Source: Hyphomicrobiales bacterium (GTDB lineage Bacteria > Pseudomonadota > Alphaproteobacteria > Rhizobiales > Xanthobacteraceae). From it: a stretch of 64,000 nt of DNA. Below the pieces are notes generated by a model. The model was not told where the DNA came from, searched no databases, and was given only the letters and a program-made list of their open reading frames with translations. Below are positions 1 to 64,000 of this stretch, one piece after another; within the stretch, counting starts at the first letter, position 1; each line of letters begins with the position of its first letter. The position numbers were made by a program, and so were the translations under genes. Location: assembly GCA_016185205.1 (NCBI GenBank), contig JACPOA010000032.1, forward strand, positions 1 to 64,000, given 5' to 3'.

Positions 1-298
1 GATCGACCAACGGCGAAAAGCATTCTGCAAAGCGGTCCAAAATCGTCTCCTGCCAAAACGGGAGACACGTTCAGAATCAATTTTTCCTTCCCTGGCAATA
101 GCTTGCCCCCGCACACATGCGATTCCCCTGCCTGAAAGGGGAGGGTCGCCCGCCGAAGCACTCGCGAAGGCGGGCGGGGTGGGGTCGCTCTAGTATCGCC
201 GCAGCCGGCCCCCACCCGCCGCTCGCAAGCGGGGGAAGGATAAGAAAGAAGCGTCGCGAGTCATTGGAACAATTTCCGCCGAACGATACGATCACCCC
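1..298. other. Intergenic region with GC-rich palindromic repeat, no gene
   Basis: No open frame here looks like a protein. Roughly 125-240 holds a GC-rich palindromic element: one arm rich in GGCGGGCGGGGTGGGG, a spacer, then a CCCCCACCCGCC arm, ending near GGGGGAAGGATAAG. A related element lies at 40683-40815. These look like dispersed REP/BIME-type repeats. A promoter for the downstream deacetylase presumably lies between about 240 and 298, but I cannot point to clear boxes. Confidence 0.6.
125..245. repeat. GC-rich palindromic repeat, family C, copy 1
   Basis: Two inward-facing GC-rich arms (GGCGGGCGGGGTGGGGTCG and CCCCCACCCGCCGC) flank a short spacer, bounded by AAAGGGGAGGG on the left and GGGGGAAGGATAAG on the right. 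The same arrangement recurs at 40683-40815, and isolated pieces occur near 17500-17545 and 17977-18012. Arms face each other, so the RNA would fold into a long hairpin. Confidence 0.6.
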
Positions 299-1183
299 AT
301 GCCCACCCCGACCCATAACCGCTACCCCTACTCCCCCATCACCGGGCGCCCGGTCTACGACTGGCCGGGCGGCAAGCGGCTCGCCGTCTATATTGCGCTC
401 AATCTCGAATGGTTTTCGTTCGGCGAAGGGCTGGGCGCCGAACTGGCGCCCGGCGGGCCGCCGCCGGACGTGCTCAATTACGCCTGGCGCGACTACGGCA
501 ACCGCGTCGGCGTCTTTCGCCTCGCCGAACCGTTCGCCGAGCTGAAGCTGCCGGTGTCGCTGCTGGTCAATTCCGAAATGCTCACGCAGGCGCCGCAGAC
601 GCTCGCGGCCTTCCCCGGAGCCGACATCGTCGGCCATGGCCGCAGCAATTCCGAACGCCAGGGCACGCTCGACGAGACGCAAGAGCGCGCGTTGATCGCC
701 GAGGCCACGCGCGCGCTCGATCGGCATTGCGGTGCGCCGCCGCGCGGCTGGCTCGGGCCCTGGATCTCGCAGTCGCCTGTCACGCCCGACCTGCTGCAGG
801 AGGCCGGCTATACGTATTTGCTCGACTGGTGCCACGACGACCAGCCAGTGTGGATGACGACGCGCAAGGGCCGCATTCTGTCGGTGCCCTATCCGCAGGA
901 GCTCAACGACATTCCGCAGATCGTGGCGCGCAAGCGCGAGGGCTCTGACTTTGCCGACATGATCGTCGATGCCTTCGACGTCATGCATGAGGAATGTGCC
1001 TGCCGCCCGCTGGTGATGGGCATCGCGCTGCATCCCTACATCGTCGGCCAGCCGCACCGCTTCAAACACCTCAAGCGCGCGCTCAAGACGATCGTCTGCC
1101 AGGCCGACAGCCGCGTGTGGTTCACCACGTCAGGCGAGATCGCCAAGCATGCGACGCAGCTTCCCGCCGGCACAGTGCCGTAG
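299..1183 (+). CDS. Polysaccharide deacetylase family protein (PuuE-like allantoinase/deacetylase class)
   Basis: A 294-residue cytoplasmic protein with the NodB-type deacetylase fold expected of metal-dependent de-N-acetylases and non-ureolytic allantoinases. The first strand motif reads VYIALNLEWFSFG (residues 31-43), with Glu37 in place of the usual TFDD acid, as in PuuE-like members. A candidate metal histidine lies in VGHGRSN (His113), and the ALHPYIVGQPHR segment near residue 240 is characteristic of this branch. No signal peptide is seen, which argues against a secreted peptidoglycan or chitin deacetylase. The ATG at 299 was chosen because the family N-terminus (YPYSPITGRP) follows directly. 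Its last 85 bp reappear, degenerate, at 2263-2347. The true substrate cannot be read from sequence. Confidence 0.85.
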   Translation: MPTPTHNRYPYSPITGRPVYDWPGGKRLAVYIALNLEWFSFGEGLGAELAPGGPPPDVLNYAWRDYGNRVGVFRLAEPFAELKLPVSLLVNSEMLTQAPQTLAAFPGADIVGHGRSNSERQGTLDETQERALIAEATRALDRHCGAPPRGWLGPWISQSPVTPDLLQEAGYTYLLDWCHDDQPVWMTTRKGRILSVPYPQELNDIPQIVARKREGSDFADMIVDAFDVMHEECACRPLVMGIALHPYIVGQPHRFKHLKRALKTIVCQADSRVWFTTSGEIAKHATQLPAGTVP

Positions 1184-1236
1184 GGTGTGCGCCCAATCAT
1201 GAGCAGCGATCTTCCGGGATTTTTCAAGGTACTGAA

Positions 1237-2043
1237 ATGCCGACGGCCATGCCACCTCTTCTCGACAATAAGAACCCATCGTCGCCGTCGGTTTTTGCAC
1301 CCGCCGCACTCCTGCGCGAAGCGCGGCGGCAAAAAGGCCTCGCCGCGGTCGATGTGCCGCCCGTCTGTATCTTGGATCCCGACGGCGACATCGTGCGCCG
1401 GCTGAGGGGCACGGGTCGGGCGCAGGCCTTTGCGGGTTGGCCCTGCTACCACACGGCGCTCGATATCTTCACGCTTGCCGGTCAAACTCTCGGGATTGTT
1501 GGCTGCGCAGTCGGCGCACCTTTCGCCGTCCTGGTTGCGGAAGAGCTGTTCGCAAGCGGCTGCCGCTTGTTGGTGAGCCTGACATCCGCCGGTCAGATCA
1601 CTCTGGCGAGGCCGACCCCTTATTTTGTGGTCATCGACCGCGCCCTCCGCGACGAGGGGACGAGCTATCACTATGCGGCGCCGTCGGAATATGGCGAAGC
1701 GGACCCGCGCCTGATAGCGATGGCCGTGGAAGCGCTGGCGAAGAAAAATCTGCCTGCCATCGTTGGCTTAAGCTGGACGACAGATGCGCCATTTCGAGAA
1801 ACCGCAGAGGCGATCGAATCGGCTCGATCGAAAGGCGTGCTTGCCGTCGAAATGGAAGCCGCCGCTCTTTATACGTTCGCGCGCGCCAAGAATAAAAATG
1901 TTCTTTGCCTTGCCCACGTCACCAATAGCATGGGCCAAGACGGGCAAGACTTTGAAAAGGGAGAAGCCGACGGCACCGCCGATGCATTGGCAATAATTGA
2001 AGCCATCGCGACACAATTTTCCAACCATGATATCATCGTGTGA
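1237..2043 (+). CDS. Nucleoside phosphorylase family protein (PNP/UDP phosphorylase fold)
   Basis: The 268-residue product resembles uridine/purine nucleoside phosphorylases, which split nucleosides with phosphate. The late motif VEMEAAALYTFA near residue 210 matches the conserved glutamate-containing segment that binds the ribose in this family. Residues 65-110 (DIFTLAGQTLGIVGCAVGAPFAVLVAEEL) correspond to the phosphate-binding glycine-rich core, though weakly conserved. The ATG at 1237 is preferred to in-frame starts inside the deacetylase gene. The stop overlaps the start of a small cysteine-rich gene by four bases (GTGA), so the two are probably translated together. Composition is slightly less GC-rich than neighbours, and a duplicated deacetylase tail flanks the pair on the far side, hinting at acquisition as a cassette. 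Substrate unknown. Confidence 0.75.
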   Translation: MPTAMPPLLDNKNPSSPSVFAPAALLREARRQKGLAAVDVPPVCILDPDGDIVRRLRGTGRAQAFAGWPCYHTALDIFTLAGQTLGIVGCAVGAPFAVLVAEELFASGCRLLVSLTSAGQITLARPTPYFVVIDRALRDEGTSYHYAAPSEYGEADPRLIAMAVEALAKKNLPAIVGLSWTTDAPFRETAEAIESARSKGVLAVEMEAAALYTFARAKNKNVLCLAHVTNSMGQDGQDFEKGEADGTADALAIIEAIATQFSNHDIIV

Positions 2044-2255
2044 TCTCCGTGATGCAGCTTGAATCCAAACTGACTTGCCCCCGATGCGGGCACCAATCGG
2101 TCGAGCAAATGCCGACCGATGCGTGCCAGTTCTTCTATGTCTGCAAGGGTTGCGGCGAGAAGCTTAAACCGCTGCCGGACGATTGCTGCGTGTCCTGTTC
2201 TTACGGATCGGTGCCGTGCCCGCCGGTTCAGCAAAATAAGTCTTGCTGTTCGTGA
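2040..2255 (+). CDS. GDCCVxC-type small cysteine-rich protein
   Basis: A 71-residue protein with an N-terminal zinc-ribbon-like half (CPRCGHQ at about 13-19, CKGCGEKLKP at about 36-45) and a C-terminal DDCCVSCSYGSVPCPP block. The latter matches the family whose members carry a GDCCVxC signature, some of which use selenocysteine in place of cysteine; here all are ordinary cysteines. The two CxxC pairs suggest metal or thiol chemistry, but no function is established. Start is the GTG at 2040 overlapping the phosphorylase stop; the ATG at 2052 is an alternative. Close coupling with a nucleoside phosphorylase is the only functional clue. Confidence 0.75.
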   Translation: MISVMQLESKLTCPRCGHQSVEQMPTDACQFFYVCKGCGEKLKPLPDDCCVSCSYGSVPCPPVQQNKSCCS

Positions 2256-2262
2256 CGGCCGG

Positions 2263-2347
2263 CCAGGCCGACGGCATGGTGTGGTTCACCATCACGGGCG
2301 AGATCGCCAAGCATGCGGCGCAGCTTCCCGCCGGCACGATGACTTAG
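2263..2347 (+). pseudogene. Remnant of a second copy of the deacetylase 3' end
   Basis: These 85 bp align without gaps to the final 85 bp of the deacetylase gene (1099-1183); I count 13 mismatches, about 85% identity. In the matching frame the remnant reads VWFTITGEIAKHAAQLPAG and ends with a stop codon, against VWFTTSGEIAKHATQLPAG in the intact gene. There is no upstream deacetylase body, so it is a tail only. It sits just after the phosphorylase/GDCCVxC pair, which is therefore bracketed by the real and the residual deacetylase ends. Confidence 0.85.
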
Positions 2348-2578
2348 GGCATGGACGCGTAAACGCACAGCCAATCTCCGCTGTAGGTGTCAGAGCGGAC
2401 ATCGGCAACCGCTGACTGCTCACGGAGGGCCATATTGACTTGACAGCCTTTGCGTGTTGCTCGATAACAACACCCGCAAGTCTTCATTCGCAATCCCGAT
2501 AAGAGCCCGCTCACTCCCTCGACTTCATCATGGCGATTTGGCAGCCTGACGCAGGCTAGTCCGTTTGGGGGTCGTGCC

Positions 2579-3481
2579 ATGGGCGTGCGTGTGTCGGCGT
2601 TGTCGGTTGTGGTTTGTTGCGGAGTCATCGGGGTCATCTTTCCCGTCGCGTCGGCACAAGCGGCTGATATGCCCACCAAGGCGCCGCATGTCGGTTGCGT
2701 GCAGGCGGTGGATGGCATCAACGGCAAGCTCGCCGGACTTGGCGGCTCGTTCGCCAACAAGGGAATCTACGGCGCTCTCGGCTCGCTGGCGCTGCCGCTC
2801 GGCTGCGAGTTCGGCGTCCAGATCGACGGCTCTGCCGGCAGCTTCGATAAGCGCTTCCTCGGCTCCGTCGCCGGCCATTTTTTCTGGCGCGATCCGGCCA
2901 AGGCGCTGGTCGGCCTGTACGGCTCCTCCACCTATTGGAACCAACTCGGCGGCGTGCGCGCCAACCACGTTGGCCCGGAAGCCGAATGGTACATGGGGCG
3001 CTGGACGCTGCAGGGCGTGGCCGGTGTCGAATGGGGCAACACAACCTCGGGCATCGTCGGTGATCTGATCCAGACCTACGACATCAAGACCCGGTTCTTC
3101 GATCAGGTGAACCTCAACTATTACCTGCAGGACAATTTCAAGGTGTTTGTCGGCCACCGCTATCTCGTCGGCAAGCATGCGCTGGCGCTCGGCGGCGAGT
3201 ACGGCATCCCGATGAGCCGGGGCGTCATGACCGCGCTGTTCGCGGAAGCGCGCCTCGGCGAAGGCGACTTCCACGGCGTTTGGGGCGGCGTGCGGTTCTA
3301 CTTCGGCCAGAAGGACAAGACGTTGATCCGCCGTCACCGCGAGGACGATCCGACCGATTGGGGCGGCGGCTTCGGCAACGGCATCCACAATGGCGGCAGC
3401 ACGACGCCGAACTGTCCGACCGCGCCTCCACCCCCTGATCCTGTATTTTCTAGCTTCATTGCGAGCAGCTGCCCGCTCTAA
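2579..3481 (+). CDS. Secreted outer-membrane-type (beta-barrel-like) protein, function unknown
   Basis: A 300-residue protein with a signal peptide: a hydrophobic stretch at about residues 5-25 and an Ala-Gln-Ala cleavage region near 27-29. The mature part alternates short hydrophobic and aromatic strands (for example AGHFFWRD, FKVFVGHRYL, GVWGGVRFYFG), typical of an outer-membrane beta-barrel and similar in style to YadA-less porin-like or surface antigen proteins, without a motif I recognise. The C-terminal 55 residues are low-complexity, glycine and proline rich, and do not end in a canonical barrel aromatic. The ATG at 2579 directly precedes the signal peptide. It is the only gene between the deacetylase remnant and ruvX. 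Function not assigned. Confidence 0.7.
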   Translation: MGVRVSALSVVVCCGVIGVIFPVASAQAADMPTKAPHVGCVQAVDGINGKLAGLGGSFANKGIYGALGSLALPLGCEFGVQIDGSAGSFDKRFLGSVAGHFFWRDPAKALVGLYGSSTYWNQLGGVRANHVGPEAEWYMGRWTLQGVAGVEWGNTTSGIVGDLIQTYDIKTRFFDQVNLNYYLQDNFKVFVGHRYLVGKHALALGGEYGIPMSRGVMTALFAEARLGEGDFHGVWGGVRFYFGQKDKTLIRRHREDDPTDWGGGFGNGIHNGGSTTPNCPTAPPPPDPVFSSFIASSCPL

Positions 3482-3583
3482 TAGACAATGCTGAATGTCT
3501 GCAGCCGATACTTCAGCTCGCAGACCTCGCGCGTCCGCGCGCCGAAGATTGGCCTGCATTGCGCCGCGTGCTAGCGCTTGGCG

Positions 3584-4051
3584 ATGGCCGTCATCTTGCC
3601 GCTCACCGAAGCCGCCGAACATTTTGCGCCGCGCGGGGCGCTGATCGGGCTCGACCTCGGCAGCAAGACCATCGGCGTGGCGGCGAGCGATCCCGACCGC
3701 CGGCTGGCGACCGGGGTGACCACCCTCGCGCGCAGCAATTTCACCGCCGATGCGGCCAAAGTGCTGGCGCTGGCCGCCGAGCGCTCGGCCTGCGGCTTCG
3801 TGCTCGGCCTGCCGATCAACATGGACGGCTCGGAGGGCCCGCGCGCGCAATCGACCCGCGCCTTCGCGCGCAATTTCGCCAAGCTCACGGATTTGCCGAT
3901 CGCGCTGTGGGACGAGCGGCTGTCAACGGCGGCGGTCGAGCGCGGATTGATCGCCAACGATGTCAGCCGCGCCAAGCGTGCGGCTGTTATCGACGAACAT
4001 GCGGCCATGTTCATCCTGCAAGGCGCGCTCGACCGGTTGTCGCGGTTGTAA
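3584..4051 (+). CDS. ruvX: Putative pre-16S rRNA nuclease / Holliday junction resolvase-like RuvX (YqgF)
   Basis: The 155-residue protein has the RNase H-like YqgF fold. Conserved acidic motifs are visible: GLDLGSKTIGVAASD (first Asp near residue 24), VLGLPINMDGSEG in the middle, LWDERLSTAAVE, and IDEHAAMFILQ near the C-terminus. YqgF trims the 5' end of 16S rRNA in E. coli and is essential there. The ATG at 3584 is preferred; a TTG six bases upstream is possible. A bidirectional hairpin terminator follows immediately and separates it from a convergent gene. The usual alphaproteobacterial gatC/gatA neighbours are not in view. Confidence 0.9.
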   Translation: MAVILPLTEAAEHFAPRGALIGLDLGSKTIGVAASDPDRRLATGVTTLARSNFTADAAKVLALAAERSACGFVLGLPINMDGSEGPRAQSTRAFARNFAKLTDLPIALWDERLSTAAVERGLIANDVSRAKRAAVIDEHAAMFILQGALDRLSRL

Positions 4052-4082
4052 AAAAGAGGCCGCTCCGAAAAGCGGCCTCCTT
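4051..4082. terminator. Bidirectional rho-independent terminator between ruvX and the convergent gene
   Basis: A perfect nine-base stem, GAGGCCGCT / AGCGGCCTC (4056-4064 and 4071-4079), has a CCGAAA loop. An A-run precedes it on the plus strand and serves as the U-tract for minus-strand transcription. Confidence 0.85.
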
Positions 4083-4101
4083 CAGTATGTCGTTCGCGTG
4101 G

Positions 4102-4446
4102 TTAGCGTTGCGAATTGATCGAATCGTCGCGGCCGTTCGAATAGCTCCGGTAACCGTAGCGGTACGCGGGCGCCGGCTCGTAGGCATAGGGTTCGACATA
4201 GACCGGAGCGGGTTCGTAAGCGTAACCCGACTCATAGGCGTAACCCGGCGCGTAGCCGTAGCTTGGGCCGTAATAGCCGTTGTTGTACGAACTGGCTACC
4301 GCCGCGCCTACCAGTGCACCGGCGCCAAAGCCGATTGCCGCGGCGGCGTTACGGCCCTCACGAGCCTGGCCCGGGGTCGCCGCAGCTAACGCAAGCGTGC
4401 CCGCCAAGGTCGCCGCAGCAGCATATTTCAAAATCGTCGTTTTCAT
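4102..4446 (-). CDS. Secreted small Tyr/Pro-rich protein, function unknown
   Basis: A 114-residue protein with a signal peptide (residues 1-28, cleavage near GQA|RE). A short glycine/alanine hydrophobic segment follows ([17 protein letters not shown], about 37-53), as in glycine-zipper proteins. The C-terminal half is made of imperfect tyrosine-rich repeats: [18 protein letters not shown], then [16 protein letters not shown]. Such proteins are common and unannotated in Hyphomicrobiales and are presumed periplasmic or outer-membrane associated. A good ribosome site (AGGAGG) stands just before the ATG. Convergent with ruvX, sharing its terminator. Confidence 0.75.
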
Positions 4447-4651
4447 GGTGCCTCCTTATTGCCCGGGGTCCGGGCGTTCTACGCATCAACCTGGGAACAC
4501 CCGATCAGTTCCGAAATGCCGCGCTGGCGGCTTCACGATGACGTGGGCCACCGGACACATTTGCGCCACGTTAAGGCAGCCGCGCAGCGACTGTGGATCG
4601 CGCGCAATACCCTTGCCGGGAGCGGAACTTGCGCTTATAGACCTGCCTTTA

Positions 4652-5605
4652 ATGACCATCGCGCCGAAACCCTCCTTCGTCCTCAGCCATCGGCATCTGT
4701 TGGGGATCGAGGGGCTATCGCGCGGCGATATTGTCGGCCTGCTCGACCTCGGCGAGGAATTCGTCGAACTCAATCGCCAAGTCGAGAAAAAGCGCACCTC
4801 GCTGCGCGGCCGCACCCAGATCAACCTGTTCTTCGAAGTCTCCACCCGCACGCAGGCCTCGTTCGAGCTCGCCGGCAAGCGGCTGGGCGCCGACGTGATG
4901 AACATGTCGGCCTCCTCCTCGTCCATGCGCAAAGGCGAGACGCTGATCGATACCGCGATCACGCTCAACGCCATGCATCCCGACATTCTGGTGGTGCGCC
5001 ACCAATCCTCCGGCGCGGTCGAACTGTTGGCAAGCAAGCTCGACTGCTCGGTGATCAATGCCGGCGACGGTGCCCATGAACACCCCACCCAGGCGCTGCT
5101 CGACGCCCTCACCATCCGCCGCAACAAGGGCCGCATCGAAGGCCTGCTGGTGGCGATCTGCGGCGACATCCTGCATTCGCGCGTGGCGCGCTCCAACATC
5201 ATCCTGCTCAACCAGATGGGCGCGCGCGTGCGCGTGGTCGCCCCGTCGACGCTGCTGCCGACCGGCATCGAGCGCTTCGGCGTCGAAGTCGCGCGCGACA
5301 TGCGCGAGGGCTTGAACGGCGCCGATATCGTGATGATGCTGCGGCTGCAGCGCGAACGCATGAACGGCTCCTACGTGCCCTCGGTGTCGGAATATTTCCA
5401 CTACTGGGGCCTCGACGAGAAGAAGCTCGCCTACGCCAAGCCGGACGCGATGGTGATGCATCCGGGGCCGATGAACCGCGGCGTCGAGATCGACTCCATC
5501 GTCGCCGACGGCGTGCAGTCGCTGATCCGCGAGCAGGTCGAGATGGGCGTGGCCATCCGCATGGCGGTGCTGGAAGCGCTGTCGAGGAATTTGCCGAATG
5601 CGTAG
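4652..5605 (+). CDS. pyrB: Aspartate carbamoyltransferase catalytic subunit
   Basis: PyrB joins carbamoyl phosphate and aspartate to form carbamoyl-aspartate, the committed step of pyrimidine synthesis. The 317-residue product carries the phosphate-binding STRT motif (residues 64-67, in [15 protein letters not shown]), the HPTQALLD motif that binds carbamoyl phosphate, and the late HPGPMNRG loop that contacts aspartate. Length is normal for a catalytic chain; no regulatory pyrI is seen. The ATG at 4652 gives the usual N-terminus; a long upstream in-frame extension is not conserved in style and was dropped. It is followed, after a dispersed repeat, by a pyrC-type gene, the arrangement seen in bacteria where PyrB complexes with a dihydroorotase-like partner. 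Confidence 0.95.
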
Positions 5606-5610
5606 TAACT

Positions 5611-5753
5611 CGTCATTCCGGGACGGCGCGAAGCGCCGGACCCGGAATCCAGAGACAAGCGCAAAATGCCTATCTGGATTCCGGATTCGCTCGCGGAGCC
5701 TGTCATCGGGCCGCGCTTCGCGCGGACCCGTTGGCTCGCGCCCCGGAATGACA
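5611..5753. repeat. Dispersed CATTCCGGG palindromic repeat, family B, copy 1
   Basis: The element begins CGTCATTCCGGGACGG and ends with the inverted form CGCGCCCCGGAATGAC, with internal CCGGAATCC blocks and a second small palindrome of CGCGCTTCGCGCG type. It fills nearly the whole pyrB-pyrC gap. Related copies lie at 16862-16987 and 48084-48128. Such elements are abundant in Bradyrhizobium-like genomes and never coding. Confidence 0.8.
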
Positions 5754-5764
5754 GGGTGGGATGA

Positions 5765-7069
5765 ATGATGCTGTCTGACCGCCGCCCGATCCTGTTCGCC
5801 AATGCCCGGATCGTCGATCCGTCGCGCGATCTCGACATCGTCGGCGACCTGCTGATCGCCGACGGCGTGATCCGCGAAGCCAAGAAAGGCATCGGCGCGG
5901 CCGGCGTGCCGGAAGGCACCGATGTCATCGATTGCCGCGGCAAGCTGATCGCGCCGGGGCTGGTCGACATGCGCGCCTTCATCGGCGAGCCTGGCGCCGG
6001 CCATCGCGAGACTTTTGCTTCTGCCAGCCAGGCGGCGGCGGCCGGCGGCGTCACCACCATCATCTGCCAGCCCGACACCTCGCCGGTGATCGACGATCCG
6101 GCCACCGTCGATTTCGTGCTGCGGCGCGCGCGCGACACCGCGATCGTGCATGTGCACCCGATGGCCGCCATCACCAAGGGCCGCGAAGGCAGCGAGATGA
6201 CCGAGATCGGCCTGCTCAAGGCCGCCGGCGCGGTCGCTTTCACCGACGGCGAGAAATCCGTCACCAATGCGCAGGTTATGCGCCGCGCGCTCACTTACGC
6301 GCGCGACTTCGACGCGCTGATCGTGCATCAGACCGAGGACCCCGACCTGATCGGCGACGGGGTGATGAACGAAGGCGAATTCGCCGCCCGGCTCGGGCTC
6401 CTGGGAATTCCGACAGCCGCCGAAACCGTGATGCTGGAACGCGACCTGCGGCTGGTGGCGCTGACCGGCGGGCGCTATCACGCGGCCTCCGTCACCTGCG
6501 CGGACTCGCTCAGCGTGCTGGCGCGTGCCAATGAGGCCGGCCTGAAGGTCAGCGTCTCGGCCTCGATCAACCACATCACGCTCAACGAAAACGACATCGG
6601 GCCCTATCGCACCTTCCTCAAGGTGACGCCGCCGCTGCGCGCCGAAGACGACCGCAAGGCGCTGGTCGAAGCGCTCGCGCGCGGGCTCATCGATGTGGTG
6701 ATGTCGGATCACAATCCGCAGGACGTCGAGGTCAAGCGGCTACCGTTCGCGGAAGCCGCCTCCGGCGCCATCGGGCTGGAGACCATGCTCGCCGCCGGTT
6801 TGCGGCTGGCGCATAGCGGCGAAATCGAGCTGATCACGCTGCTGCGCGCGATGTCGACGCGGCCCGCGCAATTGCTGGGCTTGCCCGGCGGCACGCTCAA
6901 GAGCGGCGCGCCCGCCGACCTGATCGTGGTCGACACCGAGGTGCCGTGGGTGGTCGACCCGACCGAGCTCAAATCGAAGTGCAAGAACACGCCCTTCGAC
7001 GAAGCGCGCATGCTCGGCCGCGTGGTGCGCACCATCGTGGCCGGGCGTACCGTCTATGAATACGTATGA
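5765..7069 (+). CDS. pyrC: PyrC-type dihydroorotase-like protein lacking the HxH zinc motif
   Basis: The 434-residue protein belongs to the class I dihydroorotase/amidohydrolase family, acting after PyrB in pyrimidine synthesis or serving as its structural partner. The amidohydrolase frame is clear: [19 protein letters not shown] (60-78), [37 protein letters not shown] and a C-terminal [10 protein letters not shown]. The first zinc motif, DxHxH in active enzymes, reads D68-M-R-A-F72, so both histidines are missing; the late SDH acid is kept. In Pseudomonas a similar inactive PyrC' supports ATCase assembly, with a true dihydroorotase elsewhere; that is my inference here. The stop overlaps plsY by four bases. 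Confidence 0.85.
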
Positions 7070-7668
7070 GCGCCGCGCTCGTCTTAGTTCTCGCCTCGAT
7101 CTTCGGCTATCTGCTCGGCTCGATCCCGTTCGGCCTGCTGCTGACGCGCGCCGCTGGCGGACCGGACGTGCGCACCATCGGCTCCGGCAATATCGGCGCC
7201 ACCAATGTGCTGCGCACCGGCCGCAAGGGGCTGGCCGCCGCGACGCTGCTCTGCGACATGCTCAAGGGCGCGATGGCCGTGCTGGCGGCCGCGCATGTTG
7301 CCGGCGCCGAGGCGGCGCTGTTGGCAGGCCTCGGTGCTTTCCTCGGCCATCTGTTTCCGGTCTGGCTGAAGTTCAAGGGCGGCAAGGGTGTCGCCACTTA
7401 CATCGGCGTGCTGCTGGGTCTCGCTTGGCCGGCCGCCCTCATCTTCTGCGCGATCTGGCTTGGCGTCGCGGCGGTGAGCCGTTACTCCTCGCTCGCCGCT
7501 TTGATTGCCAGCGCCCTGACGCCGGCAACGCTGTGGCTGCTGGGCCAACCCGGGATCGCCGCGCTGTTTCTGCTGCTGAGTGCGCTGCTGTGGATCATGC
7601 ACCGCGCCAATATCGGCCGCCTGCTCAAGGGCAGCGAGGGCAAGATCGGGGCTAAATCCACCTCCTGA
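7066..7668 (+). CDS. plsY: Acyl-phosphate:glycerol-3-phosphate acyltransferase
   Basis: PlsY transfers the acyl group of acyl phosphate to glycerol-3-phosphate in the first step of phospholipid synthesis at the inner membrane. The 200-residue protein has about five hydrophobic segments and the family's loops: [10 protein letters not shown] (19-28), [12 protein letters not shown] (39-50), [18 protein letters not shown] (94-111), the last being the acyl/phosphate-binding glycine-rich motif. Its ATG overlaps the pyrC stop (ATGA), so it is co-translated with the pyrimidine gene, an arrangement found in other Hyphomicrobiales. dprA follows 90 bp later in the same direction. Confidence 0.93.
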
Positions 7669-7758
7669 TTAAGACTTTAGGTTGTATTTTGTCGCACCCG
7701 GTTGTAGTGCGCCACGCGCTGGGCGATGCTTACGCCTGCGGGTGGACGGGGGACGGCG

Positions 7759-8883
7759 GTGAGCGAAGCGTTAAGACTGAGCGAGGAGCAGCGGCTCGAC
7801 TGGCTGCGCCTCATCCGCAGCGACAATGTCGGCCCGCGCACCTTCCGCGACCTGGTCAATTATTACGGCGGCGCGCGCGGCGCGCTCAATGCCCTGCCCA
7901 CGCTGGCCCGCCGCGGCGGCGCCTCCGGCACGCGCATCTGCTCGCGCGCGGATGCCGAAACCGAATTGAAAGCGTGCCGCGCGCGCGGCATCGAACTGGT
8001 CGCGCTCGGCGAGCCGGATTACCCCGCCCGCCTGACGATGATCGACGATGCGCCGCCGCTGCTGGCGGTGCGCGGCAAGCTCGCCATCCTGGCGCGTCCG
8101 CTGGTCGCCATTGTCGGCTCGCGCAACGCCTCCGCCGCCGGCGTGAAATTCGCCGAGCGGCTGGCACGCGAGCTGGGCGAGGCCGGCTACGGCACCGTGT
8201 CGGGACTGGCGCGCGGCATCGATGCCGCCGCGCATCGCGCCAGTCTGTCGACCGGCACCATCGCGGTGCTGGCCGGCGGCCACGCGCGCATCTATCCGGC
8301 CGAGCATGTCGACCTGCTCGACCAGATCGTCACTGAGGGCGCCGCGGTGTCGGAAATGCCGCTCGCCTGGGAGCCGCGCGCGCGCGACTTTCCTCGCCGC
8401 AACCGGCTGATCTCCGGGCTCTCGGTCGGCGTCGTCATCGTCGAAGCGGCGCGCCGCTCCGGCTCGCTGATCACGGCGCGGCTCGCCGGCGAGCAGGGCC
8501 GCGAAGTGTTCGCGGTGCCCGGCTCCCCGCTCGACCCGCGCGCCGAAGGCACCAACGGCCTGCTCAAGCAGGGCGCCACTTTGGTCACCGAAGCCGCCGA
8601 CGTGATCGCGGTGCTCGAGCCGATCCTCGGCCGCGGCCTCGATCTGCCGGCGCAAAAACTGGAGCAGGCGCCCGCGCACGAAGCGCCGCTCCCGCTCGAC
8701 AGCGAGCCGGCCGAGGACGAGCGCAGCCGCATCATCGCGCTGCTCGGGCCGACGCCCTCGGCGATCGACGATCTGGTGCGCCTATCGCGCACCTCGCCCG
8801 CGATCGTGCGCACCGTGCTGCTGGAACTCGAAATCGCCGGCCGGCTGGAGCGCCACGGCGGCGCATTGGTATCGCTGCTATAA
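7759..8883 (+). CDS. dprA: DNA-processing protein DprA
   Basis: DprA binds incoming single-stranded DNA during transformation and loads RecA. The 374-residue protein has an N-terminal SAM/helix-hairpin-like region ([23 protein letters not shown]), the Rossmann-like core with [21 protein letters not shown] and [18 protein letters not shown], and the [12 protein letters not shown] segment that contacts DNA. A C-terminal winged helix (about 315-374, ending [13 protein letters not shown]) is present, as in most proteobacterial DprAs. I chose the GTG at 7759 because GGGGGA lies just upstream and the conserved sequence begins shortly after; an ATG at 7726 is possible. plsY-dprA-topA order is common in alphaproteobacteria. 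Confidence 0.93.
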
Positions 8884-8920
8884 CGTGTCATACGATTCCC
8901 GACCAACGGAACCGTCTCAC

Positions 8921-10105
8921 ATGTTCAGCCGTTTCGCCGCACTGATGGTCGCCCTCGCGTTGCTTGGCGCACCCGCGCAAGCGCAGGAGCAAAGCTTCGC
9001 CGCCTTCCAGGCCGAGCTGTGGCCGGATGCGCAGGCCAAGGGCATCACGCGCGCCACTTTCGATCTCGCGCTCAGTGGCGTCACGCCCGATCCGCGCGTG
9101 ATCGCGGCCACCAAGCGGCAGCCGGAATACGGCAAGCCGGTCGGCGCCTATGTCAACGATATCGTCTCGCAAGGGCGCATCACGCGCGGCCTGGCCAAGG
9201 CCAAGGAATGGTCGCAAATTTTCGACGCGGTCGAGAAGAAGTTTCAGGTCGAGCGCTGGGTGCTGCTCGCGCTCTGGGGCATGGAGACCGACTACGGCGT
9301 CGCCAAGGACAAGTGGGACGTGTTCCGCTCGCTCGCCACCTTGGGCTATGTGAAATATCGCCATCCTTATTTCCGCAACGAGCTGCTGGTGGCGATGCGC
9401 ATCATGCAGGACAACCGTTTCGGGCGCGACCAGATGGTGAGCTCCTGGGCCGGCGCCATGGGCCAGAGCCAGTTCATGCCGTCGAACGTCGTGGATTACG
9501 CGATCGACTTTTCCGGCGACGGCAAGCGCGACCTCTGGAACAACGTGCCGGACATGCTCGGCTCCACCGGCAACTATCTGCACAAGTGGAAATGGAAGCA
9601 CGGTCTGCCATGGGGCTTCGAGGTCAGCGTGCCCACGGGCTTCGATTATATGAAAAGCCACGCCGGTTACGCCGAATGGGCCAAGCTCGGCGTTCGCCGC
9701 GTCGACGGCAAACCGTTTCCCAAGACCGGCGAAGGCATTATATTTTTCCCGAGCGGAGCCAAAGGCCCGGCCTTCATCGTCACCGAAAACTATCCGGTGC
9801 TGATGGAGTACAACAACTCGGATGCCTATGCGATTTCGGTCGGCCATCTCGCCGACCGGCTGCAAGGCGGCGCGCCGATCAAGGCCACATGGCCGGCCGA
9901 CGATCGCCCGCTGTCGCGCGACGCCCGCGTCGCCTTGCAGAAGAGATTGGCCGCGCTCGGCTACAAGGTGAACGAGTTCGAGGGCCATGTTGACTTCGAC
10001 TTGCGCGACAACATCCGCGCCGAACAGAAAAAATTCGGCATGTTGCCGGACGGCAATCCGACCACGGTGCTGCTGGAGAAGCTTGGGGTGACGCCGGCAA
10101 AATGA
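8921..10105 (+). CDS. Lytic murein transglycosylase (MltB family) with peptidoglycan-binding domain
   Basis: A periplasmic enzyme of about 394 residues that cleaves the glycan strand of peptidoglycan. A signal peptide occupies about residues 1-22 (cleavage after AQAQ). The SLT_2/MltB catalytic domain runs to about residue 310, with the catalytic glutamate in ALWGMETDYGVAKDKWDVFRSLATL and the typical SWAGAMGQSQFMPSN motif. The last 65 residues form a peptidoglycan-binding type 1 domain (LQKRLAALGYKVNEFEGHVD). No lipobox is seen, so it is likely soluble. The ATG at 8921 starts the signal peptide; a longer in-frame start exists at 8885. A palindromic repeat begins on the very next base after the stop. 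Confidence 0.92.
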   Translation: MFSRFAALMVALALLGAPAQAQEQSFAAFQAELWPDAQAKGITRATFDLALSGVTPDPRVIAATKRQPEYGKPVGAYVNDIVSQGRITRGLAKAKEWSQIFDAVEKKFQVERWVLLALWGMETDYGVAKDKWDVFRSLATLGYVKYRHPYFRNELLVAMRIMQDNRFGRDQMVSSWAGAMGQSQFMPSNVVDYAIDFSGDGKRDLWNNVPDMLGSTGNYLHKWKWKHGLPWGFEVSVPTGFDYMKSHAGYAEWAKLGVRRVDGKPFPKTGEGIIFFPSGAKGPAFIVTENYPVLMEYNNSDAYAISVGHLADRLQGGAPIKATWPADDRPLSRDARVALQKRLAALGYKVNEFEGHVDFDLRDNIRAEQKKFGMLPDGNPTTVLLEKLGVTPAK

Positions 10106-10193
10106 GCGCATGATCCCGAAAAGTGGGAACCGGTTTCCTGCCTTCGCGAAGCCCGCTTCGGCGGGCGAAGGAAGGTCGGAAAAGATCATGCGC
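10106..10193. repeat. Dispersed GCGCATGATCCCGAAAAGTGGG repeat, family A, copy 1 (interrupted)
   Basis: Starts GCGCATGATCCCGAAAAG and ends AAAAGATCATGCGC, inverted ends with GGGAACCGG in the centre. Unlike the three other copies (25714-25762, 37101-37149, 55621-55669), which are 49 bp, this one is split by about 39 bp holding its own hairpin, CCTTCGC...GCGAAGG around CCCGC-TTCG-GCGGG (10141-10171). It begins directly after the transglycosylase stop codon. Confidence 0.85.
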
Positions 10194-10218
10194 AAGCAAA
10201 ATATCAGGGAGGCGCGCG

Positions 10219-10416
10219 TCAGGTCCGCCGGCCGTTCGGCTGGTGGCCGTTGCGTGAGCTGCTTTCGGCCTCGAGCCGAACCATTTCGAGCAGATAGCCA
10301 AGGGTGTCGAGTCCGGTACGCCGTGCCATCGAGGCGAGATCCGCCGACATCGTCGCTACGTAACTGGCTACCGCCGTGCTGTTACCGGGTTCTTGAGTTT
10401 GGTCGGCCATTGTCAT
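10219..10416 (-). CDS. Conserved small protein upstream of topA, function unknown
   Basis: A 65-residue acidic-to-neutral protein that I would translate from the ATG at 10416 (an ATG two codons on, at 10410, is equally possible). The core ASYVATMSADLASMARRT followed by GLDTLGYLLEMVRLEAE looks like two amphipathic helices; the ends are polar. I recall similar short proteins beside topA in related genomes, always unnamed. It is divergent from topA and the two share a 290-bp AT-richer upstream region. No signal peptide or metal motif. Longer in-frame N-terminal extensions lack conserved character. Confidence 0.65.
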   Translation of the reverse strand: MTMADQTQEPGNSTAVASYVATMSADLASMARRTGLDTLGYLLEMVRLEAESSSRNGHQPNGRRT

Positions 10417-10706
10417 TCCACGCCAGGTCGATAGCCGGCAACGCTGAACGTCGTGCGTTCCCCCAAGTAAAAATACACAGTCCGTTGCAAATAGTAATCT
10501 TTTTAATAGTATAATAACAAAATACATCTTTTGGTTGTATCCGGGGGTAATCCGGCCGCCTTCATGCCCCAATTGGCTGTTTCTAAACGCCTTCGGAACT
10601 ACCTTGATTTGACAGCAAGGGTCACCTTCCCCATGTTCCGGCCGACGCATACGGCCGATTCCGCCTTGATTCGGCGTCGTCCTGGCGGCTAACCCATTGG
10701 ATTCTC
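10417..10706. promoter_or_regulatory. AT-rich divergent intergenic region between the small protein and topA
   Basis: This gap is strikingly AT-rich around 10470-10540 compared with its 64%-GC-like surroundings, including TTTTTAATAGTATAATAACA, which contains a perfect TATAAT hexamer on the plus strand with a weak TTGCAA about 19 bases upstream. It presumably holds the promoters of both divergent genes. No RNA gene or coding frame is supported. Confidence 0.4.
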
Positions 10707-13457
10707 ATGAAAGTTGTCGTTGTCGAGTCGCCGTCCAAGGCGAAGACGATCAACAAGTATCTTGGCCCCGGCTTCGAGGTGCTGGCCAGTTTTGGCCATA
10801 TCCGCGACCTGCCGGCCAAGGACGGATCGGTCGACCCCGACGACAATTTCAAGATGCTGTGGGAAGTCGATCCGCAGTCGCAGAAGCGCGTCAACGATAT
10901 CGCGCATGCGCTCAAGAAGGCCGACACCCTCATTTTGGCGACCGACCCCGACCGCGAGGGCGAAGCCATCTCCTGGCACGTGCTGGAGGCGCTCAACGAA
11001 AAGCACGCGCTGAAGGACCAGAAGGTTGAGCGCGTCGTCTTTAACGCCATCACCAAGCAGTCGGTGACCGAGGCGATGAAGCATCCGCGCGCCATCGACG
11101 GCGCACTGGTGGACGCCTATCTGGCGCGCCGGGCGCTCGACTACCTGGTCGGCTTCACGCTCTCGCCGGTGCTCTGGCGCAAGCTGCCGGGCGCGCGCTC
11201 GGCCGGCCGCGTGCAGTCGGTGGCGCTGCGGCTGGTGTGCGACCGCGAGCTGGAGATCGAGAAATTCATCAAGAAAGAATACTGGTCGATCGTCGCCAAG
11301 CTGGCGACGCCGCGCGGCGACGCCTTCGAGGCGCGCCTGGTGGCCGCCGATGGCCAGAAGTTTCAGCGGCTCGACATCGGCTCCGGCAAACAGGCCGAGG
11401 ACCTGAAAACTGCGCTCGAAGGCGCGAGCTTCACCGTCGCCGCCGTCGAAGCCAAACCGGCGCGCCGCAATCCGCCGCCACCCTTCACCACCTCGACCAT
11501 GCAGCAGGAGGCCAGCCGCAAGCTCGGCTTCGCGCCGGCCATCGCCATGCGACTGGCGCAGCGGCTGTATGAAGGCGTCGAGCTCGACGGCGAGACCACC
11601 GGCCTCATCACCTATATGCGCACCGACGGCATCGACATGGCGCCGGAGGCGATCGCCGATATCCGCGCCATGATCGGCAAGAACTACGGCAAGGAATACG
11701 TGCCGGGCTCGCCGCGCACCTATCAGAACAAGTCGAAGAACGCGCAGGAAGCGCACGAAGCGGTGCGCCCGACCGACCCCCACCGCACGCCCGACCAGGT
11801 GGCGAAATATGTCGACCGCGATCAGGCCCGGCTCTACGAGCTGATCTGGAATCGCGCGGTGGCGAGCCAGATGGAATCCGCCGAACTCGAACGCACCACC
11901 GTCGACATCGTCGCCAAGAATCAAACACCGAACGGCGCGCGCTCAATCGAGCTGCGCGCCAGCGGCCAGGTGGTGAAGTTCGACGGCTTCCTGACGCTCT
12001 ATCAGGAAGGCCAGGACGAGACGCCGGAAGACGAAGAGTCGAAACGGCTGCCGGCGATGGCGGAAAACGAGGCGCTCGCCAAGCAGGGGATCGAGGCCTC
12101 GCAGCATTTCACCGAACCGCCGCCGCGCTTTTCCGAAGCAGCTTTGGTCAAGCGCATGGAGGAGCTCGACATCGGCCGGCCGTCGACCTACGCCTCGATC
12201 CTGCAGGTGCTGCAGGACCGCGGCTATGTGCGCATCGACAAGAAACGGCTCATTCCGGAAGACAAGGGCCGCGTCGTCGTCGGCTTTCTCGAGAGCTTCT
12301 TTGCGCGCTACGTCGAATACGATTTCACCGCCTCGCTGGAAGAGCAGCTCGATCGCGTTTCCAACAATGAGATGAACTGGAAAGAGGTGCTGCGGGAGTT
12401 CTGGACCGGCTTCATCGGCGCGGTCAACGACATCAAGGAACTGCGCATCACCCAGGTGCTCGACGCGCTTAACGATCTGTTGGAGCCGCACATCTTTCCG
12501 GCGCGCGCGGACGGCGGCCCAGTGCGGCAATGCCCGACCTGCGCCACCGGTCAACTCTCGCTCAAAGTCGGCCGCTTCGGCGCCTTCATCGGCTGCTCGA
12601 ACTATCCGGAATGCACCCACACCCGGCAGATGACGCCGGGAGCCGGCGGCATGCAGAGCACGAAAGTGCTCGGCACCGACCCGGTCAGCAATCTCGAAGT
12701 GACGCTACGCGGCGGACGTTTCGGGACCTATCTGCAACTGGGCGAAGAGATCAAGGCGCCCAAGCGTAAGAAAGGCGAGAAGAAGGACCCTGATGCGCCC
12801 AAATCTGAAAAGATATTGCCGGTGAAGCCCAAGCGCGCCAGCCTGCCGAAGGGCGTGGCGCCCGAGGACATCGATCTTGAGAAAGCGCTGGCGCTGCTCT
12901 CACTGCCGCGCGAGGTCGGCAAATCGCCGGAAGACGGCGAGCCGATCCTGGCCGGCGTCGGACGTTTTGGTCCGTATGTAAAACATGGCAAGGTCTACGC
13001 CAGCCTGGAAGACGGCGACGACGTGCTCACCGTCGGCCTCAACCGCGCCGTCACGCTAATCGCCGAGAAGATCGCCAATCCGAAAAAGGGCCGTCGCTTC
13101 GGCGCCGATCCCGGTAAGACACTGGGCGAGCATCCCGACAAGGGCGGTGCGATCGTGGTCAAGAACGGCCGCTACGGCCCCTATGTCAGCCACAACGGCG
13201 TCAACGCCACGCTGACCGGCGACAAGACACCCGAGACCGTGACGCTCGACGAAGCCATCGTCCTGCTCGACGCGCGCGCCGCCATGATGGGAAATTCTCC
13301 GAAGGGCCGCCGCGCCGCCGGCCGCAAGCAGGGCTCGGCCAAGAAGGCCGCGGCCAATCCCGACGCCCGAGCCAAAAAGCCGGCCGCCGCCAAGCCGAAA
13401 AAGCCGGCCGTTGCCGCCAAGGCGCCGCGCCGGCCCAAGGCCACGGCCGCCGAGTAG
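10707..13457 (+). CDS. topA: DNA topoisomerase I (type IA)
   Basis: TopA relaxes negative supercoils by transient single-strand cleavage. The 916-residue protein starts with the TOPRIM domain (KVVVVESPSKAKTINKYLG, and ATDPDREGEAISWH with the DxD metal acids near residue 79). The catalytic tyrosine is Tyr303 in GLITYMRTDG. One C4 zinc ribbon is near 608-635 (CPTC...CSNYPEC). Three C-terminal repeats follow, each around GRFG[TP]Y or GRYGPY, and then a lysine/alanine-rich tail of about 50 residues, all typical of alphaproteobacterial TopA. The ATG is unambiguous. rnr follows in the same direction after 68 bp. Confidence 0.97.
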   Translation: MKVVVVESPSKAKTINKYLGPGFEVLASFGHIRDLPAKDGSVDPDDNFKMLWEVDPQSQKRVNDIAHALKKADTLILATDPDREGEAISWHVLEALNEKHALKDQKVERVVFNAITKQSVTEAMKHPRAIDGALVDAYLARRALDYLVGFTLSPVLWRKLPGARSAGRVQSVALRLVCDRELEIEKFIKKEYWSIVAKLATPRGDAFEARLVAADGQKFQRLDIGSGKQAEDLKTALEGASFTVAAVEAKPARRNPPPPFTTSTMQQEASRKLGFAPAIAMRLAQRLYEGVELDGETTGLITYMRTDGIDMAPEAIADIRAMIGKNYGKEYVPGSPRTYQNKSKNAQEAHEAVRPTDPHRTPDQVAKYVDRDQARLYELIWNRAVASQMESAELERTTVDIVAKNQTPNGARSIELRASGQVVKFDGFLTLYQEGQDETPEDEESKRLPAMAENEALAKQGIEASQHFTEPPPRFSEAALVKRMEELDIGRPSTYASILQVLQDRGYVRIDKKRLIPEDKGRVVVGFLESFFARYVEYDFTASLEEQLDRVSNNEMNWKEVLREFWTGFIGAVNDIKELRITQVLDALNDLLEPHIFPARADGGPVRQCPTCATGQLSLKVGRFGAFIGCSNYPECTHTRQMTPGAGGMQSTKVLGTDPVSNLEVTLRGGRFGTYLQLGEEIKAPKRKKGEKKDPDAPKSEKILPVKPKRASLPKGVAPEDIDLEKALALLSLPREVGKSPEDGEPILAGVGRFGPYVKHGKVYASLEDGDDVLTVGLNRAVTLIAEKIANPKKGRRFGADPGKTLGEHPDKGGAIVVKNGRYGPYVSHNGVNATLTGDKTPETVTLDEAIVLLDARAAMMGNSPKGRRAAGRKQGSAKKAAANPDARAKKPAAAKPKKPAVAAKAPRRPKATAAE

Positions 13458-13525
13458 CTGGCGAACGACGTGCCCGCGCATTACATTTATATTTATTGGC
13501 GCCTATTCGGCGCAGGAATTAGCTA

Positions 13526-15802
13526 TTGAACAAACCACCTAAACGAACGCCTTCCCTCCCCTCCAAGGCCGACCTTCTCGCCTTCATCGGCAAACAGCGC
13601 GGCAAGGTCGGCACCCGCGAAATCGCCCGCGCCTTCGGCCTCAAGAACGCGGCGCGCGCCGACTTGAAGCGCATGCTGCGCGAACTCGCCGACGAGGGCG
13701 CGGTCGAGAAGAAACGCAAGAAGCTGCATCACGCCGGCACCCTGCCCTCCACCGTGCTGGCCGACGTGGTCGCGCGCGACGCCGACGGCGACCTCATCGC
13801 CACGCCCGACGAATGGGACGAGGAAGCGCACGGCCCGGCGCCGAAAATCCGCATTGCTTTCGCACGCAAGGCGCGGCCGGGCGAGGCCGCCGGCATCGGC
13901 GACCGCGTGCTGCTGCATGTCGAGGAGACCGAGGAGGACGGCGGCATCCGCCATCGCGGCCGCCTCATCAAGATCATCGACCGTCCCAAGCAGCGCGTGC
14001 TCGGCATCTTCCGCAAAACCGCGCATGGCGGCGGCCGGCTGGAGCCGGTCGACAAGAAGATGCTCGGCAAGGAGCTTGCCATTCCGGCCGGCGCCACCGC
14101 CGACGCGCAGGACGGCGACTTGGTCGCGGTCGAGACCTCCCGTGCTCCGCGTTTGGGCCTGCCGACCGGCCGCGTGGTGGAGAAGCTCGGCTCGCTGTCG
14201 AGCGAGCGAGCGGTCAGTCTGATCGCCATCCATGCGCATACAATCCCGCATGTGTTCCGCCGCGAAACTTTGATCGAGGCGGACAGCGCCAAGCCGGCGA
14301 CGCTCGCCGGGCGCGAGGACTGGCGCAGGGTGCCGTTCGTGACCATCGATCCGCCCGACGCCAAGGATCACGACGACGCCGTGCACGCGGAAGCCGACCC
14401 GGCCGCGACCAATCGCGGCGGCTTCATCGTCAGCGTGGCGATTGCCGACGTCGCGCATTACGTCACGCCCGGCTCCGCGCTCGACCGCGAAGCTTTGGTG
14501 CGCGGCAATTCGGTCTACTTTCCCGACCGCGTGGTGCCGATGCTACCCGAGCGCATTTCCAACGACCTGTGCTCGCTGCGGCCGCGCGAGGACCGCGCCG
14601 CCTTGGCGGTGCGCATGGTGATCGGCGCCGACGGGCGCAAGCGCTCGCACACCTTCCACCGCATCATGATGCGCTCGGCGGCGCGGCTGTCCTACGAGCA
14701 GACCCAGCTCGCGATCGGCGGGCGCAGCGACGAGGACAGCGACGCGCTGGTCGGCCCGGTGCTCACGCCGCTCTACGCCGCCTACGAAGCGCTCAAGCGC
14801 GCGCGCGCCGAGCGGGGCCCGCTCGATCTCGATCTACCGGAGCGCAAAATCCTGCTCAAGGCCGACCACACCGTCGACCGCGTGGTCATCCCGGAGCGGC
14901 TGGAGGCCAACCGGCTGATCGAGGAATACATGATCCTCGCCAATGTCGCCGCCGCCGAGACGCTCGAGAAAGCGCGCATCCCGCTGATCTACCGCGTGCA
15001 TGACGAGCCGGGCATCGAGAAGGTCAACGCGCTGCGCGAATTCCTCGCCACTTTGCAGATCCCATTCGCCAAAGCCGGCGCGCTGCGCCCGGAAGCGTTT
15101 AACCGCATTCTCGCACAAGTGAAAGGCGGCGATCGCGAGCAGTTGGTGAACGAAGTGGTGCTGCGCAGCCAGGCGCAGGCCGAATACGCGGCGGAGAATT
15201 ACGGACATTTCGGACTGAACCTGCGCCGCTACGCGCATTTCACCTCGCCCATTCGCCGTTATGCCGACCTGATCGTGCATCGCGGGCTGATCCGCGCGCT
15301 CAAGCTCGGGCGCGACGGCCTGCCCGACTCCGCCGACCTGGCGTTGCTGTCGGAAATCTCCGCGCAGATTTCCGCCACCGAGCGCCGCGCCATGCTGGCC
15401 GAGCGTGAGACCAAGGACCGGCTGATCGCGCATTTCCTCGCCGACCGCATCGGCGCCACATTCGAGGGCCGCGTCTCCGGCGTGCACCGCGCCGGCCTGT
15501 TCGTGAAGCTGAACGAGACCGGCGCCGACGGCTTCGTGCCGGCGCGCACCATCGGCGATGAATATTTCCGTTATGACGAGGCCGGCCACGCCATGGTCGG
15601 CTCGCACTCGGGCGAAACCTACCGGCTCGGCGACCGCGTCAGTGTCAAGCTGGTGGAAGCCGCGCCCATTGCCGGCGCGCTGCGTTTCGAGCTGTTGTCG
15701 GAAGGGCGCCCGGGCCGCCCGCAACGATCGCCCCGGCGCGACGAGCACCGCAACCATTATCGCCCGCGCGGCAAGAAAAGCAGCAAGCAACGGAAGAAAT
15801 GA
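13526..15802 (+). CDS. rnr: Ribonuclease R
   Basis: RNase R is a processive 3'-5' exoribonuclease that can digest structured RNA and acts in rRNA and mRNA decay. The 758-residue product has an N-terminal winged-helix-like region (FIGKQRGKVGTREIARAFGL), cold-shock/S1-like segments, the RNB catalytic domain with TIDPPDAKDHDDAVHAE (metal aspartates) and NDLCSLRPREDRAAL, a C-terminal S1 domain (FEGRVSGVHRAGLFVKLNE) and a basic tail rich in Arg and Lys. The start is a TTG at 13526 with AGGA nine to twelve bases upstream; no closer ATG fits. The stop overlaps the NUDIX gene. Confidence 0.95.
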   Translation: MNKPPKRTPSLPSKADLLAFIGKQRGKVGTREIARAFGLKNAARADLKRMLRELADEGAVEKKRKKLHHAGTLPSTVLADVVARDADGDLIATPDEWDEEAHGPAPKIRIAFARKARPGEAAGIGDRVLLHVEETEEDGGIRHRGRLIKIIDRPKQRVLGIFRKTAHGGGRLEPVDKKMLGKELAIPAGATADAQDGDLVAVETSRAPRLGLPTGRVVEKLGSLSSERAVSLIAIHAHTIPHVFRRETLIEADSAKPATLAGREDWRRVPFVTIDPPDAKDHDDAVHAEADPAATNRGGFIVSVAIADVAHYVTPGSALDREALVRGNSVYFPDRVVPMLPERISNDLCSLRPREDRAALAVRMVIGADGRKRSHTFHRIMMRSAARLSYEQTQLAIGGRSDEDSDALVGPVLTPLYAAYEALKRARAERGPLDLDLPERKILLKADHTVDRVVIPERLEANRLIEEYMILANVAAAETLEKARIPLIYRVHDEPGIEKVNALREFLATLQIPFAKAGALRPEAFNRILAQVKGGDREQLVNEVVLRSQAQAEYAAENYGHFGLNLRRYAHFTSPIRRYADLIVHRGLIRALKLGRDGLPDSADLALLSEISAQISATERRAMLAERETKDRLIAHFLADRIGATFEGRVSGVHRAGLFVKLNETGADGFVPARTIGDEYFRYDEAGHAMVGSHSGETYRLGDRVSVKLVEAAPIAGALRFELLSEGRPGRPQRSPRRDEHRNHYRPRGKKSSKQRKK

Positions 15803-16545
15803 TGACCGACCAAGTACAAGATTTTCTCCGCCGCATGGCCATGGTCGAGCGCGACCTGACCAATCCGGTGGTCGAGCCGCGCGACGCGGCCACCCTGATC
15901 CTGATCGACCGCTCCGGGCCTGCGCCGAAAGTGCTGCTTGGCCGCCGCCATCAGGATTCCAAGTTCATGCCGGGCAAGTTCGTGTTTCCCGGCGGCCGCA
16001 CCGAACCGCTCGATCGCGCCATGCCCGCGGCAAGCGAGCTGCATCCCGATGCGCAGGCCAAGCTCCTGGTGCGCGTGAAGGACGCCTCGCCCGATTTTGC
16101 CCGCGGCTTTCCACTCGCCGCCGTGCGCGAGACCGCCGAGGAAACCGGCTTGCTGCTCGGCGCCAAGCGCGACGCGCCGCCGGCCACGCCCGGCGGGCTG
16201 TGGGAGGAGTTCGCCAAGGCGCGCGTGCATCCCGATTTAGGCCAGATGTATTTCGTGGTGCGCGCCGTCACGCCGCCCGGCCGCCAGCGCCGCTTCGACA
16301 CCCGCTTCTTCACCACCGACGCCTCCTCGATCGCCCATCGCATCGAGGACGTGGTGGGGCCGCAATCGGAACTGGTCGAATTGATCTGGGTGCCGCTCGA
16401 CCAGGCGAAGAGCTACGACATGCCCATCGTCACCGGCGTGGTGCTGGACGAACTGGCCAACCGGGTCGCCGCCGGCATGGCGCACGACCTGCCGGTGCCG
16501 TTCTACTACATGGAGAACGGCAAGTTTTTCAGGGAGCTGCTGTAA
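15799..16545 (+). CDS. NUDIX hydrolase
   Basis: A 248-residue protein of the NUDIX superfamily, which hydrolyses nucleoside diphosphates linked to another moiety. The Nudix box is present but has a long insertion: FPGGRTEP at about 64-71 supplies the glycines, and AAVRETAEETGLLLG at about 106-120 supplies the REx2EExGL part. The insertion of about 35 residues resembles the NUDT7/NUDT8 or NUDT19-like branch, so CoA-type substrates are possible but unproven. Its ATG overlaps the rnr stop (ATGATGA region), making it part of the topA-rnr transcription direction. Substrate not assigned. Confidence 0.85.
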   Translation: MMTDQVQDFLRRMAMVERDLTNPVVEPRDAATLILIDRSGPAPKVLLGRRHQDSKFMPGKFVFPGGRTEPLDRAMPAASELHPDAQAKLLVRVKDASPDFARGFPLAAVRETAEETGLLLGAKRDAPPATPGGLWEEFAKARVHPDLGQMYFVVRAVTPPGRQRRFDTRFFTTDASSIAHRIEDVVGPQSELVELIWVPLDQAKSYDMPIVTGVVLDELANRVAAGMAHDLPVPFYYMENGKFFRELL

Positions 16546-16637
16546 AAACCGCGCTTTCTTGACATTTCCCGCTTTGCCGCTAGGTTCCGCGCCGAAGCCG
16601 CCACAACCAGTAAGTTCCGTTCCCGAGGGATAATCCA

Positions 16638-16805
16638 ATGGCCAAAGCCGCCAGTCTGAAGATCAAGCTCGTGTCGAGCGCCGACACCGGCCATTACTAC
16701 GTGACCAAGAAAAACTCGCGCACGCAGACCGAGAAGCTGACCAAGAAGAAATACGACCCGATCGCCAAGAAGCACGTCGAGTACAAGGAATCCAAGATCA
16801 AGTGA
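16638..16805 (+). CDS. rpmG: 50S ribosomal protein L33
   Basis: A 55-residue basic protein beginning [18 protein letters not shown] and continuing [10 protein letters not shown], the hallmark of bacterial L33. It has no CxxC pairs, so it is the zinc-free form. It sits in the large ribosomal subunit near the E site. A ribosome site (GAGGGA) lies nine bases upstream of the ATG, and a strong hairpin terminator follows within 25 bp, so it is probably transcribed alone or as the last gene after the NUDIX gene. Confidence 0.97.
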
Positions 16806-16825
16806 TCTTGCGGTTCGATCCGACG

Positions 16826-16853
16826 AAAAAGGGCGCCCGCTGGGCGCCTTTTG
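16826..16853 (+). terminator. Rho-independent terminator after rpmG
   Basis: The stem AAAAGGGCGCC / GGCGCCTTTT pairs around a CCGCTG loop and runs into TTTTGCATTT. It lies about 20 bp past the rpmG stop. Confidence 0.85.
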
Positions 16854-16861
16854 CATTTCTA

Positions 16862-16987
16862 CGTCATTCCGGGGCGCGGGCTTTAGCCCGCGAACCCGGA
16901 ATCCAGAGCCGCACGTACAAGTATCCCTGGATTCCGGGCTCGTCACGCCTTCGCCCTTCGGGCTTCGGCGGCCGCCCCGGAATGACC
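16862..16987. repeat. Dispersed CATTCCGGG palindromic repeat, family B, copy 2
   Basis: Begins CGTCATTCCGGGGCGCGGG and ends CGGCCGCCCCGGAATGACCG, with internal CCCGGAATCC and GGATTCCGGG blocks and a small GGGCTTTAGCCC palindrome. Same layout as 5611-5753. Confidence 0.8.
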
Positions 16988-17052
16988 GTCAATGGAATAT
17001 TCCTCCTCCCGCGAACCTGATATGGTCGAGGCCTTGTCTGGGAGGACATACC

Positions 17053-17490
17053 ATGTCGATCATGCTGCGCGTTTTGTTCGCCACCGTCCTGCTGCTGGCC
17101 GTGGCGCCGGCGGGCGCCGCCGAAAAGCACCGGCTGGCGCTGCAGATCAGCGATAACGACGCGGTCAAGATGAACGCGGTGCTCAATGTCGCCGCCAATG
17201 TATCAACTTATTATTCCGCCAAGGGCGAGGAGATCGACATCGAGATCGTCGCCTTCAATGCCGGCCTGCATATGCTGCGCGCCGACACCTCGCCGGTGCA
17301 GCCGCGCCTGAAGTCGTTCAAGCAGGGCATGCCCAATGTCAGCTTCAAGGCCTGCGAGAACACGCTGGAAGCCATGACCCGCAGCGAAGGCAAGGAGCCG
17401 CCGCTGGTCGACAATGCCGACCGCGTCAAGGCCGGCGTGGTGACGCTGATCGAACTCGCCGAAAAGGGCTGGACCATCGTGCGGCCGTAA
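17053..17490 (+). CDS. Periplasmic DsrE-family protein
   Basis: A 145-residue protein with a signal peptide (about 1-22, cleavage after AGA) followed by a DsrE/DsrF-like fold: RLALQISDNDAVKMNAVLNVAANV, then DIEIVAFNAGLHMLRAD, and a C-terminal VVTLIELAEKGWTIVRP. DsrE-like proteins bind or relay sulfur, or are structural relatives without that activity. A single cysteine is visible (in FKACENTL, about residue 97), at the position where conserved DsrE proteins often carry their active cysteine. Exported members like this are common in proteobacteria but unassigned. Ribosome site GGGAGGA upstream. It is followed by a long non-coding stretch. Confidence 0.75.
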   Translation: MSIMLRVLFATVLLLAVAPAGAAEKHRLALQISDNDAVKMNAVLNVAANVSTYYSAKGEEIDIEIVAFNAGLHMLRADTSPVQPRLKSFKQGMPNVSFKACENTLEAMTRSEGKEPPLVDNADRVKAGVVTLIELAEKGWTIVRP

Positions 17491-18246
17491 CGCTGCGTTC
17501 TCTCTTCCTTCCCCTTCCCCCACAACGGGAGGGGGTTAAGAAAAAATGCCGCGCGCCCCTTGACATTAATTCCTACTAGGACTACTATCCATTCCGTCCG
17601 ATCCATCGAGGGCGCTTCATGAGGCGTCTTGAAGTGGGGTCGGATGCGGCGCCCGCGCGGGGAGATGAACGCTCCTCCCCCCTCGGGCGGCGACGGGGCT
17701 CCGCCCGGCGGCCACTACGAGCGCCTGCCAGGAGCTGGCTCACGCCTGGGCAATACCCAGGTGCCAAGCGCGGCCCGGCGCCGAAGGAAAACGCCGCAAA
17801 TAAGCCTGGACGCGTTGTCCGGGTGGCGCGCCGAGAGGCGCCGCACCTTCGAAAGAAGGTGCGTACTGACTGAAGGCTGCGCCGATCGGCGCGCCATCCC
17901 CTCGATATTTTCGAGGGACGGAAGAAAGAGTTACGGCGCACCCGGCCGCCACGACTACGGGCGATGATGCATGCGCGCTTTTTATCCCTCCCCTGCAAGG
18001 GCAGGGATGAGAAAGAGGTGGCCGGCCGGAAGCGGCATCATGAGGAGGCCACTCGCACCGCTTCCAGCCGGCCGAACCCCGCAGAACCCAGGAGATGCGG
18101 CGGACCTGAGCACTCCGCAGGGTATGACCAAGGCTTCGCCGCGCGAGCGCACGCGACCGGCGCGAATCGAAGCCGTCAGGGCAAGGCTAGACCAGCCCTA
18201 AGAAGCGGCCAAATATCTGTTCAAGGCATTGAAAATGCAGGCCAAT
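17491..18246. other. Gene-free 0.75-kb region made of consecutive hairpins
   Basis: No frame here has protein-like character; the open frames are arginine-rich artefacts of high GC. Instead at least five strong hairpins follow each other in about 190 bp: TGGC...GCCTGGG-CAATA-CCCAGG...GCCA (17736-17766), CCTGGAC/GTCCGGG (17805-17823), GCACCTTC-GAAA-GAAGGTGC (17843-17862, a stem with a GAAA tetraloop), palindrome GCGCCGATCGGCGC (17879-17892) and CCCTCGA-TATTT-TCGAGGG (17899-17917). A longer inverted repeat pairs GGCCGGCCGGAAGC (about 18019) with GCTTCCAGCCGGCC (about 18058). Fragments of repeat family C flank it. It may be a structured RNA or a composite repeat; it matches no RNA class I can name. 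Confidence 0.55.
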
Positions 18247-19620
18247 CTAAGCGGCGTCCGGCACCACCCGATTGCGGCCGTCGCGCTTGGCGCGATAGAG
18301 CGCGGTGTCGGCGCGCTTGAGGATCGCCGCGGCGTTGTCGCCGGCGCCGCCGATGGCGGCGATGCCGATCGAGATCGTCACCTCCAGCTTGCGCGCGCCC
18401 TGCTGGATCGCGAACGGCTCGGAGGCGATGCGGCGGCGAATGCGCTCGGCTACCAGGGTGGCCACCGCCACGTCGGTTTCCGGCATCACGATGACGAATT
18501 CCTCGCCGCCATAGCGGCAGGCCAGATCGATGTTGCGGATCGCCTTGCGGATACGCTGCGCGAATTCGCGCAACACGTCGTCGCCGGCATCGTGGCCGTG
18601 GGTGTCGTTGACCGACTTGAAAAAATCGATGTCGAGGATGAGCACCGCGATCGGCTTGCCGCGCGCCGCCGCCTGCTCGACCAGGCTGGCCAGATGCGTC
18701 TCCATGTAGCGGCGATTGTTCAGGCCGGTAAGCGCATCGGTGATCGCCATTTCGATCGACTTATAGGCGTTGTCGCGCAGCCGCTCGGTGTAGCGCTTCT
18801 TCTTGATCTGGGTGCGCACGCGCGCCAGCATTTCGTTCTTGTCGATAGGGCGGATCAGGTAATCGTTGACGCCGATTTCCAGGCCGCGCACCAGCCGATC
18901 GTTGTTGTCGGCTTCGGCCATCGCCAGAATCGGCATGTTGCGGGTGCGATCGAGCGAGCGGATCTGGCTGCACAGGCGCAACCCATCGAAATCCTTCAAG
19001 CCGAGCGAGACGATCAGCAGGTCGAAATTGCCTTCGGCCGCCCGAAACAGCCCTTCGTTCGGATTGGCTTCCACCTCCACCGCATGCTCGGCCGACAATG
19101 TCGCGGCAATGCGCTCATAGGAACTCGCCCGGTCGTCGACGATGAGAATTTTCCCGTTGCGGCCGGTATCCGTCACGGCATCGCGTTCCGGGCTCTGGAT
19201 GCCGATTTCCTTGGCGGTATGCGCGCGCATGCGCAGCTCGTCGGTCACCATCTTCAGTCGCGCCAGCGAGCGCACGCGCGACACCAGCGCCACGTCGGTG
19301 ACCGGCTTGGTGAGGAAATCGTCGGCGCCGGCTTCCAGGCCGCGCACGCGGTCGGACGGCTGGTCGAGCGCGGTCACCATCACCACCGGAATATGATGCG
19401 TCGTCGGGTTCGACTTGAGCTTGCGGCAGACCTCGAAGCCGTCCATGTCCGGCATCATCACGTCGAGCAGGACGATATCGCATTCGGCGCGCTCGCACAG
19501 CGTCAGCGCCTCGGCCCCGCTAAAGGCGGTGGCGACGTCGAAATACTCCGCCGTCAGCCGCGCTTCCAGCAGCTTCACATTGGCTGGAATATCGTCGACG
19601 ACAAGAACGCGGGCGGTCAT
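18247..19620 (-). CDS. pleD: Response regulator diguanylate cyclase PleD
   Basis: PleD makes cyclic di-GMP and controls polar development and motility in alphaproteobacteria. The 457-residue protein has a first receiver domain (phospho-acceptor Asp53 in DIVLLDVMMPDMDG), a second degenerate receiver (about 155-275) where the acceptor position is Ser in DLLIVSLGLKDFDG, and a C-terminal GGDEF cyclase domain with the active-site motif RYGGEEF. The product-inhibition I-site RNID lies five residues before GGEEF. This domain order and the degenerate second receiver are those of Caulobacter PleD. It is co-oriented with divK ten bases upstream, the usual divK-pleD operon. Confidence 0.95.
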   Translation of the reverse strand: MTARVLVVDDIPANVKLLEARLTAEYFDVATAFSGAEALTLCERAECDIVLLDVMMPDMDGFEVCRKLKSNPTTHHIPVVMVTALDQPSDRVRGLEAGADDFLTKPVTDVALVSRVRSLARLKMVTDELRMRAHTAKEIGIQSPERDAVTDTGRNGKILIVDDRASSYERIAATLSAEHAVEVEANPNEGLFRAAEGNFDLLIVSLGLKDFDGLRLCSQIRSLDRTRNMPILAMAEADNNDRLVRGLEIGVNDYLIRPIDKNEMLARVRTQIKKKRYTERLRDNAYKSIEMAITDALTGLNNRRYMETHLASLVEQAAARGKPIAVLILDIDFFKSVNDTHGHDAGDDVLREFAQRIRKAIRNIDLACRYGGEEFVIVMPETDVAVATLVAERIRRRIASEPFAIQQGARKLEVTISIGIAAIGGAGDNAAAILKRADTALYRAKRDGRNRVVPDAA

Positions 19621-19630
19621 CGTTGCACCA

Positions 19631-20002
19631 TCACGCAGGGCCCAGGAAATGACGGATCGTCTCGATGAACTTGGCCACCGAGATCGGCTTCGACAGATAG
19701 GCCTCGCAGCCGCCCTCGCGGATGCGCTCCTCGTCGCCCTTCATGGCGAAGGCGGTGACCGCCACCACCGGGATCGCCTTGAGTTCGGGATCGTCCTTGA
19801 GCCATTTGGTCACTTCGAGGCCGGAGACTTCCGGCAGTTGGATATCCATCAGAATCAAATCGGGCCGGTGCTTGCGCGCGAGATCGAGCGCCTCGATGCC
19901 ATTGCGGGTGCCGACGGTGTGGTAGCCGTGCGCTTCCAGGAGGTCGTGGAAGAGCTTCATATTCAGCTCGTTGTCCTCCACGATCAGGACGGTCTTCGGC
20001 AT
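19631..20002 (-). CDS. divK: Single-domain response regulator DivK
   Basis: DivK is a stand-alone receiver that, when phosphorylated, steers the PleC/DivJ-DivL-CckA pathway and so CtrA activity in the cell cycle. The 123-residue product consists of one receiver domain with acidic pocket VEDN (9-12), phospho-acceptor Asp53 in [13 protein letters not shown], Thr in [12 protein letters not shown] and the late Lys in SKPI. The start at 20002 ([11 protein letters not shown]) is the family start; a longer frame to 20077 is not conserved. pleD lies ten bases downstream. Confidence 0.95.
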
Positions 20003-20127
20003 TCTCCCCGCCCCAATTGTCCCCAAGCCAGCTCGCCCGACGCGTGCGGCGTCGCCAGACCACGCGCGGTCGGGCATGATTAGCTTAACGGTAGTGCCGA
20101 AATCTTACGGAAAGGCAAATTTAATCG

Positions 20128-20427
20128 ATGAAAGCGCGTGGTCCCATGACACCTGAGGCGGCAGAAGGGATTGCGATTCAAGCCCTTAGCTTCATCGCCG
20201 GGGACGGCGAGCGGCTGGGGCGCTTCCTCGCGGCAACCGGCATCGGCCCGACCGAGATTCGCGCCGCCAGCCGCCAGCCCGGGTTCCTGGCCGGCGTACT
20301 GGCTTACCTTGCCTCCGACGAGCGGCTGGCGGCCGCTTTTACCGCCGCGGCCGGCTGCCAGCCGGCCGATATCGCCAAGGCCCATGTCGCGCTCGGCGGC
20401 GAGCCGTGGGAACGGGAAATCCCGTGA
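20128..20427 (+). CDS. DUF3572 family protein
   Basis: A 99-residue helical protein of the alphaproteobacterial DUF3572 family. Recognisable blocks are EAAEGIAIQALSFIAGDGERLGRFLAATGI and QPGFLAGVLAYLASDE, with a C-terminal CQPADIAKAHVALGG. Function is unknown. Its stop overlaps the GTG start of dinB (GTGA), and the two genes are nearly always found together in Hyphomicrobiales, so a link with translesion synthesis or DNA repair is plausible but unproven. The ATG at 20128 was chosen; one at 20146 is possible. Divergent from divK. Confidence 0.85.
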   Translation: MKARGPMTPEAAEGIAIQALSFIAGDGERLGRFLAATGIGPTEIRAASRQPGFLAGVLAYLASDERLAAAFTAAAGCQPADIAKAHVALGGEPWEREIP

Positions 20428-21671
20428 GCTTCTGCCGCGATTGCCTGGCCGACGCGCCGGACAAGGCGACGCGCTGCCCGCATTGCGGCTCGCCGCGGCT
20501 GGCCCGCCACCCCGAGCTCGACACCCTCACCATCGCGCATGTCGACTGCGACGCCTTCTACGCCACGATCGAAAAACGCGACGATCCCGCGCTGGTCGAC
20601 AGGCCGGTGATCGTCGGCGGCGGCAAACGCGGCGTGGTCGCGGCCTGCTGCTATGTGGCGCGCACTTATGGCATCCGATCGGCGATGCCGATGTTCGAGG
20701 CGCTGCGCCGCTGCCCGCAAGCGGTGGTGGTCAAGCCGAACATGGCGAAATACGTCAAGGCCGGCCGCGAGGTGCGCAAGGCCATGTTCGCCCTCACCCC
20801 GCTGGTCGAGCCGCTGTCGATCGACGAGGCCTTTCTCGATCTCACCGGCACTGAGCGGCTGCATGGCATGGCTGCTGCCAAGGTGCTCGCTCGTTTTGCA
20901 ACCGCGGTCGAGCGCGATATCGGCATCACGGTTTCGATCGGGCTGTCGGCCAACAAGTTCCTCGCCAAGATCGCCTCCGATCTGGACAAACCGCGCGGCT
21001 TCGCCGTGCTCGGGCAAAACGAGGCCGCGGAATTTCTGGCGCCCAAGCCGGTCGGCTTCATCTACGGCGTCGGCGCGGTGAGTGCCGCCAAACTGTCGGC
21101 TGACGGCTATCGCCTGATCGCCGACCTGCAACATGCCGATAAGCACGAACTGATGCGCCGCTACGGCGAGGAAGGCGCCAGGCTCTGGCAGCTGGCGCGC
21201 GGGCTCGACCAGCGCACGGTCAGCGCCGAGCGCGAGACCAAAAGCATCTCGGCGGAAACCACGTTCGAGCGCGACATCGGCGAGTTCCGCCCGCTCGAAC
21301 ACCAGCTCTGGAATCTGACGGAGCGGGTATCGGCGCGGCTGAAAGCCAATGCGCTCGCCGGCTCCACCGTGACGCTGAAGCTCAAAAGCGCCGATTTCAA
21401 AACCCGCACGCGGGCGCGCTCGCTCAGGAGCCCGACGCAACTGGCCACGCGCATCTTCGCCGCCGGCCGCGATCTGCTCAGCCACGAAGTAGGCACCACG
21501 CATTTCCGGCTGATCGGCATCGGCGTCAGCCATCTGGAGGACGCCACCGGCGACGACTTTGCCGACCTGATCGACCGCCGCGCGGCCGAAGCCGAGCACG
21601 CGGTCGACAAGTTGCGCGAGAAGTTCGGCAAGGATGCGGTGGTGAAAGGATTGGCGCTGGATGAGGATTAG
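20424..21671 (+). CDS. dinB: DNA polymerase IV (Y family) with N-terminal zinc ribbon
   Basis: A translesion DNA polymerase of about 415 residues. Catalytic motifs are clear: AHVDCDAFYATIEKRDDPAL (metal aspartate) and SIDEAFLDLTG (second acidic pair), then SIGLSANKFLAKIASDLDKP and a helix-hairpin-helix and little-finger region. It carries an extra N-terminal CRDC...CPHCGSPRL zinc ribbon, a feature of many alphaproteobacterial DinB proteins and absent from E. coli DinB. The GTG at 20424 overlaps the DUF3572 stop. No LexA-type box was identified upstream. Confidence 0.93.
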   Translation: MSFCRDCLADAPDKATRCPHCGSPRLARHPELDTLTIAHVDCDAFYATIEKRDDPALVDRPVIVGGGKRGVVAACCYVARTYGIRSAMPMFEALRRCPQAVVVKPNMAKYVKAGREVRKAMFALTPLVEPLSIDEAFLDLTGTERLHGMAAAKVLARFATAVERDIGITVSIGLSANKFLAKIASDLDKPRGFAVLGQNEAAEFLAPKPVGFIYGVGAVSAAKLSADGYRLIADLQHADKHELMRRYGEEGARLWQLARGLDQRTVSAERETKSISAETTFERDIGEFRPLEHQLWNLTERVSARLKANALAGSTVTLKLKSADFKTRTRARSLRSPTQLATRIFAAGRDLLSHEVGTTHFRLIGIGVSHLEDATGDDFADLIDRRAAEAEHAVDKLREKFGKDAVVKGLALDED

Positions 21672-21678
21672 CGTGTCA

Positions 21679-22554
21679 CTACGGGCACGGCTTTTCCTTC
21701 TTCATCTCCAGCGAGGTCATCTCGCCGGTGATGGTGAAATTGGTGTAGTCGAGAATAAGCGCGCGCGAGATGCCGTTCTCGTAGAGTTCGAACGAGATCG
21801 AATAGACCGGCGTCTGCTCGCCAGCGTGATCCGCCTTGTCATCCTGCCGGTCGAAATAGCTGATGGTCACCGGCCAGCGCGCAAGCTTGGCCAGTTCCGG
21901 GAACTTGGCGGCCGCGTCCTGCGGCGGCTTTACGCCCGGCGCGATCGCCCGGCCGATCACGGTGAGCGTATTGTAGAGCTTTTCTCCGGTTTCCGAGCCG
22001 TCATAGACCGGAAATTCCAGGATGCTCTTGCCCTCGCGCGCGGCGATGATGATGCGGCGCATGTGCTCGGTCGGAAACACCGCGCCGGGCGGAACATCGA
22101 AGGTCTTGCCTTTCGGCTTGCTCAGGCTGACCGCGACCGCCTCGCCGCTGCGTTCGGCATGGCCGTCGACCTTGTCGGCGGCGCGGTCGTTGAGCATATT
22201 TTCCGAATTGAAGCGGAACTTCTTGGCCGCGCCGTCTTCCCAGGTGGTGGAGCGCAAGTCGCTGAGCGCGGCTTTGCCCTCGCCCGAATCGAGCTCCGAG
22301 ACCTGGCGGAATTGCAGCGCGTAGCCGTCGCAAGCATTGCCGGAAAAATCGTACAGGATGCGTCCGCGCACCGCTTGGATGCCGCGGCTGCCGTGCGATT
22401 TCGAAAGCTTGAGATCGTAGATCGCCCGATGCGGCGCCAGTTGTACCTTGTCGGCCGATGGCGCGGCCAGCGCCGGATAATGGGCCGCGACGGCGGCCAG
22501 ACCGAGGCTCAAGACCGCCGGAATCAGCCGTTTGGCATTCACGATCAGGGGCAT
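21679..22554 (-). CDS. eipB: Cell-envelope integrity protein EipB (DUF1849)
   Basis: EipB is a periplasmic protein with a beta-spiral fold that supports envelope integrity and stress survival in Brucella. The 291-residue product has a signal peptide (about 1-30, cleavage after ALA) and the family start APHRAIYDLKLSKSHGSRGIQAVRGRILYDFSGNACDGYAL. Two cysteines remain, one in GNACDG and one at the very C-terminus (KEKPCP), matching the conserved pair that forms the disulfide in Brucella EipB. The start at 22554 places the signal peptide at the N-terminus; an in-frame extension upstream was dropped. It ends seven bases from the convergent dinB. Confidence 0.9.
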   Translation of the reverse strand: MPLIVNAKRLIPAVLSLGLAAVAAHYPALAAPSADKVQLAPHRAIYDLKLSKSHGSRGIQAVRGRILYDFSGNACDGYALQFRQVSELDSGEGKAALSDLRSTTWEDGAAKKFRFNSENMLNDRAADKVDGHAERSGEAVAVSLSKPKGKTFDVPPGAVFPTEHMRRIIIAAREGKSILEFPVYDGSETGEKLYNTLTVIGRAIAPGVKPPQDAAAKFPELAKLARWPVTISYFDRQDDKADHAGEQTPVYSISFELYENGISRALILDYTNFTITGEMTSLEMKKEKPCP

Positions 22555-22720
22555 GGTTGTGAACCTCTCCGCGGCAGCCTTGGTGCCGTGTTGGGAGAAG
22601 GAAGCTGCAAGATAACGGCAAGATAGAGGCCGGCAAGGTTTCCGGCAACCAGTGGCTAAGTGCGCTTGCGCACCACCGCCCGATCGGCCAAAGAAAAGAC
22701 AACGGATCGAGGAGAAGTTC

Positions 22721-23188
22721 ATGGCCGGAATGACTGAAAAGACGCTCGCGGCGCTCGGCATCACGCTGCCGAGCCCGGCCAGCCCGGTGGCCAATTATGT
22801 GGCCTGCGTGCGCAGCGGCAACCTGCTGGTGGTGTCCGGTCAACTGTGTTTCGGCCCCGAGGGCAAACTGGTGGCCAAAGGCCAGCTCGGCGGCGGCGTT
22901 TCGATCGAGGACGGCCAGCAGGCGGCGCGCGCCTGCGCCATCAATCTGCTGGCGCAAATCAAGGCGGCGCTCGGCGAGCTCGACAAGGTGACCCGCGTCG
23001 TGCGGCTGGGCGGCTTCATCAATTCGGCGCCCGGCTTTACTGACGGACCGAAGGTGATGAACGGCGCCTCCGATCTGATGGTCGAGGTATTCGGCGACAA
23101 GGGCCGCCATGCCCGCTCGACGGTCGGCGTCTCGGCGCTGCCGGCCGATGCGGCGGTCGAAGTCGAGGGATTGTTCGAAGTGGTGTGA
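22721..23188 (+). CDS. RidA family protein (YjgF/YER057c/UK114, TdcF-like branch)
   Basis: A 155-residue member of the RidA superfamily. RidA itself hydrolyses reactive enamine/imine intermediates from PLP enzymes. The core VRSGNLLVVSGQLCFGPEGKLVAKGQLGGGVSIEDGQQAARACAINLLAQIKAALG and VGVSALPADAAVEVEGLFEV fit the family of longer, Rid-like proteins; the arginine that binds the substrate carboxylate in archetypal RidA (Arg105) lies in HARSTVGVSALP and appears retained. The ATG at 22721 is preceded by GGAGAAG. It is divergent from eipB and followed by a GDPD gene six bases on, probably as one transcript. Confidence 0.88.
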   Translation: MAGMTEKTLAALGITLPSPASPVANYVACVRSGNLLVVSGQLCFGPEGKLVAKGQLGGGVSIEDGQQAARACAINLLAQIKAALGELDKVTRVVRLGGFINSAPGFTDGPKVMNGASDLMVEVFGDKGRHARSTVGVSALPADAAVEVEGLFEVV

Positions 23189-23194
23189 GAATTC

Positions 23195-23941
23195 ATGCCC
23201 GGCCTCGATTGGCTCACCGCGCGACCGATCGCCCATCGCGGCCTGCACGACGCCGCGGCTGGAGTGATCGAGAACACCGCGTCGGCGTTCAATGCCGCCA
23301 TCGCCGGCGGCTACGGCATCGAGACCGATCTGCAGATCAGCGCCGACGGCGAGGCCATGGTGCATCACGACGATGCGCTCGGCCGCCTGACCGAGGGCAG
23401 CACCCGGCTTGCCGACATAACGGCGGCCGAAATCAAGGCGATCCGCTTCCAGCGAAGCGCCGACCGCATCCTTACGCTTGGCGAGTTGTGCGAGCTGGTG
23501 GGTGGCCGCGCCACGCTGGTGCTGGAACTCAAGAGCCGTTTCGACGGTGACCGCCGGCTGGTGCAGCGCGCTGCGGCGGTGCTGACAAACTATGCCGGGC
23601 CGGTGGCGGTGATGTCGTTCGACCCCGCATTGGTCGAAGCGGCGCGGCACATCGCGCCCGGCCTGACGCGCGGCATCGTCGCCGAACGCCATTACGCGCA
23701 TCATGAATGGGACCGGCTGCCGCCATCCGAGAAGCGGCGCATGGCGCACCTGCTGCATGCCCTGCGCACGCGTCCGCAATTCGTCGCCTATTCGGTCAGG
23801 GATTTGCCGGCGGCTGCGCCATTGATCGCGCGCATGATGTTCGGCCGGCCGCTGCTGACCTGGACCGTTCGAAACGAGGCCGATCGCCAGCGCGCGCTGC
23901 GCTGGGCCAATCAGATCATTTTCGAGGGCATCCGCCCGTAA
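23195..23941 (+). CDS. Glycerophosphodiester phosphodiesterase, cytoplasmic
   Basis: The 248-residue protein splits glycerophosphodiesters into glycerol-3-phosphate and an alcohol. It has the GDPD active-site elements: IAHRGLHD (residues 12-19), ENTASAFNAAIAGGYGIETDLQISADGEAMVHHDDALGRLTEG with the ExD metal pair and catalytic histidine, and LVLELKSRFDG. No signal peptide, so it is the cytoplasmic UgpQ-like type rather than GlpQ. It starts six bases after the RidA stop. The gene is named by fold; substrate range is not known. Confidence 0.9.
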   Translation: MPGLDWLTARPIAHRGLHDAAAGVIENTASAFNAAIAGGYGIETDLQISADGEAMVHHDDALGRLTEGSTRLADITAAEIKAIRFQRSADRILTLGELCELVGGRATLVLELKSRFDGDRRLVQRAAAVLTNYAGPVAVMSFDPALVEAARHIAPGLTRGIVAERHYAHHEWDRLPPSEKRRMAHLLHALRTRPQFVAYSVRDLPAAAPLIARMMFGRPLLTWTVRNEADRQRALRWANQIIFEGIRP

Positions 23942-24014
23942 TGGGTCGAACGGGCGATCAACTTCGAACGATTTCGGGCATAAAGTCTGGGTAGCAAACA
24001 GCCACTTGCCCCCG

Positions 24015-25259
24015 ATGACCGATATCGAACTGCGCGTCCGCATTGCCCAATCGCTCGCTGAGGTCCCGGCCGCAGCCTGGGACGCCTGTGCCAGCACCGA
24101 CGCGGTCATAGCGGAGTCAGTTAAACTAACACATGAGGATGACCCGCCCCCGCAGTTATCCACACGAGGACAACTCAGTAACCCATTTGTTTCTCATTCT
24201 TTTCTGTCATCTCTAGAACATTCAGGTTCGGTCGGCGGCCACACCGGCTGGCAGCCGCGTCATCTACTGGCGGAGGACTCCCAAGGCGCTCTGCTCGGTG
24301 CCGCGCCCTGCTACGTGAAGACCCATTCGCGCGGCGAATATGTCTTCGACCATGGCTGGGCCGAAGCATTCGAGCGCGCCGGCGGTGACTATTACCCCAA
24401 GCTGCAGGTGGCGGTGCCGTTCACGCCGGTGACCGGCCCGCGTCTGCTCGCCCGCCCCGGTCCACAGGCCGATGCGATTCGCGACGCGCTCGGCGATGCG
24501 CTGGCCGAGATCACCAGTGCCAGCAACCTGTCCTCCGGTCATGTCACCTTCCTAACCGAGGCGGAATGGCACCTGCTCGGCCAGCGCGGTTTCCTGCAAC
24601 GCACCGACCAGCAATTCCATTGGGAGAATGCCGGCTACGCGTCGTTCGACGATTTCCTGGGCGCCCTCGCCTCGCGCAAGCGCAAGACCATCCGCCGCGA
24701 GCGCAAGGACGCACTTAGTCCCGGCATCGAGGTGGCCTGGCTCAGCGGCGCCGAGCTGACCGAAGATATCTGGGACGCCTTCTTCGCCTTCTACATGGAC
24801 ACCGGCTCGCGCAAATGGGGCCGGCCCTATCTCACCCGCGAATTTTTCTCGATCGTCGGCGAAACCATGCGCGACCGCATCCTGCTGGTGATGGCCCGCC
24901 GCGCCGGGCGCTGGATTGCCGGCGCCATCAACTTCATCGGCGCCGACACCCTCTACGGCCGCAACTGGGGCGCCATCGAGCACCACCCGTTTCTGCATTT
25001 CGAGCTGTGCTACTACCAGGCCATTGATTATGCGATCGTCCATAGACTCGGCCGCGTCGAAGCCGGCGCGCAGGGCGAGCACAAGCTGGCGCGCGGCTAC
25101 CTGCCGCACACCACCTATTCCGCCCATTTCATCGCCAATCCAGCCCTGCGGCGGGCGGTCGCCGAGTATCTGGCGCGCGAACGGGCTTATGTACAGGCGG
25201 CCGGCGAGGAGCTTGCGGCGGCCGCGCCGTTCCGCAAGGATTTGGTGGAACTGGACTGA
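24015..25259 (+). CDS. DUF482 / peptidoglycan-biosynthesis-like GNAT acyltransferase with an AT-rich internal patch
   Basis: About 414 residues, related to FemX/GNAT-type aminoacyl or acyl transferases of the DUF482 family. Typical blocks are FVSHSFLSSLEHSGS, TPVTGPRLLARPG, SRKRKTIRRERKDAL and HYY-like GRNWGAIEHHPFLHFELCYYQAIDYAI. Between WDACAS and NPFVSHSFL lies an extra stretch of about 28 residues (TDAVIAESVKLTHEDD onward) not typical of the family. Codons across 24108-24229 switch to AT-rich choices (ATA, TTA, AAA, ACA, CTA, AGT), including over the conserved FVSHSFL motif, so the patch looks foreign or converted. A perfect DnaA box (TTATCCACA) lies inside it. ATG at 24015 preferred. Followed by the HIT gene 15 bases on. 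Confidence 0.8.
   Translation: MTDIELRVRIAQSLAEVPAAAWDACASTDAVIAESVKLTHEDDPPPQLSTRGQLSNPFVSHSFLSSLEHSGSVGGHTGWQPRHLLAEDSQGALLGAAPCYVKTHSRGEYVFDHGWAEAFERAGGDYYPKLQVAVPFTPVTGPRLLARPGPQADAIRDALGDALAEITSASNLSSGHVTFLTEAEWHLLGQRGFLQRTDQQFHWENAGYASFDDFLGALASRKRKTIRRERKDALSPGIEVAWLSGAELTEDIWDAFFAFYMDTGSRKWGRPYLTREFFSIVGETMRDRILLVMARRAGRWIAGAINFIGADTLYGRNWGAIEHHPFLHFELCYYQAIDYAIVHRLGRVEAGAQGEHKLARGYLPHTTYSAHFIANPALRRAVAEYLARERAYVQAAGEELAAAAPFRKDLVELD
24156..24164 (+). promoter_or_regulatory. Perfect consensus DnaA box inside a coding region
   Basis: The nonamer TTATCCACA is an exact DnaA consensus site. It stands alone within the AT-rich patch of the DUF482 gene; I found no second box nearby, so this is not an origin. 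Binding in vivo is unknown and it may be chance. Confidence 0.3.
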
Positions 25260-25274
25260 GTCAGGGGAAAGCCA

Positions 25275-25703
25275 ATGCCGAGCTACGACCAGAACAATAT
25301 CTTCGCCAAAATCCTGCGCGGCGAATTGCCCTGCTACAAGGTCTACGAGGACGACAAGGCGCTCGCCTTCCTCGACATCATGCCGCGCGCGCCCGGCCAT
25401 ATGCTGGTGCTGCCGAAGGCGCCGGCGCGCAATATCCTCGACGTCGGCGCCGCCGATCTCGCGCATGTCATGATGGTGGCGCAAAAGGTCTCTAAGGCGG
25501 CGGTGAAGGCCTTCGGCGCCGACGGCATCACCATCCAGCAGTTCAACGAAGGCGCCGGCGGACAGGTGGTGTTCCACCTGCATATCCATGTCATTCCGCG
25601 CAAAGCCGGCGTGCCGATGAAGCCGCCGGCCGCCGAGAAGGAAAAGCCAGACGTATTGGCCGAGCAGGCCAAAAAACTCGCCGCCGCCATCGCCGCCGGC
25701 TGA
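25275..25703 (+). CDS. HIT family nucleotide-binding protein
   Basis: A 142-residue histidine-triad protein. The triad motif GGQVVFHLHIHVIPR occupies about residues 95-109, and the N-terminal half shows NIFAKILRGELPCYKVYEDDKALAFLDIMPRAPGHMLVLPK, typical of the HINT/PKCI branch that hydrolyses AMP-lysine or similar adenylates. C-terminal tail rich in lysine and alanine. It follows the DUF482 gene by 15 bases and is likely in the same transcript. Ribosome site GGGGA upstream of the ATG. Confidence 0.93.
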   Translation: MPSYDQNNIFAKILRGELPCYKVYEDDKALAFLDIMPRAPGHMLVLPKAPARNILDVGAADLAHVMMVAQKVSKAAVKAFGADGITIQQFNEGAGGQVVFHLHIHVIPRKAGVPMKPPAAEKEKPDVLAEQAKKLAAAIAAG

Positions 25704-25713
25704 CTTATTGCTG

Positions 25714-25762
25714 GCGCACGATCTTGTCCGAAAACCGGTTCCCACTTTTCGGGATCATGCGC
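25714..25762. repeat. Dispersed GCGCATGATCCCGAAAAGTGGG repeat, family A, copy 2
   Basis: On the minus strand this reads GCGCATGATCCCGAAAAG...GAACCGGTTTTCGGACAAG and ends GATCGTGCGC. It sits between the HIT stop and the convergent azlD stop, and its last base is also the last base of the azlD stop codon. Confidence 0.9.
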
Positions 25763-26109
25763 TAATGCGCGAATAAAAATCCGCCCAGCAACAGCACGGC
25801 TTCGCCGACGGCGACGCCGGCGAACACCGAACGCCGCATGACCAGAAAGGCCAGGAATCCGCAGACCGCCGCGGCCACACGCACCGGCAGCGGAATGGTG
25901 GCCAGCGAGCCGGTCGAGTACAGGATCAGCTTGGCGATGACGCCGGCCAGGATCGCCGTCGCCACCGCGCGCGACCAGATCACGATCTCGGAATCCTCGT
26001 TGAGGCCGCGCGCCAGCACCAGCCCGAGCAGGCGCCAGATCTCGTTCGGCAGGAAGCCGACCAGCAGCAGCGCCAGATAAGGCCACAGCTCGGCGAGGAC
26101 GGCGTTCAT
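25762..26109 (-). CDS. azlD: AzlD family branched-chain amino acid exporter small subunit
   Basis: A 115-residue protein with about four hydrophobic segments (YLALLLVGFLPNEIWRLLG, RAVATAILAGVIAKLILYS, LPVRVAAAVCGFLAFLVM, AGVAVGEAVLLLGGFLF), matching AzlD, the small partner of AzlC/YgaZ in branched-chain amino acid export. Its ATG overlaps the azlC stop (ATGA), so the two are translationally coupled. The stop codon touches a dispersed repeat, which probably marks the transcript end. Confidence 0.85.
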   Translation of the reverse strand: MNAVLAELWPYLALLLVGFLPNEIWRLLGLVLARGLNEDSEIVIWSRAVATAILAGVIAKLILYSTGSLATIPLPVRVAAAVCGFLAFLVMRRSVFAGVAVGEAVLLLGGFLFAH

Positions 26110-26834
26110 GTCGCGGCCTCGCGCAGACGATGCACGGCATAGGCGAGCGTGCCGCCGACCACGCCGGTCCACATCAGATCGAGATCGACATGCATGGCGG
26201 TCAGTACCGGCCCGAGCACGAGGCCGAACACCAGCGCCACCTTGTCCACCATCATGTGGGCATTGCGCGCGGTCGAAATCAGAAACGACAGCGGCGTGAG
26301 GAACAGCAGCGTGCCGGCGAACAGCGGCGGCAGGCCGGCGGCGAGGTAATAGCCGACAAAGCCGAACACCACCGCGGTGCCCATGTAGCCGACCGACAAG
26401 CCGTTGCAGAACGCGATGCGCCACTCCTGCGGCAGCGCCGGCAACAGGCGCAGCGACTCCACCCACATGCTGACCGAGGTGAAATGCGTCGGCAGCAGTA
26501 GATCGCGCAGCCGCGCATTCCCCCCGCGCAGCAGCGGCAACAGCGCCACCACCATGGGAAACAGCCGGATCGCGCTTAAGGTCACCGCAATCGCCACTTC
26601 GAACAGGGCCGCGCCGGCGCCCAGCGCCGAGATCAGGATCACCTGCGCCGGCGCCGCCCACACCAGCACGGTCGATAGCGCCAGCCACCACGAAGCCAGG
26701 CCGAAATCATGCGCGAGCGCGCCGATGCCGATATAGGTGCCCATCAGCACCAGCACGAACACCGAGGTCAGCGCGGATTTCACGCCCGCGAAAAAGGCGG
26801 CTGTCGAGGAGTTGAAGGTGCTGAGGACGGACAT
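26106..26834 (-). CDS. azlC: AzlC family branched-chain amino acid exporter large subunit
   Basis: A 242-residue inner-membrane protein of the AzlC/YgaZ family. The family signature is visible: AHDFGLASWWLALSTVLVWAAPAQVILISALGAGAALFEVAIAVTLSAIRLFPM, including the conserved small-residue AAPAQ segment and the arginine within SAIRLFPM. With AzlD it likely exports valine, leucine, isoleucine or analogues. The ATG at 26834 is the start. Divergent or isolated from the upstream clpA terminator region. Confidence 0.88.
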   Translation of the reverse strand: MSVLSTFNSSTAAFFAGVKSALTSVFVLVLMGTYIGIGALAHDFGLASWWLALSTVLVWAAPAQVILISALGAGAALFEVAIAVTLSAIRLFPMVVALLPLLRGGNARLRDLLLPTHFTSVSMWVESLRLLPALPQEWRIAFCNGLSVGYMGTAVVFGFVGYYLAAGLPPLFAGTLLFLTPLSFLISTARNAHMMVDKVALVFGLVLGPVLTAMHVDLDLMWTGVVGGTLAYAVHRLREAAT

Positions 26835-26919
26835 GGCGGCGTTCCACCTGTCTCATAGCGCCGCAGCGTTCGCAACCGGCCGGGCCCACAGCGACCGCAT
26901 GCGGCCCCTGCGAAATACG

Positions 26920-26945
26920 AAGGCCGGGCGCGATGGCCCGGCCTT
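26920..26945 (-). terminator. Terminator hairpin downstream of clpA
   Basis: A perfect ten-base stem AAGGCCGGGC / GCCCGGCCTT with GCGATG loop lies 25 bp past the clpA stop. The A pair at the base gives only a short U-tract on the minus strand. Confidence 0.75.
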
Positions 26946-26969
26946 GCGCTTTGTCGTTTTGCGCGGCGG

Positions 26970-29384
26970 TTACACTTTCGCCAGCGGCACCTTGGGCACC
27001 GAGCCCTTCTTGCCGTCGCCCTTCGGCTTCGGCCGCGGCGAGGAGCGGCGCTTGGCCTTTGGCCGCGCGGCGTTCGGCAGCTTTTCCGGCTTGGGCGTGA
27101 TCGGCCCGTCGAGGAACTGGAAGCCGAGCTTGTCGCGCCCCACTTCGTCCTTGTCGACGACCACGCGCACGTGCCCGCCGGTTTTCAGGTGCCCGAACAG
27201 CACCTCGTCGGCCAGCGGCTTCTTGATGTGCTCCTGGATCACGCGCGCCATCGGGCGGGCGCCCATCAATTCGTCGTAGCCGTTGGCGATCAGCCAGCGC
27301 GTGGCCTCCTCCGACAGCTCGATGGTGACGTTGCGGTCGCCGAGCTGCGCCTCGAGCTGCAGCACGAATTTCTCGACCACCTTGGCGATCACCTCCTGCG
27401 ACAGATGCGCGAAGGTGATGGTGGCGTCGAGCCGGTTGCGGAATTCCGGCGCGAACATCTTGCTGATCGCTTCCTGGTCGTCGCCCTCGCGCTTGCTGCG
27501 GGTGAAGCCATAGGCCTGCTTGGCCAGCTCGGAGGCGCCCGCATTGGTGGTCATGATCAGGATCACGTTGCGGAAATCGACCTGCTTGCCGTTGTGGTCG
27601 GTGAGCTTGCCGTGATCCATGACCTGCAGCAGCACGTTGAACAGATCGGGATGCGCTTTCTCGATCTCATCGAGCAGCAGCACGCAATGCGGATGCTGAT
27701 CGACGCCGTCGGTGAGTAGCCCGCCCTGGTCGAAGCCGACATATCCAGGGGGAGCACCAATAAGCCGCGATATCGTGTGCCGCTCCATGTATTCCGACAT
27801 GTCGAAGCGGATCAGTTCGACGCCGAGCGAGAGCGCAAGTTGCTTGGCGACTTCGGTCTTGCCGACGCCGGTCGGCCCCGAGAACAGGTAGCAGCCGATC
27901 GGCTTTTCCGGCTCGCGCAGGCCGGCGCGCGCCAGCTTGATCGAAGCCGACAGCGCATCGATCGCCTTGTCCTGGCCGTAGACCACGGTCTTGAGCGTTT
28001 GCTCGAGGTGCCGGAGCACCTCGGCATCGTCCTTCGAAACGGTCTTGGCTGGGATCCGCGCCATGGTGGAGATCGTAGTCTCGATCTCCTTGATGCCGAT
28101 GGTCTTCTTGCGGCGGCTTTCCGGCAACAGCATCTGCGCCGCGCCCGACTCGTCGATCACGTCGATCGCCTTGTCCGGCAGCTTGCGGTCGTGGATGTAG
28201 CGCGACGACAATTCGACCGCCGCCTTGATGGCCTCGTTGGTGTATTTGAGCTTGTGATACTCCTCGAAATAGGGCTTGAGCCCTTTCAAGATTTCGATGG
28301 TATCGGGAACCGACGGCTCGTTGACGTCGATCTTCTGGAAGCGGCGCACCAGCGCGCGGTCCTTCTCGAAATACTGGCGGTATTCCTTGTAGGTGGTCGA
28401 GCCGATGCAGCGGATCGTGCCCGACGCCAATGCCGGCTTGAGCAGGTTGGAGGCATCCATCGCGCCGCCCGAGGTGGCGCCGGCGCCGATCACGGTATGG
28501 ATCTCGTCGATGAACATGATCGCGCCCGGATAGGCCTCGATCTCCTTGATCACTTGCTTGAGCCGCTCCTCGAAATCGCCGCGATAACGCGTGCCGGCGA
28601 GCAGCGTGCCCATGTCGAGCGCGAACACGGTGGCGCCCTTGAGCACGTCCGGCACCTCGCCATGAATGATCCGGCGCGCCAGCCCTTCGGCGATCGCGGT
28701 CTTGCCGACGCCGGCTTCGCCGACGAACAGCGGGTTGTTCTTCTGCCGGCGGCAGAGCACCTGGATGGTGCGATTGATCTCGGCGTCGCGGCCGATCAGC
28801 GGATCGATCTTGCCGTCCTTTGCCTTCTTGTTGAGGTTGACGCAATAGGCTTCGAGCGCGTCGCCCTTCTTCTTCGGCTCGTCGCCACTCTTGGTATCGG
28901 CCTCTTCCTCGACGCCGCGCGCCGGGCGCGCTTCCGACAGGCCCGGGCGCTTGGCGATGCCGTGGCTGATATAGTTGACCGCGTCGTAGCGCGTCATGTC
29001 CTGCTCTTGCAGGAAATAGGCGGCGTGGCTCTCGCGCTCGGCGAAGATCGCCACCAGCACGTTGGCGCCGGTGACTTCCTCGCGCCCGGACGACTGCACG
29101 TGGATGACCGCGCGCTGGATCACGCGCTGGAAGCCGGCCGTCGGCTTGGAATCCTCGGCACCGTCGGTGATCAGGTTTTCCAGTTCGGATTCGAGATAGG
29201 CTACCAGGCTGCGGCGCAGCTTGTCGAGATCGACATTGCACGCGCGCATCACCGCGGAGGCGTCCTGATCGTCGATCAGCGCCAGCAGCAGATGTTCGAG
29301 CGTCGCATATTCATGATGCCGCTCGTTGGCGAGGGCGAGCGCCCGGTGGAGCGATTGCTCGAGACTGCGCGAGAAGGTTGGCAT
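26970..29384 (-). CDS. clpA: ATP-dependent Clp protease ATP-binding subunit ClpA
   Basis: ClpA unfolds substrates and feeds them to ClpP. The 804-residue protein has the N-domain with two Clp repeats (1-145), AAA-1 with Walker A GEAGVGKT near 220 and Walker B MFIDEIHT, and AAA-2 with GPTGVGKT near 508 and [10 protein letters not shown]. The sensor and arginine-finger region [25 protein letters not shown] follows. There is no middle coiled-coil insert, which separates it from ClpB/ClpC. The C-terminal 45 residues are a basic tail ([21 protein letters not shown]), longer than in E. coli. clpS lies just upstream in the same direction, the standard adaptor-ATPase pair. Confidence 0.97.
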
Positions 29385-29424
29385 CAGATTCCCATTTTCA
29401 TTTGTAGTGAACGCTCCCCGAATC

Positions 29425-29760
29425 TCACTTCTTTTCCATCACGCATTGCAAAGGATGCTGATGTTTGCGGGCAAAGTCCATCACTTGCGTCACTTTGGTC
29501 TCCGCCACCTCGTAGGTATAGACCCCGCATTCGCCGATTCCATGGTGATGCACATGCAACATAATTCGCGTCGCGGCTTCGTGATCCTTGCCGAAAAAGC
29601 GCTCCAGGATGTGCACGACGAATTCCATCGGCGTGTAGTCGTCGTTGAGGATCAGCACGCGGTACATATTGGGCCGCTTGGTCTGCGGCTTGGTCTTGGT
29701 GATGACCGCGGTGCCCGGTCCGCCCGGCTCGCCTTTGCGCTTGCGGTCGTCATCCGCCAT
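29425..29760 (-). CDS. clpS: ATP-dependent Clp protease adaptor ClpS
   Basis: ClpS binds N-degron substrates and delivers them to ClpAP. The 111-residue protein has a disordered basic N-terminal arm ([16 protein letters not shown]) and the ClpS core: [32 protein letters not shown], with the NDDYTPM binding pocket, then [23 protein letters not shown] and the closing PLQCVMEKK. The start at 29760 gives the family length; an in-frame extension to 30027 was rejected as the upstream part is not conserved in character. clpA begins 40 bases after its stop. Confidence 0.95.
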
Positions 29761-30190
29761 GCGCGGCGCTGCGCCGCGCGCCATAACAATGCGCGGCGCC
29801 CCGCTGACCGAGGCGGCCCTCAAAGAAGCGCTTATCTTGGCGGTGGACATCATGGTGTGGCCGAAGCAAGAAACGTTCCGCACGATTGAACCTGTGGCCG
29901 CGCCGAGTCCGTGGCCTGTGACCATCATAATGACCCCGGCACCGGCATTCCAAGCCAGCAATTTGTTCCCAATAAGGGTTGCCCCAATGCGGGACAAAAC
30001 AGCCTGCTCCGGCGGTTTCGGCTGCACCCGCTGAGATAGCCATTGGTTACCCGATCACAACCCATTTGCGGACGATTCGAGGCGTATTTTCCTCAAATTT
30101 GCGCAGCACTTCTCACTATTTTTCAAGACCCTGCCGCCATATTAGGAACTCTACGGTTAGGCATTTTGCGTATAGCTGGGGGGATCGCCC
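29761..30190. other. Intergenic region between clpS and the first TadG-like gene
   Basis: 430 bp of divergent upstream sequence. A GC palindrome (GCGCGGCGCTGCGCCGCGCGC) lies just before the clpS start. The right-hand part (30060-30160) is AT-richer and likely holds the promoter of the pilus-associated gene. An antisense-looking frame through this region has no protein character I can support, and no RNA gene is recognised. Confidence 0.4.
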
Positions 30191-31465
30191 ATGTTGACGC
30201 GTTTCCTGAAAGACCGCCGGGGCGGTATCGCCCCCATGCTGGCTCTGCTGGCGCTTCCACTCATGGGCACGGTCGGCGCGGCGATTGATTATTCCCGCGC
30301 CAATGCGACTCGCGCGGCCTTCCAGGCTGCCCTTGATTCGACCGCGCTGATGCTCTCGAAGACCGCGGCTACGCAATCCGCCGCCGATATGCAGACCGCG
30401 GCAACCAACTATTTCAAAGCCCTGTTCGCGCACCCCGAAGCCAACAATGTCACGATTGCCGCCACCTATTCCTCGACCGGGGGATCGAAGGTGACGCTCA
30501 ACGGCAGCGCGACGATCGCCACGAATTTCCTCGGCGTGCTCGGCTACAGCCAGCTCAACATCTCGGCGACGTCGGTATCGACCTGGGGCAATACCAGGCT
30601 GCGGGTCGCACTGGTGCTCGATAACACCGGCTCGATGTCGAGTAGCGGCAAGATGACCGCGCTGAAAACCGCATCGCAAAATCTGCTCACGCAGCTCAAG
30701 AACGCGGCTGTGAACGATGGCGACGTCTATATCTCGATCGTTCCGTTCAGCAAGGACGTGAACGTCGGCTCCAGCAATTATACCGCCTCGTGGCTGCGCT
30801 GGGACCTGTGGGACGCCAAGAACGGCAGCTGCAGTAAATCGGACTACACCACCCAAGCCAGTTGCCTGTCGCATGGTAAAACCTGGAAGCCGGACAACCA
30901 CAGCACCTGGAACGGCTGCGTCACCGATCGCGACCAGAATTTCGACACCACCAACGATGCGCCGGTCGCCGGAGCCACGCTGTATCCGACCGAGGAGTAT
31001 TCTTCGTGCCCCGTTCCATTGATGGGGCTGAGCTACGACTGGACCGCGCTGAGCGCCAAGATCGACGCCATGCAGCCGAACGGCAATACCAACCAGGCGA
31101 TCGGCTTGCAGATGGGCTGGCAGACCTTGACCGCCGCGCCCTTCACGATTCCGGCGACGGATCCGAATTATAAGTACCAGCAGGTCATTATCCTGCTGAC
31201 CGACGGCCTCAACACGCAAGACCGCTGGTACACCAGCCAGTCGTCGATCGACACGCGTCAGCAGAAGACCTGCGACAATATCAAGGCCGCCGGCATCACA
31301 CTCTATGCGGTGCAGGTCAACACCGGCGGCGATCCGACTTCGACGCTGCTGCAGAACTGTGCGAGCGACTCGAGCAAGTTCTTCCTGCTGACCTCGTCGC
31401 AGCAGATTGTGACGACCTTCAACCAGATCGGAACTGCTTTATCCAATCTGCGGCTGGCGATGTGA
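30191..31465 (+). CDS. TadG-like pilus assembly protein with VWA domain (first)
   Basis: A 424-residue protein with the TadE/TadG N-terminus: a short basic head MLTRFLKDRRGGIAP, one membrane helix (MLALLALPLMGTVGAAIDYSR) and the typical helix ANATRAAFQAALDSTALMLSK. A von Willebrand factor A domain follows from about residue 135 (RVALVLDNTGSMSSSGKM), with the MIDAS DxTxS motif and later IILLTDGLNTQDRW. Such proteins work with the Tad/Flp type IVb pilus machinery as envelope-anchored adhesins or assembly factors. No other tad gene is in the window. Four cysteines in 230-275 may form disulfides. Its first 31 codons nearly duplicate those of the next gene. Confidence 0.85.
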   Translation: MLTRFLKDRRGGIAPMLALLALPLMGTVGAAIDYSRANATRAAFQAALDSTALMLSKTAATQSAADMQTAATNYFKALFAHPEANNVTIAATYSSTGGSKVTLNGSATIATNFLGVLGYSQLNISATSVSTWGNTRLRVALVLDNTGSMSSSGKMTALKTASQNLLTQLKNAAVNDGDVYISIVPFSKDVNVGSSNYTASWLRWDLWDAKNGSCSKSDYTTQASCLSHGKTWKPDNHSTWNGCVTDRDQNFDTTNDAPVAGATLYPTEEYSSCPVPLMGLSYDWTALSAKIDAMQPNGNTNQAIGLQMGWQTLTAAPFTIPATDPNYKYQQVIILLTDGLNTQDRWYTSQSSIDTRQQKTCDNIKAAGITLYAVQVNTGGDPTSTLLQNCASDSSKFFLLTSSQQIVTTFNQIGTALSNLRLAM

Positions 31466-31530
31466 CAAGCGTCGCCACCGTCGCCAGCCGCACGGCCGAC
31501 ATTCTCCAACGCTGTGCTGGGTGATCGCGC

Positions 31531-32751
31531 ATGTTGACCCGTTTCCTGAAAGACCGCCGGGGCGGCATCGCCCCCATGCTGGCTCTGCTGGCGCTTCCAC
31601 TCATGGGCACGGTCGGCGCGGCGGTCGATTATTCCCGTTCCAACGCGGCGCGCGCGGCCATGCAAGGTGCGCTCGATAGTACAGCCTTATCCCTGGTGAA
31701 ACAGGCGGCCGCAGGTGCAGATGTTTCCGATCAAGCGCAGCAGACTTTCGGCGCGTTGTTCATCCGCCCTGAAGTACAAAACGTCTCGGTAAACGTTGAT
31801 AGCAGCGGTGGAGGCGCTTCGGCGACCGTAAGCTTGACCGCCTCCGGCGCCGTGATGACGACGTTCCTAGGCGTGCTGGGCTACTCAACTCTGAATATCA
31901 CGGTCCAGTCTACTGTTTATTCCAGTAACGATGTGTCCGGCTGTGTGCTTGCGCTCAATTCCACAGCAGCCGGCGCAGTGTCTGCCAGTGGCAGCAGCAC
32001 CGTCAGCTTAAAGGGCTGCAGCCTTTACTCGAATTCCAATTCAGCATCATCTCTGACAGCGGGGGGCTCGACCACGTTGTCGGCGTCGATCATCGCCGTC
32101 GTAGGTGGCGTGTCCCTGTCAGGTAGTAATGTAACAACCACGGAGGGAATTCGCACCGGTGCCCCTCAGCTTGCTGATCCCTATATCGATGTGGCGTTTC
32201 CTTCGTATAGCGGCTGTACCCAATCGAACTTCACGGCAAAGACGACGATCACCATCAGTCCCGGCGTGTATTGCAATGGAATTTCGGTCAATGCTGGCGC
32301 GACTCTGACTCTCAACCCCGGAATTTATTATATCGATCGTGGCAGCTTTGTCGTAAACGGCGGCGGAACAGTCACTGGCACAGGTGTCACTCTGGTCTTC
32401 ACGTCAAGCACGGGGAACAATTGGCCGACGGCAACAATCAACGGCAATGCCGTGGTCAGTCTGACGCCTCCACTTTCTGGGCCGACGACTGGCATAGTGA
32501 TATTCGGTGACCGTCGCCTTCCGACCGGAACATCATTCAAATTAAACGGCGGTTCGGATCAATCTTTAAGCGGCGCCATATACGTGCCGACAGGTGCCAT
32601 CAATTATTCCGGCGGGGCCGCATCGAGCATGAGCTGCACGCAGATTATCGGGGACACGGTCAGCTTCATCGGCAATTCGAACGTGGCAATAAATTGCAGC
32701 AGGTATAAAACACGGCCCTTTGGTCTGGTTTTGGTCAGGCTGACCTCATAG
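31531..32751 (+). CDS. TadG-like N-terminus fused to a repetitive beta-type passenger (no VWA domain)
   Basis: A 406-residue protein whose first 31 residues are identical to the previous gene (only two silent-type differences in about 104 bp), continuing TadE/TadG-like through residue 110. The rest lacks a VWA domain. It is rich in Ser, Thr, Gly, Val and Asn, with beta-strand spacing such as SVNAGATLTLNPGIYYIDRG and VNGGGTVTGTGVTLVF, resembling a parallel beta-helix, and a CTQIIGDTVSFIGNSNVAINC segment near the end. Codons in the C-terminal two-thirds are more AT-rich than in the flanking genes, suggesting a separate origin. Probably exported and membrane anchored; function unknown. Confidence 0.75.
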   Translation: MLTRFLKDRRGGIAPMLALLALPLMGTVGAAVDYSRSNAARAAMQGALDSTALSLVKQAAAGADVSDQAQQTFGALFIRPEVQNVSVNVDSSGGGASATVSLTASGAVMTTFLGVLGYSTLNITVQSTVYSSNDVSGCVLALNSTAAGAVSASGSSTVSLKGCSLYSNSNSASSLTAGGSTTLSASIIAVVGGVSLSGSNVTTTEGIRTGAPQLADPYIDVAFPSYSGCTQSNFTAKTTITISPGVYCNGISVNAGATLTLNPGIYYIDRGSFVVNGGGTVTGTGVTLVFTSSTGNNWPTATINGNAVVSLTPPLSGPTTGIVIFGDRRLPTGTSFKLNGGSDQSLSGAIYVPTGAINYSGGAASSMSCTQIIGDTVSFIGNSNVAINCSRYKTRPFGLVLVRLTS

Positions 32752-33065
32752 CCCACCGACAGCGCCGCCAGCTCTGCGGCTGGCGATCTGACGCACCGCG
32801 CGTGACCGCTGCCGTGCGCCGCGGCCCGAGATTCTCGATGGCCGCCAACCGGCCGTTAACGACGTCAAATAAGAACTATCCCGAATTCTGGCTTCGCCGG
32901 ACAGATGGCATTAACCATCGAAATCATTGGCCCGGCGGCGAAAACCGCCGACGGACGCGTCAAAGATTTACCGCTGGGTTCGAAACTGCGCTCTATCCAT
33001 ACACCGACCTTTTATCACCAGAGTTTATGAAGGCAGACGAATTCAACCGTTTCCGGTGAGATGTC
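32752..33065. other. Intergenic region between second and third TadG-like genes
   Basis: No protein frame is supported. A hairpin CGCCAGC-TCTGCG-GCTGGCG (32766-32785) lies just past the upstream stop and may end that transcript, though without a T-tract. TTAACCAT (32911-32918) is a CtrA-type octamer. A promoter for the third gene is likely in the AT-richer part near 32960-33050. Confidence 0.45.
32911..32918 (+). promoter_or_regulatory. Possible CtrA-binding octamer upstream of the third TadG-like gene
   Basis: TTAACCAT matches the short CtrA motif known from Caulobacter. tad/pilin genes are CtrA targets in that organism. Only one copy is seen here, so support is weak. Confidence 0.25.
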
Positions 33066-34757
33066 ATGATGACCTTTTGGAAAAAGCTCAGCCGCGCGTT
33101 CGGCGCCTTCCGCAGCGATCGCGCGGGCAATGTCATGATCACCTTCGCGCTGGCGACGCTGCCGATCGTCGGCTTTACCGGCTTCGCCGTCGATTACAGC
33201 CGCGCCAACTCGGTGAAGGCCGCGCTGCAGGCTGCCATCGACTCCACCGCATTGATGCTGTCGAAGGAAGCGTCCACTGACACCGCCGGCCAGCTGCAGA
33301 CCAACGCGCAAAAATATTTCAACGCGCTGTTCACCCGGCCGGAAGCCATCAACGTCGCAGTGACCGCCACCTATACCACGACCGGCGGTTCCGCGATTGT
33401 CGTCAACGCCTCCGCCAACGTGCCGACCGCCTTCCTCGGCGTAATCGGCTATCAGAACATCCCGGTAAACGCCTCGTCCACCGCCAAGTGGGGCTCCTCG
33501 CGCCTGCGCGTGGCACTTGTGCTCGACACCACCGGATCGATGGATGCCGATGGCAAGATGACGGCGCTCAAGTCATCCACCAAGAGCCTGCTCGCCCAGT
33601 TGCAGGCCGCAGCCGGCACCAACGGCGATGTCTATGTGTCGATCATCCCCTTCAGCCGCGGCGTCAATGTCGGATCGAGCAATTACAACGCAAGCTGGAT
33701 TGACTGGACCGAGTGGGAGTCTCCGCCGGCCTATATGGCCACCTGGTTGGCGAACAGCACGAACAAAAGCAATTGGGACCAAACGGGGCCCGGCGACTCC
33801 TGCCCATTCAGCAACTCCAAGACCGGCTTCTCATGCGTCAAAACCCCGCTCGACGGCGCTGCGAGTACGAGCACGATCCCGTCGAGCGGCACCTATTCCG
33901 GCTATATCTGCCCGGGCGTAGACGGCGGCAACAAGGACGGAACCAAAGCCGGCTTTTACTACCCCGGCTGTTATAACAGCACGACCTACAGTAGCTCGGG
34001 AAGTTCTGCCACCTGCACCGGCCACAGCAATTGCTCTTGCTCCGGCAGTGGCAGCGGCAAAGTCTGCAAGACAAACAACGGCTACTTCGAGCATAAGTGG
34101 ATCCCAAATGCGCGCAGCACCTGGACCGGCTGCGTCGCCGACCGCGGTTCGACCACGGCACCGGGCACCAATGCCGGCAATGACCAGACCGCGACCGCGC
34201 CGACCACCAGCAACACCACAACCCTGTATCCGGCTCGGCAGGATATCTATTGCCCGGCGGCCTCAATAGGGCTGAATTACAATTGGGCGGCGATGAACTC
34301 GGTTGTCGATGGACTCGACGCCAATGGCGGCACCAATCAACCGATCGGCCTTGTCATGGGCTGGCATTCGCTGGTGGGTATTGGGCCCTACACCGCGCCG
34401 GCGAAGGATTCCAATTACACTTACACTGACGTCATCATCCTGATGTCGGATGGCCTGAACACGTGGGACCGCTGGTACGGCAATGGATCGGCTACTAACA
34501 CGTCGGTCGACTACCGGATGTACGATTCCAGCGGCAATGGCACTTGCGCCAATATCAAGAATGCCGGGGTCACGCTCTATACCATCCAGGTCAATACCGG
34601 CGGCGACCCGACCTCGAACCTGCTAAAGAATTGCGCCGGCGGCCCGGACAAATTCAACGACCCGTCGAAATTCTACATCGTGACCACGGCCAACGGGCTT
34701 GGTGCCGTCTTCACAGCGATAGGCACCAACCTGACCAAGTTGCGCGTCGCCCAATAA
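33066..34757 (+). CDS. TadG-like pilus assembly protein with VWA domain (third)
   Basis: A 563-residue homologue of the first gene with its own divergent N-terminus: basic head, membrane helix NVMITFALATLPIVGFTGFAVDYSR, amphipathic helix, then a VWA domain with RVALVLDTTGSMDADGKM (MIDAS) and IILMSDGLNTWDRWYG. Compared with the first gene it has an insertion of about 120 residues (roughly 225-345) rich in Ser, Thr, Gly and with at least eight cysteines (for example CTGHSNCSCSGSGSG), probably a disulfide-stabilised surface loop. Ends shortly before a strong terminator shared with the convergent phasin. The start is one of two adjacent ATGs at 33066. Confidence 0.85.
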   Translation: MMTFWKKLSRAFGAFRSDRAGNVMITFALATLPIVGFTGFAVDYSRANSVKAALQAAIDSTALMLSKEASTDTAGQLQTNAQKYFNALFTRPEAINVAVTATYTTTGGSAIVVNASANVPTAFLGVIGYQNIPVNASSTAKWGSSRLRVALVLDTTGSMDADGKMTALKSSTKSLLAQLQAAAGTNGDVYVSIIPFSRGVNVGSSNYNASWIDWTEWESPPAYMATWLANSTNKSNWDQTGPGDSCPFSNSKTGFSCVKTPLDGAASTSTIPSSGTYSGYICPGVDGGNKDGTKAGFYYPGCYNSTTYSSSGSSATCTGHSNCSCSGSGSGKVCKTNNGYFEHKWIPNARSTWTGCVADRGSTTAPGTNAGNDQTATAPTTSNTTTLYPARQDIYCPAASIGLNYNWAAMNSVVDGLDANGGTNQPIGLVMGWHSLVGIGPYTAPAKDSNYTYTDVIILMSDGLNTWDRWYGNGSATNTSVDYRMYDSSGNGTCANIKNAGVTLYTIQVNTGGDPTSNLLKNCAGGPDKFNDPSKFYIVTTANGLGAVFTAIGTNLTKLRVAQ

Positions 34758-34798
34758 ACCAACAAGTAACGGCAAAAGCGCCAGCGCGAACAGAAAAA

Positions 34799-34822
34799 AG
34801 CCCGGCTGCAACAGCCGGGCTT
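34799..34822. terminator. Bidirectional terminator between the TadG-like gene and phasin
   Basis: Perfect stem AAGCCCGGCTG / CAGCCGGGCTT with a CAA loop, an A-run before it and TTCGCTTT after it, placed between two convergent genes. Confidence 0.88.
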
Positions 34823-34897
34823 CGCTTTAGTTCAACGCGGACGCAACGCTACAAATCTACGCGACGCGACGTGTTACGCGGACGCTACCGACGCTAA

Positions 34898-35227
34898 TTA
34901 CTTGGCCTTCGCGAACATGCTTTCGAACGGCTTGTAGCTCTCCTTGGCAAGGTCGGCATAAAGCTCGCCGATCTTGGAGGCTTTGGCCACGAAGCCTTCG
35001 TAGCTGGTCTTGGCGAATTCGGTCTGCAACTCGATGGCCTTCTCGAACGACTTGACGCCGAACAGCTTCTCGAGCGCCGCCGTGCCGTCTTCGAATGACT
35101 TCTTGGAGTAGTCCGCCACTTCGACCGCAATCGCCTGGGCGCCCTTGGAAAGCGCGCCAACCGACTTCATCGCGACTTCCACGTTGTCTTTGCTGACCTG
35201 CTGGAGGTCCTCGAAATTCTTGACCAT
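34898..35227 (-). CDS. Phasin family protein
   Basis: A 109-residue phasin, a small amphipathic helical protein that coats polyhydroxyalkanoate granules. The sequence MVKNFEDLQQVSKDNVEVAMKS followed by ALSKGAQAIAVEVADYSKKSFEDGTAALEKLFG and ELQTEFAKTSYEGFVAKASKIGELYADLAKESYKPFE is a clear Phasin_2 pattern of long alanine/lysine/glutamate helices with few hydrophobics. The start at 35227 follows GGGATCACC; an upstream extension was dropped. The upstream region holds two TGCACTGCA-type palindromes that could bind the PHA regulator PhaR. Confidence 0.9.
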   Translation of the reverse strand: MVKNFEDLQQVSKDNVEVAMKSVGALSKGAQAIAVEVADYSKKSFEDGTAALEKLFGVKSFEKAIELQTEFAKTSYEGFVAKASKIGELYADLAKESYKPFESMFAKAK

Positions 35228-35311
35228 GGTGATCCCTTTCCCGGCCCGCCAAGCGGCGCCAAAGTGCTGAATTGTCACCCGGCTATCTCCCGGGATTGGA
35301 TAAACCTTATA

Positions 35312-35350
35312 GTGCACTGCACAATAAAGTCAATCGAAATATTGCAGTGC
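35312..35350. promoter_or_regulatory. Paired TGCACTGCA palindromes upstream of phasin (possible PhaR operator)
   Basis: GTGCACTGCAC (35312-35322) and TTGCAGTGC (35342-35350) are facing copies of the same GCACTGCA core, about 20 bp apart, in an AT-rich stretch upstream of the phasin start. PhaR repressors of PHA genes bind TGC-rich, TGC-N3-GCA-like sites in several alphaproteobacteria. Assignment is by resemblance only. Confidence 0.4.
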
Positions 35351-35496
35351 GAAAAATGCCTTAAAATCCGGGGGATTAGCTTAAGAATTTGTAAACCGCG
35401 TTCTCCTACGGTCGTAAATTGTGGCGTCGCGGCGGCGCTATAAATTGGCCATGATGGCGGCCTAGGACCGCCCAATAACGGGGTTGGGGAGAGCCG

Positions 35497-37101
35497 ATGT
35501 TGCGTGCGGGAGCCCGAGGCGATCACGGTCTCCGTTGGGGCGCGTTGTGCCTTGCGACCATGATCGCCGTCTCAGCCATCGCCAGCGATGCCGATGCGCG
35601 TGGCCGCCGGCACGCCCGCCGTGCCGCCGCCGAAAGCTACCAGCCGCCCCCGGCCTCGATCGTGGTCGACGCCAATTCCGGCGCCGTGATGCAGGCGTCC
35701 AACGCCGACAGTCCGCGCCATCCCGCCTCGCTCACCAAGATCATGACGCTCTACCTGCTGTTCGAACGGCTGGAGGCCGGCATCATCAAGCTCGCCACCG
35801 AAATGCCGGTATCGCCGCATGCCGCCGCGCAGGCACCCTCCAAGCTCGGCCTCAAGCCGGGCGAGACCATCCGGGTCGAGACCGCGATCCGCGCCATCGT
35901 CACCAAATCGGCCAACGATGTGGCGGTGATCGTGGCCGAATCGCTCGGCGGCGACGAAGTCGGTTTCGCCCGCCTGATGACCGCCAAGGCGCGCGCCCTC
36001 GGCATGAAGAGCACGACCTATCGCAACGCCTCCGGTCTGCCCGACGATCAGCAGATCACCACCGCGCGCGACCAGGCCATTCTCGGCCGCGCCATCCAGG
36101 ACCGCTTCCCCACCCAATATCGCTATTTCGCCACTCGCACGTTCGACTTCCGCGGCAAGTCGATGCGCAATCACAACCATCTGCTCGGCAGTGTCGAAGG
36201 CGTCGACGGCATCAAAACCGGCTACATCCACGATTCCGGATTCAACATCGTCACCTCGGTGCGCCGCGGCACTCGCCATATCGTGGCGGTGGTGTTCGGC
36301 GGCCGCACCGCCAAGGCGCGCGACGCCCGTGTGATCAGCCTGATCAACAACAACGTCAATATCGCCGCCGTGAAGCGCACCGCCCCGCCGCTGGTCGAAG
36401 GTGTGGAAACCGCGGCCGCGCGCGGCAAGGACGGCAAGGACAACAAGGACAAGGAGCAGACCACTACCGCGACAGTGACGCCGGTTGCACCTCCGGTTAC
36501 GCAGATTGCGGCGCCGGCCGCAGCCGCCGCCAACGCACCCGAGCCCGGCTCCACCGATCCGATCAAGCCCAATGCGGTGAAGACCGTCACCGTACAGCCC
36601 GGCACCGTACGCACCGCCTCGCTGTCGCCGCTGCCGTCCGACAGCCGCAAGCTCATGCCGGCGCCGGCCACCGCGAATGCGGCCACGGTCACCACCATCG
36701 CCACCGTCAAGAGCGAGACGCCAGCGCCCCCGGCCGCCAAGCCGGGCGCGCTGACCGCCAAGATCGCCCAAATCTCCCAAACAGCCCAAGTCGCATCGGC
36801 CGGCGACAGCGTGCCGGTGCCGGCCGCGGCCTCCGAGCTTGCCGCCAAGCCGCGCAGTGGCGGCTGGATGATCCAGGTCGGCGCCTTCCCCGAGGAGAAG
36901 GAGGCCAAGGACCGGTTGAGCACCTGCCAAAGCAAAGCCAAAGATCAACTCGGCAAAGCCGATCCGTTCACCGAACGGGTGGCGAAGGGCGCCAAGACGC
37001 TCTATCGCGCGCGCTTTGCCGGCCTCGACAAGGATCAGGCGGAGGCCGCCTGCAAAAGCCTCAAGAACAACGAAATTCCCTGCATGCTGCTGAAGAATTA
37101 G
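35497..37101 (+). CDS. D-alanyl-D-alanine carboxypeptidase (DacA/PBP5-like, S11) with C-terminal SPOR domain
   Basis: A 534-residue periplasmic penicillin-binding protein that trims the terminal D-Ala of peptidoglycan stem peptides. A signal sequence (about 12-35) is followed by the S11 catalytic domain: SLTK (Ser78-Lys81), SAN (Ser138-Asn140) and the KTG box in DGIKTGYIHDSGF near residue 236. After about residue 295 comes a long Pro/Ala/Thr linker (TVTPVAPPVTQIAAPAAAAANAPEP) and a C-terminal SPOR domain (about 455-534, GGWMIQVGAFPEEKEAKDRL), which targets the enzyme to denuded septal peptidoglycan. Plain DacA enzymes are near 400 residues and lack SPOR. A family A repeat starts on its last base. 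Confidence 0.93.
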   Translation: MLRAGARGDHGLRWGALCLATMIAVSAIASDADARGRRHARRAAAESYQPPPASIVVDANSGAVMQASNADSPRHPASLTKIMTLYLLFERLEAGIIKLATEMPVSPHAAAQAPSKLGLKPGETIRVETAIRAIVTKSANDVAVIVAESLGGDEVGFARLMTAKARALGMKSTTYRNASGLPDDQQITTARDQAILGRAIQDRFPTQYRYFATRTFDFRGKSMRNHNHLLGSVEGVDGIKTGYIHDSGFNIVTSVRRGTRHIVAVVFGGRTAKARDARVISLINNNVNIAAVKRTAPPLVEGVETAAARGKDGKDNKDKEQTTTATVTPVAPPVTQIAAPAAAAANAPEPGSTDPIKPNAVKTVTVQPGTVRTASLSPLPSDSRKLMPAPATANAATVTTIATVKSETPAPPAAKPGALTAKIAQISQTAQVASAGDSVPVPAAASELAAKPRSGGWMIQVGAFPEEKEAKDRLSTCQSKAKDQLGKADPFTERVAKGAKTLYRARFAGLDKDQAEAACKSLKNNEIPCMLLKN

Positions 37102-37149
37102 CGCGTAATCCCGAAAAGTGGGAACCGGTTTTCGGATAAGATTACGCGC
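37101..37149. repeat. Dispersed GCGCATGATCCCGAAAAGTGGG repeat, family A, copy 3
   Basis: Reads GCGCGTAATCCCGAAAAGTG, GGAACCGGTTTTCGG, then ATAAGATTACGCGC; the inverted ends carry compensating changes (GTAATC/GATTAC instead of ATGATC/GATCAT). Its first base is the last base of the carboxypeptidase stop codon. Confidence 0.9.
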
Positions 37150-37261
37150 AAGAAAGACTACCGCATGATCAACCAATGATCACGCGCAACAATAAAAACG
37201 ATTGATAACCGGGAATGCGCCGAACTGCAGGAGCCGCTGATGGTGTTGCGTCAGGAGTACC

Positions 37262-37963
37262 TCAGCGATGGCGGCGAAGAAGGATTTCCTTGGCTTCATT
37301 GATGCGGGCGGCGAGATACGTCGACCCCCCTTGGTCGGGATGGAATTTCTTCATCAGCGTTCGATGCGCGCGACCGATGTCGTCGGCGCTCGCGCCGGCT
37401 TCCAGGCCAAGGATCTGATAGGCCTCCTGTTCCGACATTTTGCCAGTGCTCGCCGCGCTCCGCCCCGTTGCCGCGTCTCCCTGCGCGTATTCACCCCAAC
37501 TGGGATCCCGGCGATCAAGATACGCTGCCAGTAGCGCCCTGCTCTCCTCGTCGATCTCGCCCAGCATTTCGACCAGCGTCTTGACGTCGAGCCGTTCGAG
37601 CTCGGCGCCCTGATGGCGGCCGGCGACGATCGTCCCGTGCATCTTGCCGCTGTCGTGGTCGAGCTCCATCTCGAAATAGGCCGAACGCACTTGCGAAGTC
37701 TTGCCGCTGGTTTTCTGGGTGCGCGCGGACCAGCCGGCCGGCCCGAACGGCAGCCAGCCGAGCAGCGCTAATCCTGCGGCGCCGAGCGGAATGGCGATGT
37801 TGATTTCGCCGCGCAAGCCGAGGAACACCGCCAGCCCGAGCGCGAGCAAGCCGCCGCTCAGCTTGAGCACGCGCGCGCCGATCTTGGGATCGACCTTGGA
37901 AATGACGCCGAGCACCCACAGCGCGAGCAGCAGCACCAGCACGCTGAAGATGATGGTCGGCAT
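37262..37963 (-). CDS. Membrane-anchored J-domain protein
   Basis: A 233-residue protein with two or three N-terminal membrane helices (IIFSVLVLLLALWVLGVI, LSGGLLALGLAVFLGL, IAIPLGAAGLALLGWLP), a cytoplasmic central region ending in a TerB-like stretch, and a C-terminal J domain (about 178-233, EAYQILGLEAGASADDIGRAHRTLMKKFHPDQGG with the HPD tripeptide). It should stimulate DnaK at the membrane, in the DjlA/DnaJ-like TerB branch common in alphaproteobacteria. The gene ends near an upstream repeat and starts four bases after the VWA gene stop, in the same transcript direction. Confidence 0.85.
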   Translation of the reverse strand: MPTIIFSVLVLLLALWVLGVISKVDPKIGARVLKLSGGLLALGLAVFLGLRGEINIAIPLGAAGLALLGWLPFGPAGWSARTQKTSGKTSQVRSAYFEMELDHDSGKMHGTIVAGRHQGAELERLDVKTLVEMLGEIDEESRALLAAYLDRRDPSWGEYAQGDAATGRSAASTGKMSEQEAYQILGLEAGASADDIGRAHRTLMKKFHPDQGGSTYLAARINEAKEILLRRHR

Positions 37964-37967
37964 TTTT

Positions 37968-38684
37968 CTACGACTTTAACTGCGCCAGCAGCGCGCGCGC
38001 ACCACTGGACTTGCGCGCCGACAGATCGGTCAGCGCCTTGATGCCGCCGGCGGCATAGGCCGCCACCGCGCGCAGCAGTTCGCGCAGTTCATGCGCGGCG
38101 CCGGTGTCGAAACGGCAATAGGCCCCGCGCGACAGCCGCGCGATCTCGCGATAGGCACTCTCGGCCACCGGATCGCCGCCCTCCTGGAACATAAAGACAG
38201 GAACGCCAAGGAGCCCGAGCTCGCCGGCCGCCGCGCACAGATCGTTGATCGCTTCTTCCATGGCGTCGCCGACAAAGACCAACGCCTGCACCCGCTGCTT
38301 GCCGTGCTCCTGGCGGGCGTGGCTCAGGACCTTGCCGATTTGGGTGTGGCCGCCGCGGCAATCGATGCCCGACATCAGCTCGGCCAGCCGCTCGGTGCCG
38401 GCGACCCAGCCGGAGGCGCGGCATTCGCCAAGCCCGCGGAAATAGACGAGCTGGATGTCGAGCCCGCCGATCGAGGCCGCTTCGCGAAACATGTCGGCCT
38501 GCAAGGCGCAGGCGGTATCCCAGGTCGGCTGCCGGCTCATGGTGGCGTCGAGCGCAAAGATCAGCCGGCCGCGCTTGCCGGCGGTGGCCGCCGGACCGAG
38601 CCCGCGCACGCGCTCGATGAAAGCCTCGATCTCCGGCCGCGTCGAGGCCGGCGCCGGGGTTTGTTTTGAGGCATCCTTGCTCAT
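37968..38684 (-). CDS. VWA-domain cytoplasmic protein
   Basis: A 238-residue soluble protein with a von Willebrand factor A domain (about 35-215): RLIFALDATMSRQPTWDTAC supplies a MIDAS-like DxTxS with Ser retained, and GDAMEEAINDLCAAAGELGLLGVPVFMFQEGG the later strand. It has no signal peptide and no ATPase partner next to it, so its role is unknown. It lies in a run of minus-strand genes with mipZ and the J-domain protein; that order recurs in Hyphomicrobiales. The ATG at 38684 is the only good start. Confidence 0.85.
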   Translation of the reverse strand: MSKDASKQTPAPASTRPEIEAFIERVRGLGPAATAGKRGRLIFALDATMSRQPTWDTACALQADMFREAASIGGLDIQLVYFRGLGECRASGWVAGTERLAELMSGIDCRGGHTQIGKVLSHARQEHGKQRVQALVFVGDAMEEAINDLCAAAGELGLLGVPVFMFQEGGDPVAESAYREIARLSRGAYCRFDTGAAHELRELLRAVAAYAAGGIKALTDLSARKSSGARALLAQLKS

Positions 38685-38756
38685 GGCGGCAGTCTACACC
38701 AAATCACAGCGCGCATGCCTAAGGTGGCGACGTGCGGCTGTCGGTGCAATGGCCGG

Positions 38757-39674
38757 TCAGATGACGTCGTGGACCTGCAGCGGCTGGTCCATGACCGAGT
38801 ACCATTCGGCGCGGGCGGCGGCGCGCCGCTTGCCGTTTTCCGACATCGGCAGGCGCAGCTGGTTGAGCAGCTGGATCACTTCCTCGCGCGCGGTCAGATG
38901 CGACATGTTGGGCCGTGTGCCGAGCGTGGCCTCGTCAAGATCGTCGAGCGCGGTCAGCCCGCGCGGAAAGAATTCGCGATAGACCACACGTTCGGCGAAA
39001 CCGTCGACGCTGCGGAAGCCCATGCGCTTCGACAATTCGGCGATGCCCTCGCCGACCAGGCGCTTGTTGCGCGAGCCGAGCGCGGCCAGACGATTGCGCA
39101 CCACGATCCAGTCGGTGAGCCGGCCGTCCACCAGCCGACGCTGGCGGCGCGCTTCGCGCACCATCTCGGCATAATGGCTTTCGCCGGTGACGGTGAAATT
39201 GGTCGGATCGAGCGTGGCGAGCACGTCGAAATCCACGAAGCTGTCGTTAAGCGGAGTGACCAGCGTGTCGGCCATCGAATGCGCCAGCCGCATCAGATAG
39301 GTATCGTTGCCCGGCGTATCGACCACCACGACGTCGTGGCTGTGCTCGATCTTGCCGATCGCGGCCGAGAAGTTGGCGAACTCCTGCGCCTCGTTGGCTT
39401 CCACCGAATTGCCGTCGGCGCGCGCCACGCAATAGTGCGTCGGCAGTTCGAGCTTGATGCGCGCGCGTTCGGCCCAGGCGCGGCGGTTCTCGATGTAATG
39501 CGTGAAGCTCTGTTGGCGCGAGTCGAGATCGATCGTGGCCACGCGCTGGCCGGCTTTCAACAGCGCGACCGCGATGTGCAGCGCCGTGGTGGATTTCCCC
39601 GAGCCGCCTTTTTCGTTGCCGAGCACGACCACGTGCGCGGACTGCGGACTCTCTTGGATCGACTGGACCAACAT
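38757..39674 (-). CDS. mipZ: Division-plane positioning ATPase MipZ
   Basis: MipZ is the ParA-like ATPase that sits on ParB near origins and inhibits FtsZ, so that the ring forms at mid-cell in Caulobacter and relatives. The 305-residue protein shows the deviant Walker [21 protein letters not shown] near residue 20, [38 protein letters not shown] and [17 protein letters not shown]. Its length and sequence match MipZ rather than chromosome ParA. An octamer TTAACCAT, a CtrA-like site, lies in its upstream region, which it shares divergently with panC. Confidence 0.95.
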
Positions 39675-39738
39675 TTACGCGTCCTTTGACCCGTTAATTC
39701 TCGAATTATTACGGCACGTTAGTCAAGTTTATCACAAC

Positions 39739-39746
39739 TTAACCAT
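39739..39746 (+). promoter_or_regulatory. Possible CtrA-binding octamer between mipZ and panC
   Basis: TTAACCAT, followed by TAAT, in an AT-rich divergent promoter region. This octamer is one of the known CtrA motifs in Caulobacter. Single occurrence, unproven. Confidence 0.3.
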
Positions 39747-39825
39747 TAATCCACATGGCCGCCTTCAGCATGCTTTGCTAGGTCCTAGCCCGGATTACGA
39801 CAGTTCGCAGACAAGGCCGCCAATT

Positions 39826-40677
39826 ATGGCAAAGCGCCCAACCATCGTTCGCACGGTTCCGGCCCTCCGGCGCGCCCTTTCGCCGTTCCGGCGAAAGGCT
39901 GAGCGGATCGCGCTGGTTCCGACCATGGGCGCTCTGCACCGCGGCCATCTGGCGCTGGTGCGCCAGGCCCAGCGTCGGGCCGGTCGGGTTGTGGTGTCGA
40001 TTTTCATCAACCCAACCCAATTCGCCCCGCATGAGGATTTCGGCAGCTATCCGCGCCGCTTCGAGACCGACATCAAGGCGCTCACACCAGCCAAAGTCGA
40101 CTTGGTGTGGGCGCCGTCGGCCGCCGTCATGTATCCGGACGGCTTTGCCACAAGGCTCGCCCCGCAAGGCGCCGCCATGGCCGGCCTGGAAGACAAGTTC
40201 CGCCCGCATTTTTTCGGCGGCGTCGCCACCGTGGTGGCCAAGCTGTTCACGCAAGTGGCGCCCGATTTCGCGCTGTTCGGAGAGAAGGACTACCAGCAGC
40301 TACGCGTCGTGACGCAGATGGCTAGGGATCTCGATCTGCCGCTCAAGGTGATCGGCGTGCCGACCGTGCGCGAGCCGGATGGCCTCGCGCTGTCGTCGCG
40401 CAACCTTTATCTGTCGGCGGGCGAACGCAGCGCCGCGCCGCTGCTCTATCGCGTGCTCAAGGCCAGCGCCGCCCGCATCAAGAACGGTGACAAGATCGAG
40501 GCCGTGCTCGACATTGGACGACGTGAGATCGATCTCGCCGGCTTTGCGCTTGATTACCTGGAAGCGCGCCACGCCTTGACGCTGGCGCCGATTGCTGCGC
40601 GCAAGGACGGGCCGATCCGGCTGCTGGTCGCGGCCAAGATCGGCAAGACCAGGCTGATCGATAATTTGGGGGTGTAG
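39826..40677 (+). CDS. panC: Pantoate-beta-alanine ligase
   Basis: PanC condenses pantoate and beta-alanine to pantothenate using ATP. The 283-residue protein has the nucleotidyl-transferase HxGH motif in [17 protein letters not shown], the [18 protein letters not shown] segment, [22 protein letters not shown] and the KMSKS-equivalent [17 protein letters not shown]-terminal extension of about ten basic residues before the conserved start. The ATG at 39826 was chosen; a much longer in-frame start lies within antisense mipZ and is not real. Divergent from mipZ. No panB beside it. Confidence 0.95.
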
Positions 40678-40682
40678 CTTCT

Positions 40683-40815
40683 TTCTATCCCCCCGCGTGC
40701 GGCGGAGGGCGGCCGCCGAAGGCGGCGGGTGGGGGGTCGGTAGCTGGAACATGCAGTGTGACCCCACCCGGCTCGCTTACGCTCGCCACCCTCCCCTTTC
40801 AGGGGAGGGATAAGA
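40683..40815. repeat. GC-rich palindromic repeat, family C, copy 2
   Basis: Left arm CCCCCCGCGTGCGGCGG to GGCGGGTGGGGGGTCGG, a 19-bp spacer, then right arm GACCCCACCCGGCTCGC to CTCCCCTTTCAGGGGAGGG. The arms are inverted copies, so transcripts would fold. Same organisation as 125-245. Confidence 0.75.
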
Positions 40816-40836
40816 GAACGTTATGCCCGGTGAAAT

Positions 40837-41274
40837 CTACAGCAGCCCCAGCTCGCGCAATTCGCGCCGCATCTGCTCCGGCATTTTGGCAGCGCCGGGG
40901 GCGGCGCGCGACAGATCGCGCGGCGCGTCCTTGGCCTCGAGATAGCGCCAGCCCTGGAAGGCCGAGCGCGGCCGCGGCTCGACCAGCACGCATTTCGGAT
41001 CGAGCACCAGGCGGCAGCGATGAATGCCGTCTCTGTCGGTGAACGGCCGGATGTCGAGGATGCGCTCGCGGCACATGATCTGGCCGCGGATCACCCAATA
41101 GATCGAGCCGCCAGCGATCAGCTCGTCGGCGCGCTTGGGCACCATGCGGGTGGTGTGGATGCGCTCGGGCTTCTGGCCGCGCTGCTTCTGCGCTTTCAGC
41201 TTCTGCTTGATCCAGTTTTCCAGATCGGCGACCGAGTCGGTTCCGACCGAAAGCTTGATGAGATGCAGCGGCAT
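40837..41274 (-). CDS. DUF1489 family protein
   Basis: A 145-residue protein of the alphaproteobacterial DUF1489 family. The family start MPLHLIKLSVGTDSVADLENW, then TRMVPKRADELIAGGSIYWVIRG and RPFTDRDGIHRCRLVLDP, and a late FQGWRYLEAKDAPRDL, are all present. It is presumed cytoplasmic and has no known activity. It lies 21 bases after the mccA stop on the same strand; the two are commonly neighbours by chance or conservation, I cannot tell which. Confidence 0.88.
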   Translation of the reverse strand: MPLHLIKLSVGTDSVADLENWIKQKLKAQKQRGQKPERIHTTRMVPKRADELIAGGSIYWVIRGQIMCRERILDIRPFTDRDGIHRCRLVLDPKCVLVEPRPRSAFQGWRYLEAKDAPRDLSRAAPGAAKMPEQMRRELRELGLL

Positions 41275-41295
41275 TCTTGAATTCCCAACTAACTC

Positions 41296-43275
41296 TTACT
41301 GCGCCGCCTCGCTCGCGGCGATCACCATCACCTTGGCGCCTTCAGCCACCTGCGCGTCCGGCGCGACCGCGATTTCGGCGACCGTGCCGTCGATCGGCGC
41401 CGTGAGCGTGTGTTCCATCTTCATGGCCTCGATGATGGCGACGCGCTGGCCGCGCGTCACGGCTGAGCCCTGCTCCACTAGGATGCCGAGCACCTTGCCA
41501 TGCATGGGCGCGCGCACAAGTCCGCCGGCGCCGCCATCCCCAGCCTCGTCGAGCGTGAGATCGCGTAACGACACCTTGGTCTGGCGGCCGCGGCGCAGCA
41601 CATAGACCGCGTCGGCCACGGCGACCGCGACCGCGTCGGCGGCCGGCGCGCTGCCCGCGACGGTGACCGCGATACCGGCGGCGGCATGCACGACCTCGGC
41701 GATGACATTTTCGCCGTCGGCGAGGATCGGCAGTTCGAGCCGGCGCGCGCCTGCGAGCTGGAAGGCGTCGGCAGCATCCCAAGGTGACGTCTGAACCGAG
41801 GCCGGAGCGTCCGGCTCGCGCTCGTTCGCCGCGGAGAGCCGTGCGCTTTCGCGCGCCAGTAATTCCCGCGCACCGAGCGCGGCGGCGGCAGAATCGAGGC
41901 CTTGCCGGGTGCAGCCGAGCGCGACGAGATTGCGCTCGATGAAGCCGGTATCGAACTCGCCGGCGCGAAAGCCGGGCGCACGGCAGAGCGCGGCCAGGAA
42001 ACCGGCATTGCCGCGGGGGCCGATGACCACGGTTTTGTCAAGCGCGTCGACCAGCCGGTCGAGCGCCTGCTCGCGCGTCGTGCCATGCGCGATCAGCTTG
42101 GCGATCATCGGATCGTAGAACGGCGTCACCTCGTCGCCCGCCTCCACGCCGCTGTCGACGCGCAGGCCCTCGGCTGCCGGAAATCGCAGCGCGATCAGTT
42201 TTCCGGTCGACGGCAGAAAGCCGCGCTCGGGATCCTCGGCATAAAGCCTCGCCTCCACCGCGTGGCCATCGAGCCGCACTTGATCCTGTTTGAGCGGCAG
42301 CTTCTCGCCGGCCGCGATGCGGAACTGCCATTCGACTAGATCAAGGCCGGTGATGGCTTCGGTCACCGGATGCTCGACCTGCAGCCGCGTGTTCATCTCC
42401 ATGAACCAGAAGCCGCCTGGTTTGAGCCCGCCGGCGCCGTCGGCGATGAACTCGACCGTGCCGGCGCCCTCGTAACCGGCGGCCTTGGCGGCGGCGACGG
42501 CGGCGGCGCCCATCGCGGCGCGCAGCTCGGCGCTCACTCCGGGGCCAGGGGCCTCCTCGATCACCTTCTGATGGCGGCGCTGCAGCGAACAGTCGCGCTC
42601 GTTGAGATGGATGGCGTTGCCGTGGCGGTCGGCGAAAATCTGCATCTCGATGTGGCGCGGGCTCGTTACGTATTTCTCGATCAGCACGCGCTCGTCGCCG
42701 AACGCCGCCTTCGCCTCGCGCTGGGCGCCGGCCAGCGCCGTCTCGAATTCGGCGTGGCGCTCAACCTTGCGCATGCCCTTGCCGCCGCCGCCGGCCACCG
42801 CCTTGATCAGCACCGGATAGCCGATCTCGTAGGCCTTGCGTTGCAGAAATTTCGGCTCCTGCATCTCGCCGTGGAAGCCCGGCACAACCGGCACGCCGGC
42901 CTTCTCCATCAGCGCCTTGGCGCGATCCTTCAGCCCCATCGCGCGCATGGCGGAAGGCGGCGGGCCGACAAAGGCGAGGCCGGCATCGATGCAGGCTTGC
43001 GCGAAACCGGCGCTCTCCGAAAGAAAACCGTAGCCGGGATGGATACAGTCCGCGCGCGCCGCCTTCGCAACGGCGATCAGTCTGTCGATCGACAGATAAC
43101 TTTGCGCCGCTTCCGCGGGCCCGATCGCGTGCGCCTCGTCGGCGAGCCGCACATGCAGCGCGCGCGCGTCGGCCTCGGAATAAACCGCGATGATGCGCAG
43201 GCCCAGCCGCTTGGCGGTGCGGGCGATGCGGCAGGCGATCTCCCCGCGATTGGCGATCAGGACGGATTTGAACAT
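41296..43275 (-). CDS. Acyl-CoA carboxylase biotin-carboxylase/BCCP subunit (methylcrotonyl-CoA carboxylase alpha type)
   Basis: A 659-residue biotin-dependent carboxylase chain. It contains a biotin carboxylase domain (1-450: KSVLIANRGEIACRIARTAKRLG, AVAGGGGKGMRKV as the ATP glycine loop, FMEMNTRLQVEHPVTE) and a C-terminal biotinyl domain with the acceptor motif IEAMKMEHTL near residue 628. It should carboxylate biotin and deliver CO2 to a partner that acts on 3-methylcrotonyl-CoA in leucine breakdown; propionyl-CoA or geranyl-CoA carboxylase subunits are alternatives. Its likely carboxyltransferase partner is the beta-subunit gene about 8 kb downstream on the minus strand (51579-53186). Separation of the subunits is unusual. 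Confidence 0.88.
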   Translation of the reverse strand: MFKSVLIANRGEIACRIARTAKRLGLRIIAVYSEADARALHVRLADEAHAIGPAEAAQSYLSIDRLIAVAKAARADCIHPGYGFLSESAGFAQACIDAGLAFVGPPPSAMRAMGLKDRAKALMEKAGVPVVPGFHGEMQEPKFLQRKAYEIGYPVLIKAVAGGGGKGMRKVERHAEFETALAGAQREAKAAFGDERVLIEKYVTSPRHIEMQIFADRHGNAIHLNERDCSLQRRHQKVIEEAPGPGVSAELRAAMGAAAVAAAKAAGYEGAGTVEFIADGAGGLKPGGFWFMEMNTRLQVEHPVTEAITGLDLVEWQFRIAAGEKLPLKQDQVRLDGHAVEARLYAEDPERGFLPSTGKLIALRFPAAEGLRVDSGVEAGDEVTPFYDPMIAKLIAHGTTREQALDRLVDALDKTVVIGPRGNAGFLAALCRAPGFRAGEFDTGFIERNLVALGCTRQGLDSAAAALGARELLARESARLSAANEREPDAPASVQTSPWDAADAFQLAGARRLELPILADGENVIAEVVHAAAGIAVTVAGSAPAADAVAVAVADAVYVLRRGRQTKVSLRDLTLDEAGDGGAGGLVRAPMHGKVLGILVEQGSAVTRGQRVAIIEAMKMEHTLTAPIDGTVAEIAVAPDAQVAEGAKVMVIAASEAAQ

Positions 43276-43367
43276 CAGACCCCGGCTTTGCGTCGGTAGC
43301 GATACTACTTTATTTATTTATCGCATTGTCGAACGGCGAACCGGTACCCACTTCGCCTGACAATGCT

Positions 43368-44282
43368 TTATCGCGCCGGCGGGGTGGCCGCTTGGGTCTG
43401 CGGACGTTTCGGTGGCACCGGCAGCTTGGCTGCGGACGCGGCGCCTTCGGTGGCGGCCGCCGGCTCCTTCGGCAGCGGCGGCTCGGCATTCATGATGCTG
43501 ACCGGCGGTATCGAGGCGGCCGAGGGGAAATCATAGCGACTGGAGACTGGATTGGCTGGCGCCGTCGCGCTGGCGACCGGCACGGGCGCGGGCGCGGCCG
43601 GCTGCTTCTCGGCCACCGGTTCAGTTTTGGCGTCGGACTTGCTCCAGGCCGCCGCATAGCGCGCAACGTAAGCGTCGAAGGCGTGCACGCGCAAGTTTGC
43701 CTTGAGCGCGCCCGTGTCGCGCAGCAGCGCGAAGGCGGCGCAAGCGTCGGCGGTGCAGCCGTCGCGGGTGGCCAGCACATGGGCGGCGAGTCCAAAGCGG
43801 TCGAGTTCGAGCGCGCGCCGCGTGCCGGCGAAAGTCTCGACGAAGCCGGCCTCGCCGCGCCGCGCAAACGCGCTGGCGTCCTTGAGCAGCGCCAGCCGTG
43901 CCCCGGTATAGGCGACCGCGCTGGCGGCGCTTTGCGCATCGGCGAACACCGCCTTCTCGCAGGCATTCTCGATCGCCTCGCCGGCGCCACCGTCGAGGCA
44001 GGCGAGCGCCGAGCCGGGCGCCAGCGCGCCGACATCGAGCGCGGCATGGCGTTGCAGCAGCGCGCGCCGCTCGGCCGCCTGGTTATCCATCGCCATGCGG
44101 TCGAGCAGCGCGATCACCGCCAGCGCCACCACCACGATGGTGGCGACCGGCAGCAGCAGGCGTTGCAGCCCGCCGGCGCCGGCGCGCCGCAGCGCCATCA
44201 CCGCCAGCACGACGAACAACGCCGCCAGCGCGCCGGCAACCGAGGCCGGCAGCACCAGCGGCGTCGACAGCATGCCGTTCAA
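43368..44282 (-). CDS. Hypothetical membrane protein with helical periplasmic or cytosolic domain
   Basis: A 304-residue protein I do not recognise. The N-terminus has two hydrophobic helices (PLVLPASVAGALAALFVVLAVMAL at about 7-30, and LLLPVATIVVVALAVIALL at about 42-60), then an alpha-helical domain of about 160 residues with paired cysteines (CLDGG, IENACEKA, RDGCTADACAAF), followed by an 80-residue Ala/Pro-rich tail. The cysteines suggest a periplasmic or oxidised domain. It lies between mccA and a Bug-type binding protein gene on the same strand. Composition is typical of the chromosome. Confidence 0.6.
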   Translation of the reverse strand: MNGMLSTPLVLPASVAGALAALFVVLAVMALRRAGAGGLQRLLLPVATIVVVALAVIALLDRMAMDNQAAERRALLQRHAALDVGALAPGSALACLDGGAGEAIENACEKAVFADAQSAASAVAYTGARLALLKDASAFARRGEAGFVETFAGTRRALELDRFGLAAHVLATRDGCTADACAAFALLRDTGALKANLRVHAFDAYVARYAAAWSKSDAKTEPVAEKQPAAPAPVPVASATAPANPVSSRYDFPSAASIPPVSIMNAEPPLPKEPAAATEGAASAAKLPVPPKRPQTQAATPPAR

Positions 44283-44310
44283 CGATGCGCTATCGATTTT
44301 ACTTCTCCGC

Positions 44311-45282
44311 TCACTGCACCTTGGCGCCAGAGACCTTCACCACATTGGCCCACTTCTCGATGTCCTTGCGCAAGTAGTCGTCGAACTCCTCCGGTGTCTT
44401 CACCAGCGGAATGGCGCCCTGCTTGAGCCAAGCCGATTTCACCTCCGGCTTGTTGATCACCTTGTTGATGTTGCTGTTGAGGAAGGTGACGACTTCTTTC
44501 GGCGTGCCCTTGGGCGCCATCACGCCGATCCAGATGGTGGCCTCATAGCCGGGCACCGTCTCGGCGATGGTCGGCAGGTCGGGGGTGAGCTCCGAGCGCT
44601 TCACGCCGGTGGTGCCGAGCGCGCGCACCTGACCCGCTTTGGCGAGCTCGGACATGGTGGTGACGGCGTCGAACATCATCTGCACGGTGCCGGCCAGCGT
44701 ACTGTTGCGAGCGTCGCCCGACGCCTTGTGCGGAACATGCACGATGTTGGTGCCGCTCATGGCTTTGAACAGCTCGCCGGCCATGTGATAGGGCGTGCCC
44801 GGGCCGGAGGATGCGTAATTGAGCTTGCCCGGGTCCTTCTTGGCGAGATCGATGAATTCCTTCACCGTCTTGGCCGGCACCGAGGGGTGCACCACCATCA
44901 GCAGGTCGGAATAATTGATGGTCGCCACCGGCACGAAGTCGCGCATCAGTTGGAACGGCTTGTTCGGCAGCAGCGACTCGTTGGTGGTGTGGGTGTTCGA
45001 CATTACCAGCAGCGTGTAGCCGTCGGGCGTCGACTTCGCGACCGCGTCGGTGCCGATGATCGAGCCGGCGCCCGGGCGATCCTCGACCACGAAGGATTGC
45101 TTGGTCTCCTCCGACAGATGCTGGGCCAGCACGCGGGCATAGACGTCGGCCGGCCCCCCCGCGCCGAACGGAACGATCAGCTTGACGGTGCGGTTCGGGT
45201 AATTTTGCGCCGCGGCCGGCAGCGACAGCAGCAGCAGCAGCGGCAGCAGGGCGACAGCGGTTAAGCGAAGAGCTTTGAGCAT
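44311..45282 (-). CDS. Bug-family tripartite tricarboxylate transporter substrate-binding protein
   Basis: A 323-residue periplasmic solute-binding protein of the Bug/TctC family. A signal peptide (about 1-26, ending PAAAQ) precedes NYPNRTVKLIVPFGAGGPADVYARVLAQHLS, which is the strongly conserved Bug opening, and PGAGSIIGTDAVAKSTPDGYTLLVMSNTHTTN and YASSGPGTPYHMAGELFKAMSGTNIVHVPHK. Bug proteins bind carboxylates or amides and usually serve the TctAB permease; no permease gene is nearby, as is common for orphan Bug genes in these bacteria. Ligand unknown. Confidence 0.92.
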   Translation of the reverse strand: MLKALRLTAVALLPLLLLLSLPAAAQNYPNRTVKLIVPFGAGGPADVYARVLAQHLSEETKQSFVVEDRPGAGSIIGTDAVAKSTPDGYTLLVMSNTHTTNESLLPNKPFQLMRDFVPVATINYSDLLMVVHPSVPAKTVKEFIDLAKKDPGKLNYASSGPGTPYHMAGELFKAMSGTNIVHVPHKASGDARNSTLAGTVQMMFDAVTTMSELAKAGQVRALGTTGVKRSELTPDLPTIAETVPGYEATIWIGVMAPKGTPKEVVTFLNSNINKVINKPEVKSAWLKQGAIPLVKTPEEFDDYLRKDIEKWANVVKVSGAKVQ

Positions 45283-45354
45283 GAATCCTCCAAGGCGTTT
45301 TTTGGTCAGACTGATGAAAACGTCGCGACGTTCATTTTTATTCCCTGAGACTCC

Positions 45355-45690
45355 TCAAGCGCCACCGGCGGTCTTGAAGCCGGGCGCCAGATCGCTCGCC
45401 GCCGCGAAGGCGCCCTTGGCCTCCACCGACGTCATCGCCACCGTCGTCTTGAGATCGGTGACGCCGCCGCCCGAGCCTGCCGCCAGCAGCACCGCCACCA
45501 TCTGGGTGTCGTTGGGCGCCTCGGCGACGACCATAAAATCGTATTCGCCGAAGGTGAGATAGTAGCCGATGAGCTTGCCGCCGGCCTTCGACAGCAGGCG
45601 CGCGACCGCGTCGGCGCGATCCTCCGGCTTGATGAGCATTCCCTTGATGGCATCCCGGGTATAGCGGCCCTGAGTGATGTAGATCGGCAT
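45355..45690 (-). CDS. GYD domain-containing protein
   Basis: A 111-residue protein of the GYD family: MPIYITQGRYTRDAIKGMLI, then LIGYYLTFGEYDFMVVAEAPND with the GEYD variant of the signature, and a C-terminal variable tail. GYD proteins are small dimeric alpha/beta-barrel-like proteins of unknown role. It lies downstream of a Bug-type gene on the same strand. No metal or active-site motif is evident. Confidence 0.88.
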   Translation of the reverse strand: MPIYITQGRYTRDAIKGMLIKPEDRADAVARLLSKAGGKLIGYYLTFGEYDFMVVAEAPNDTQMVAVLLAAGSGGGVTDLKTTVAMTSVEAKGAFAAASDLAPGFKTAGGA

Positions 45691-45776
45691 GCGTTCCCTC
45701 CCCTGCGAGCGGCCTTCGCCGCTTTGCGCGCATTATAGACGATGGCGGAGATGAAACAGCCGGGAAACTCCCGCGC

Positions 45777-46232
45777 TCAGATCTTGTCGAGCTGGCTTTC
45801 CTTGGCCACGCGCTCGAACGCCTCGCCCGAGCTTTTGATCCGGTACTGGTAGTCGTCGCCTTCCGACGGCAGCAGCTTGACCACCGTATAGCTGCCGGTG
45901 GCGGCGGCACGGCCGAAGGTCGGCGAGGTGTAATAGACCACTTGCCCGACCTGGTATTTGTGGCGTTGGATCGGAATGTCGGGCGGCGCCATGGGCTGCA
46001 CCGGCGGGCTCGCAGTGCGGATCATCGTCGCCGCCACCTTGGCGGCAGCCGCAGGTTGCGCGCGCGCCGGCCGCGTCAACTTGCCGACCGGATTGCGGGC
46101 CGATTTCGATGGCTTCGACGCCTTTGAGACGGCCTTGCGGGCGCTCTTGGCGACCGTCTTGGCGACCTTTTTTACGGTTCGCCGGGCCGTCTTGGAGGAC
46201 CGCCGGGCGGTTTTTACTGAATGTCTGCTCAT
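45777..46232 (-). CDS. Protein with histone-like basic N-terminus, function unknown
   Basis: A 151-residue protein in two parts. The first 55 residues are a Lys/Arg/Ala/Ser/Thr tail (SRHSVKTARRSSKTARRTVKKVAKTVAKSARKAVSKASKP), resembling the AlgP/Hc1/histone H1-like tails of bacterial DNA-compacting proteins. The last 65 (HKYQVGQVVYYTSPTFGR, then GSYTVVKLLPSEGDDYQYRIKSSGEAFERVAKE) form a compact SH3-like beta domain of the kind found in small unannotated alphaproteobacterial proteins. Nucleic-acid binding is a guess. The upstream DNA is AT-rich for this window. The start at 46232 is the first ATG with good spacing; upstream in-frame ATGs are not conserved. Confidence 0.6.
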   Translation of the reverse strand: MSRHSVKTARRSSKTARRTVKKVAKTVAKSARKAVSKASKPSKSARNPVGKLTRPARAQPAAAAKVAATMIRTASPPVQPMAPPDIPIQRHKYQVGQVVYYTSPTFGRAAATGSYTVVKLLPSEGDDYQYRIKSSGEAFERVAKESQLDKI

Positions 46233-46464
46233 TAAGTGAATATAGCAGCAAATTTTGCTTTCGGGCGAAGTTTTTTGAACTTTTAAAAGGCCGAATACTA
46301 ATGTTTTCAATGGCTTAAAAGACCCCATTCCGAACGCATAACGAGTCGGCGCCCCCACCCTCAGGAGCGCCCGGACCGCGCCTAATCGGCCCCGATATGC
46401 CGCCAAAGCGCGCGGAACCCACCCCGCAACACCCGCGTTCTGATGCGGGGGCGTGAAGGTTGTC

Positions 46465-46671
46465 ATGCGAGTCCTGCTTGGCATCATTCTCGGCGGCATT
46501 CTGACCGTCGGCGCCGCCTATCTGTACGACTCCCACCATGCCCTGGAGGCCGCGAACGCGCCGACCAGCGCGCAGCGGCCGCTGGTCAACTGGGATGTGG
46601 TTGGCACCAAGTGGCAGCATCTCACCGCGCGCGCCCGTTCCGAATGGTTCCGGGTCGCCGGCCGATCGTGA
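46465..46671 (+). CDS. Miniprotein with one membrane helix, paralogue A
   Basis: A 68-residue protein, MRVLLGIILGGILTVGAAYLYDS at the N-terminus forming a single membrane helix, then a polar segment with the motif PLVNWDVVGTKW. It closely resembles the 46-residue protein at 50226-50366 (MRFILGIIVGAALLLGSAYLHD and FVNWDTV), so the pair forms a small undescribed family with pattern M-R-x2-L-G-I-I-x-G ... A-Y-L-x-D ... V-N-W-D. The ATG at 46465 follows the GTG at 46453, which is a possible earlier start. Role unknown. Confidence 0.6.
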   Translation: MRVLLGIILGGILTVGAAYLYDSHHALEAANAPTSAQRPLVNWDVVGTKWQHLTARARSEWFRVAGRS

Positions 46672-46698
46672 TCATGCGCAGGCCCTGTCCGCTATGCG

Positions 46699-46935
46699 TT
46701 AGCCGCTCACCTGCTCACGCCGCCCTACGCCCAGCGCATCGCCGATGGCACGACGGTCCATGCGGGTGCCGTCATCGCCCTCGAGCAGCAGCGGCACGCG
46801 GCCGTCTTGATTGACGTGGCGCGCCCAAGACAGCGCCTCGTCGAGGGAGTTGAACTCCTTGTAGAGCATTTGTTCTTTGGCAAGCGGCGAAATCTCGCCC
46901 GATCCCTTCGGGCCGCTATAGACACGATAGGTCAT
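46699..46935 (-). CDS. Small conserved cytoplasmic protein, function unknown
   Basis: A 78-residue protein beginning MTYRVYSGPKGSGEISPLAKEQMLYKEF and continuing with EALSWARHVNQDGRVPLLLEGDDGTRMDRRAI. It has no recognised domain, membrane helix or cysteine. Similar short proteins occur singly in Bradyrhizobium-like genomes. The start at 46935 is set by the conserved M-T-Y-R-V-Y opening. Divergent from a quinone reductase gene and convergent with the miniprotein gene. Confidence 0.55.
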   Translation of the reverse strand: MTYRVYSGPKGSGEISPLAKEQMLYKEFNSLDEALSWARHVNQDGRVPLLLEGDDGTRMDRRAIGDALGVGRREQVSG

Positions 46936-47104
46936 TGCCCAACCTCCGTTTATCCCATCGCCGTCCGCTTCGTGCGGACGCCCGTGTCCCCCTGCGTCCG
47001 TTCGAAATAGGCAGCGTCCTGGCAAATCGCAACCGCGACAATGGGTTCCGTACTGGCCTCAAGTCGCACTATGCTGGTGCGACCAGTTGCGGAGGACGTG
47101 ATCC

Positions 47105-48082
47105 ATGCGAGCGGCCTATTATGAAACGAACGGTTCGGCGCGCGACGTGCTGCGCGTGGGCGAGGTCGAGACGCCGCAGGCCGGCCCCGGCGAGGTGCGC
47201 GTGAAACTCGCCGCCTCCGGCGTCAACCCGTCCGACGTCAAAGCGAGGCAAGGCGCCACCCGCAAGATCGCCTGGCCGCGCGTGATCCCGCACAGCGACG
47301 GCGCCGGTGTGATCGACCAGGTCGGCGACGGCGTCGCCAAGTCGCGCATCGGCGAACGGGTATGGCTGTGGAACGGCCAGTGGAAACGCGCCTTCGGCAC
47401 CGCCGCCGAATATATCGCGCTGCCGGCCGCACAAGCGGTCAAGCTGCCGGACAATGTCAGCTTCGAAGCCGGCGCTTGTCTCGGCATTCCGGCGATGACC
47501 GCCACGCATGCCGTGACATTGAGCCATGCGGTAAAAGGCACCACCCTACTGATTGCCGGCGGCGCCGGTGCGGTCAGCCAATACGCCATCCAGTTCGCCA
47601 AGGCGGTGGGCGCGCGCGTCATCGCTACCGTGTCCTCGGCCGAGAAGGTCAAAGCCGCACGGGAAGCCGGCGCCGACCACTGCATCGACTACAAGCGCGA
47701 GAATGTCGGCGAGCGGGTGATGGCGATCACCGACAAGCACGGTGTCGACGCAGTAATCGAGATGGATCTCGCCGCCAACGCCAAATTGCTGCCTGGCGTG
47801 TTGCGGCCGAAAGGCAGCGTGATCGTCTACGGCACCGGCACCGCCGAAGCGACACTGCCGGCGTTCTTCTGCCTGACCCAATCCATCCGCATACAGTTCT
47901 TCCTGGTCTACGAGCTCGACCACGCGATGCGCGAACGCGAACTCACCGCCATCAATAGCGCCCTCGCCCACGGCACGCTGCAACACCGGGTGGCGCAGCC
48001 GACCTTCGTGCTCACCGATATCGTCGCCGCGCACGAGGCGGTGGAACGGGGCGGAATCGGCAATGTGGTGGTGAGGATGTGA
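47105..48082 (+). CDS. NADPH:quinone reductase / zinc-free medium-chain dehydrogenase
   Basis: A 325-residue medium-chain dehydrogenase/reductase. The N-terminal GroES-like domain begins MRAAYYETNGSARDVLRVGEVETPQAG; the nucleotide-binding fold has LLIAGGAGAVSQYAIQFAKAVGARVIATVSSAEK. The zinc-binding cysteines and histidine of alcohol dehydrogenases are missing, fitting the quinone-reductase (zeta-crystallin) branch that reduces quinones or enones with NADPH. Family length is normal. Flanked by small hypothetical genes; a family B repeat follows the stop. Confidence 0.88.
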   Translation: MRAAYYETNGSARDVLRVGEVETPQAGPGEVRVKLAASGVNPSDVKARQGATRKIAWPRVIPHSDGAGVIDQVGDGVAKSRIGERVWLWNGQWKRAFGTAAEYIALPAAQAVKLPDNVSFEAGACLGIPAMTATHAVTLSHAVKGTTLLIAGGAGAVSQYAIQFAKAVGARVIATVSSAEKVKAAREAGADHCIDYKRENVGERVMAITDKHGVDAVIEMDLAANAKLLPGVLRPKGSVIVYGTGTAEATLPAFFCLTQSIRIQFFLVYELDHAMRERELTAINSALAHGTLQHRVAQPTFVLTDIVAAHEAVERGGIGNVVVRM

Positions 48083-48083
48083 T

Positions 48084-48128
48084 ACCCGTTATTCCGGGTT
48101 CGCGCCTTCGGCGCGCTCCGGGATGACC
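48084..48128. repeat. Dispersed CATTCCGGG-type palindrome, family B, short copy 3
   Basis: ACCCGTTATTCCGGGTTCGC...GCGCTCCGGGATGACC, a shortened form of the family B repeat with one inner CGCCTTCGGCG hairpin. It lies between two convergent genes. Confidence 0.7.
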
Positions 48129-48150
48129 CTAGGCGCCCACCCTTACATCG

Positions 48151-49413
48151 CTAAGCTAGTGTGGCGGACGGCCCGTCAACTTCAACGCCGGGCCGCTTTG
48201 AATTGCCCGCATCGCTATCGACCATGAAATCCCGGCGGATCGGCACGGCGTCGCGCGTTTTGGCGATCAGCATCTGGAACACCATATGCGAGCCGTGCAG
48301 GAATTCGAGCTCGACGGCCGCCAGATAGAACTCCCACATCCGGCAGAAGCGTTCGTCGTAGATCTGCGCGGCGCGTGCGCGGTTTTTGGCGAAGCGCTCC
48401 CGCCAATGCCGGATGGTGTGATAATAATGCAGGCGCAGAACCTCGATATCCGACACCCACAGGCCATTGCGCTCGGTGGCGGCGAGAACCTCCGACATGG
48501 CCGGCGAATAGCCGCCTGGGAAAATATATTTGCGGATGAACGGGCCGGTGGTGCCGGGCGGCGACATGCGTCCGATGCAGTGGATGAAGCCGTAGCCGTC
48601 GTCCTTCAGCAGGCCGCGGATTTTCGCGAAGTACTCGTCGAAATGCGCGATGCCGACATGCTCCATCATGCCGACCGAGACCACGCGATCGAACGTGCCT
48701 TCGACGTTGCGGTAATCGAGTTCGCGGAATTCCACCAGATCGGCGACGCCGGCGGCTGACGCGCGCTCTCTGGCGATCTTGATCTGTTCGGGCGAGACAT
48801 TGATGCCGACGACGCGGGCGCCGGTTTGCTTGGCGAGGTGAATGGCAAAGCCGCCCCAGCCGGAACCGATCTCGACCACGCTCATGCCCGGCTTGAGCTG
48901 CAGCTTCGCCGTGGCATGAATCAGCTTGTAGCGTTGCGCCTGTTCCAGCGTGTCGTGTTCGGGATCGCGGAAATAGGCGCAGGAATACTGCATGTCCTCG
49001 TCGAGAAAGAGACGATACAGCTCGGTCGAAAGATCGTAGTGATGGCGGGCTTGGCTTGCGGCGATGCCGGTCGGATTGGCCTGATGCCAGCGCCGCAGCG
49101 CGCGCCACAGCCGGCGCAGTAGTTTTTGCGAACCATGCGCGGCGAGACCGGCACGATTGACCGAAAACAGCAGCAGCAGATCGTAGACGCCCGCACCGTC
49201 CTCAAAGCTCAGGCCGCCATCCATATAGGCTTCCGCGGCCTTGAGTTCCGGATTGAGGAACAGTCTGGCGGCGAGCCCGCGACGGTTGATGCGCAGCGTC
49301 ACCGCCGGTCCGGGGAGTTTGCCGCCGAAGGTGTGCAGCGTGCCGGACGCGTCGTAGAGACGCAGCGTTCCGTTCTTGATGAATTTTTCGAGCAGGCCGG
49401 AGAGCAAAAACAT
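48151..49413 (-). CDS. cfa: Cyclopropane-fatty-acyl-phospholipid synthase
   Basis: Cfa adds a methylene bridge from S-adenosylmethionine to unsaturated acyl chains in membrane phospholipids. The 420-residue protein has the N-terminal domain and the methyltransferase domain with SAM motif MSVVEIGSGWGGFAIHLAKQTGA near 176, NVSPEQIKIARERASAAG, and YIFPGGYSPAMSEVLAATERNGLWVSDIEVLRLHYYHTIRHWRERF, plus the C-terminal MWEFYLAAVELEFLHGSHMVFQ. Length and motifs are those of the family. The gene lies three bases after an SBP-type gene on the same strand; a co-transcript is likely but no functional tie is known. Confidence 0.95.
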   Translation of the reverse strand: MFLLSGLLEKFIKNGTLRLYDASGTLHTFGGKLPGPAVTLRINRRGLAARLFLNPELKAAEAYMDGGLSFEDGAGVYDLLLLFSVNRAGLAAHGSQKLLRRLWRALRRWHQANPTGIAASQARHHYDLSTELYRLFLDEDMQYSCAYFRDPEHDTLEQAQRYKLIHATAKLQLKPGMSVVEIGSGWGGFAIHLAKQTGARVVGINVSPEQIKIARERASAAGVADLVEFRELDYRNVEGTFDRVVSVGMMEHVGIAHFDEYFAKIRGLLKDDGYGFIHCIGRMSPPGTTGPFIRKYIFPGGYSPAMSEVLAATERNGLWVSDIEVLRLHYYHTIRHWRERFAKNRARAAQIYDERFCRMWEFYLAAVELEFLHGSHMVFQMLIAKTRDAVPIRRDFMVDSDAGNSKRPGVEVDGPSATLA

Positions 49414-49416
49414 CGA

Positions 49417-50154
49417 TCAGCCCGCGGGTGGCGCCACTTCGGCGTCGTTGAAGCCGGCGGCATCGAGCGCGCGGCGCACCGTGCCCGACCGCTTGGCGCC
49501 TTCGATGAGGCCGCTCACCAGCTTGAGCGCGTCGCCGCGGCCCTTGGGCACCGCCACCGCGATGCCGGTCTGCTGAAAATGCCCGGCCAGCACGCGCGCG
49601 CCCGGCAGCTTCGGCAATAAACCAGCAAACGAGTCATGCGACAGCGCGAAGGCGTCGCCCTGCCCGTTGCGCGCCATCTCGGTCATCAATTCGACGCTCG
49701 GCACTTCCTCGACCGCGGCATTGGGCGCGGTGCGGCGCGCGCTGCGCACGGTGGTGGTATTGGAAATGCCGACGATGCGCACGCCCGGCCGGTTGACCTC
49801 GTCGATCGATTGGATGGCGGAGCCGGCCGGCACCAGATAGGTGCTGGAGATGAAATAATAGGCCGGGCCGAAATCGACCTTCGTTTCGCGCGTGGCATCG
49901 CGCGGCATGAAGGCGACGTCGCAGGCGCCGCTCGCCACCACGTCGGTCACCTGCCCCGAATTGTCGTAGACCTGCAGCGCCAGCGGCAGCTTCAGCGCCG
50001 CGGCGAAGGCCTGCATGAGATCGACGGTGACGCCGCGCACTTCGCCCTGGCCGTCGCGGATGGCGAAGAAGGCCGAGGCCGCCGGCGACACCACGATGCC
50101 GCCGCGCAGTTTGCCGGTGGGGGCGAGTTGTCGGAGCGCGTCAGGATTTGTCAT
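49417..50154 (-). CDS. Bacterial extracellular solute-binding type 3-like protein without signal peptide
   Basis: A 245-residue protein with the type 3 binding fold of amino-acid-binding proteins (GKLRGGIVVSPAASAFFAIRDGQGEVRGVTVDLMQAFAAALKLP, VASGACDVAFMPRDATRETKVDFGPAYYF and a C-terminal hinge). The N-terminus MTNPDALRQLAPTGKLRG has no hydrophobic signal, so unless the start is misread it stays in the cytoplasm. Cytoplasmic members of this fold are known in enzymes and sensors. No transporter genes flank it. It ends three bases before the cyclopropane synthase gene. Confidence 0.75.
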   Translation of the reverse strand: MTNPDALRQLAPTGKLRGGIVVSPAASAFFAIRDGQGEVRGVTVDLMQAFAAALKLPLALQVYDNSGQVTDVVASGACDVAFMPRDATRETKVDFGPAYYFISSTYLVPAGSAIQSIDEVNRPGVRIVGISNTTTVRSARRTAPNAAVEEVPSVELMTEMARNGQGDAFALSHDSFAGLLPKLPGARVLAGHFQQTGIAVAVPKGRGDALKLVSGLIEGAKRSGTVRRALDAAGFNDAEVAPPAG

Positions 50155-50225
50155 GGAGCGCGTCTAACACGCAGCACGATATAAGGCTACGATGGAGTGA
50201 GAGACTGTCATTCGGGAGGGCGCTT

Positions 50226-50366
50226 ATGCGTTTCATCTTAGGGATTATTGTCGGCGCGGCGCTGCTGCTCGGCTCGGCCTATCTGCACGACACCGGCGTG
50301 ATCAAAGCCGGCCCGCCGCAGGCCTTCGTGAATTGGGACACGGTCATTGGCATGCTGGGGCGCTAG
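50226..50366 (+). CDS. Miniprotein with one membrane helix, paralogue B
   Basis: A 46-residue protein, MRFILGIIVGAALLLGSAYLHD as a membrane helix followed by a short polar tail with FVNWDTVIGMLGR. It pairs with the 68-residue paralogue at 46465-46671; identity is concentrated in the helix and in the AYLxD and VNWD motifs. The ATG at 50226 follows GGGAGGGCG. Its 3' end overlaps the convergent SDR gene by four bases. It is too short for most annotation cutoffs. Confidence 0.65.
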   Translation: MRFILGIIVGAALLLGSAYLHDTGVIKAGPPQAFVNWDTVIGMLGR

Positions 50367-51055
50367 AACTTCTCCACCCACGGCCGCAGATCAAGCTCGG
50401 CGCTCCAGGCGCTGCGCGGCTGCGCCAGCAGCTGCAGGTAGCTCGACGCGATGGCGTCGGGATCGAGCAGCGAATCCGGCGCATCGGGCGGCTCGGGCCG
50501 GCGCGCGCTCTTGATGCCGCCATCGATCACCACATGCGCGACGTGGATGCCCTTGGGCTGCAATTCGCGCGCCATGCTCTGCGCCAGGCCGCGCAGCGCG
50601 AACTTGCCCATCGCGAAGGGCGCCGACTGCGCATAGCCCTTCACGCTGGCCGAGGCGCCGGTGAACAGGATGGCGCCGTGACCGCGCGGCAGCATGCGCT
50701 TGACCGCCGCCTGCGCCACCAGGAAGCCGCCGAAGGCCGTGATCTCGATCGCCTTGGCGACTTCGATGGGATCGAGCTCCATGAACGGCCCGCGCGTGCG
50801 GTAGCTGGCATTGTAGACTACGACGTCGGGCGTCATGTGCGCGGCATCGAGATCGGCGAACAGCCGCTCGACCTCGTTGCGCTTGGCCGCGTCGCAGTTG
50901 AAGGCCTTGCAGCCGGTCGCTTGCACGAACTCATTAAGCTTGGCGGCCGAGCGCGCCGCCAGCGCGACCGTCATGCCGGCTTTGGCGAAGGCGCGCGCGA
51001 GCGCAGCCGAGAGGCCCGAGCCGGCGCCGACGATGAGGGCGGAGGTGTAGGTCAC
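50363..51055 (-). CDS. Short-chain dehydrogenase/reductase-like protein lacking the catalytic tyrosine
   Basis: A 230-residue SDR fold. The nucleotide-binding TSALIVGAGSGLSAALARAFA (residues 4-24) is a good GxxxGxG variant and the strand NASYRT aligns to the NNAG region. The active-site YxxxK should be near residue 147; here it reads F147-A-M-G-K151, so the catalytic tyrosine is replaced by phenylalanine while lysine and the serine in TGASAS remain. It may bind NAD(P) without classical dehydrogenase chemistry. The start is a GTG whose GTGA overlaps the stop of the restriction-nuclease-like gene. Confidence 0.8.
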   Translation of the reverse strand: MTYTSALIVGAGSGLSAALARAFAKAGMTVALAARSAAKLNEFVQATGCKAFNCDAAKRNEVERLFADLDAAHMTPDVVVYNASYRTRGPFMELDPIEVAKAIEITAFGGFLVAQAAVKRMLPRGHGAILFTGASASVKGYAQSAPFAMGKFALRGLAQSMARELQPKGIHVAHVVIDGGIKSARRPEPPDAPDSLLDPDAIASSYLQLLAQPRSAWSAELDLRPWVEKF

Positions 51056-51564
51056 AGCCGCCTCGCTGCGGCTCGAAGTTTTGTTGTTACGTCCTTGCTA
51101 CCTTTGATTTCCCACGCTTCATTTTGAAGATAAATTATCTGTCCATTGACGTACTTCGAGAACCTCGATTTCATTTTAACCAACTCACTATGGGGGATAA
51201 TAATTGCACGATAGACGGAGTAATCTTCATTGAACAACACTCCCGCGAGGTAGTCGAATTTTTTGCCGTCTAGATTTCGAATAACGCCAAGCTGCCGCGA
51301 CGGTCGACGTGCATTCATTCGCCTTCCTTTGATCTGAAAGCGCTCTCCGTCCTTGCTCGTCGCGTCGTGACCTGAAGACGAATTTCGCTCTAACGTCCAA
51401 TGAAACGCTTTTCGAAAAAGTGTCTCGGCATAATCTCCCGTTGGGTTATTGGACGTTCTAACAACTTCGCGGCCGCGCAATTCGTTCATTATAGCGCTAT
51501 GCAAGTTAAGCAGCTGCGATGTTGATTTGGATTGAAGCGCTGAATTAAGTTCTCGCTTTGCCAT
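51052..51564 (-). CDS. PD-(D/E)XK nuclease-like protein (DUF6998-like), atypical composition
   Basis: A 170-residue protein not related to its neighbours. The segment GDYAETLFRKAFHWTLERN, SSGHDATSKDGERFQIKGRRMNARRPSRQLGVIRNLDGKKFDYLAGVLFNEDYSV shows the restriction-like arrangement: Glu in YAE, Asp in GHDAT and Q-x-K in FQIKGR, all expected in a PD-(D/E)XK catalytic site. I recall the DUF6998 family with this pattern. Codons are far more AT-rich than in the flanking mcc genes, a sign of transfer. The ATG at 51564 follows GGGGAGGAG; it starts 14 bp after mccB stops and overlaps the SDR start (GTGA), so it sits seamlessly inside an operon. Biological substrate unknown. Confidence 0.65.
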   Translation of the reverse strand: MAKRELNSALQSKSTSQLLNLHSAIMNELRGREVVRTSNNPTGDYAETLFRKAFHWTLERNSSSGHDATSKDGERFQIKGRRMNARRPSRQLGVIRNLDGKKFDYLAGVLFNEDYSVYRAIIIPHSELVKMKSRFSKYVNGQIIYLQNEAWEIKGSKDVTTKLRAAARRL

Positions 51565-51578
51565 GGCGCTCCTCCCCA

Positions 51579-53186
<1,608 letters not shown>

Positions 53187-53353
53187 CGCCCCCTCCCCGG
53201 TTCCACAGGCAAGGGTGCCTCGGCGGAACCCGGAACGCAATGGCGCGGGAACTGCGGCCGAACAAAGATCGTGGAACTGACGCGCCCTCGCGACGTTCTG
53301 GTTAAGCACACCACAACGTCAGACACGTCCGAGGGTGCCCACAGGAGGAATCA

Positions 53354-54118
53354 ATGATGAAAGCACGACTGTTATCGACCGTAGCTGCGGCAACGCTGCT
53401 GTTCGCCGCCGGCGCCGCATCGGCGCAGACCACGAAAAAGGACGAAGCGCCCGCGCCTGCCCCTGCTGTCCAGCAGAAAGCACCGGCCGAGAAGATGGCG
53501 CCAGCCATGAAGCCCGGCGAGCAGAAAGCCGGCACCCAGAAGGCGCCGGAGACGATCGGTCAGGCACCAAAGGCGTCGGACGCCGACAAGTCTCGCGCCT
53601 CCGACAAGGGCGCGATGGACATGGATAAGGGCGCCGCGGGCAAGCCCATGGATAAGGGCCCGGCGGCTAAGAGCGCAGCCGACAAGCCGATGGATAAGGG
53701 CCCGACGGCCAAGAGCGCAGCCGATGCCAAGACCCCGTCCGACGCCAAGAGCCCGACCACGGCCCAGACTCCTGCTCCCGCCGATTCGAAATCGAGCCAG
53801 TCGACCACGACCGAGAAGAGCGGCGCCACCACCGGCCAAGGCGCGGCCGCGGGTTCGGCCAAGCTGTCGACCGAGCAGCGCACCAAGATCACCACCATCA
53901 TCAAGCAGCAGAATGTGCAACGGGTCGAGCCGTCCAAGCTGAACATCTCGATTTCGGTCGGCGCCAGGGTGCCGTCCACCGTGCGGTTCTATCCGCTGCC
54001 GGTGGAAGTGATCGCCATCTATCCGGAATGGCGCGGCTACGACTACATCCTGGTCGGCGACGAGATCCTCGTCATCGATCGGCGTACGCGCCAGATCGTG
54101 GCGATCCTCGAAGCGTAA
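53354..54118 (+). CDS. DUF1236 family periplasmic protein with repetitive linker
   Basis: A 254-residue secreted protein: signal peptide (about 1-24, cleavage after ASA), a lysine/alanine/proline linker with short repeats of DKPMDKGP[AT]AKSAAD type, then a DUF1236 domain in the last 80 residues (STEQRTKITTIIKQQNVQRVEPSKLNISISVGARVPSTVRFYPLPVEVIAIYPEWRGYDYILVGDEILVIDRR). DUF1236 proteins are common in alphaproteobacteria, sit in the periplasm and have no known role. Preceded by GGAGGAA ribosome site. Confidence 0.88.
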   Translation: MMKARLLSTVAAATLLFAAGAASAQTTKKDEAPAPAPAVQQKAPAEKMAPAMKPGEQKAGTQKAPETIGQAPKASDADKSRASDKGAMDMDKGAAGKPMDKGPAAKSAADKPMDKGPTAKSAADAKTPSDAKSPTTAQTPAPADSKSSQSTTTEKSGATTGQGAAAGSAKLSTEQRTKITTIIKQQNVQRVEPSKLNISISVGARVPSTVRFYPLPVEVIAIYPEWRGYDYILVGDEILVIDRRTRQIVAILEA

Positions 54119-54253
54119 GACACGTCAACAAAATAACTCACGGCCGTGGCGAAATACCGCCGCGGCCGTGGCGTTCGTTTCGCAGGGAACGTTCGCGGAC
54201 GTTCGAACGTTGTCTTGGCGATCGCTACACCACCCAATACGAGGACACTTAAA

Positions 54254-54436
54254 ATGAATAAAGATCGCATTCAAGGCAGCGTCGAGCAGGCCAAAGGCAA
54301 ACTGAAGGAAGTGGCCGGCAAGGTCACTGGCGACAGCAAGCTCGAAACCGAAGGCAAGGCCCAGCAGGTCGCCGGCAAGGTGCAGAACACCGTTGGCGGC
54401 TTGAAGGATGCGGTGAAGGAAGCCGTCGAGGACTAA
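54254..54436 (+). CDS. CsbD family stress protein
   Basis: A 60-residue protein of the CsbD family, MNKDRIQGSVEQAKGKLKEVAGK, then AEGKAQQVAGKVQNTVGGLKDAVKEAVED-like helices. In Bacillus csbD belongs to the general stress regulon; function is unknown. It starts at the ATG at 54254; a longer upstream frame of basic residues was dropped. A strong terminator follows. Confidence 0.93.
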   Translation: MNKDRIQGSVEQAKGKLKEVAGKVTGDSKLETEGKAQQVAGKVQNTVGGLKDAVKEAVED

Positions 54437-54460
54437 TCGCTGTAACGCAGACTAAACACG

Positions 54461-54483
54461 AAAGCCCGGCAGGTGCCGGGCTT
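54461..54483. terminator. Terminator between csbD and the convergent GST gene
   Basis: AAAGCCCGGCA / TGCCGGGCTTT form an eleven-base stem with a GG loop, with TTTCGTC after it. It serves both the CsbD and convergent GST transcripts. Confidence 0.88.
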
Positions 54484-54490
54484 TCGTCGT

Positions 54491-55174
54491 TCAAGGATAT
54501 GGCACCCCGCGCACCAATGGCCAGTCCGGCTCGTTGCCCTGCATCACCCAGGTCTCCTTGAGCGCGGCTTCGTGCCATGCAGTCCAGGCCGGCAGCTCCA
54601 TGACCGCGTCTATATAGGCGCGCGAAACCGCGCTCACCTCGATGCCGAAGCTGTGCAGGCGCGCCACCACCGGCGCATACATGGCGTCGGCGGCGCCGAA
54701 GGCGCCGAACAGGAACGCGCCATTTTGCCCGAAACGGGCGCGGCAATCGCTCCACAGCGCGTCGATGCGGCGCACATTGTCCAGCGCGTCATCGGGCAGC
54801 GGACGCTTCTTGACCGGCAGCCACAGGTTCATCGGGCAATTCTTGCGTAACGCTTGAAAGCCGCCATGCATCTCGTTCGCCACCACGCGCGCATGGCTGC
54901 GCGCGCTCGCATCCGCCGGCCACAAGTGGCTTTGCGGAAATTTCTCCGCCAGATATTCGAGGATGGCGAGCGATTCCCAGATCGCCATATCGCCGTCGAT
55001 CAGCACCGGCACCTTGCCGGCCGGCGAATAGGCCAGCACCTGCTCGCGGCTGCCGGGCTCGTAGAGCGGGATCACGCGTTCGTCGAATGCGATGCCGGCC
55101 ACCGTCATGGCGATCCAGGGCCGCAGCGACCAGGACGAATAGTTCTTGTTGCCGATGATCAGCGTCAACGCCAT
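54491..55174 (-). CDS. Glutathione S-transferase family protein
   Basis: A 227-residue GST. The thioredoxin-like N-terminal domain reads TLIIGNKNYSSWSLRPWIAMTVAGIAFDERVIPL with the serine of the S-S-W region as the likely glutathione-activating residue, and KVPVLIDGDMAIWESLAILEYLAEKFP with the cis-proline and Glu-Ser pair that holds glutathione. The C-terminal helical domain is normal. The substrate is not known. It starts six bases after a rhodanese stop on the same strand. Confidence 0.92.
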   Translation of the reverse strand: MALTLIIGNKNYSSWSLRPWIAMTVAGIAFDERVIPLYEPGSREQVLAYSPAGKVPVLIDGDMAIWESLAILEYLAEKFPQSHLWPADASARSHARVVANEMHGGFQALRKNCPMNLWLPVKKRPLPDDALDNVRRIDALWSDCRARFGQNGAFLFGAFGAADAMYAPVVARLHSFGIEVSAVSRAYIDAVMELPAWTAWHEAALKETWVMQGNEPDWPLVRGVPYP

Positions 55175-55179
55175 GCCGC

Positions 55180-55605
55180 TTACGCCTTCTTGGCCTCGCC
55201 GGGCGCGAGCTCTGGTTCCACGACCGGGCCGCCGGCTTTCTTCCAGGCGCCGAAGCCGCCCTGGATATGGGCGACCGGTTTGAGCCCCATGCGCTGGGCG
55301 GTCTGCGCGGCCAGTGCCGACCGCAATCCGCCGGCGCAGAAGAACACGAACTTCTTGTCCTGCGCGAACACCGGCTTGTGATAGGGGCTCTGCGGGTCGA
55401 TCCAGAATTCCAGCATGCCGCGCGTGCAGTGGAAGGCGCCCGGCACCTTGCCCTCGCGCTGCAATTCGCGCGGGTCGCGGATATCAACCAGCACGGTATC
55501 GTCGCGGCCGGCGAGCTTGATCGCCTGTTCGACCGGCAAGGTCTCGATCTCGCGTTCGGCGGCCTCGCACAGCGCCTTGTATCCGGTGGTAATGGTCTGC
55601 GGCAT
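55180..55605 (-). CDS. Rhodanese-like sulfurtransferase
   Basis: A 141-residue single-domain rhodanese. The conserved CH2A-like VLVDIRDPREL and the active-site loop VFFCAGGLRSALAA with catalytic Cys are visible, and HIQGGFGAWKKAGGPV marks the C-terminal sub-motif. It likely transfers or binds sulfur, partner unknown. The ATG at 55605 follows AAGGAGAAG. A family A repeat lies 16 bp upstream in the shared divergent region. Confidence 0.92.
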   Translation of the reverse strand: MPQTITTGYKALCEAAEREIETLPVEQAIKLAGRDDTVLVDIRDPRELQREGKVPGAFHCTRGMLEFWIDPQSPYHKPVFAQDKKFVFFCAGGLRSALAAQTAQRMGLKPVAHIQGGFGAWKKAGGPVVEPELAPGEAKKA

Positions 55606-55620
55606 GAGCTTCTCCTTGAT

Positions 55621-55669
55621 GCGCATGATCCCGAAAAGTGGGCACCGGTTTTCGGATAAGATCATGCGC
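55621..55669. repeat. Dispersed GCGCATGATCCCGAAAAGTGGG repeat, family A, copy 4
   Basis: GCGCATGATCCCGAAAAGTG, GGCACCGGTTTTCGG and ATAAGATCATGCGC. The only copy lying between divergent genes, 16 bp from the rhodanese ribosome site, rather than at a stop codon. Confidence 0.9.
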
Positions 55670-55751
55670 AAAACAAGCCACAGTGACAGAGCGGTAGCCG
55701 CTGCTCAAGTCGATGGCGTAGCATGCGCGTCAAAGGAGGAGTTGCCTCGCC

Positions 55752-56504
55752 ATGCCCGCCTTCACCCTGCCCGACCTCGCCGCCTTCGCCTGGTTCGCCA
55801 GCGCCTGGATCGGTTATTCGATCGTGATCGAGAAGACCGCGAAAGGCCGCGGCGGTCTCAATGCGCTGATGAACGCCTATCGCGACGAGTGGATGGAGCG
55901 CCTGCTCGCCCGCGATGTCCGCATGGTCGATGCGCAGGTGACCGCCGCCTTGCAGAACGGTACCGCCTTCTTCGCCTCCACCAGCCTGATCGCCGTCGGC
56001 GGCACGCTTACGCTGCTGCGCTCGACCGATGAAATATTGACCGTGGTGGCGTTGCTGCCGTTCGGCACCGCCTCCTCGCGCGAATTGTGGGAGCTGAAGA
56101 TGCTGGGGCTCGCCATCATCTTCGTCTACGCCTTCTTCAAGTTCGCCTGGTCGTACCGGCTGTTCAATTATTTCGCCATCATGGTGGGTGCCGCCCCGCC
56201 GCCTGCCGAAAAGGACAGCGCGGCGGCGCAGGCCTTCGCCCACCGCGCCTCCCGGCTGTGCGCCGACGCCGGCCGCCATTTCAATCGCGGCCAGCGCGCG
56301 TTCTTCTTCGCGCTCGGCTATCTCGGCTGGTTCCTAGGGCCAATTCCGCTGGCGCTCACCACCACCGGCATTCTGATCGTGATGTGGCGGCGGCAATTCC
56401 TGTCCGAAACGCGCAGGGCCTTCGCCGCGGTCGATCGCGACGACCTCGCGCCGCCGGCCGCAAAGACACGGCCGCTCAGGCCATCCCCATCAAAACGGCG
56501 ATGA
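55752..56504 (+). CDS. DUF599 family membrane protein
   Basis: A 250-residue inner-membrane protein of the DUF599 family. Hydrophobic helices occur near residues 5-28, 75-95, 118-140 and 190-215. Characteristic pieces are GGLNALMNAYRDEWMERLLARDVRMVDAQVTAALQNGTAFFASTSLIAVGGTLTLL and KFAWSYRLFNYFAIMVGAAPP. Function unknown. Its 3' end overlaps the convergent small TM gene by about 29 bases. Confidence 0.88.
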   Translation: MPAFTLPDLAAFAWFASAWIGYSIVIEKTAKGRGGLNALMNAYRDEWMERLLARDVRMVDAQVTAALQNGTAFFASTSLIAVGGTLTLLRSTDEILTVVALLPFGTASSRELWELKMLGLAIIFVYAFFKFAWSYRLFNYFAIMVGAAPPPAEKDSAAAQAFAHRASRLCADAGRHFNRGQRAFFFALGYLGWFLGPIPLALTTTGILIVMWRRQFLSETRRAFAAVDRDDLAPPAAKTRPLRPSPSKRR

Positions 56505-56634
56505 CCGCCACGATCAGCACGGCGATGCTGGTGGCGACCACGGTGACGAGGTGTTCGCCCCAGACCGGATGCCACCCCCTATCGTCGTAGCTGACGGGCT
56601 CGGCCGGCGACGCGGTATGACTGTCGAGCGACAT
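56476..56634 (-). CDS. Small single-helix membrane protein, function unknown
   Basis: A 52-residue protein: a polar head with SYDDRGWHPVWGEHLVT and a C-terminal helix VVATSIAVLIVAVIAVLMGMA. No family recognised. The start at 56634 follows AGGGGGGATCC. Its last codons overlap the end of the DUF599 gene on the opposite strand. Supported by start signal and membrane pattern only. Confidence 0.5.
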   Translation of the reverse strand: MSLDSHTASPAEPVSYDDRGWHPVWGEHLVTVVATSIAVLIVAVIAVLMGMA

Positions 56635-56790
56635 AAGCGGATCCCCCCTCGAAAGAGCATCGCTTGGATGGTGCGCGAGAACGCGGACGCGAACTCGGGC
56701 GCACGAATCGCCCATGACGTTTGAATGATACCGCTGCCGGCGGGTGCTCACAATCTTGCCGCGCCGGCGGCGGCGCGCACGCGTCGTGGC

Positions 56791-57591
56791 TTACGGGCGC
56801 ACGGCCGGCCCCGGCAACAACTCCGACGTCCGCCCGGTGAGCCAATAGCTGACGAGGCCGATCCATTCGTGCACGGCGTTATCCAGCCGGCCGAGCCCGC
56901 CGCTCAGAATCTCCATCGGGGCGAGCCGGAGCGCACGGCGGGTGTGCCAGGCTACCGGAAAGGCCTCCACCGAAAATCCCACGCGCCGGAAGCAACCGAC
57001 CGCGCGCGGCATGTGCTGCGCCGAGGTCACCAGCAGCCAGCGTTCGCCCGGCTTCGGCTGCACCAGCGCTTTGGTAAAGACGGCATTCTCCTCGGTGTTG
57101 CGCGAGCGCAATTCCAGCATCACGCGCGTGCGCGGCACGCCGAGGCTGTCGAGCAGCGGGTAGAGAAAATTGCCCTCGGGCTCGTTGCCCAGCAGGCTGG
57201 CATCGCCGCCTGAATAGACGATGCGCGCGTCCGGATAATCGCGCGCGAGCTTGCCAATCGCGATGATGCGCGCGGCGTCGGCGCTGACCGCCGGCGTGCC
57301 GTAATCCTGCGAGAGCCTCGGCAAGATCGCCCCGCCCAGCACGATGATGCCGTCCGGCGCGCCGCGCGAGGCATCCCAGGGCGGGAAGCGGCTCTCCAGC
57401 AGATGGGCGAGCCCGACACCGATCGGCGCGAAGCCCGCCAGCGCCAGCAGAGCAAGGCTCGCCACCAGCAGCCGCCGGCCGGCGCGCGCAAACCGCGTCG
57501 CCAGCAGCACGAGGCCGGCAACGCCGAGCAGAATCAAAATATTCGACGGCAGCAGCAGAAGGGCGGCGGTCTTGGAGAAGATGAAGAACAT
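56791..57591 (-). CDS. YdcF family (DUF218) membrane protein
   Basis: A 266-residue protein of the SanA/YdcF family. Two N-terminal hydrophobic helices precede a Rossmann-like domain (DGIIVLGGAILPRLSQDYGTPAVSADAARIIAIGKLARDYPDARIVYSGG, RNTEENAVFTKALVQPKPGERWLLVTSAQHMPRAVGCFRRVG). E. coli YdcF binds SAM; ElyC, of the same family, affects envelope biogenesis. It lies at the end of the queC-VUT-rraA run. Confidence 0.88.
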   Translation of the reverse strand: MFFIFSKTAALLLLPSNILILLGVAGLVLLATRFARAGRRLLVASLALLALAGFAPIGVGLAHLLESRFPPWDASRGAPDGIIVLGGAILPRLSQDYGTPAVSADAARIIAIGKLARDYPDARIVYSGGDASLLGNEPEGNFLYPLLDSLGVPRTRVMLELRSRNTEENAVFTKALVQPKPGERWLLVTSAQHMPRAVGCFRRVGFSVEAFPVAWHTRRALRLAPMEILSGGLGRLDNAVHEWIGLVSYWLTGRTSELLPGPAVRP

Positions 57592-57630
57592 GGTCGTTCA
57601 CTCGATCCAAGCCGCACCTGCTCGATTTAA

Positions 57631-58326
57631 TTAGCGGGACTTCTTCCACTCCTCGTAGCGCTTTTTGTTTTCGTCGTTGGGCGGATAGAGGCCGGGCAGC
57701 TTCGCCCCCTTCTCCACCTCCTGCACCAGCCAGCTTTCCAGCAATTCGTGCTCGGCACCTTCGTGGGCTACGAAATCGGCCAGGTCCTTCGGGATCACCA
57801 CCGCGCCGTCGTCGTCGGCGACGATGATATCGCCGGGAAAGATGGCGCAGCCGCCGCAGCCGATCGGCTCGTTCCAGCCGACGAAGGTGAGTTGATTGAC
57901 CGAGGCCGGCGCCGCCACGCCCTGGCACCACACCGGCAGGCCGGTCGCGAGCACGCCGTGTCTGTCGCGCATCACGCCATCGGTGATCAGCGCGCTCACG
58001 CCGCGCTTGACCATGCGCATGCACAGGATGTCGCCGAAGATGCCGGCGCCCGTCACGCCCATGGCGTCGGCGACCACCACGGCGTTCTCCGGCATGGCTT
58101 CGATGGCCGAGCGGGTGGAGATCGGTTTCGACCAGCTCTCCGGCGTCGCCAAGTCCTCGCGCACCGGCACGAAGCGCAGCGTGAACGCCTCGCCCACCAC
58201 GCGCTTGCCGGAAAAGCCGAGCGGCATCGCCCCCGCCATCCAGGCATGGCGGATGCCCTTCTTCAGCAGCATGGTGGTGATGGTGCCGGTGGTGACGTTG
58301 CGGAGCGTGTCCAAAGTCGAGGCCAT
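57631..58326 (-). CDS. RraA-like protein (ribonuclease activity regulator / HMG aldolase family)
   Basis: A 231-residue member of the RraA/DlpA family. MLLKKGIRHAWMAGAMPL, VVVADAMGVTGAGIFGDILCMRMVKRGVSALITDGVMRDRHGV and VNQLTFVGWNEPIGCGGCAIFPGDIIVADDDGAVVIPKDL match. Members either inhibit RNase E in enterics or act as 4-hydroxy-4-methyl-2-oxoglutarate aldolases; the DxxxxRD-like region DGVMRDRHG keeps the residues of the aldolase group, so an aldolase role is possible. It is 11 bases from the VUT gene and 39 from YdcF. Confidence 0.85.
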   Translation of the reverse strand: MASTLDTLRNVTTGTITTMLLKKGIRHAWMAGAMPLGFSGKRVVGEAFTLRFVPVREDLATPESWSKPISTRSAIEAMPENAVVVADAMGVTGAGIFGDILCMRMVKRGVSALITDGVMRDRHGVLATGLPVWCQGVAAPASVNQLTFVGWNEPIGCGGCAIFPGDIIVADDDGAVVIPKDLADFVAHEGAEHELLESWLVQEVEKGAKLPGLYPPNDENKKRYEEWKKSR

Positions 58327-58337
58327 TTTGAAATCCG

Positions 58338-58910
58338 TCAGGCGGGAGCGAGGCCGAGCCGCTCATCGCGGCGGCGCAGATAGGCGACGAACGGAACGGC
58401 CAGCAGCACCATCCAAGCTTTGCCGATGATCTGGCCGAGCAGGAATTCGAGCGAGCCGAAGGCGAGCCACAGGAACACGATCGAATCCACGACCAGCCCG
58501 GCCAGGCTCGACGCCAGCACCGCCAGCACCAGGCGGCGGCGGGCGAGCGGGGTATAGACCGCGAAATCGGCGAATTCCGACAACAGGAAGGCCGCCGCCG
58601 AGGCGATCACCAGCGCGGCCGGCGCCAGCGCGGCCGAGATCGCGGCGCCGACGACGATCGCGCCGATACCAAATTCGACGCCAAGCCGTCGCTGCACCAG
58701 GTCGCGCAGCACCAAGGCCGCGCCGATCATCAGCACGCCGGACGGCGCCATGATGGCGGGCGCCACCGGGATCAGGCAGGGGCCATTGGGGACGCACAGC
58801 GTGCCGACATGGCCGATCATCCAATTGGCCGCCGGAATCGTCAGGCAGAACAGGACGAGGAAAATCGCGCCCTCGAGGGTCCGTCGCTTATCGTTGTCGC
58901 TCGTGGTCAT
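58338..58910 (-). CDS. VUT family queuosine-precursor transporter (YhhQ/QueT-like)
   Basis: A 190-residue membrane protein with about six hydrophobic segments, including [38 protein letters not shown] and [23 protein letters not shown], and a conserved AxxLVxDSIVFLW near residue 135. VUT/YhhQ proteins import queuosine precursors. The ATG overlaps the queC stop (ATGA), which strongly supports that role here. Confidence 0.88.
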
Positions 58911-59623
58911 GTCGTCTTTCGCTCGCTCATGAACTTGGCAAAGCCTTGCGCCCGCAACCGGCAGGCCGGGCAGGTCCCGCAGCCATAGCCCCAGTCGTGG
59001 CGCTTGCTGCGGTCGCCCAGATAACAGCTATGGCTGTCCTCGATCACGAGATCAAGCAGCGGCTTGCCGCCGATCTCCTCCGCCATGGCGAAGGTGTCAG
59101 CCTTGTCGATCCACATCAGCGGGGTGTGCAGGGTGACGCGCTTGTCGAGGCCGAGCGTGAGCGCGACCTGCATCGCCTTCACGGTGTCGTCGCGGCAATC
59201 GGGATAGCCGGAATAGTCGGTCTCGCACATGCCGGCGACGATGTGGCGGGCGCCGCGGCGGTAGGCGAGCGCGCCGACAAAGCAGAAGAAAATGAGATTG
59301 CGGCCGGGCACGAAAGTGGTCGGCAGCCCGCTCTCGGCGATCTCGATTGTCGTCTCGCGGGTGAGCGCCGTGTCGGAGATGGCGGCGAGCGCGTCGAGCT
59401 TGATGACGTGGTCGTCGCCCAGGCGTGCCTGCCAGTCCGGCTTTTGCGCCGCCAGCGCAGAGCGCAGACGTGGACGCACGTCGAGTTCAATCACATGGCG
59501 CTGACCATAATCGAAGCCGACGGTCTCCACCCGCGCGAAACGCTCCAGCGCCCAGGCCAGGCAGACAGTGGAGTCCTGCCCGCCGGAAAAGAGGACCAGG
59601 GCGGTGTCGTTATGCAAAGTCAT
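58907..59623 (-). CDS. queC: 7-cyano-7-deazaguanine synthase QueC
   Basis: QueC turns 7-carboxy-7-deazaguanine into preQ0 in queuosine synthesis, using ATP and ammonia. The 238-residue protein has the PP-loop ATP motif [18 protein letters not shown] near residue 10 and [14 protein letters not shown]-like [13 protein letters not shown]; the C-terminal zinc cysteines are in [26 protein letters not shown]. The start at 59623 matches the family; an upstream in-frame ATG exists at 59638. The VUT transporter overlaps its stop by four bases. Confidence 0.95.
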
Positions 59624-59734
59624 GCTTGTCCCGGCCATGCCGATAAGGAACGCACCGCCGTGCCCGCCGAATAGCTTTCCGTGCAAGGGGCGGACTGTAG
59701 CGCCCGACGAAACGAGCCGTGCCCCCCCTTCTTT

Positions 59735-60088
59735 TTACGCGGCAACAGGCCGGAAGGTGATCCGGCCCTTCTCCCCTGCTTTGGGGTGAGGCTTCATGAC
59801 GATCTCGATGTCCTGCTCGAACACAGTAAGCATTTTCATCAAGCGCTCGGCCGAGTAGTCCTCGAAATCGCCGCGTAGCAAATTCGAGAGGTCGGGCTGG
59901 GAAATTCCGATCAGTTTGGCGGCTTTGATTTGCGTAAGCCCGCGCTCTTTAACAAGCCGGTGCAACTCAATCACAATACTGGCCTTGAGCTTGCGTTCCT
60001 CGGCATTGGGCAGACCGAGGTCGGCAAAGACATTGCCGCTGCTCTCGTAGGCTTCGATTTTACGTTTAGTCATGGCTTGCGCCCTCAT
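59735..60088 (-). CDS. higA: HigA-type antitoxin (XRE family)
   Basis: A 117-residue antitoxin. A helix-turn-helix is clear in LTQIKAAKLIGISQPDLSNLLRG (about residues 50-73), followed by a helical region (FEDYSAERLMKMLTVFEQDIEIVMKPHPK). It would bind and neutralise the toxin and repress the promoter upstream. Its start overlaps the toxin stop (ATGA), with an internal ATG at 60073 also usable. A short AT-rich upstream operator is described separately. Confidence 0.88.
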   Translation of the reverse strand: MRAQAMTKRKIEAYESSGNVFADLGLPNAEERKLKASIVIELHRLVKERGLTQIKAAKLIGISQPDLSNLLRGDFEDYSAERLMKMLTVFEQDIEIVMKPHPKAGEKGRITFRPVAA

Positions 60089-60459
60089 TTGTCGGAGCGC
60101 GCGCGATGATGCGACTCTGCATCGCGCAAGCGCGATTTTATAAGTTCAATCTCGTGCCGAGGGGTGGCGATGCCTTTTTTTGCTTTCTTCTGAAAAGCGT
60201 GCAGAACATACACCACGCCAACAAATCGCACGGTGTAAACCGCCCTATAGGTGTCGCCGTCGAAATCTTCGACCAACTCTAGGATAGCACGGCCGCCAAA
60301 CCCTTTGAGTGCTTTCGCAGATAACGGCTCATCACCCTCTTGCACCTGTTGCAGCGCATAGCCCATGCGGTTTTGAACCTTCGCTGGAAATCGCTTCAGG
60401 TCTTTACGGCTGGGGCCGATAAAGATGCAGGGCTTCTGCTCGGGCCGGTTACTGTTCAC
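60085..60459 (-). CDS. higB: HigB-type toxin (phage-derived Gp49-like, RelE superfamily)
   Basis: A 124-residue RelE-superfamily toxin, probably an mRNA interferase. KCIFIGPSRKDLKRFPAKVQNRMGYALQQVQEGDEP-like opening is followed by GGRAILELVEDFDGDTYRAVYTVRFVGVVYVLHAFQKKAKKGIATPRHEIELIKSRL, which is the Gp49/HigB core. The start is a GTG at 60459 with no visible ribosome site and a promoter -10 very close, so the transcript may be nearly leaderless. The gene is upstream of higA, the higBA order. Confidence 0.88.
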   Translation of the reverse strand: MNSNRPEQKPCIFIGPSRKDLKRFPAKVQNRMGYALQQVQEGDEPLSAKALKGFGGRAILELVEDFDGDTYRAVYTVRFVGVVYVLHAFQKKAKKGIATPRHEIELIKSRLRDAESHHRARSDK

Positions 60460-60468
60460 TTCAACAAA

Positions 60469-60500
60469 TTATAGGGCCATCCCTATAACGCCGTCAAGAG
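60469..60500 (-). promoter_or_regulatory. higBA promoter with overlapping palindromic operator
   Basis: On the minus strand, TTGACG is followed 18 bases later by a perfect TATAAT (60473-60468 in plus coordinates about 60468-60473). The spacer and -10 contain TTATAGGG-ATGG-CCCTATAA (60469-60488), an exact eight-base inverted repeat, the kind of site a HigA dimer would bind. Confidence 0.75.
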
Positions 60501-60517
60501 TATGCGTGCGAGTCCAA

Positions 60518-61333
60518 TCAATCCCACTTCGGCGACCAGGTCCAGTCGACGATGCGGCCGCCGGGGCGGGCAAGCCCGGCGATCTCCCGCATCTCGGCAT
60601 CCGTGAGGTCGAACTCCAGATTGGCGAGGTTCTCGGTAAGCCGTTCGACTTTGCTGGTGCGCGGGATCACCGCGATGCCCTGCTGGGTGAGCCAGCGCAA
60701 GCAGACCTGCGCCGCGCTCTTGTCGTGCGCCGCACCGATGCTTTGCAGCAGTCTGTCGCCCTTGGCGCCGCCGCGCGCGATCGGACTGTAGGCGACCACC
60801 GCCATGCCGTGCTGGCGGCAGGCCGCGATCACCTTGTCCTGGTCGAGAAACGGATGGCATTCGATCTGGTTGCAGACCAGCGGCTCGCTCGTGACCTTGT
60901 TGGCCTCCGCGAGCAGCGCCACCGTGAAGTTCGACACGCCGATATGCTTGGCATAGCCCGCGCGCTTCATCTTGGCCATGGCGCCGAGCGTCTCAGCCAG
61001 CGGCACGCGCGGGTTCGGCCAATGGATCAGCAAGAGGTCGATAACCTCGAGCCGCAGCTTGGCGAGACTTTCCTTGACCGAGCGTTCCAGATCGGGCGGC
61101 GACAGCAGCGTCGGCTGCACCTTCGTGGTGACCATCACCTCGCTGCGCTTGCCGGAAGCGCGCACGCCCTCGCCCACCTCGCGCTCGTTGTCGTACATCT
61201 GCGCGGTGTCGATGTGGCGATAGCCGAGGCGGATCGCCTGCTCGGTGAGCCGCGCGCAGTCGCGCCCGCGCAGCGCCCAGGTGCCGAGCCCAACGATCGG
61301 TATCTTGAAGCCCTTGGCTTCAACACTTTGCAT
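60518..61333 (-). CDS. Aldo/keto reductase (second of tandem pair)
   Basis: A 271-residue AKR of the bacterial 2,5-diketo-gluconate/methylglyoxal reductase type. Catalytic residues are visible: IPIVGLGTWALRGRDC; DTAQMYDNEREVGEG (Asp, Tyr); MVTTKVQPT (Lys); LIHWPNPRVPL (His) and VSNFTVALL; C-terminal IPRTSKVERLTENLANLEFDL. NADPH-dependent reduction of an aldehyde or ketone is expected, substrate unknown. It abuts the first copy with no gap, stop and start side by side. Confidence 0.92.
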   Translation of the reverse strand: MQSVEAKGFKIPIVGLGTWALRGRDCARLTEQAIRLGYRHIDTAQMYDNEREVGEGVRASGKRSEVMVTTKVQPTLLSPPDLERSVKESLAKLRLEVIDLLLIHWPNPRVPLAETLGAMAKMKRAGYAKHIGVSNFTVALLAEANKVTSEPLVCNQIECHPFLDQDKVIAACRQHGMAVVAYSPIARGGAKGDRLLQSIGAAHDKSAAQVCLRWLTQQGIAVIPRTSKVERLTENLANLEFDLTDAEMREIAGLARPGGRIVDWTWSPKWD

Positions 61334-62173
61334 TCACGGAACGTCCCATTGCGGCGCGTGCGGCGGATTGACCACGCGCATATTGGTGGCGTTGAGCTTC
61401 CTCAACTCGGCGATCTCGGCGTCCGACAGCTTGAAATCGAACACTTCGAGATTTTGCTTCAGATGCGCGGGGGTCGCCGTGCGCGGGATCGCGCAGAGGC
61501 CAAGCTGCACCAGATAGCGCAACGACACCTGCGCCGCGCTCTTGCCATGCGCCTTGCCGATGCGCTCGAGCGCCTCGGCGCCCGGCACCTTGCCGCGCGC
61601 GATCGGGACATAGGCGACCACCGCCATGCCGTGCTTCTTGCTCGCCGCTAGCACCTTGTCCTGGTTGATGAACGGATGCACCTCGATCTGGTTGCAGACC
61701 AGCGGCGCGCTGGTCACCGCCCAGGCCTCGTCCAGCATCTGGCAAGTGAAATTGGCGACGCCGACATGCTTGGCCCTGCCATCTTTCTTGGCCTGGCACA
61801 GCGCGCCGATGCTGGTCTTGAATGGGATGTCCTTGTTGTTCCAATGAATCAGCAGCAGATCGACATAAGGCAATTGCAGATTGGCGAGACTCTGGTCGAG
61901 CGACTTGTTGAAGTTTTCAGGCAGCAGATTGTTCTCGCGCACCTTGGTGCAGATGAACACGTCCTCGCGCTTGACGCCGGATTGGCGCAGGCCCTCGCCG
62001 TTCTCCACCTCGTTGCCGTAAAAGGCGGCGGTGTCGAGATGACGGTAGCCGAGCTGCAGCGCGGTCTTTACCGCCTGCACGCAGATGTCCCCCTTCAGGG
62101 TCATGGTGCCAAGGCCGATTTGCGGAATACGGACGCCATGTGCTTGAACGAATTGGGCTTCGACGAATTGCAT
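61334..62173 (-). CDS. Aldo/keto reductase (first of tandem pair)
   Basis: A 279-residue AKR paralogous to its downstream neighbour but clearly diverged: the active-site set is present (DTAAFYGNEVENGEG, FICTKV, LLLIHWNNKDIPFKTS, GVANFTCQMLDEAWAV, IPRTATPAHLKQNLEVFDF). Note HWNNKDIP instead of HWPNP, a changed substrate-pocket loop. The upstream gap carries no divergent operator I can name. It probably shares a transcript with the second copy. Substrate unknown. Confidence 0.92.
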   Translation of the reverse strand: MQFVEAQFVQAHGVRIPQIGLGTMTLKGDICVQAVKTALQLGYRHLDTAAFYGNEVENGEGLRQSGVKREDVFICTKVRENNLLPENFNKSLDQSLANLQLPYVDLLLIHWNNKDIPFKTSIGALCQAKKDGRAKHVGVANFTCQMLDEAWAVTSAPLVCNQIEVHPFINQDKVLAASKKHGMAVVAYVPIARGKVPGAEALERIGKAHGKSAAQVSLRYLVQLGLCAIPRTATPAHLKQNLEVFDFKLSDAEIAELRKLNATNMRVVNPPHAPQWDVP

Positions 62174-62487
62174 TACAATCTCCTTGTGAGGGCTGCTGGA
62201 ACGGGGGATCGGCAGGTGGCAATGCCAAGAATGCCCGGTCGCCGGCGCCCTGCCAACCGGGTTGGCGGCGGACGGCCTCGAGGCGCGGCAAACGGGTTGC
62301 CACGGCGTTTGGCCTCAAGTTGCTGCAAATTTTTGCGCGAGCGTGAAAAGCAACAATACCTGACCGGCCAAGCTGTTGCTTCGTCTTCTTACATTGGAAT
62401 AATTCAAGAGTAAAAATAAGCACTTGCATCAAGTTGGTTTAATGCTTTTGTGAAGGCCGACACCTATTATGGAAAGTGGAAACCGCG
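62174..62487. other. Intergenic region between the aldo/keto reductases and the iron-uptake pair
   Basis: No protein frame is supported. The right-hand half is markedly AT-rich and contains a palindrome TTGGAATAATTCAAG (62394-62408) described separately. The left half is GC-rich upstream sequence of the first reductase. Confidence 0.5.
62394..62408. promoter_or_regulatory. Possible Irr iron-control (ICE) box
   Basis: TTGGAATAATTCAAG is a near-perfect inverted repeat around GAA-TAA-TTC. The ICE element bound by Irr in rhizobia has TTxGAA-N3-TTCxAA form. It lies about 80 bp before the cupredoxin start, so iron-responsive control of that gene is likely. Only resemblance supports this. Confidence 0.5.
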
Positions 62488-62817
62488 ATGCGCAGCCTCT
62501 TTGCCCTCGTTGGTCTTGCCGTCCTGTTCGCCGCCGCGCCGGACACCGTCCGCGCACAGGACTATACCGTCACCATCAAGGACCACCGCTTCACGCCGAC
62601 GGAAATCAAAGTGCCGGCCAACAAGCGATTCGAGATCACGGTGATCAACGACGACGCTACTCCGGAGGAATTCGAAAGCAAGCCGATGAAGGTCGAGAAG
62701 GTGATCCCCGGCAAGTCCAAGGCGGTGGTGCGGATCGCCCCGCTCAAGCCCGGCCGCTATCCGTTCGTCGGCGAGTTTCATGAATCCACAGCCAAAGGCG
62801 TGGTGATCGCGGAATAA
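62488..62817 (+). CDS. Periplasmic cupredoxin-like protein (FtrB/EfeO-cupredoxin type)
   Basis: A 109-residue protein with a signal peptide (about 1-24, cleavage near RAQ). The mature part is a cupredoxin fold: YTVTIKDHRFTPTEIKVPANKRFEITVINDDATPEEFESKPMKVEKVIPGKSKAVVRIAPLKPGRYPFVGEFHE. It lacks a conventional Cys/Met copper site but keeps the acidic and His-bearing loops used by the FTR1-associated (FtrB) cupredoxins. It directly precedes an FTR1 permease gene by two bases. An ICE-like site lies upstream. Confidence 0.85.
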   Translation: MRSLFALVGLAVLFAAAPDTVRAQDYTVTIKDHRFTPTEIKVPANKRFEITVINDDATPEEFESKPMKVEKVIPGKSKAVVRIAPLKPGRYPFVGEFHESTAKGVVIAE

Positions 62818-62819
62818 GC

Positions 62820-63647
62820 ATGCTCGGCGCCCTCATCATCGTTTTTCGCGAAGTCATCGAAGCCGGGCTGATCGTCGGCATCGTGATGGCGGCGACGCGC
62901 GGTGTCGCCGGGCGCGGGCGCTGGGTCAGTATCGGCATTGCCGGCGGTGTTGCCGGCGCCGGCGTCGTCGCCGTCTTCGCCGGTGGCATCTCGCAGGCCT
63001 TCGAAGGCGCCGGCCAGGAACTATTCAACGCCAGCATCCTCGCCGTCGCCGTAGTCATGCTGATGTGGCACAACGCCTGGATGGCGCGGCACGGCCGCGA
63101 GATCGCCAAGGAGATGCGCAACGTCGGCACGGCGGTGAGCCAAGGCGCGCGGCCGCTCACCGCGCTGGCGATCGTGGTCGGGCTGGCGGTGCTGCGCGAA
63201 GGTTCGGAAGTGGTGTTGTTCCTCTACGGCATATTGGCGTCCGGCACCTCGGGCGGCGCGCTGCTCACCGGTGGCTTGCTCGGCATCGCCGCCGGCGCCG
63301 CCTTCACGGCGCTGACCTATTTCGGCCTGCTGGCAATCCCCAGCCGCTATATTTTCTCGGTCACCAGTTGGCTGATCGCGCTGCTCGCCGCCGGCATGGC
63401 GTCGCAGTCCGTGCAATTCCTCAACAATGCCGGGCTGCTGGTCGCGCTCGACAGTACCGTCTGGGATACCTCATGGCTGCTGTCGGAAGGCAGCCTGTTC
63501 GGCAAGATGCTGCATGCGCTGATCGGCTATACCGAACGGCCGAGCGAAATGCAGCTCATGGTCTATATCGCGACCCTGTTGGCGATGTTCCTGCTGATGC
63601 GGTTCGCGCGCCCATCGCCGCGCCAGCACGTCGCCGCCGCGGAATAA
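62820..63647 (+). CDS. FTR1 family high-affinity iron permease
   Basis: A 275-residue inner-membrane protein with about seven hydrophobic helices. Both conserved REXXE motifs are present: REVIEAGLI near residue 10 and REGSEVVLF near residue 127, which coordinate iron. It is the bacterial FTR1/EfeU/FtrC-type permease. With the cupredoxin gene just upstream it makes the core of an FtrBC-type uptake system; ftrA (P19-like) and ftrD (ferredoxin-like) are not in the window. Ends at the convergent regulator gene, with one base between. Confidence 0.93.
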   Translation: MLGALIIVFREVIEAGLIVGIVMAATRGVAGRGRWVSIGIAGGVAGAGVVAVFAGGISQAFEGAGQELFNASILAVAVVMLMWHNAWMARHGREIAKEMRNVGTAVSQGARPLTALAIVVGLAVLREGSEVVLFLYGILASGTSGGALLTGGLLGIAAGAAFTALTYFGLLAIPSRYIFSVTSWLIALLAAGMASQSVQFLNNAGLLVALDSTVWDTSWLLSEGSLFGKMLHALIGYTERPSEMQLMVYIATLLAMFLLMRFARPSPRQHVAAAE

Positions 63648-63935
63648 TCAGCGCCGTCTTCCAGCTAATGCCGCGAAGGCCGCATCGGGCGCGCTGTCGA
63701 TCAGTTTGAGCAGCGCGCGCGCCGGCCCCCGCGGCGAGCGCTTGCCCTGCTCCCAGTTGCGCACGGTCTCGATCGGCACCTCGATCTTTGCGGCGAAGGC
63801 CGCCTGGGTAAGCCCGCAGCGCGCGCGCACATGGCGCACGAAGGCCGCCGGATCGTCGTGATCGATGGTCCGTTCATGACCGTCGGGCATGATTTCGACG
63901 ATCCGCCCGTCGGCCTTCAGCCGCACCCGCATCAT
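63648..63935 (-). CDS. XRE-family transcriptional regulator or orphan antitoxin
   Basis: A 95-residue protein (start at 63935 or the next codon, 63932). The N-terminus MMRVRLKADGRIVEIMPDGHERTI is followed by a helix-turn-helix (LTQAAFAAKIEVPIETVRNWEQGKRSPRGPARALLKLI), as in the short HigA/NadS-like regulators that repress their own toxin operon. No toxin gene is visible in the remaining 65 bp of the window. The N-terminal part may extend beyond the chosen start to 63995 but lacks conservation. Confidence 0.75.
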   Translation of the reverse strand: MMRVRLKADGRIVEIMPDGHERTIDHDDPAAFVRHVRARCGLTQAAFAAKIEVPIETVRNWEQGKRSPRGPARALLKLIDSAPDAAFAALAGRRR

Positions 63936-64000
63936 GGCCGGTTCCCCATGCTCGATTGTTGTCGGCCAATGCACTAGCTGATTCGCGGGCAGCAAAAGTT

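Follow-up and report, generated by a model that had tools for sequence, protein, structure and literature searches.

In the window (the whole stretch of 64,000 nucleotides analyzed here, from a Hyphomicrobiales bacterium), two intact genes, one for a protein of the nucleoside phosphorylase superfamily and one for a small GDCCVxC-family protein, lie behind a polysaccharide-deacetylase-like gene. They are preceded by the remnant of a methyltransferase gene (F1) and followed by a second, diverged copy of the deacetylase 3' end; their base composition differs from that of the flanking genes, and relatives have the site empty. We consider it probable that a fragment of an operon was joined behind the deacetylase, that the last 88 bp of this gene were duplicated, and that the copy behind the cassette (tail 2) has been drifting. 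The features of the region are as follows.

299..1183, plus strand: polysaccharide-deacetylase/PuuE-like gene, intact, 294 aa (open reading frame, TIGR03212 match, orthologues)
1098..1185, plus strand: tail 1, the deacetylase 3' end plus 2 bp, intact copy of the repeat (repeat search)
1200..1248, plus strand: 5' remnant of a class I SAM-methyltransferase gene, F1 (local alignment to five F1 genes)
1249..2043, plus strand: nucleoside-phosphorylase-superfamily gene, 264 aa from ATG 1249 (PF01048)
2052..2255, plus strand: gene of a small cysteine-rich protein of the GDCCVxC family (NF041374; alternative start, GTG 2049)
2262..2349, plus strand: tail 2, apparently drifting duplicate of the deacetylase 3' end (repeat search, alignments, trees)
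2350..2578, no strand: spacer, 57.2% G+C, without matches in the loci compared (comparison with the relatives' loci)
2579..3481, plus strand: outer-membrane-like gene (omp), signal-peptide-like start by eye (absent at the site in ten relatives)
3584..4051, plus strand: ruvX, the conserved gene downstream of the deacetylase in relatives (PF03652; likely ATG 3584, TTG 3578 in the list of open reading frames)

The repeat and the genes it encloses

The recurrence of the deacetylase tail, claimed in the original prediction, is real. A repeat finder gave an ungapped direct repeat of 88 nt with 85% identity (1098-1185 versus 2262-2349), which on the right runs 2 bases beyond the stop codon and of which the second copy begins at 2262, 6 bases 3' of the GDCCVxC stop codon. 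The similarity is far above chance: the Smith-Waterman score of the two tails is 113, compared with a maximum of 28 among 500 single-base shuffles, and the blastn E value is 9.5e-24 (database of 65 loci). We also arrive at the same count of 13 mismatches, in the last 84 bases, with TAG terminating each copy, and tail 2 has stayed in frame, stop codon included, across 28 codons. Candidates for a third tail remnant, before ruvX and in the spacer, scored 16 and 17, values matched by 203 and 215 of 500 shuffles, and were rejected.

The deacetylase scores 121.2 bits with TIGR03212, under the cut-off of 424.6, and is thus not assigned to the allantoinase PuuE family. It has orthologues, 76 to 87% identical, in at least 10 of 42 same-genus relatives; we called orthologous only deacetylases with an identity of at least 76%, leaving out G001, G016 (65%) and lower matches. 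Its search, like that with the phosphorylase, covered 100 genomes, the window's own genome counted in. Among the matches listed, the nearest named record comes from a Hyphomicrobiales MAG obtained from groundwater; a further four bear the name Pseudolabrys. Elsewhere in the same genome (G000:C6:77709-81433), there are three more deacetylase-like genes less than 4 kb apart, of other subfamilies.

Between the tails, the predicted nucleoside phosphorylase was confirmed as a member of the PF01048 superfamily (104.3 bits, gathering cut-off of 25.1). It stayed under the cut-offs of all nine NCBIfam families listed (DeoD, Udp, HpnG and MTA/SAH nucleosidase were considered), the best score being 48.8 bits against a required 232.25. 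Among proteins of solved structure, a methylthioadenosine phosphorylase comes closest to it (E value of 7.5e-12). Translation probably starts at ATG 1249, close to the onset of homology with relatives. The second gene was correctly placed in the GDCCVxC family (NF041374, 95.6 bits, cut-off of 40), but the motif itself reads DDCCVSC and departs from the exact GDCCVxC, which the homologue in another genome, G021, has as GDCCVFC (translated by eye). Since DNA homology to the G021 gene starts at 2050, translation probably begins at GTG 2049 or ATG 2052 and not at GTG 2040, which would overlap the phosphorylase. This places it 5 to 8 nt past the phosphorylase stop (2041-2043), a tight spacing that does not in itself amount to the proposed translational coupling. 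A scan of positions 1090-3600 gave one promoter-like site (2008-2036, with 0.5 expected) and two terminator-like sites, both within omp (2.0 expected).

Simple Nei-Gojobori estimates (dN of 0.16 and dS of 1.57, the latter near saturation, for the phosphorylase versus its G023 homologue; dN of 0.045 and dS of 0.53 for the GDCCVxC gene versus G021) point to constraint on both families. They mostly span the history in the donor, before the insertion, and are no proof of selection after it; the argument for a use in this genome is that the two reading frames are intact.

The original prediction described the entering DNA as a pair of genes. It overlooked the remnant at 1200-1248, and the incoming DNA appears to have been a truncated three-gene unit. 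Local alignment of this stretch with the first codons of five F1 genes gave scores of 35 to 48, while 1000 shuffles of each reached maxima of 25 to 29. One base is missing, which shifts the frame, and the remnant, some 16 first codons of F1, runs straight into the phosphorylase start, everything else up to that point being deleted. Because 1200-1248 aligns with the start of F1 and lacks one base, F1 probably once belonged to the inserted unit, and here it is dead. Another F1, which is intact and different, is found at G000:C16, at a site common to the relative G028 (G028:C502 has the same neighbor). The remnant was also considered as a copy of this resident gene, and that origin was rejected: the score with it is 44, within the 35 to 48 of the other F1 genes. 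As the remnant is no closer to G000:C16, and this locus shares its neighbor with G028:C502, it looks like a different F1. Methyltransf_25/11 domains were detected in the two F1 copies scanned.

The same site in relatives

None of the 10 orthologous same-genus loci has the cassette, the omp gene or a second tail at this site, so the cassette is not universally present. In five of them (G028, G025, G041, G015 and G007), ruvX lies within ca. 15 bases of the deacetylase stop; the other five (G039, G032, G023, G018 and G022, by tblastn in all five) have a convergent cNMP-binding gene before ruvX, with PF00027 found on the G032 copy. The loci with this gene between deacetylase and ruvX are L116 (5490-5882, PF00027), L115, L117, L118 and L141; in L118 (G022:C22), frame shifts affect the deacetylase (near codon 260) as well as the cNMP gene, perhaps as a result of a low-quality assembly. 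The deacetylase-ruvX interval is variable in its own right. Since relatives show the site without cassette or repeat, an insertion in the window is supported. Among 115 deacetylase-bearing sequences (the window counted in, some loci fetched twice), a second copy of the deacetylase end was present only in the window; a 25-bp reverse-strand match in L214 was taken for chance.

The inserted DNA was predicted to be what lies between the tails. This part stands, but the segment from 2350 to ca. 3580 is also missing from the relatives' site, and the interval has probably collected DNA more than once. Because the omp segment behind tail 2 is also new here, the history includes at least one further step. 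The protein encoded at 2579-3481 has no Pfam or NCBIfam match, and relatives of the gene were found in 5 of 59 other genomes searched, neither the deacetylase nor ruvX adjoining it in the two that were viewed (L236 and L237). The possibility of a segment present in multiple copies was rejected, the only second match of 2343-3590 in its own genome being 24 bp long.

Composition sets the pair apart, with 60.0% G+C in the phosphorylase and 56.4% in the GDCCVxC gene, compared to 67.0% in the deacetylase and 68.8% in ruvX. In addition, the GDCCVxC gene is 88% identical at the DNA level to that of G021 (G021:C14, over 2050-2230), whereas pyrC-plsY of the two genomes are 81% identical; as different genes are compared, this is no more than suggestive of a horizontal origin. 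The entry by recombination at the deacetylase tail that had been proposed is thus supported by the site being empty in 10 of 10 relatives and by the lower G+C of the pair, and the most likely event is that the DNA was acquired horizontally, by faulty recombination in which the end of the deacetylase gene was duplicated.

Origin of the second tail

In the phylogenetic tree, tail 2 joins tail 1, and G028 falls outside (support of 96/93 with five rows out of register, 90/89 when repeated without those five rows). The 81 tail columns alone still pair the tails (77/77), with G025/G041 and not G028 as neighbors, and trees with tail 2 or with tail 1 beside G028 pass the AU test (p of 0.208 and 0.16). 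With nine relatives as reference, the 13 differences were polarized (counted by hand, four assignments by plurality only) into 8 changes on tail 2, 4 on tail 1 and 1 unresolved; with G028 as the sole reference, 6 changes are assigned to tail 2 and 5 to tail 1, and 2 are ambiguous. All 8 changes of tail 2 are in amino-acid-changing codons, three of them at bases fixed in nine of nine relatives, and three of the four changes of tail 1 are silent. Tail 2 thus looks unselected, on few sites. Tail 1 differs from G028 by 6 silent and 6 amino-acid-changing codons (dN of 0.216, dS of 0.422), and the deacetylase end is weakly constrained even among working genes. Because it varies there too, the argument from the drift of tail 2 is a soft one. 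These comparisons support, but do not settle, an origin of tail 2 as a drifting duplicate of the tail found in the window itself. If its 8 changes in 84 bases are treated as neutral and the clock is set to half the dS between the deacetylase and that of G028 (dS of 0.40), the age of the duplication would be, as a rough estimate, about half that of the split from G028.

In the history that we favor, a fragment of a horizontally moving operon of metal type (F1 - phosphorylase - GDCCVxC) would have been joined right after the deacetylase stop, and the same recombination event would have duplicated the last 88 bp of this gene. The copy adjoining the gene body would have kept the deacetylase whole, while the copy behind the cassette, without function, would have been drifting since. 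F1 would have been reduced to its first ca. 16 codons, with phosphorylase and GDCCVxC remaining intact, and these two would probably be transcribed by read-through out of the deacetylase, or else from a weak promoter nearby. We infer this order of events, as well as the read-through expression and a joining error that was either anchored by homology or a single crossover; the joining has left no direct trace at the locus. Ku (PF02735) was not found in the 96%-complete draft G000 (among 14 control genomes, the same search detected it in that of Bacillus subtilis only), and because of this, end joining by an NHEJ system of the cell's own is disfavored, and an origin of the repeat by NHEJ fill-in was rejected.

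A second reading had been offered together with the entry at the tail, namely that a paralogue was lost: the deacetylase would have been duplicated in tandem first, and the cassette would then have replaced nearly all of the second copy. It would fit the grouping of tail 2 with tail 1, the frame and stop codon retained over 28 codons, and the occurrence of neighboring deacetylase genes, of other subfamilies, at G000:C6. However, it requires two events and a loss of ca. 800 bp, the repeat finder reported no repeat upstream of 2262, and the tandem deacetylase that was to be looked for in relatives was present in none of the 10 (stretches viewed at the site), so that we regard the lost paralogue as unneeded and unlikely. 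Somewhat less probable still is that tail 2 came with the cassette from another species in which the cassette was already located behind a deacetylase; the trees joining either tail to G028 that survive the AU test would allow for it, but the best trees pair the two tails, and in 0 of 23 relative loci viewed was a phosphorylase beside a deacetylase.

Genomic islands that insert at gene 3' ends have the 3' end of the host gene repeated at both sides of the insert, and this usual anatomy of foreign DNA between two gene ends is also what we see here. The cassette could then be a stripped island, with the deacetylase 3' end as the integrase attachment site and the tails as attL and attR, but no integrase is recognized between the repeats (F1 remnant, phosphorylase and GDCCVxC only), the unit is very small, just 1.1 kb, and made of operon parts, and no other repeat-flanked insertion was found at the deacetylase ends of the 115 sequences, which makes an island very improbable. 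The same applies, even more strongly, to an assembly artefact or a chance similarity. The assembly is a draft in 112 contigs, with the window beginning at the end of one of them, and none of the relatives searched was found to share these junctions; yet chance is excluded by the score of 113 against 28, and with 13 of 84 bases different, the repeat is not one read stretch placed twice. Of a transposon or insertion sequence, we detected neither an inverted pair with its arms at the borders (20 pairs listed, of at least 20 nt) nor a transposase among the proteins searched (Pfam and NCBIfam).

Returning to the operon fragment that was probably joined behind the deacetylase, the locus has the conserved flanks, the absence in relatives and the basal direct repeats of a repeat-flanked small variable segment, in a comparison between species of one genus and not strains of one species. 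In the available text of the report on microdiversity loci (PMC2884548), such segments likewise have conserved flanks, are short, occur in one genome only and carry basal direct repeats, which are found at 10 to 18% of the small variable segments in four bacterial data sets. Those comparisons are, however, of strains within species, with 66 to 94% of the repeats shorter than 30 bp, while the repeat here, which has already diverged, is of 88 bp. The capture of foreign DNA described in PMC3240628, in which one end is held by homology and the other joined illegitimately, would put foreign DNA beside the homology, and here such a route would be an inferred one. Tandem duplication induced by transformation is also on record, duplications being a known by-product of recombination, but the examples discussed in PMC3784515 are mostly far larger, between 107 and 936 kb, a single one of 3.3 kb being also among them, and ours is of 88 bp.

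A recurrent methyltransferase-phosphorylase neighborhood

A phosphorylase match was found at 29 places in relatives, 23 of which were viewed with wide flanks. F1 adjoins the phosphorylase in 11 of these 23 loci, directly upstream on the same strand in 9 and divergent in 2, and in none of the 23 are F1, phosphorylase and GDCCVxC found in one run. As no genome has the full run, the order in the donor is a reconstruction. Its parts are seen in different combinations: G021 has a heavy-metal ATPase, F1 and GDCCVxC on one strand, and in G008 a stretch of 4 kb beside a MerR gene contains phosphorylase, F1 and GDCCVxC, differently oriented and not as one run. A locus of G021 (L111, G021:C22:1-10000) is of metal type, with a P-type ATPase, a DsbD-like/cupredoxin protein, a NicO-type transporter and F1, and has GDCCVxC as one intact copy and one partial copy with an internal stop.

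Of six plasmids viewed with the phosphorylase, four are typed as conjugative or mobilizable. An annotated SAM-methyltransferase is divergent from the phosphorylase in those of Mesorhizobium sp. INR15 and Bradyrhizobium betae, and in a Methylocystis rosea plasmid (L249:7254-8786) a methyltransferase domain, only distantly F1-like, and the phosphorylase form one annotated protein, a fusion that hints at a shared function of the two. The neighbors of the latter are cysteine desulfurase, DsrE and ArsR-type genes. In the other three plasmids, no methyltransferase is listed beside the phosphorylase. Among the 20 plasmid matches of GDCCVxC listed, out of 347 records, some are annotated as merF, MerT family or arsB.

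It is tentatively possible, although we would not bet on it, that F1, phosphorylase and GDCCVxC make up an undescribed module of metal or sulfur stress, in which the methyltransferase and the enzyme of nucleoside phosphorylase fold share a substrate or recycle a by-product, and which would have been split again here, with phosphorylase and GDCCVxC behind the deacetylase and F1 acting in trans from G000:C16. In the favored history, too, the inserted genes would have a role in metal or sulfur stress. In the literature searched, there was no functional test of the methyltransferase - phosphorylase - GDCCVxC neighborhood and no paper mentioning "GDCCVxC," and among the papers listed, judged by title, none dealt with the pairing of methyltransferase and phosphorylase. 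We consider this neighborhood to be the most interesting lead of the analysis.

As a variable segment flanked by repeats, the locus itself is ordinary, and it has kept a good set of intermediate parts. It offers a clear case of bacterial DNA uptake, common in kind, in which the empty site is visible in relatives and the scar of a small gene acquisition can still be read: the native end, the operon fragment, a dead piece, two intact genes and a duplicate that seems to be drifting. Beyond this site, the SAM-methyltransferase next to the phosphorylase is a recurrent neighborhood, which in some genomes lies close to GDCCVxC and a heavy-metal ATPase.
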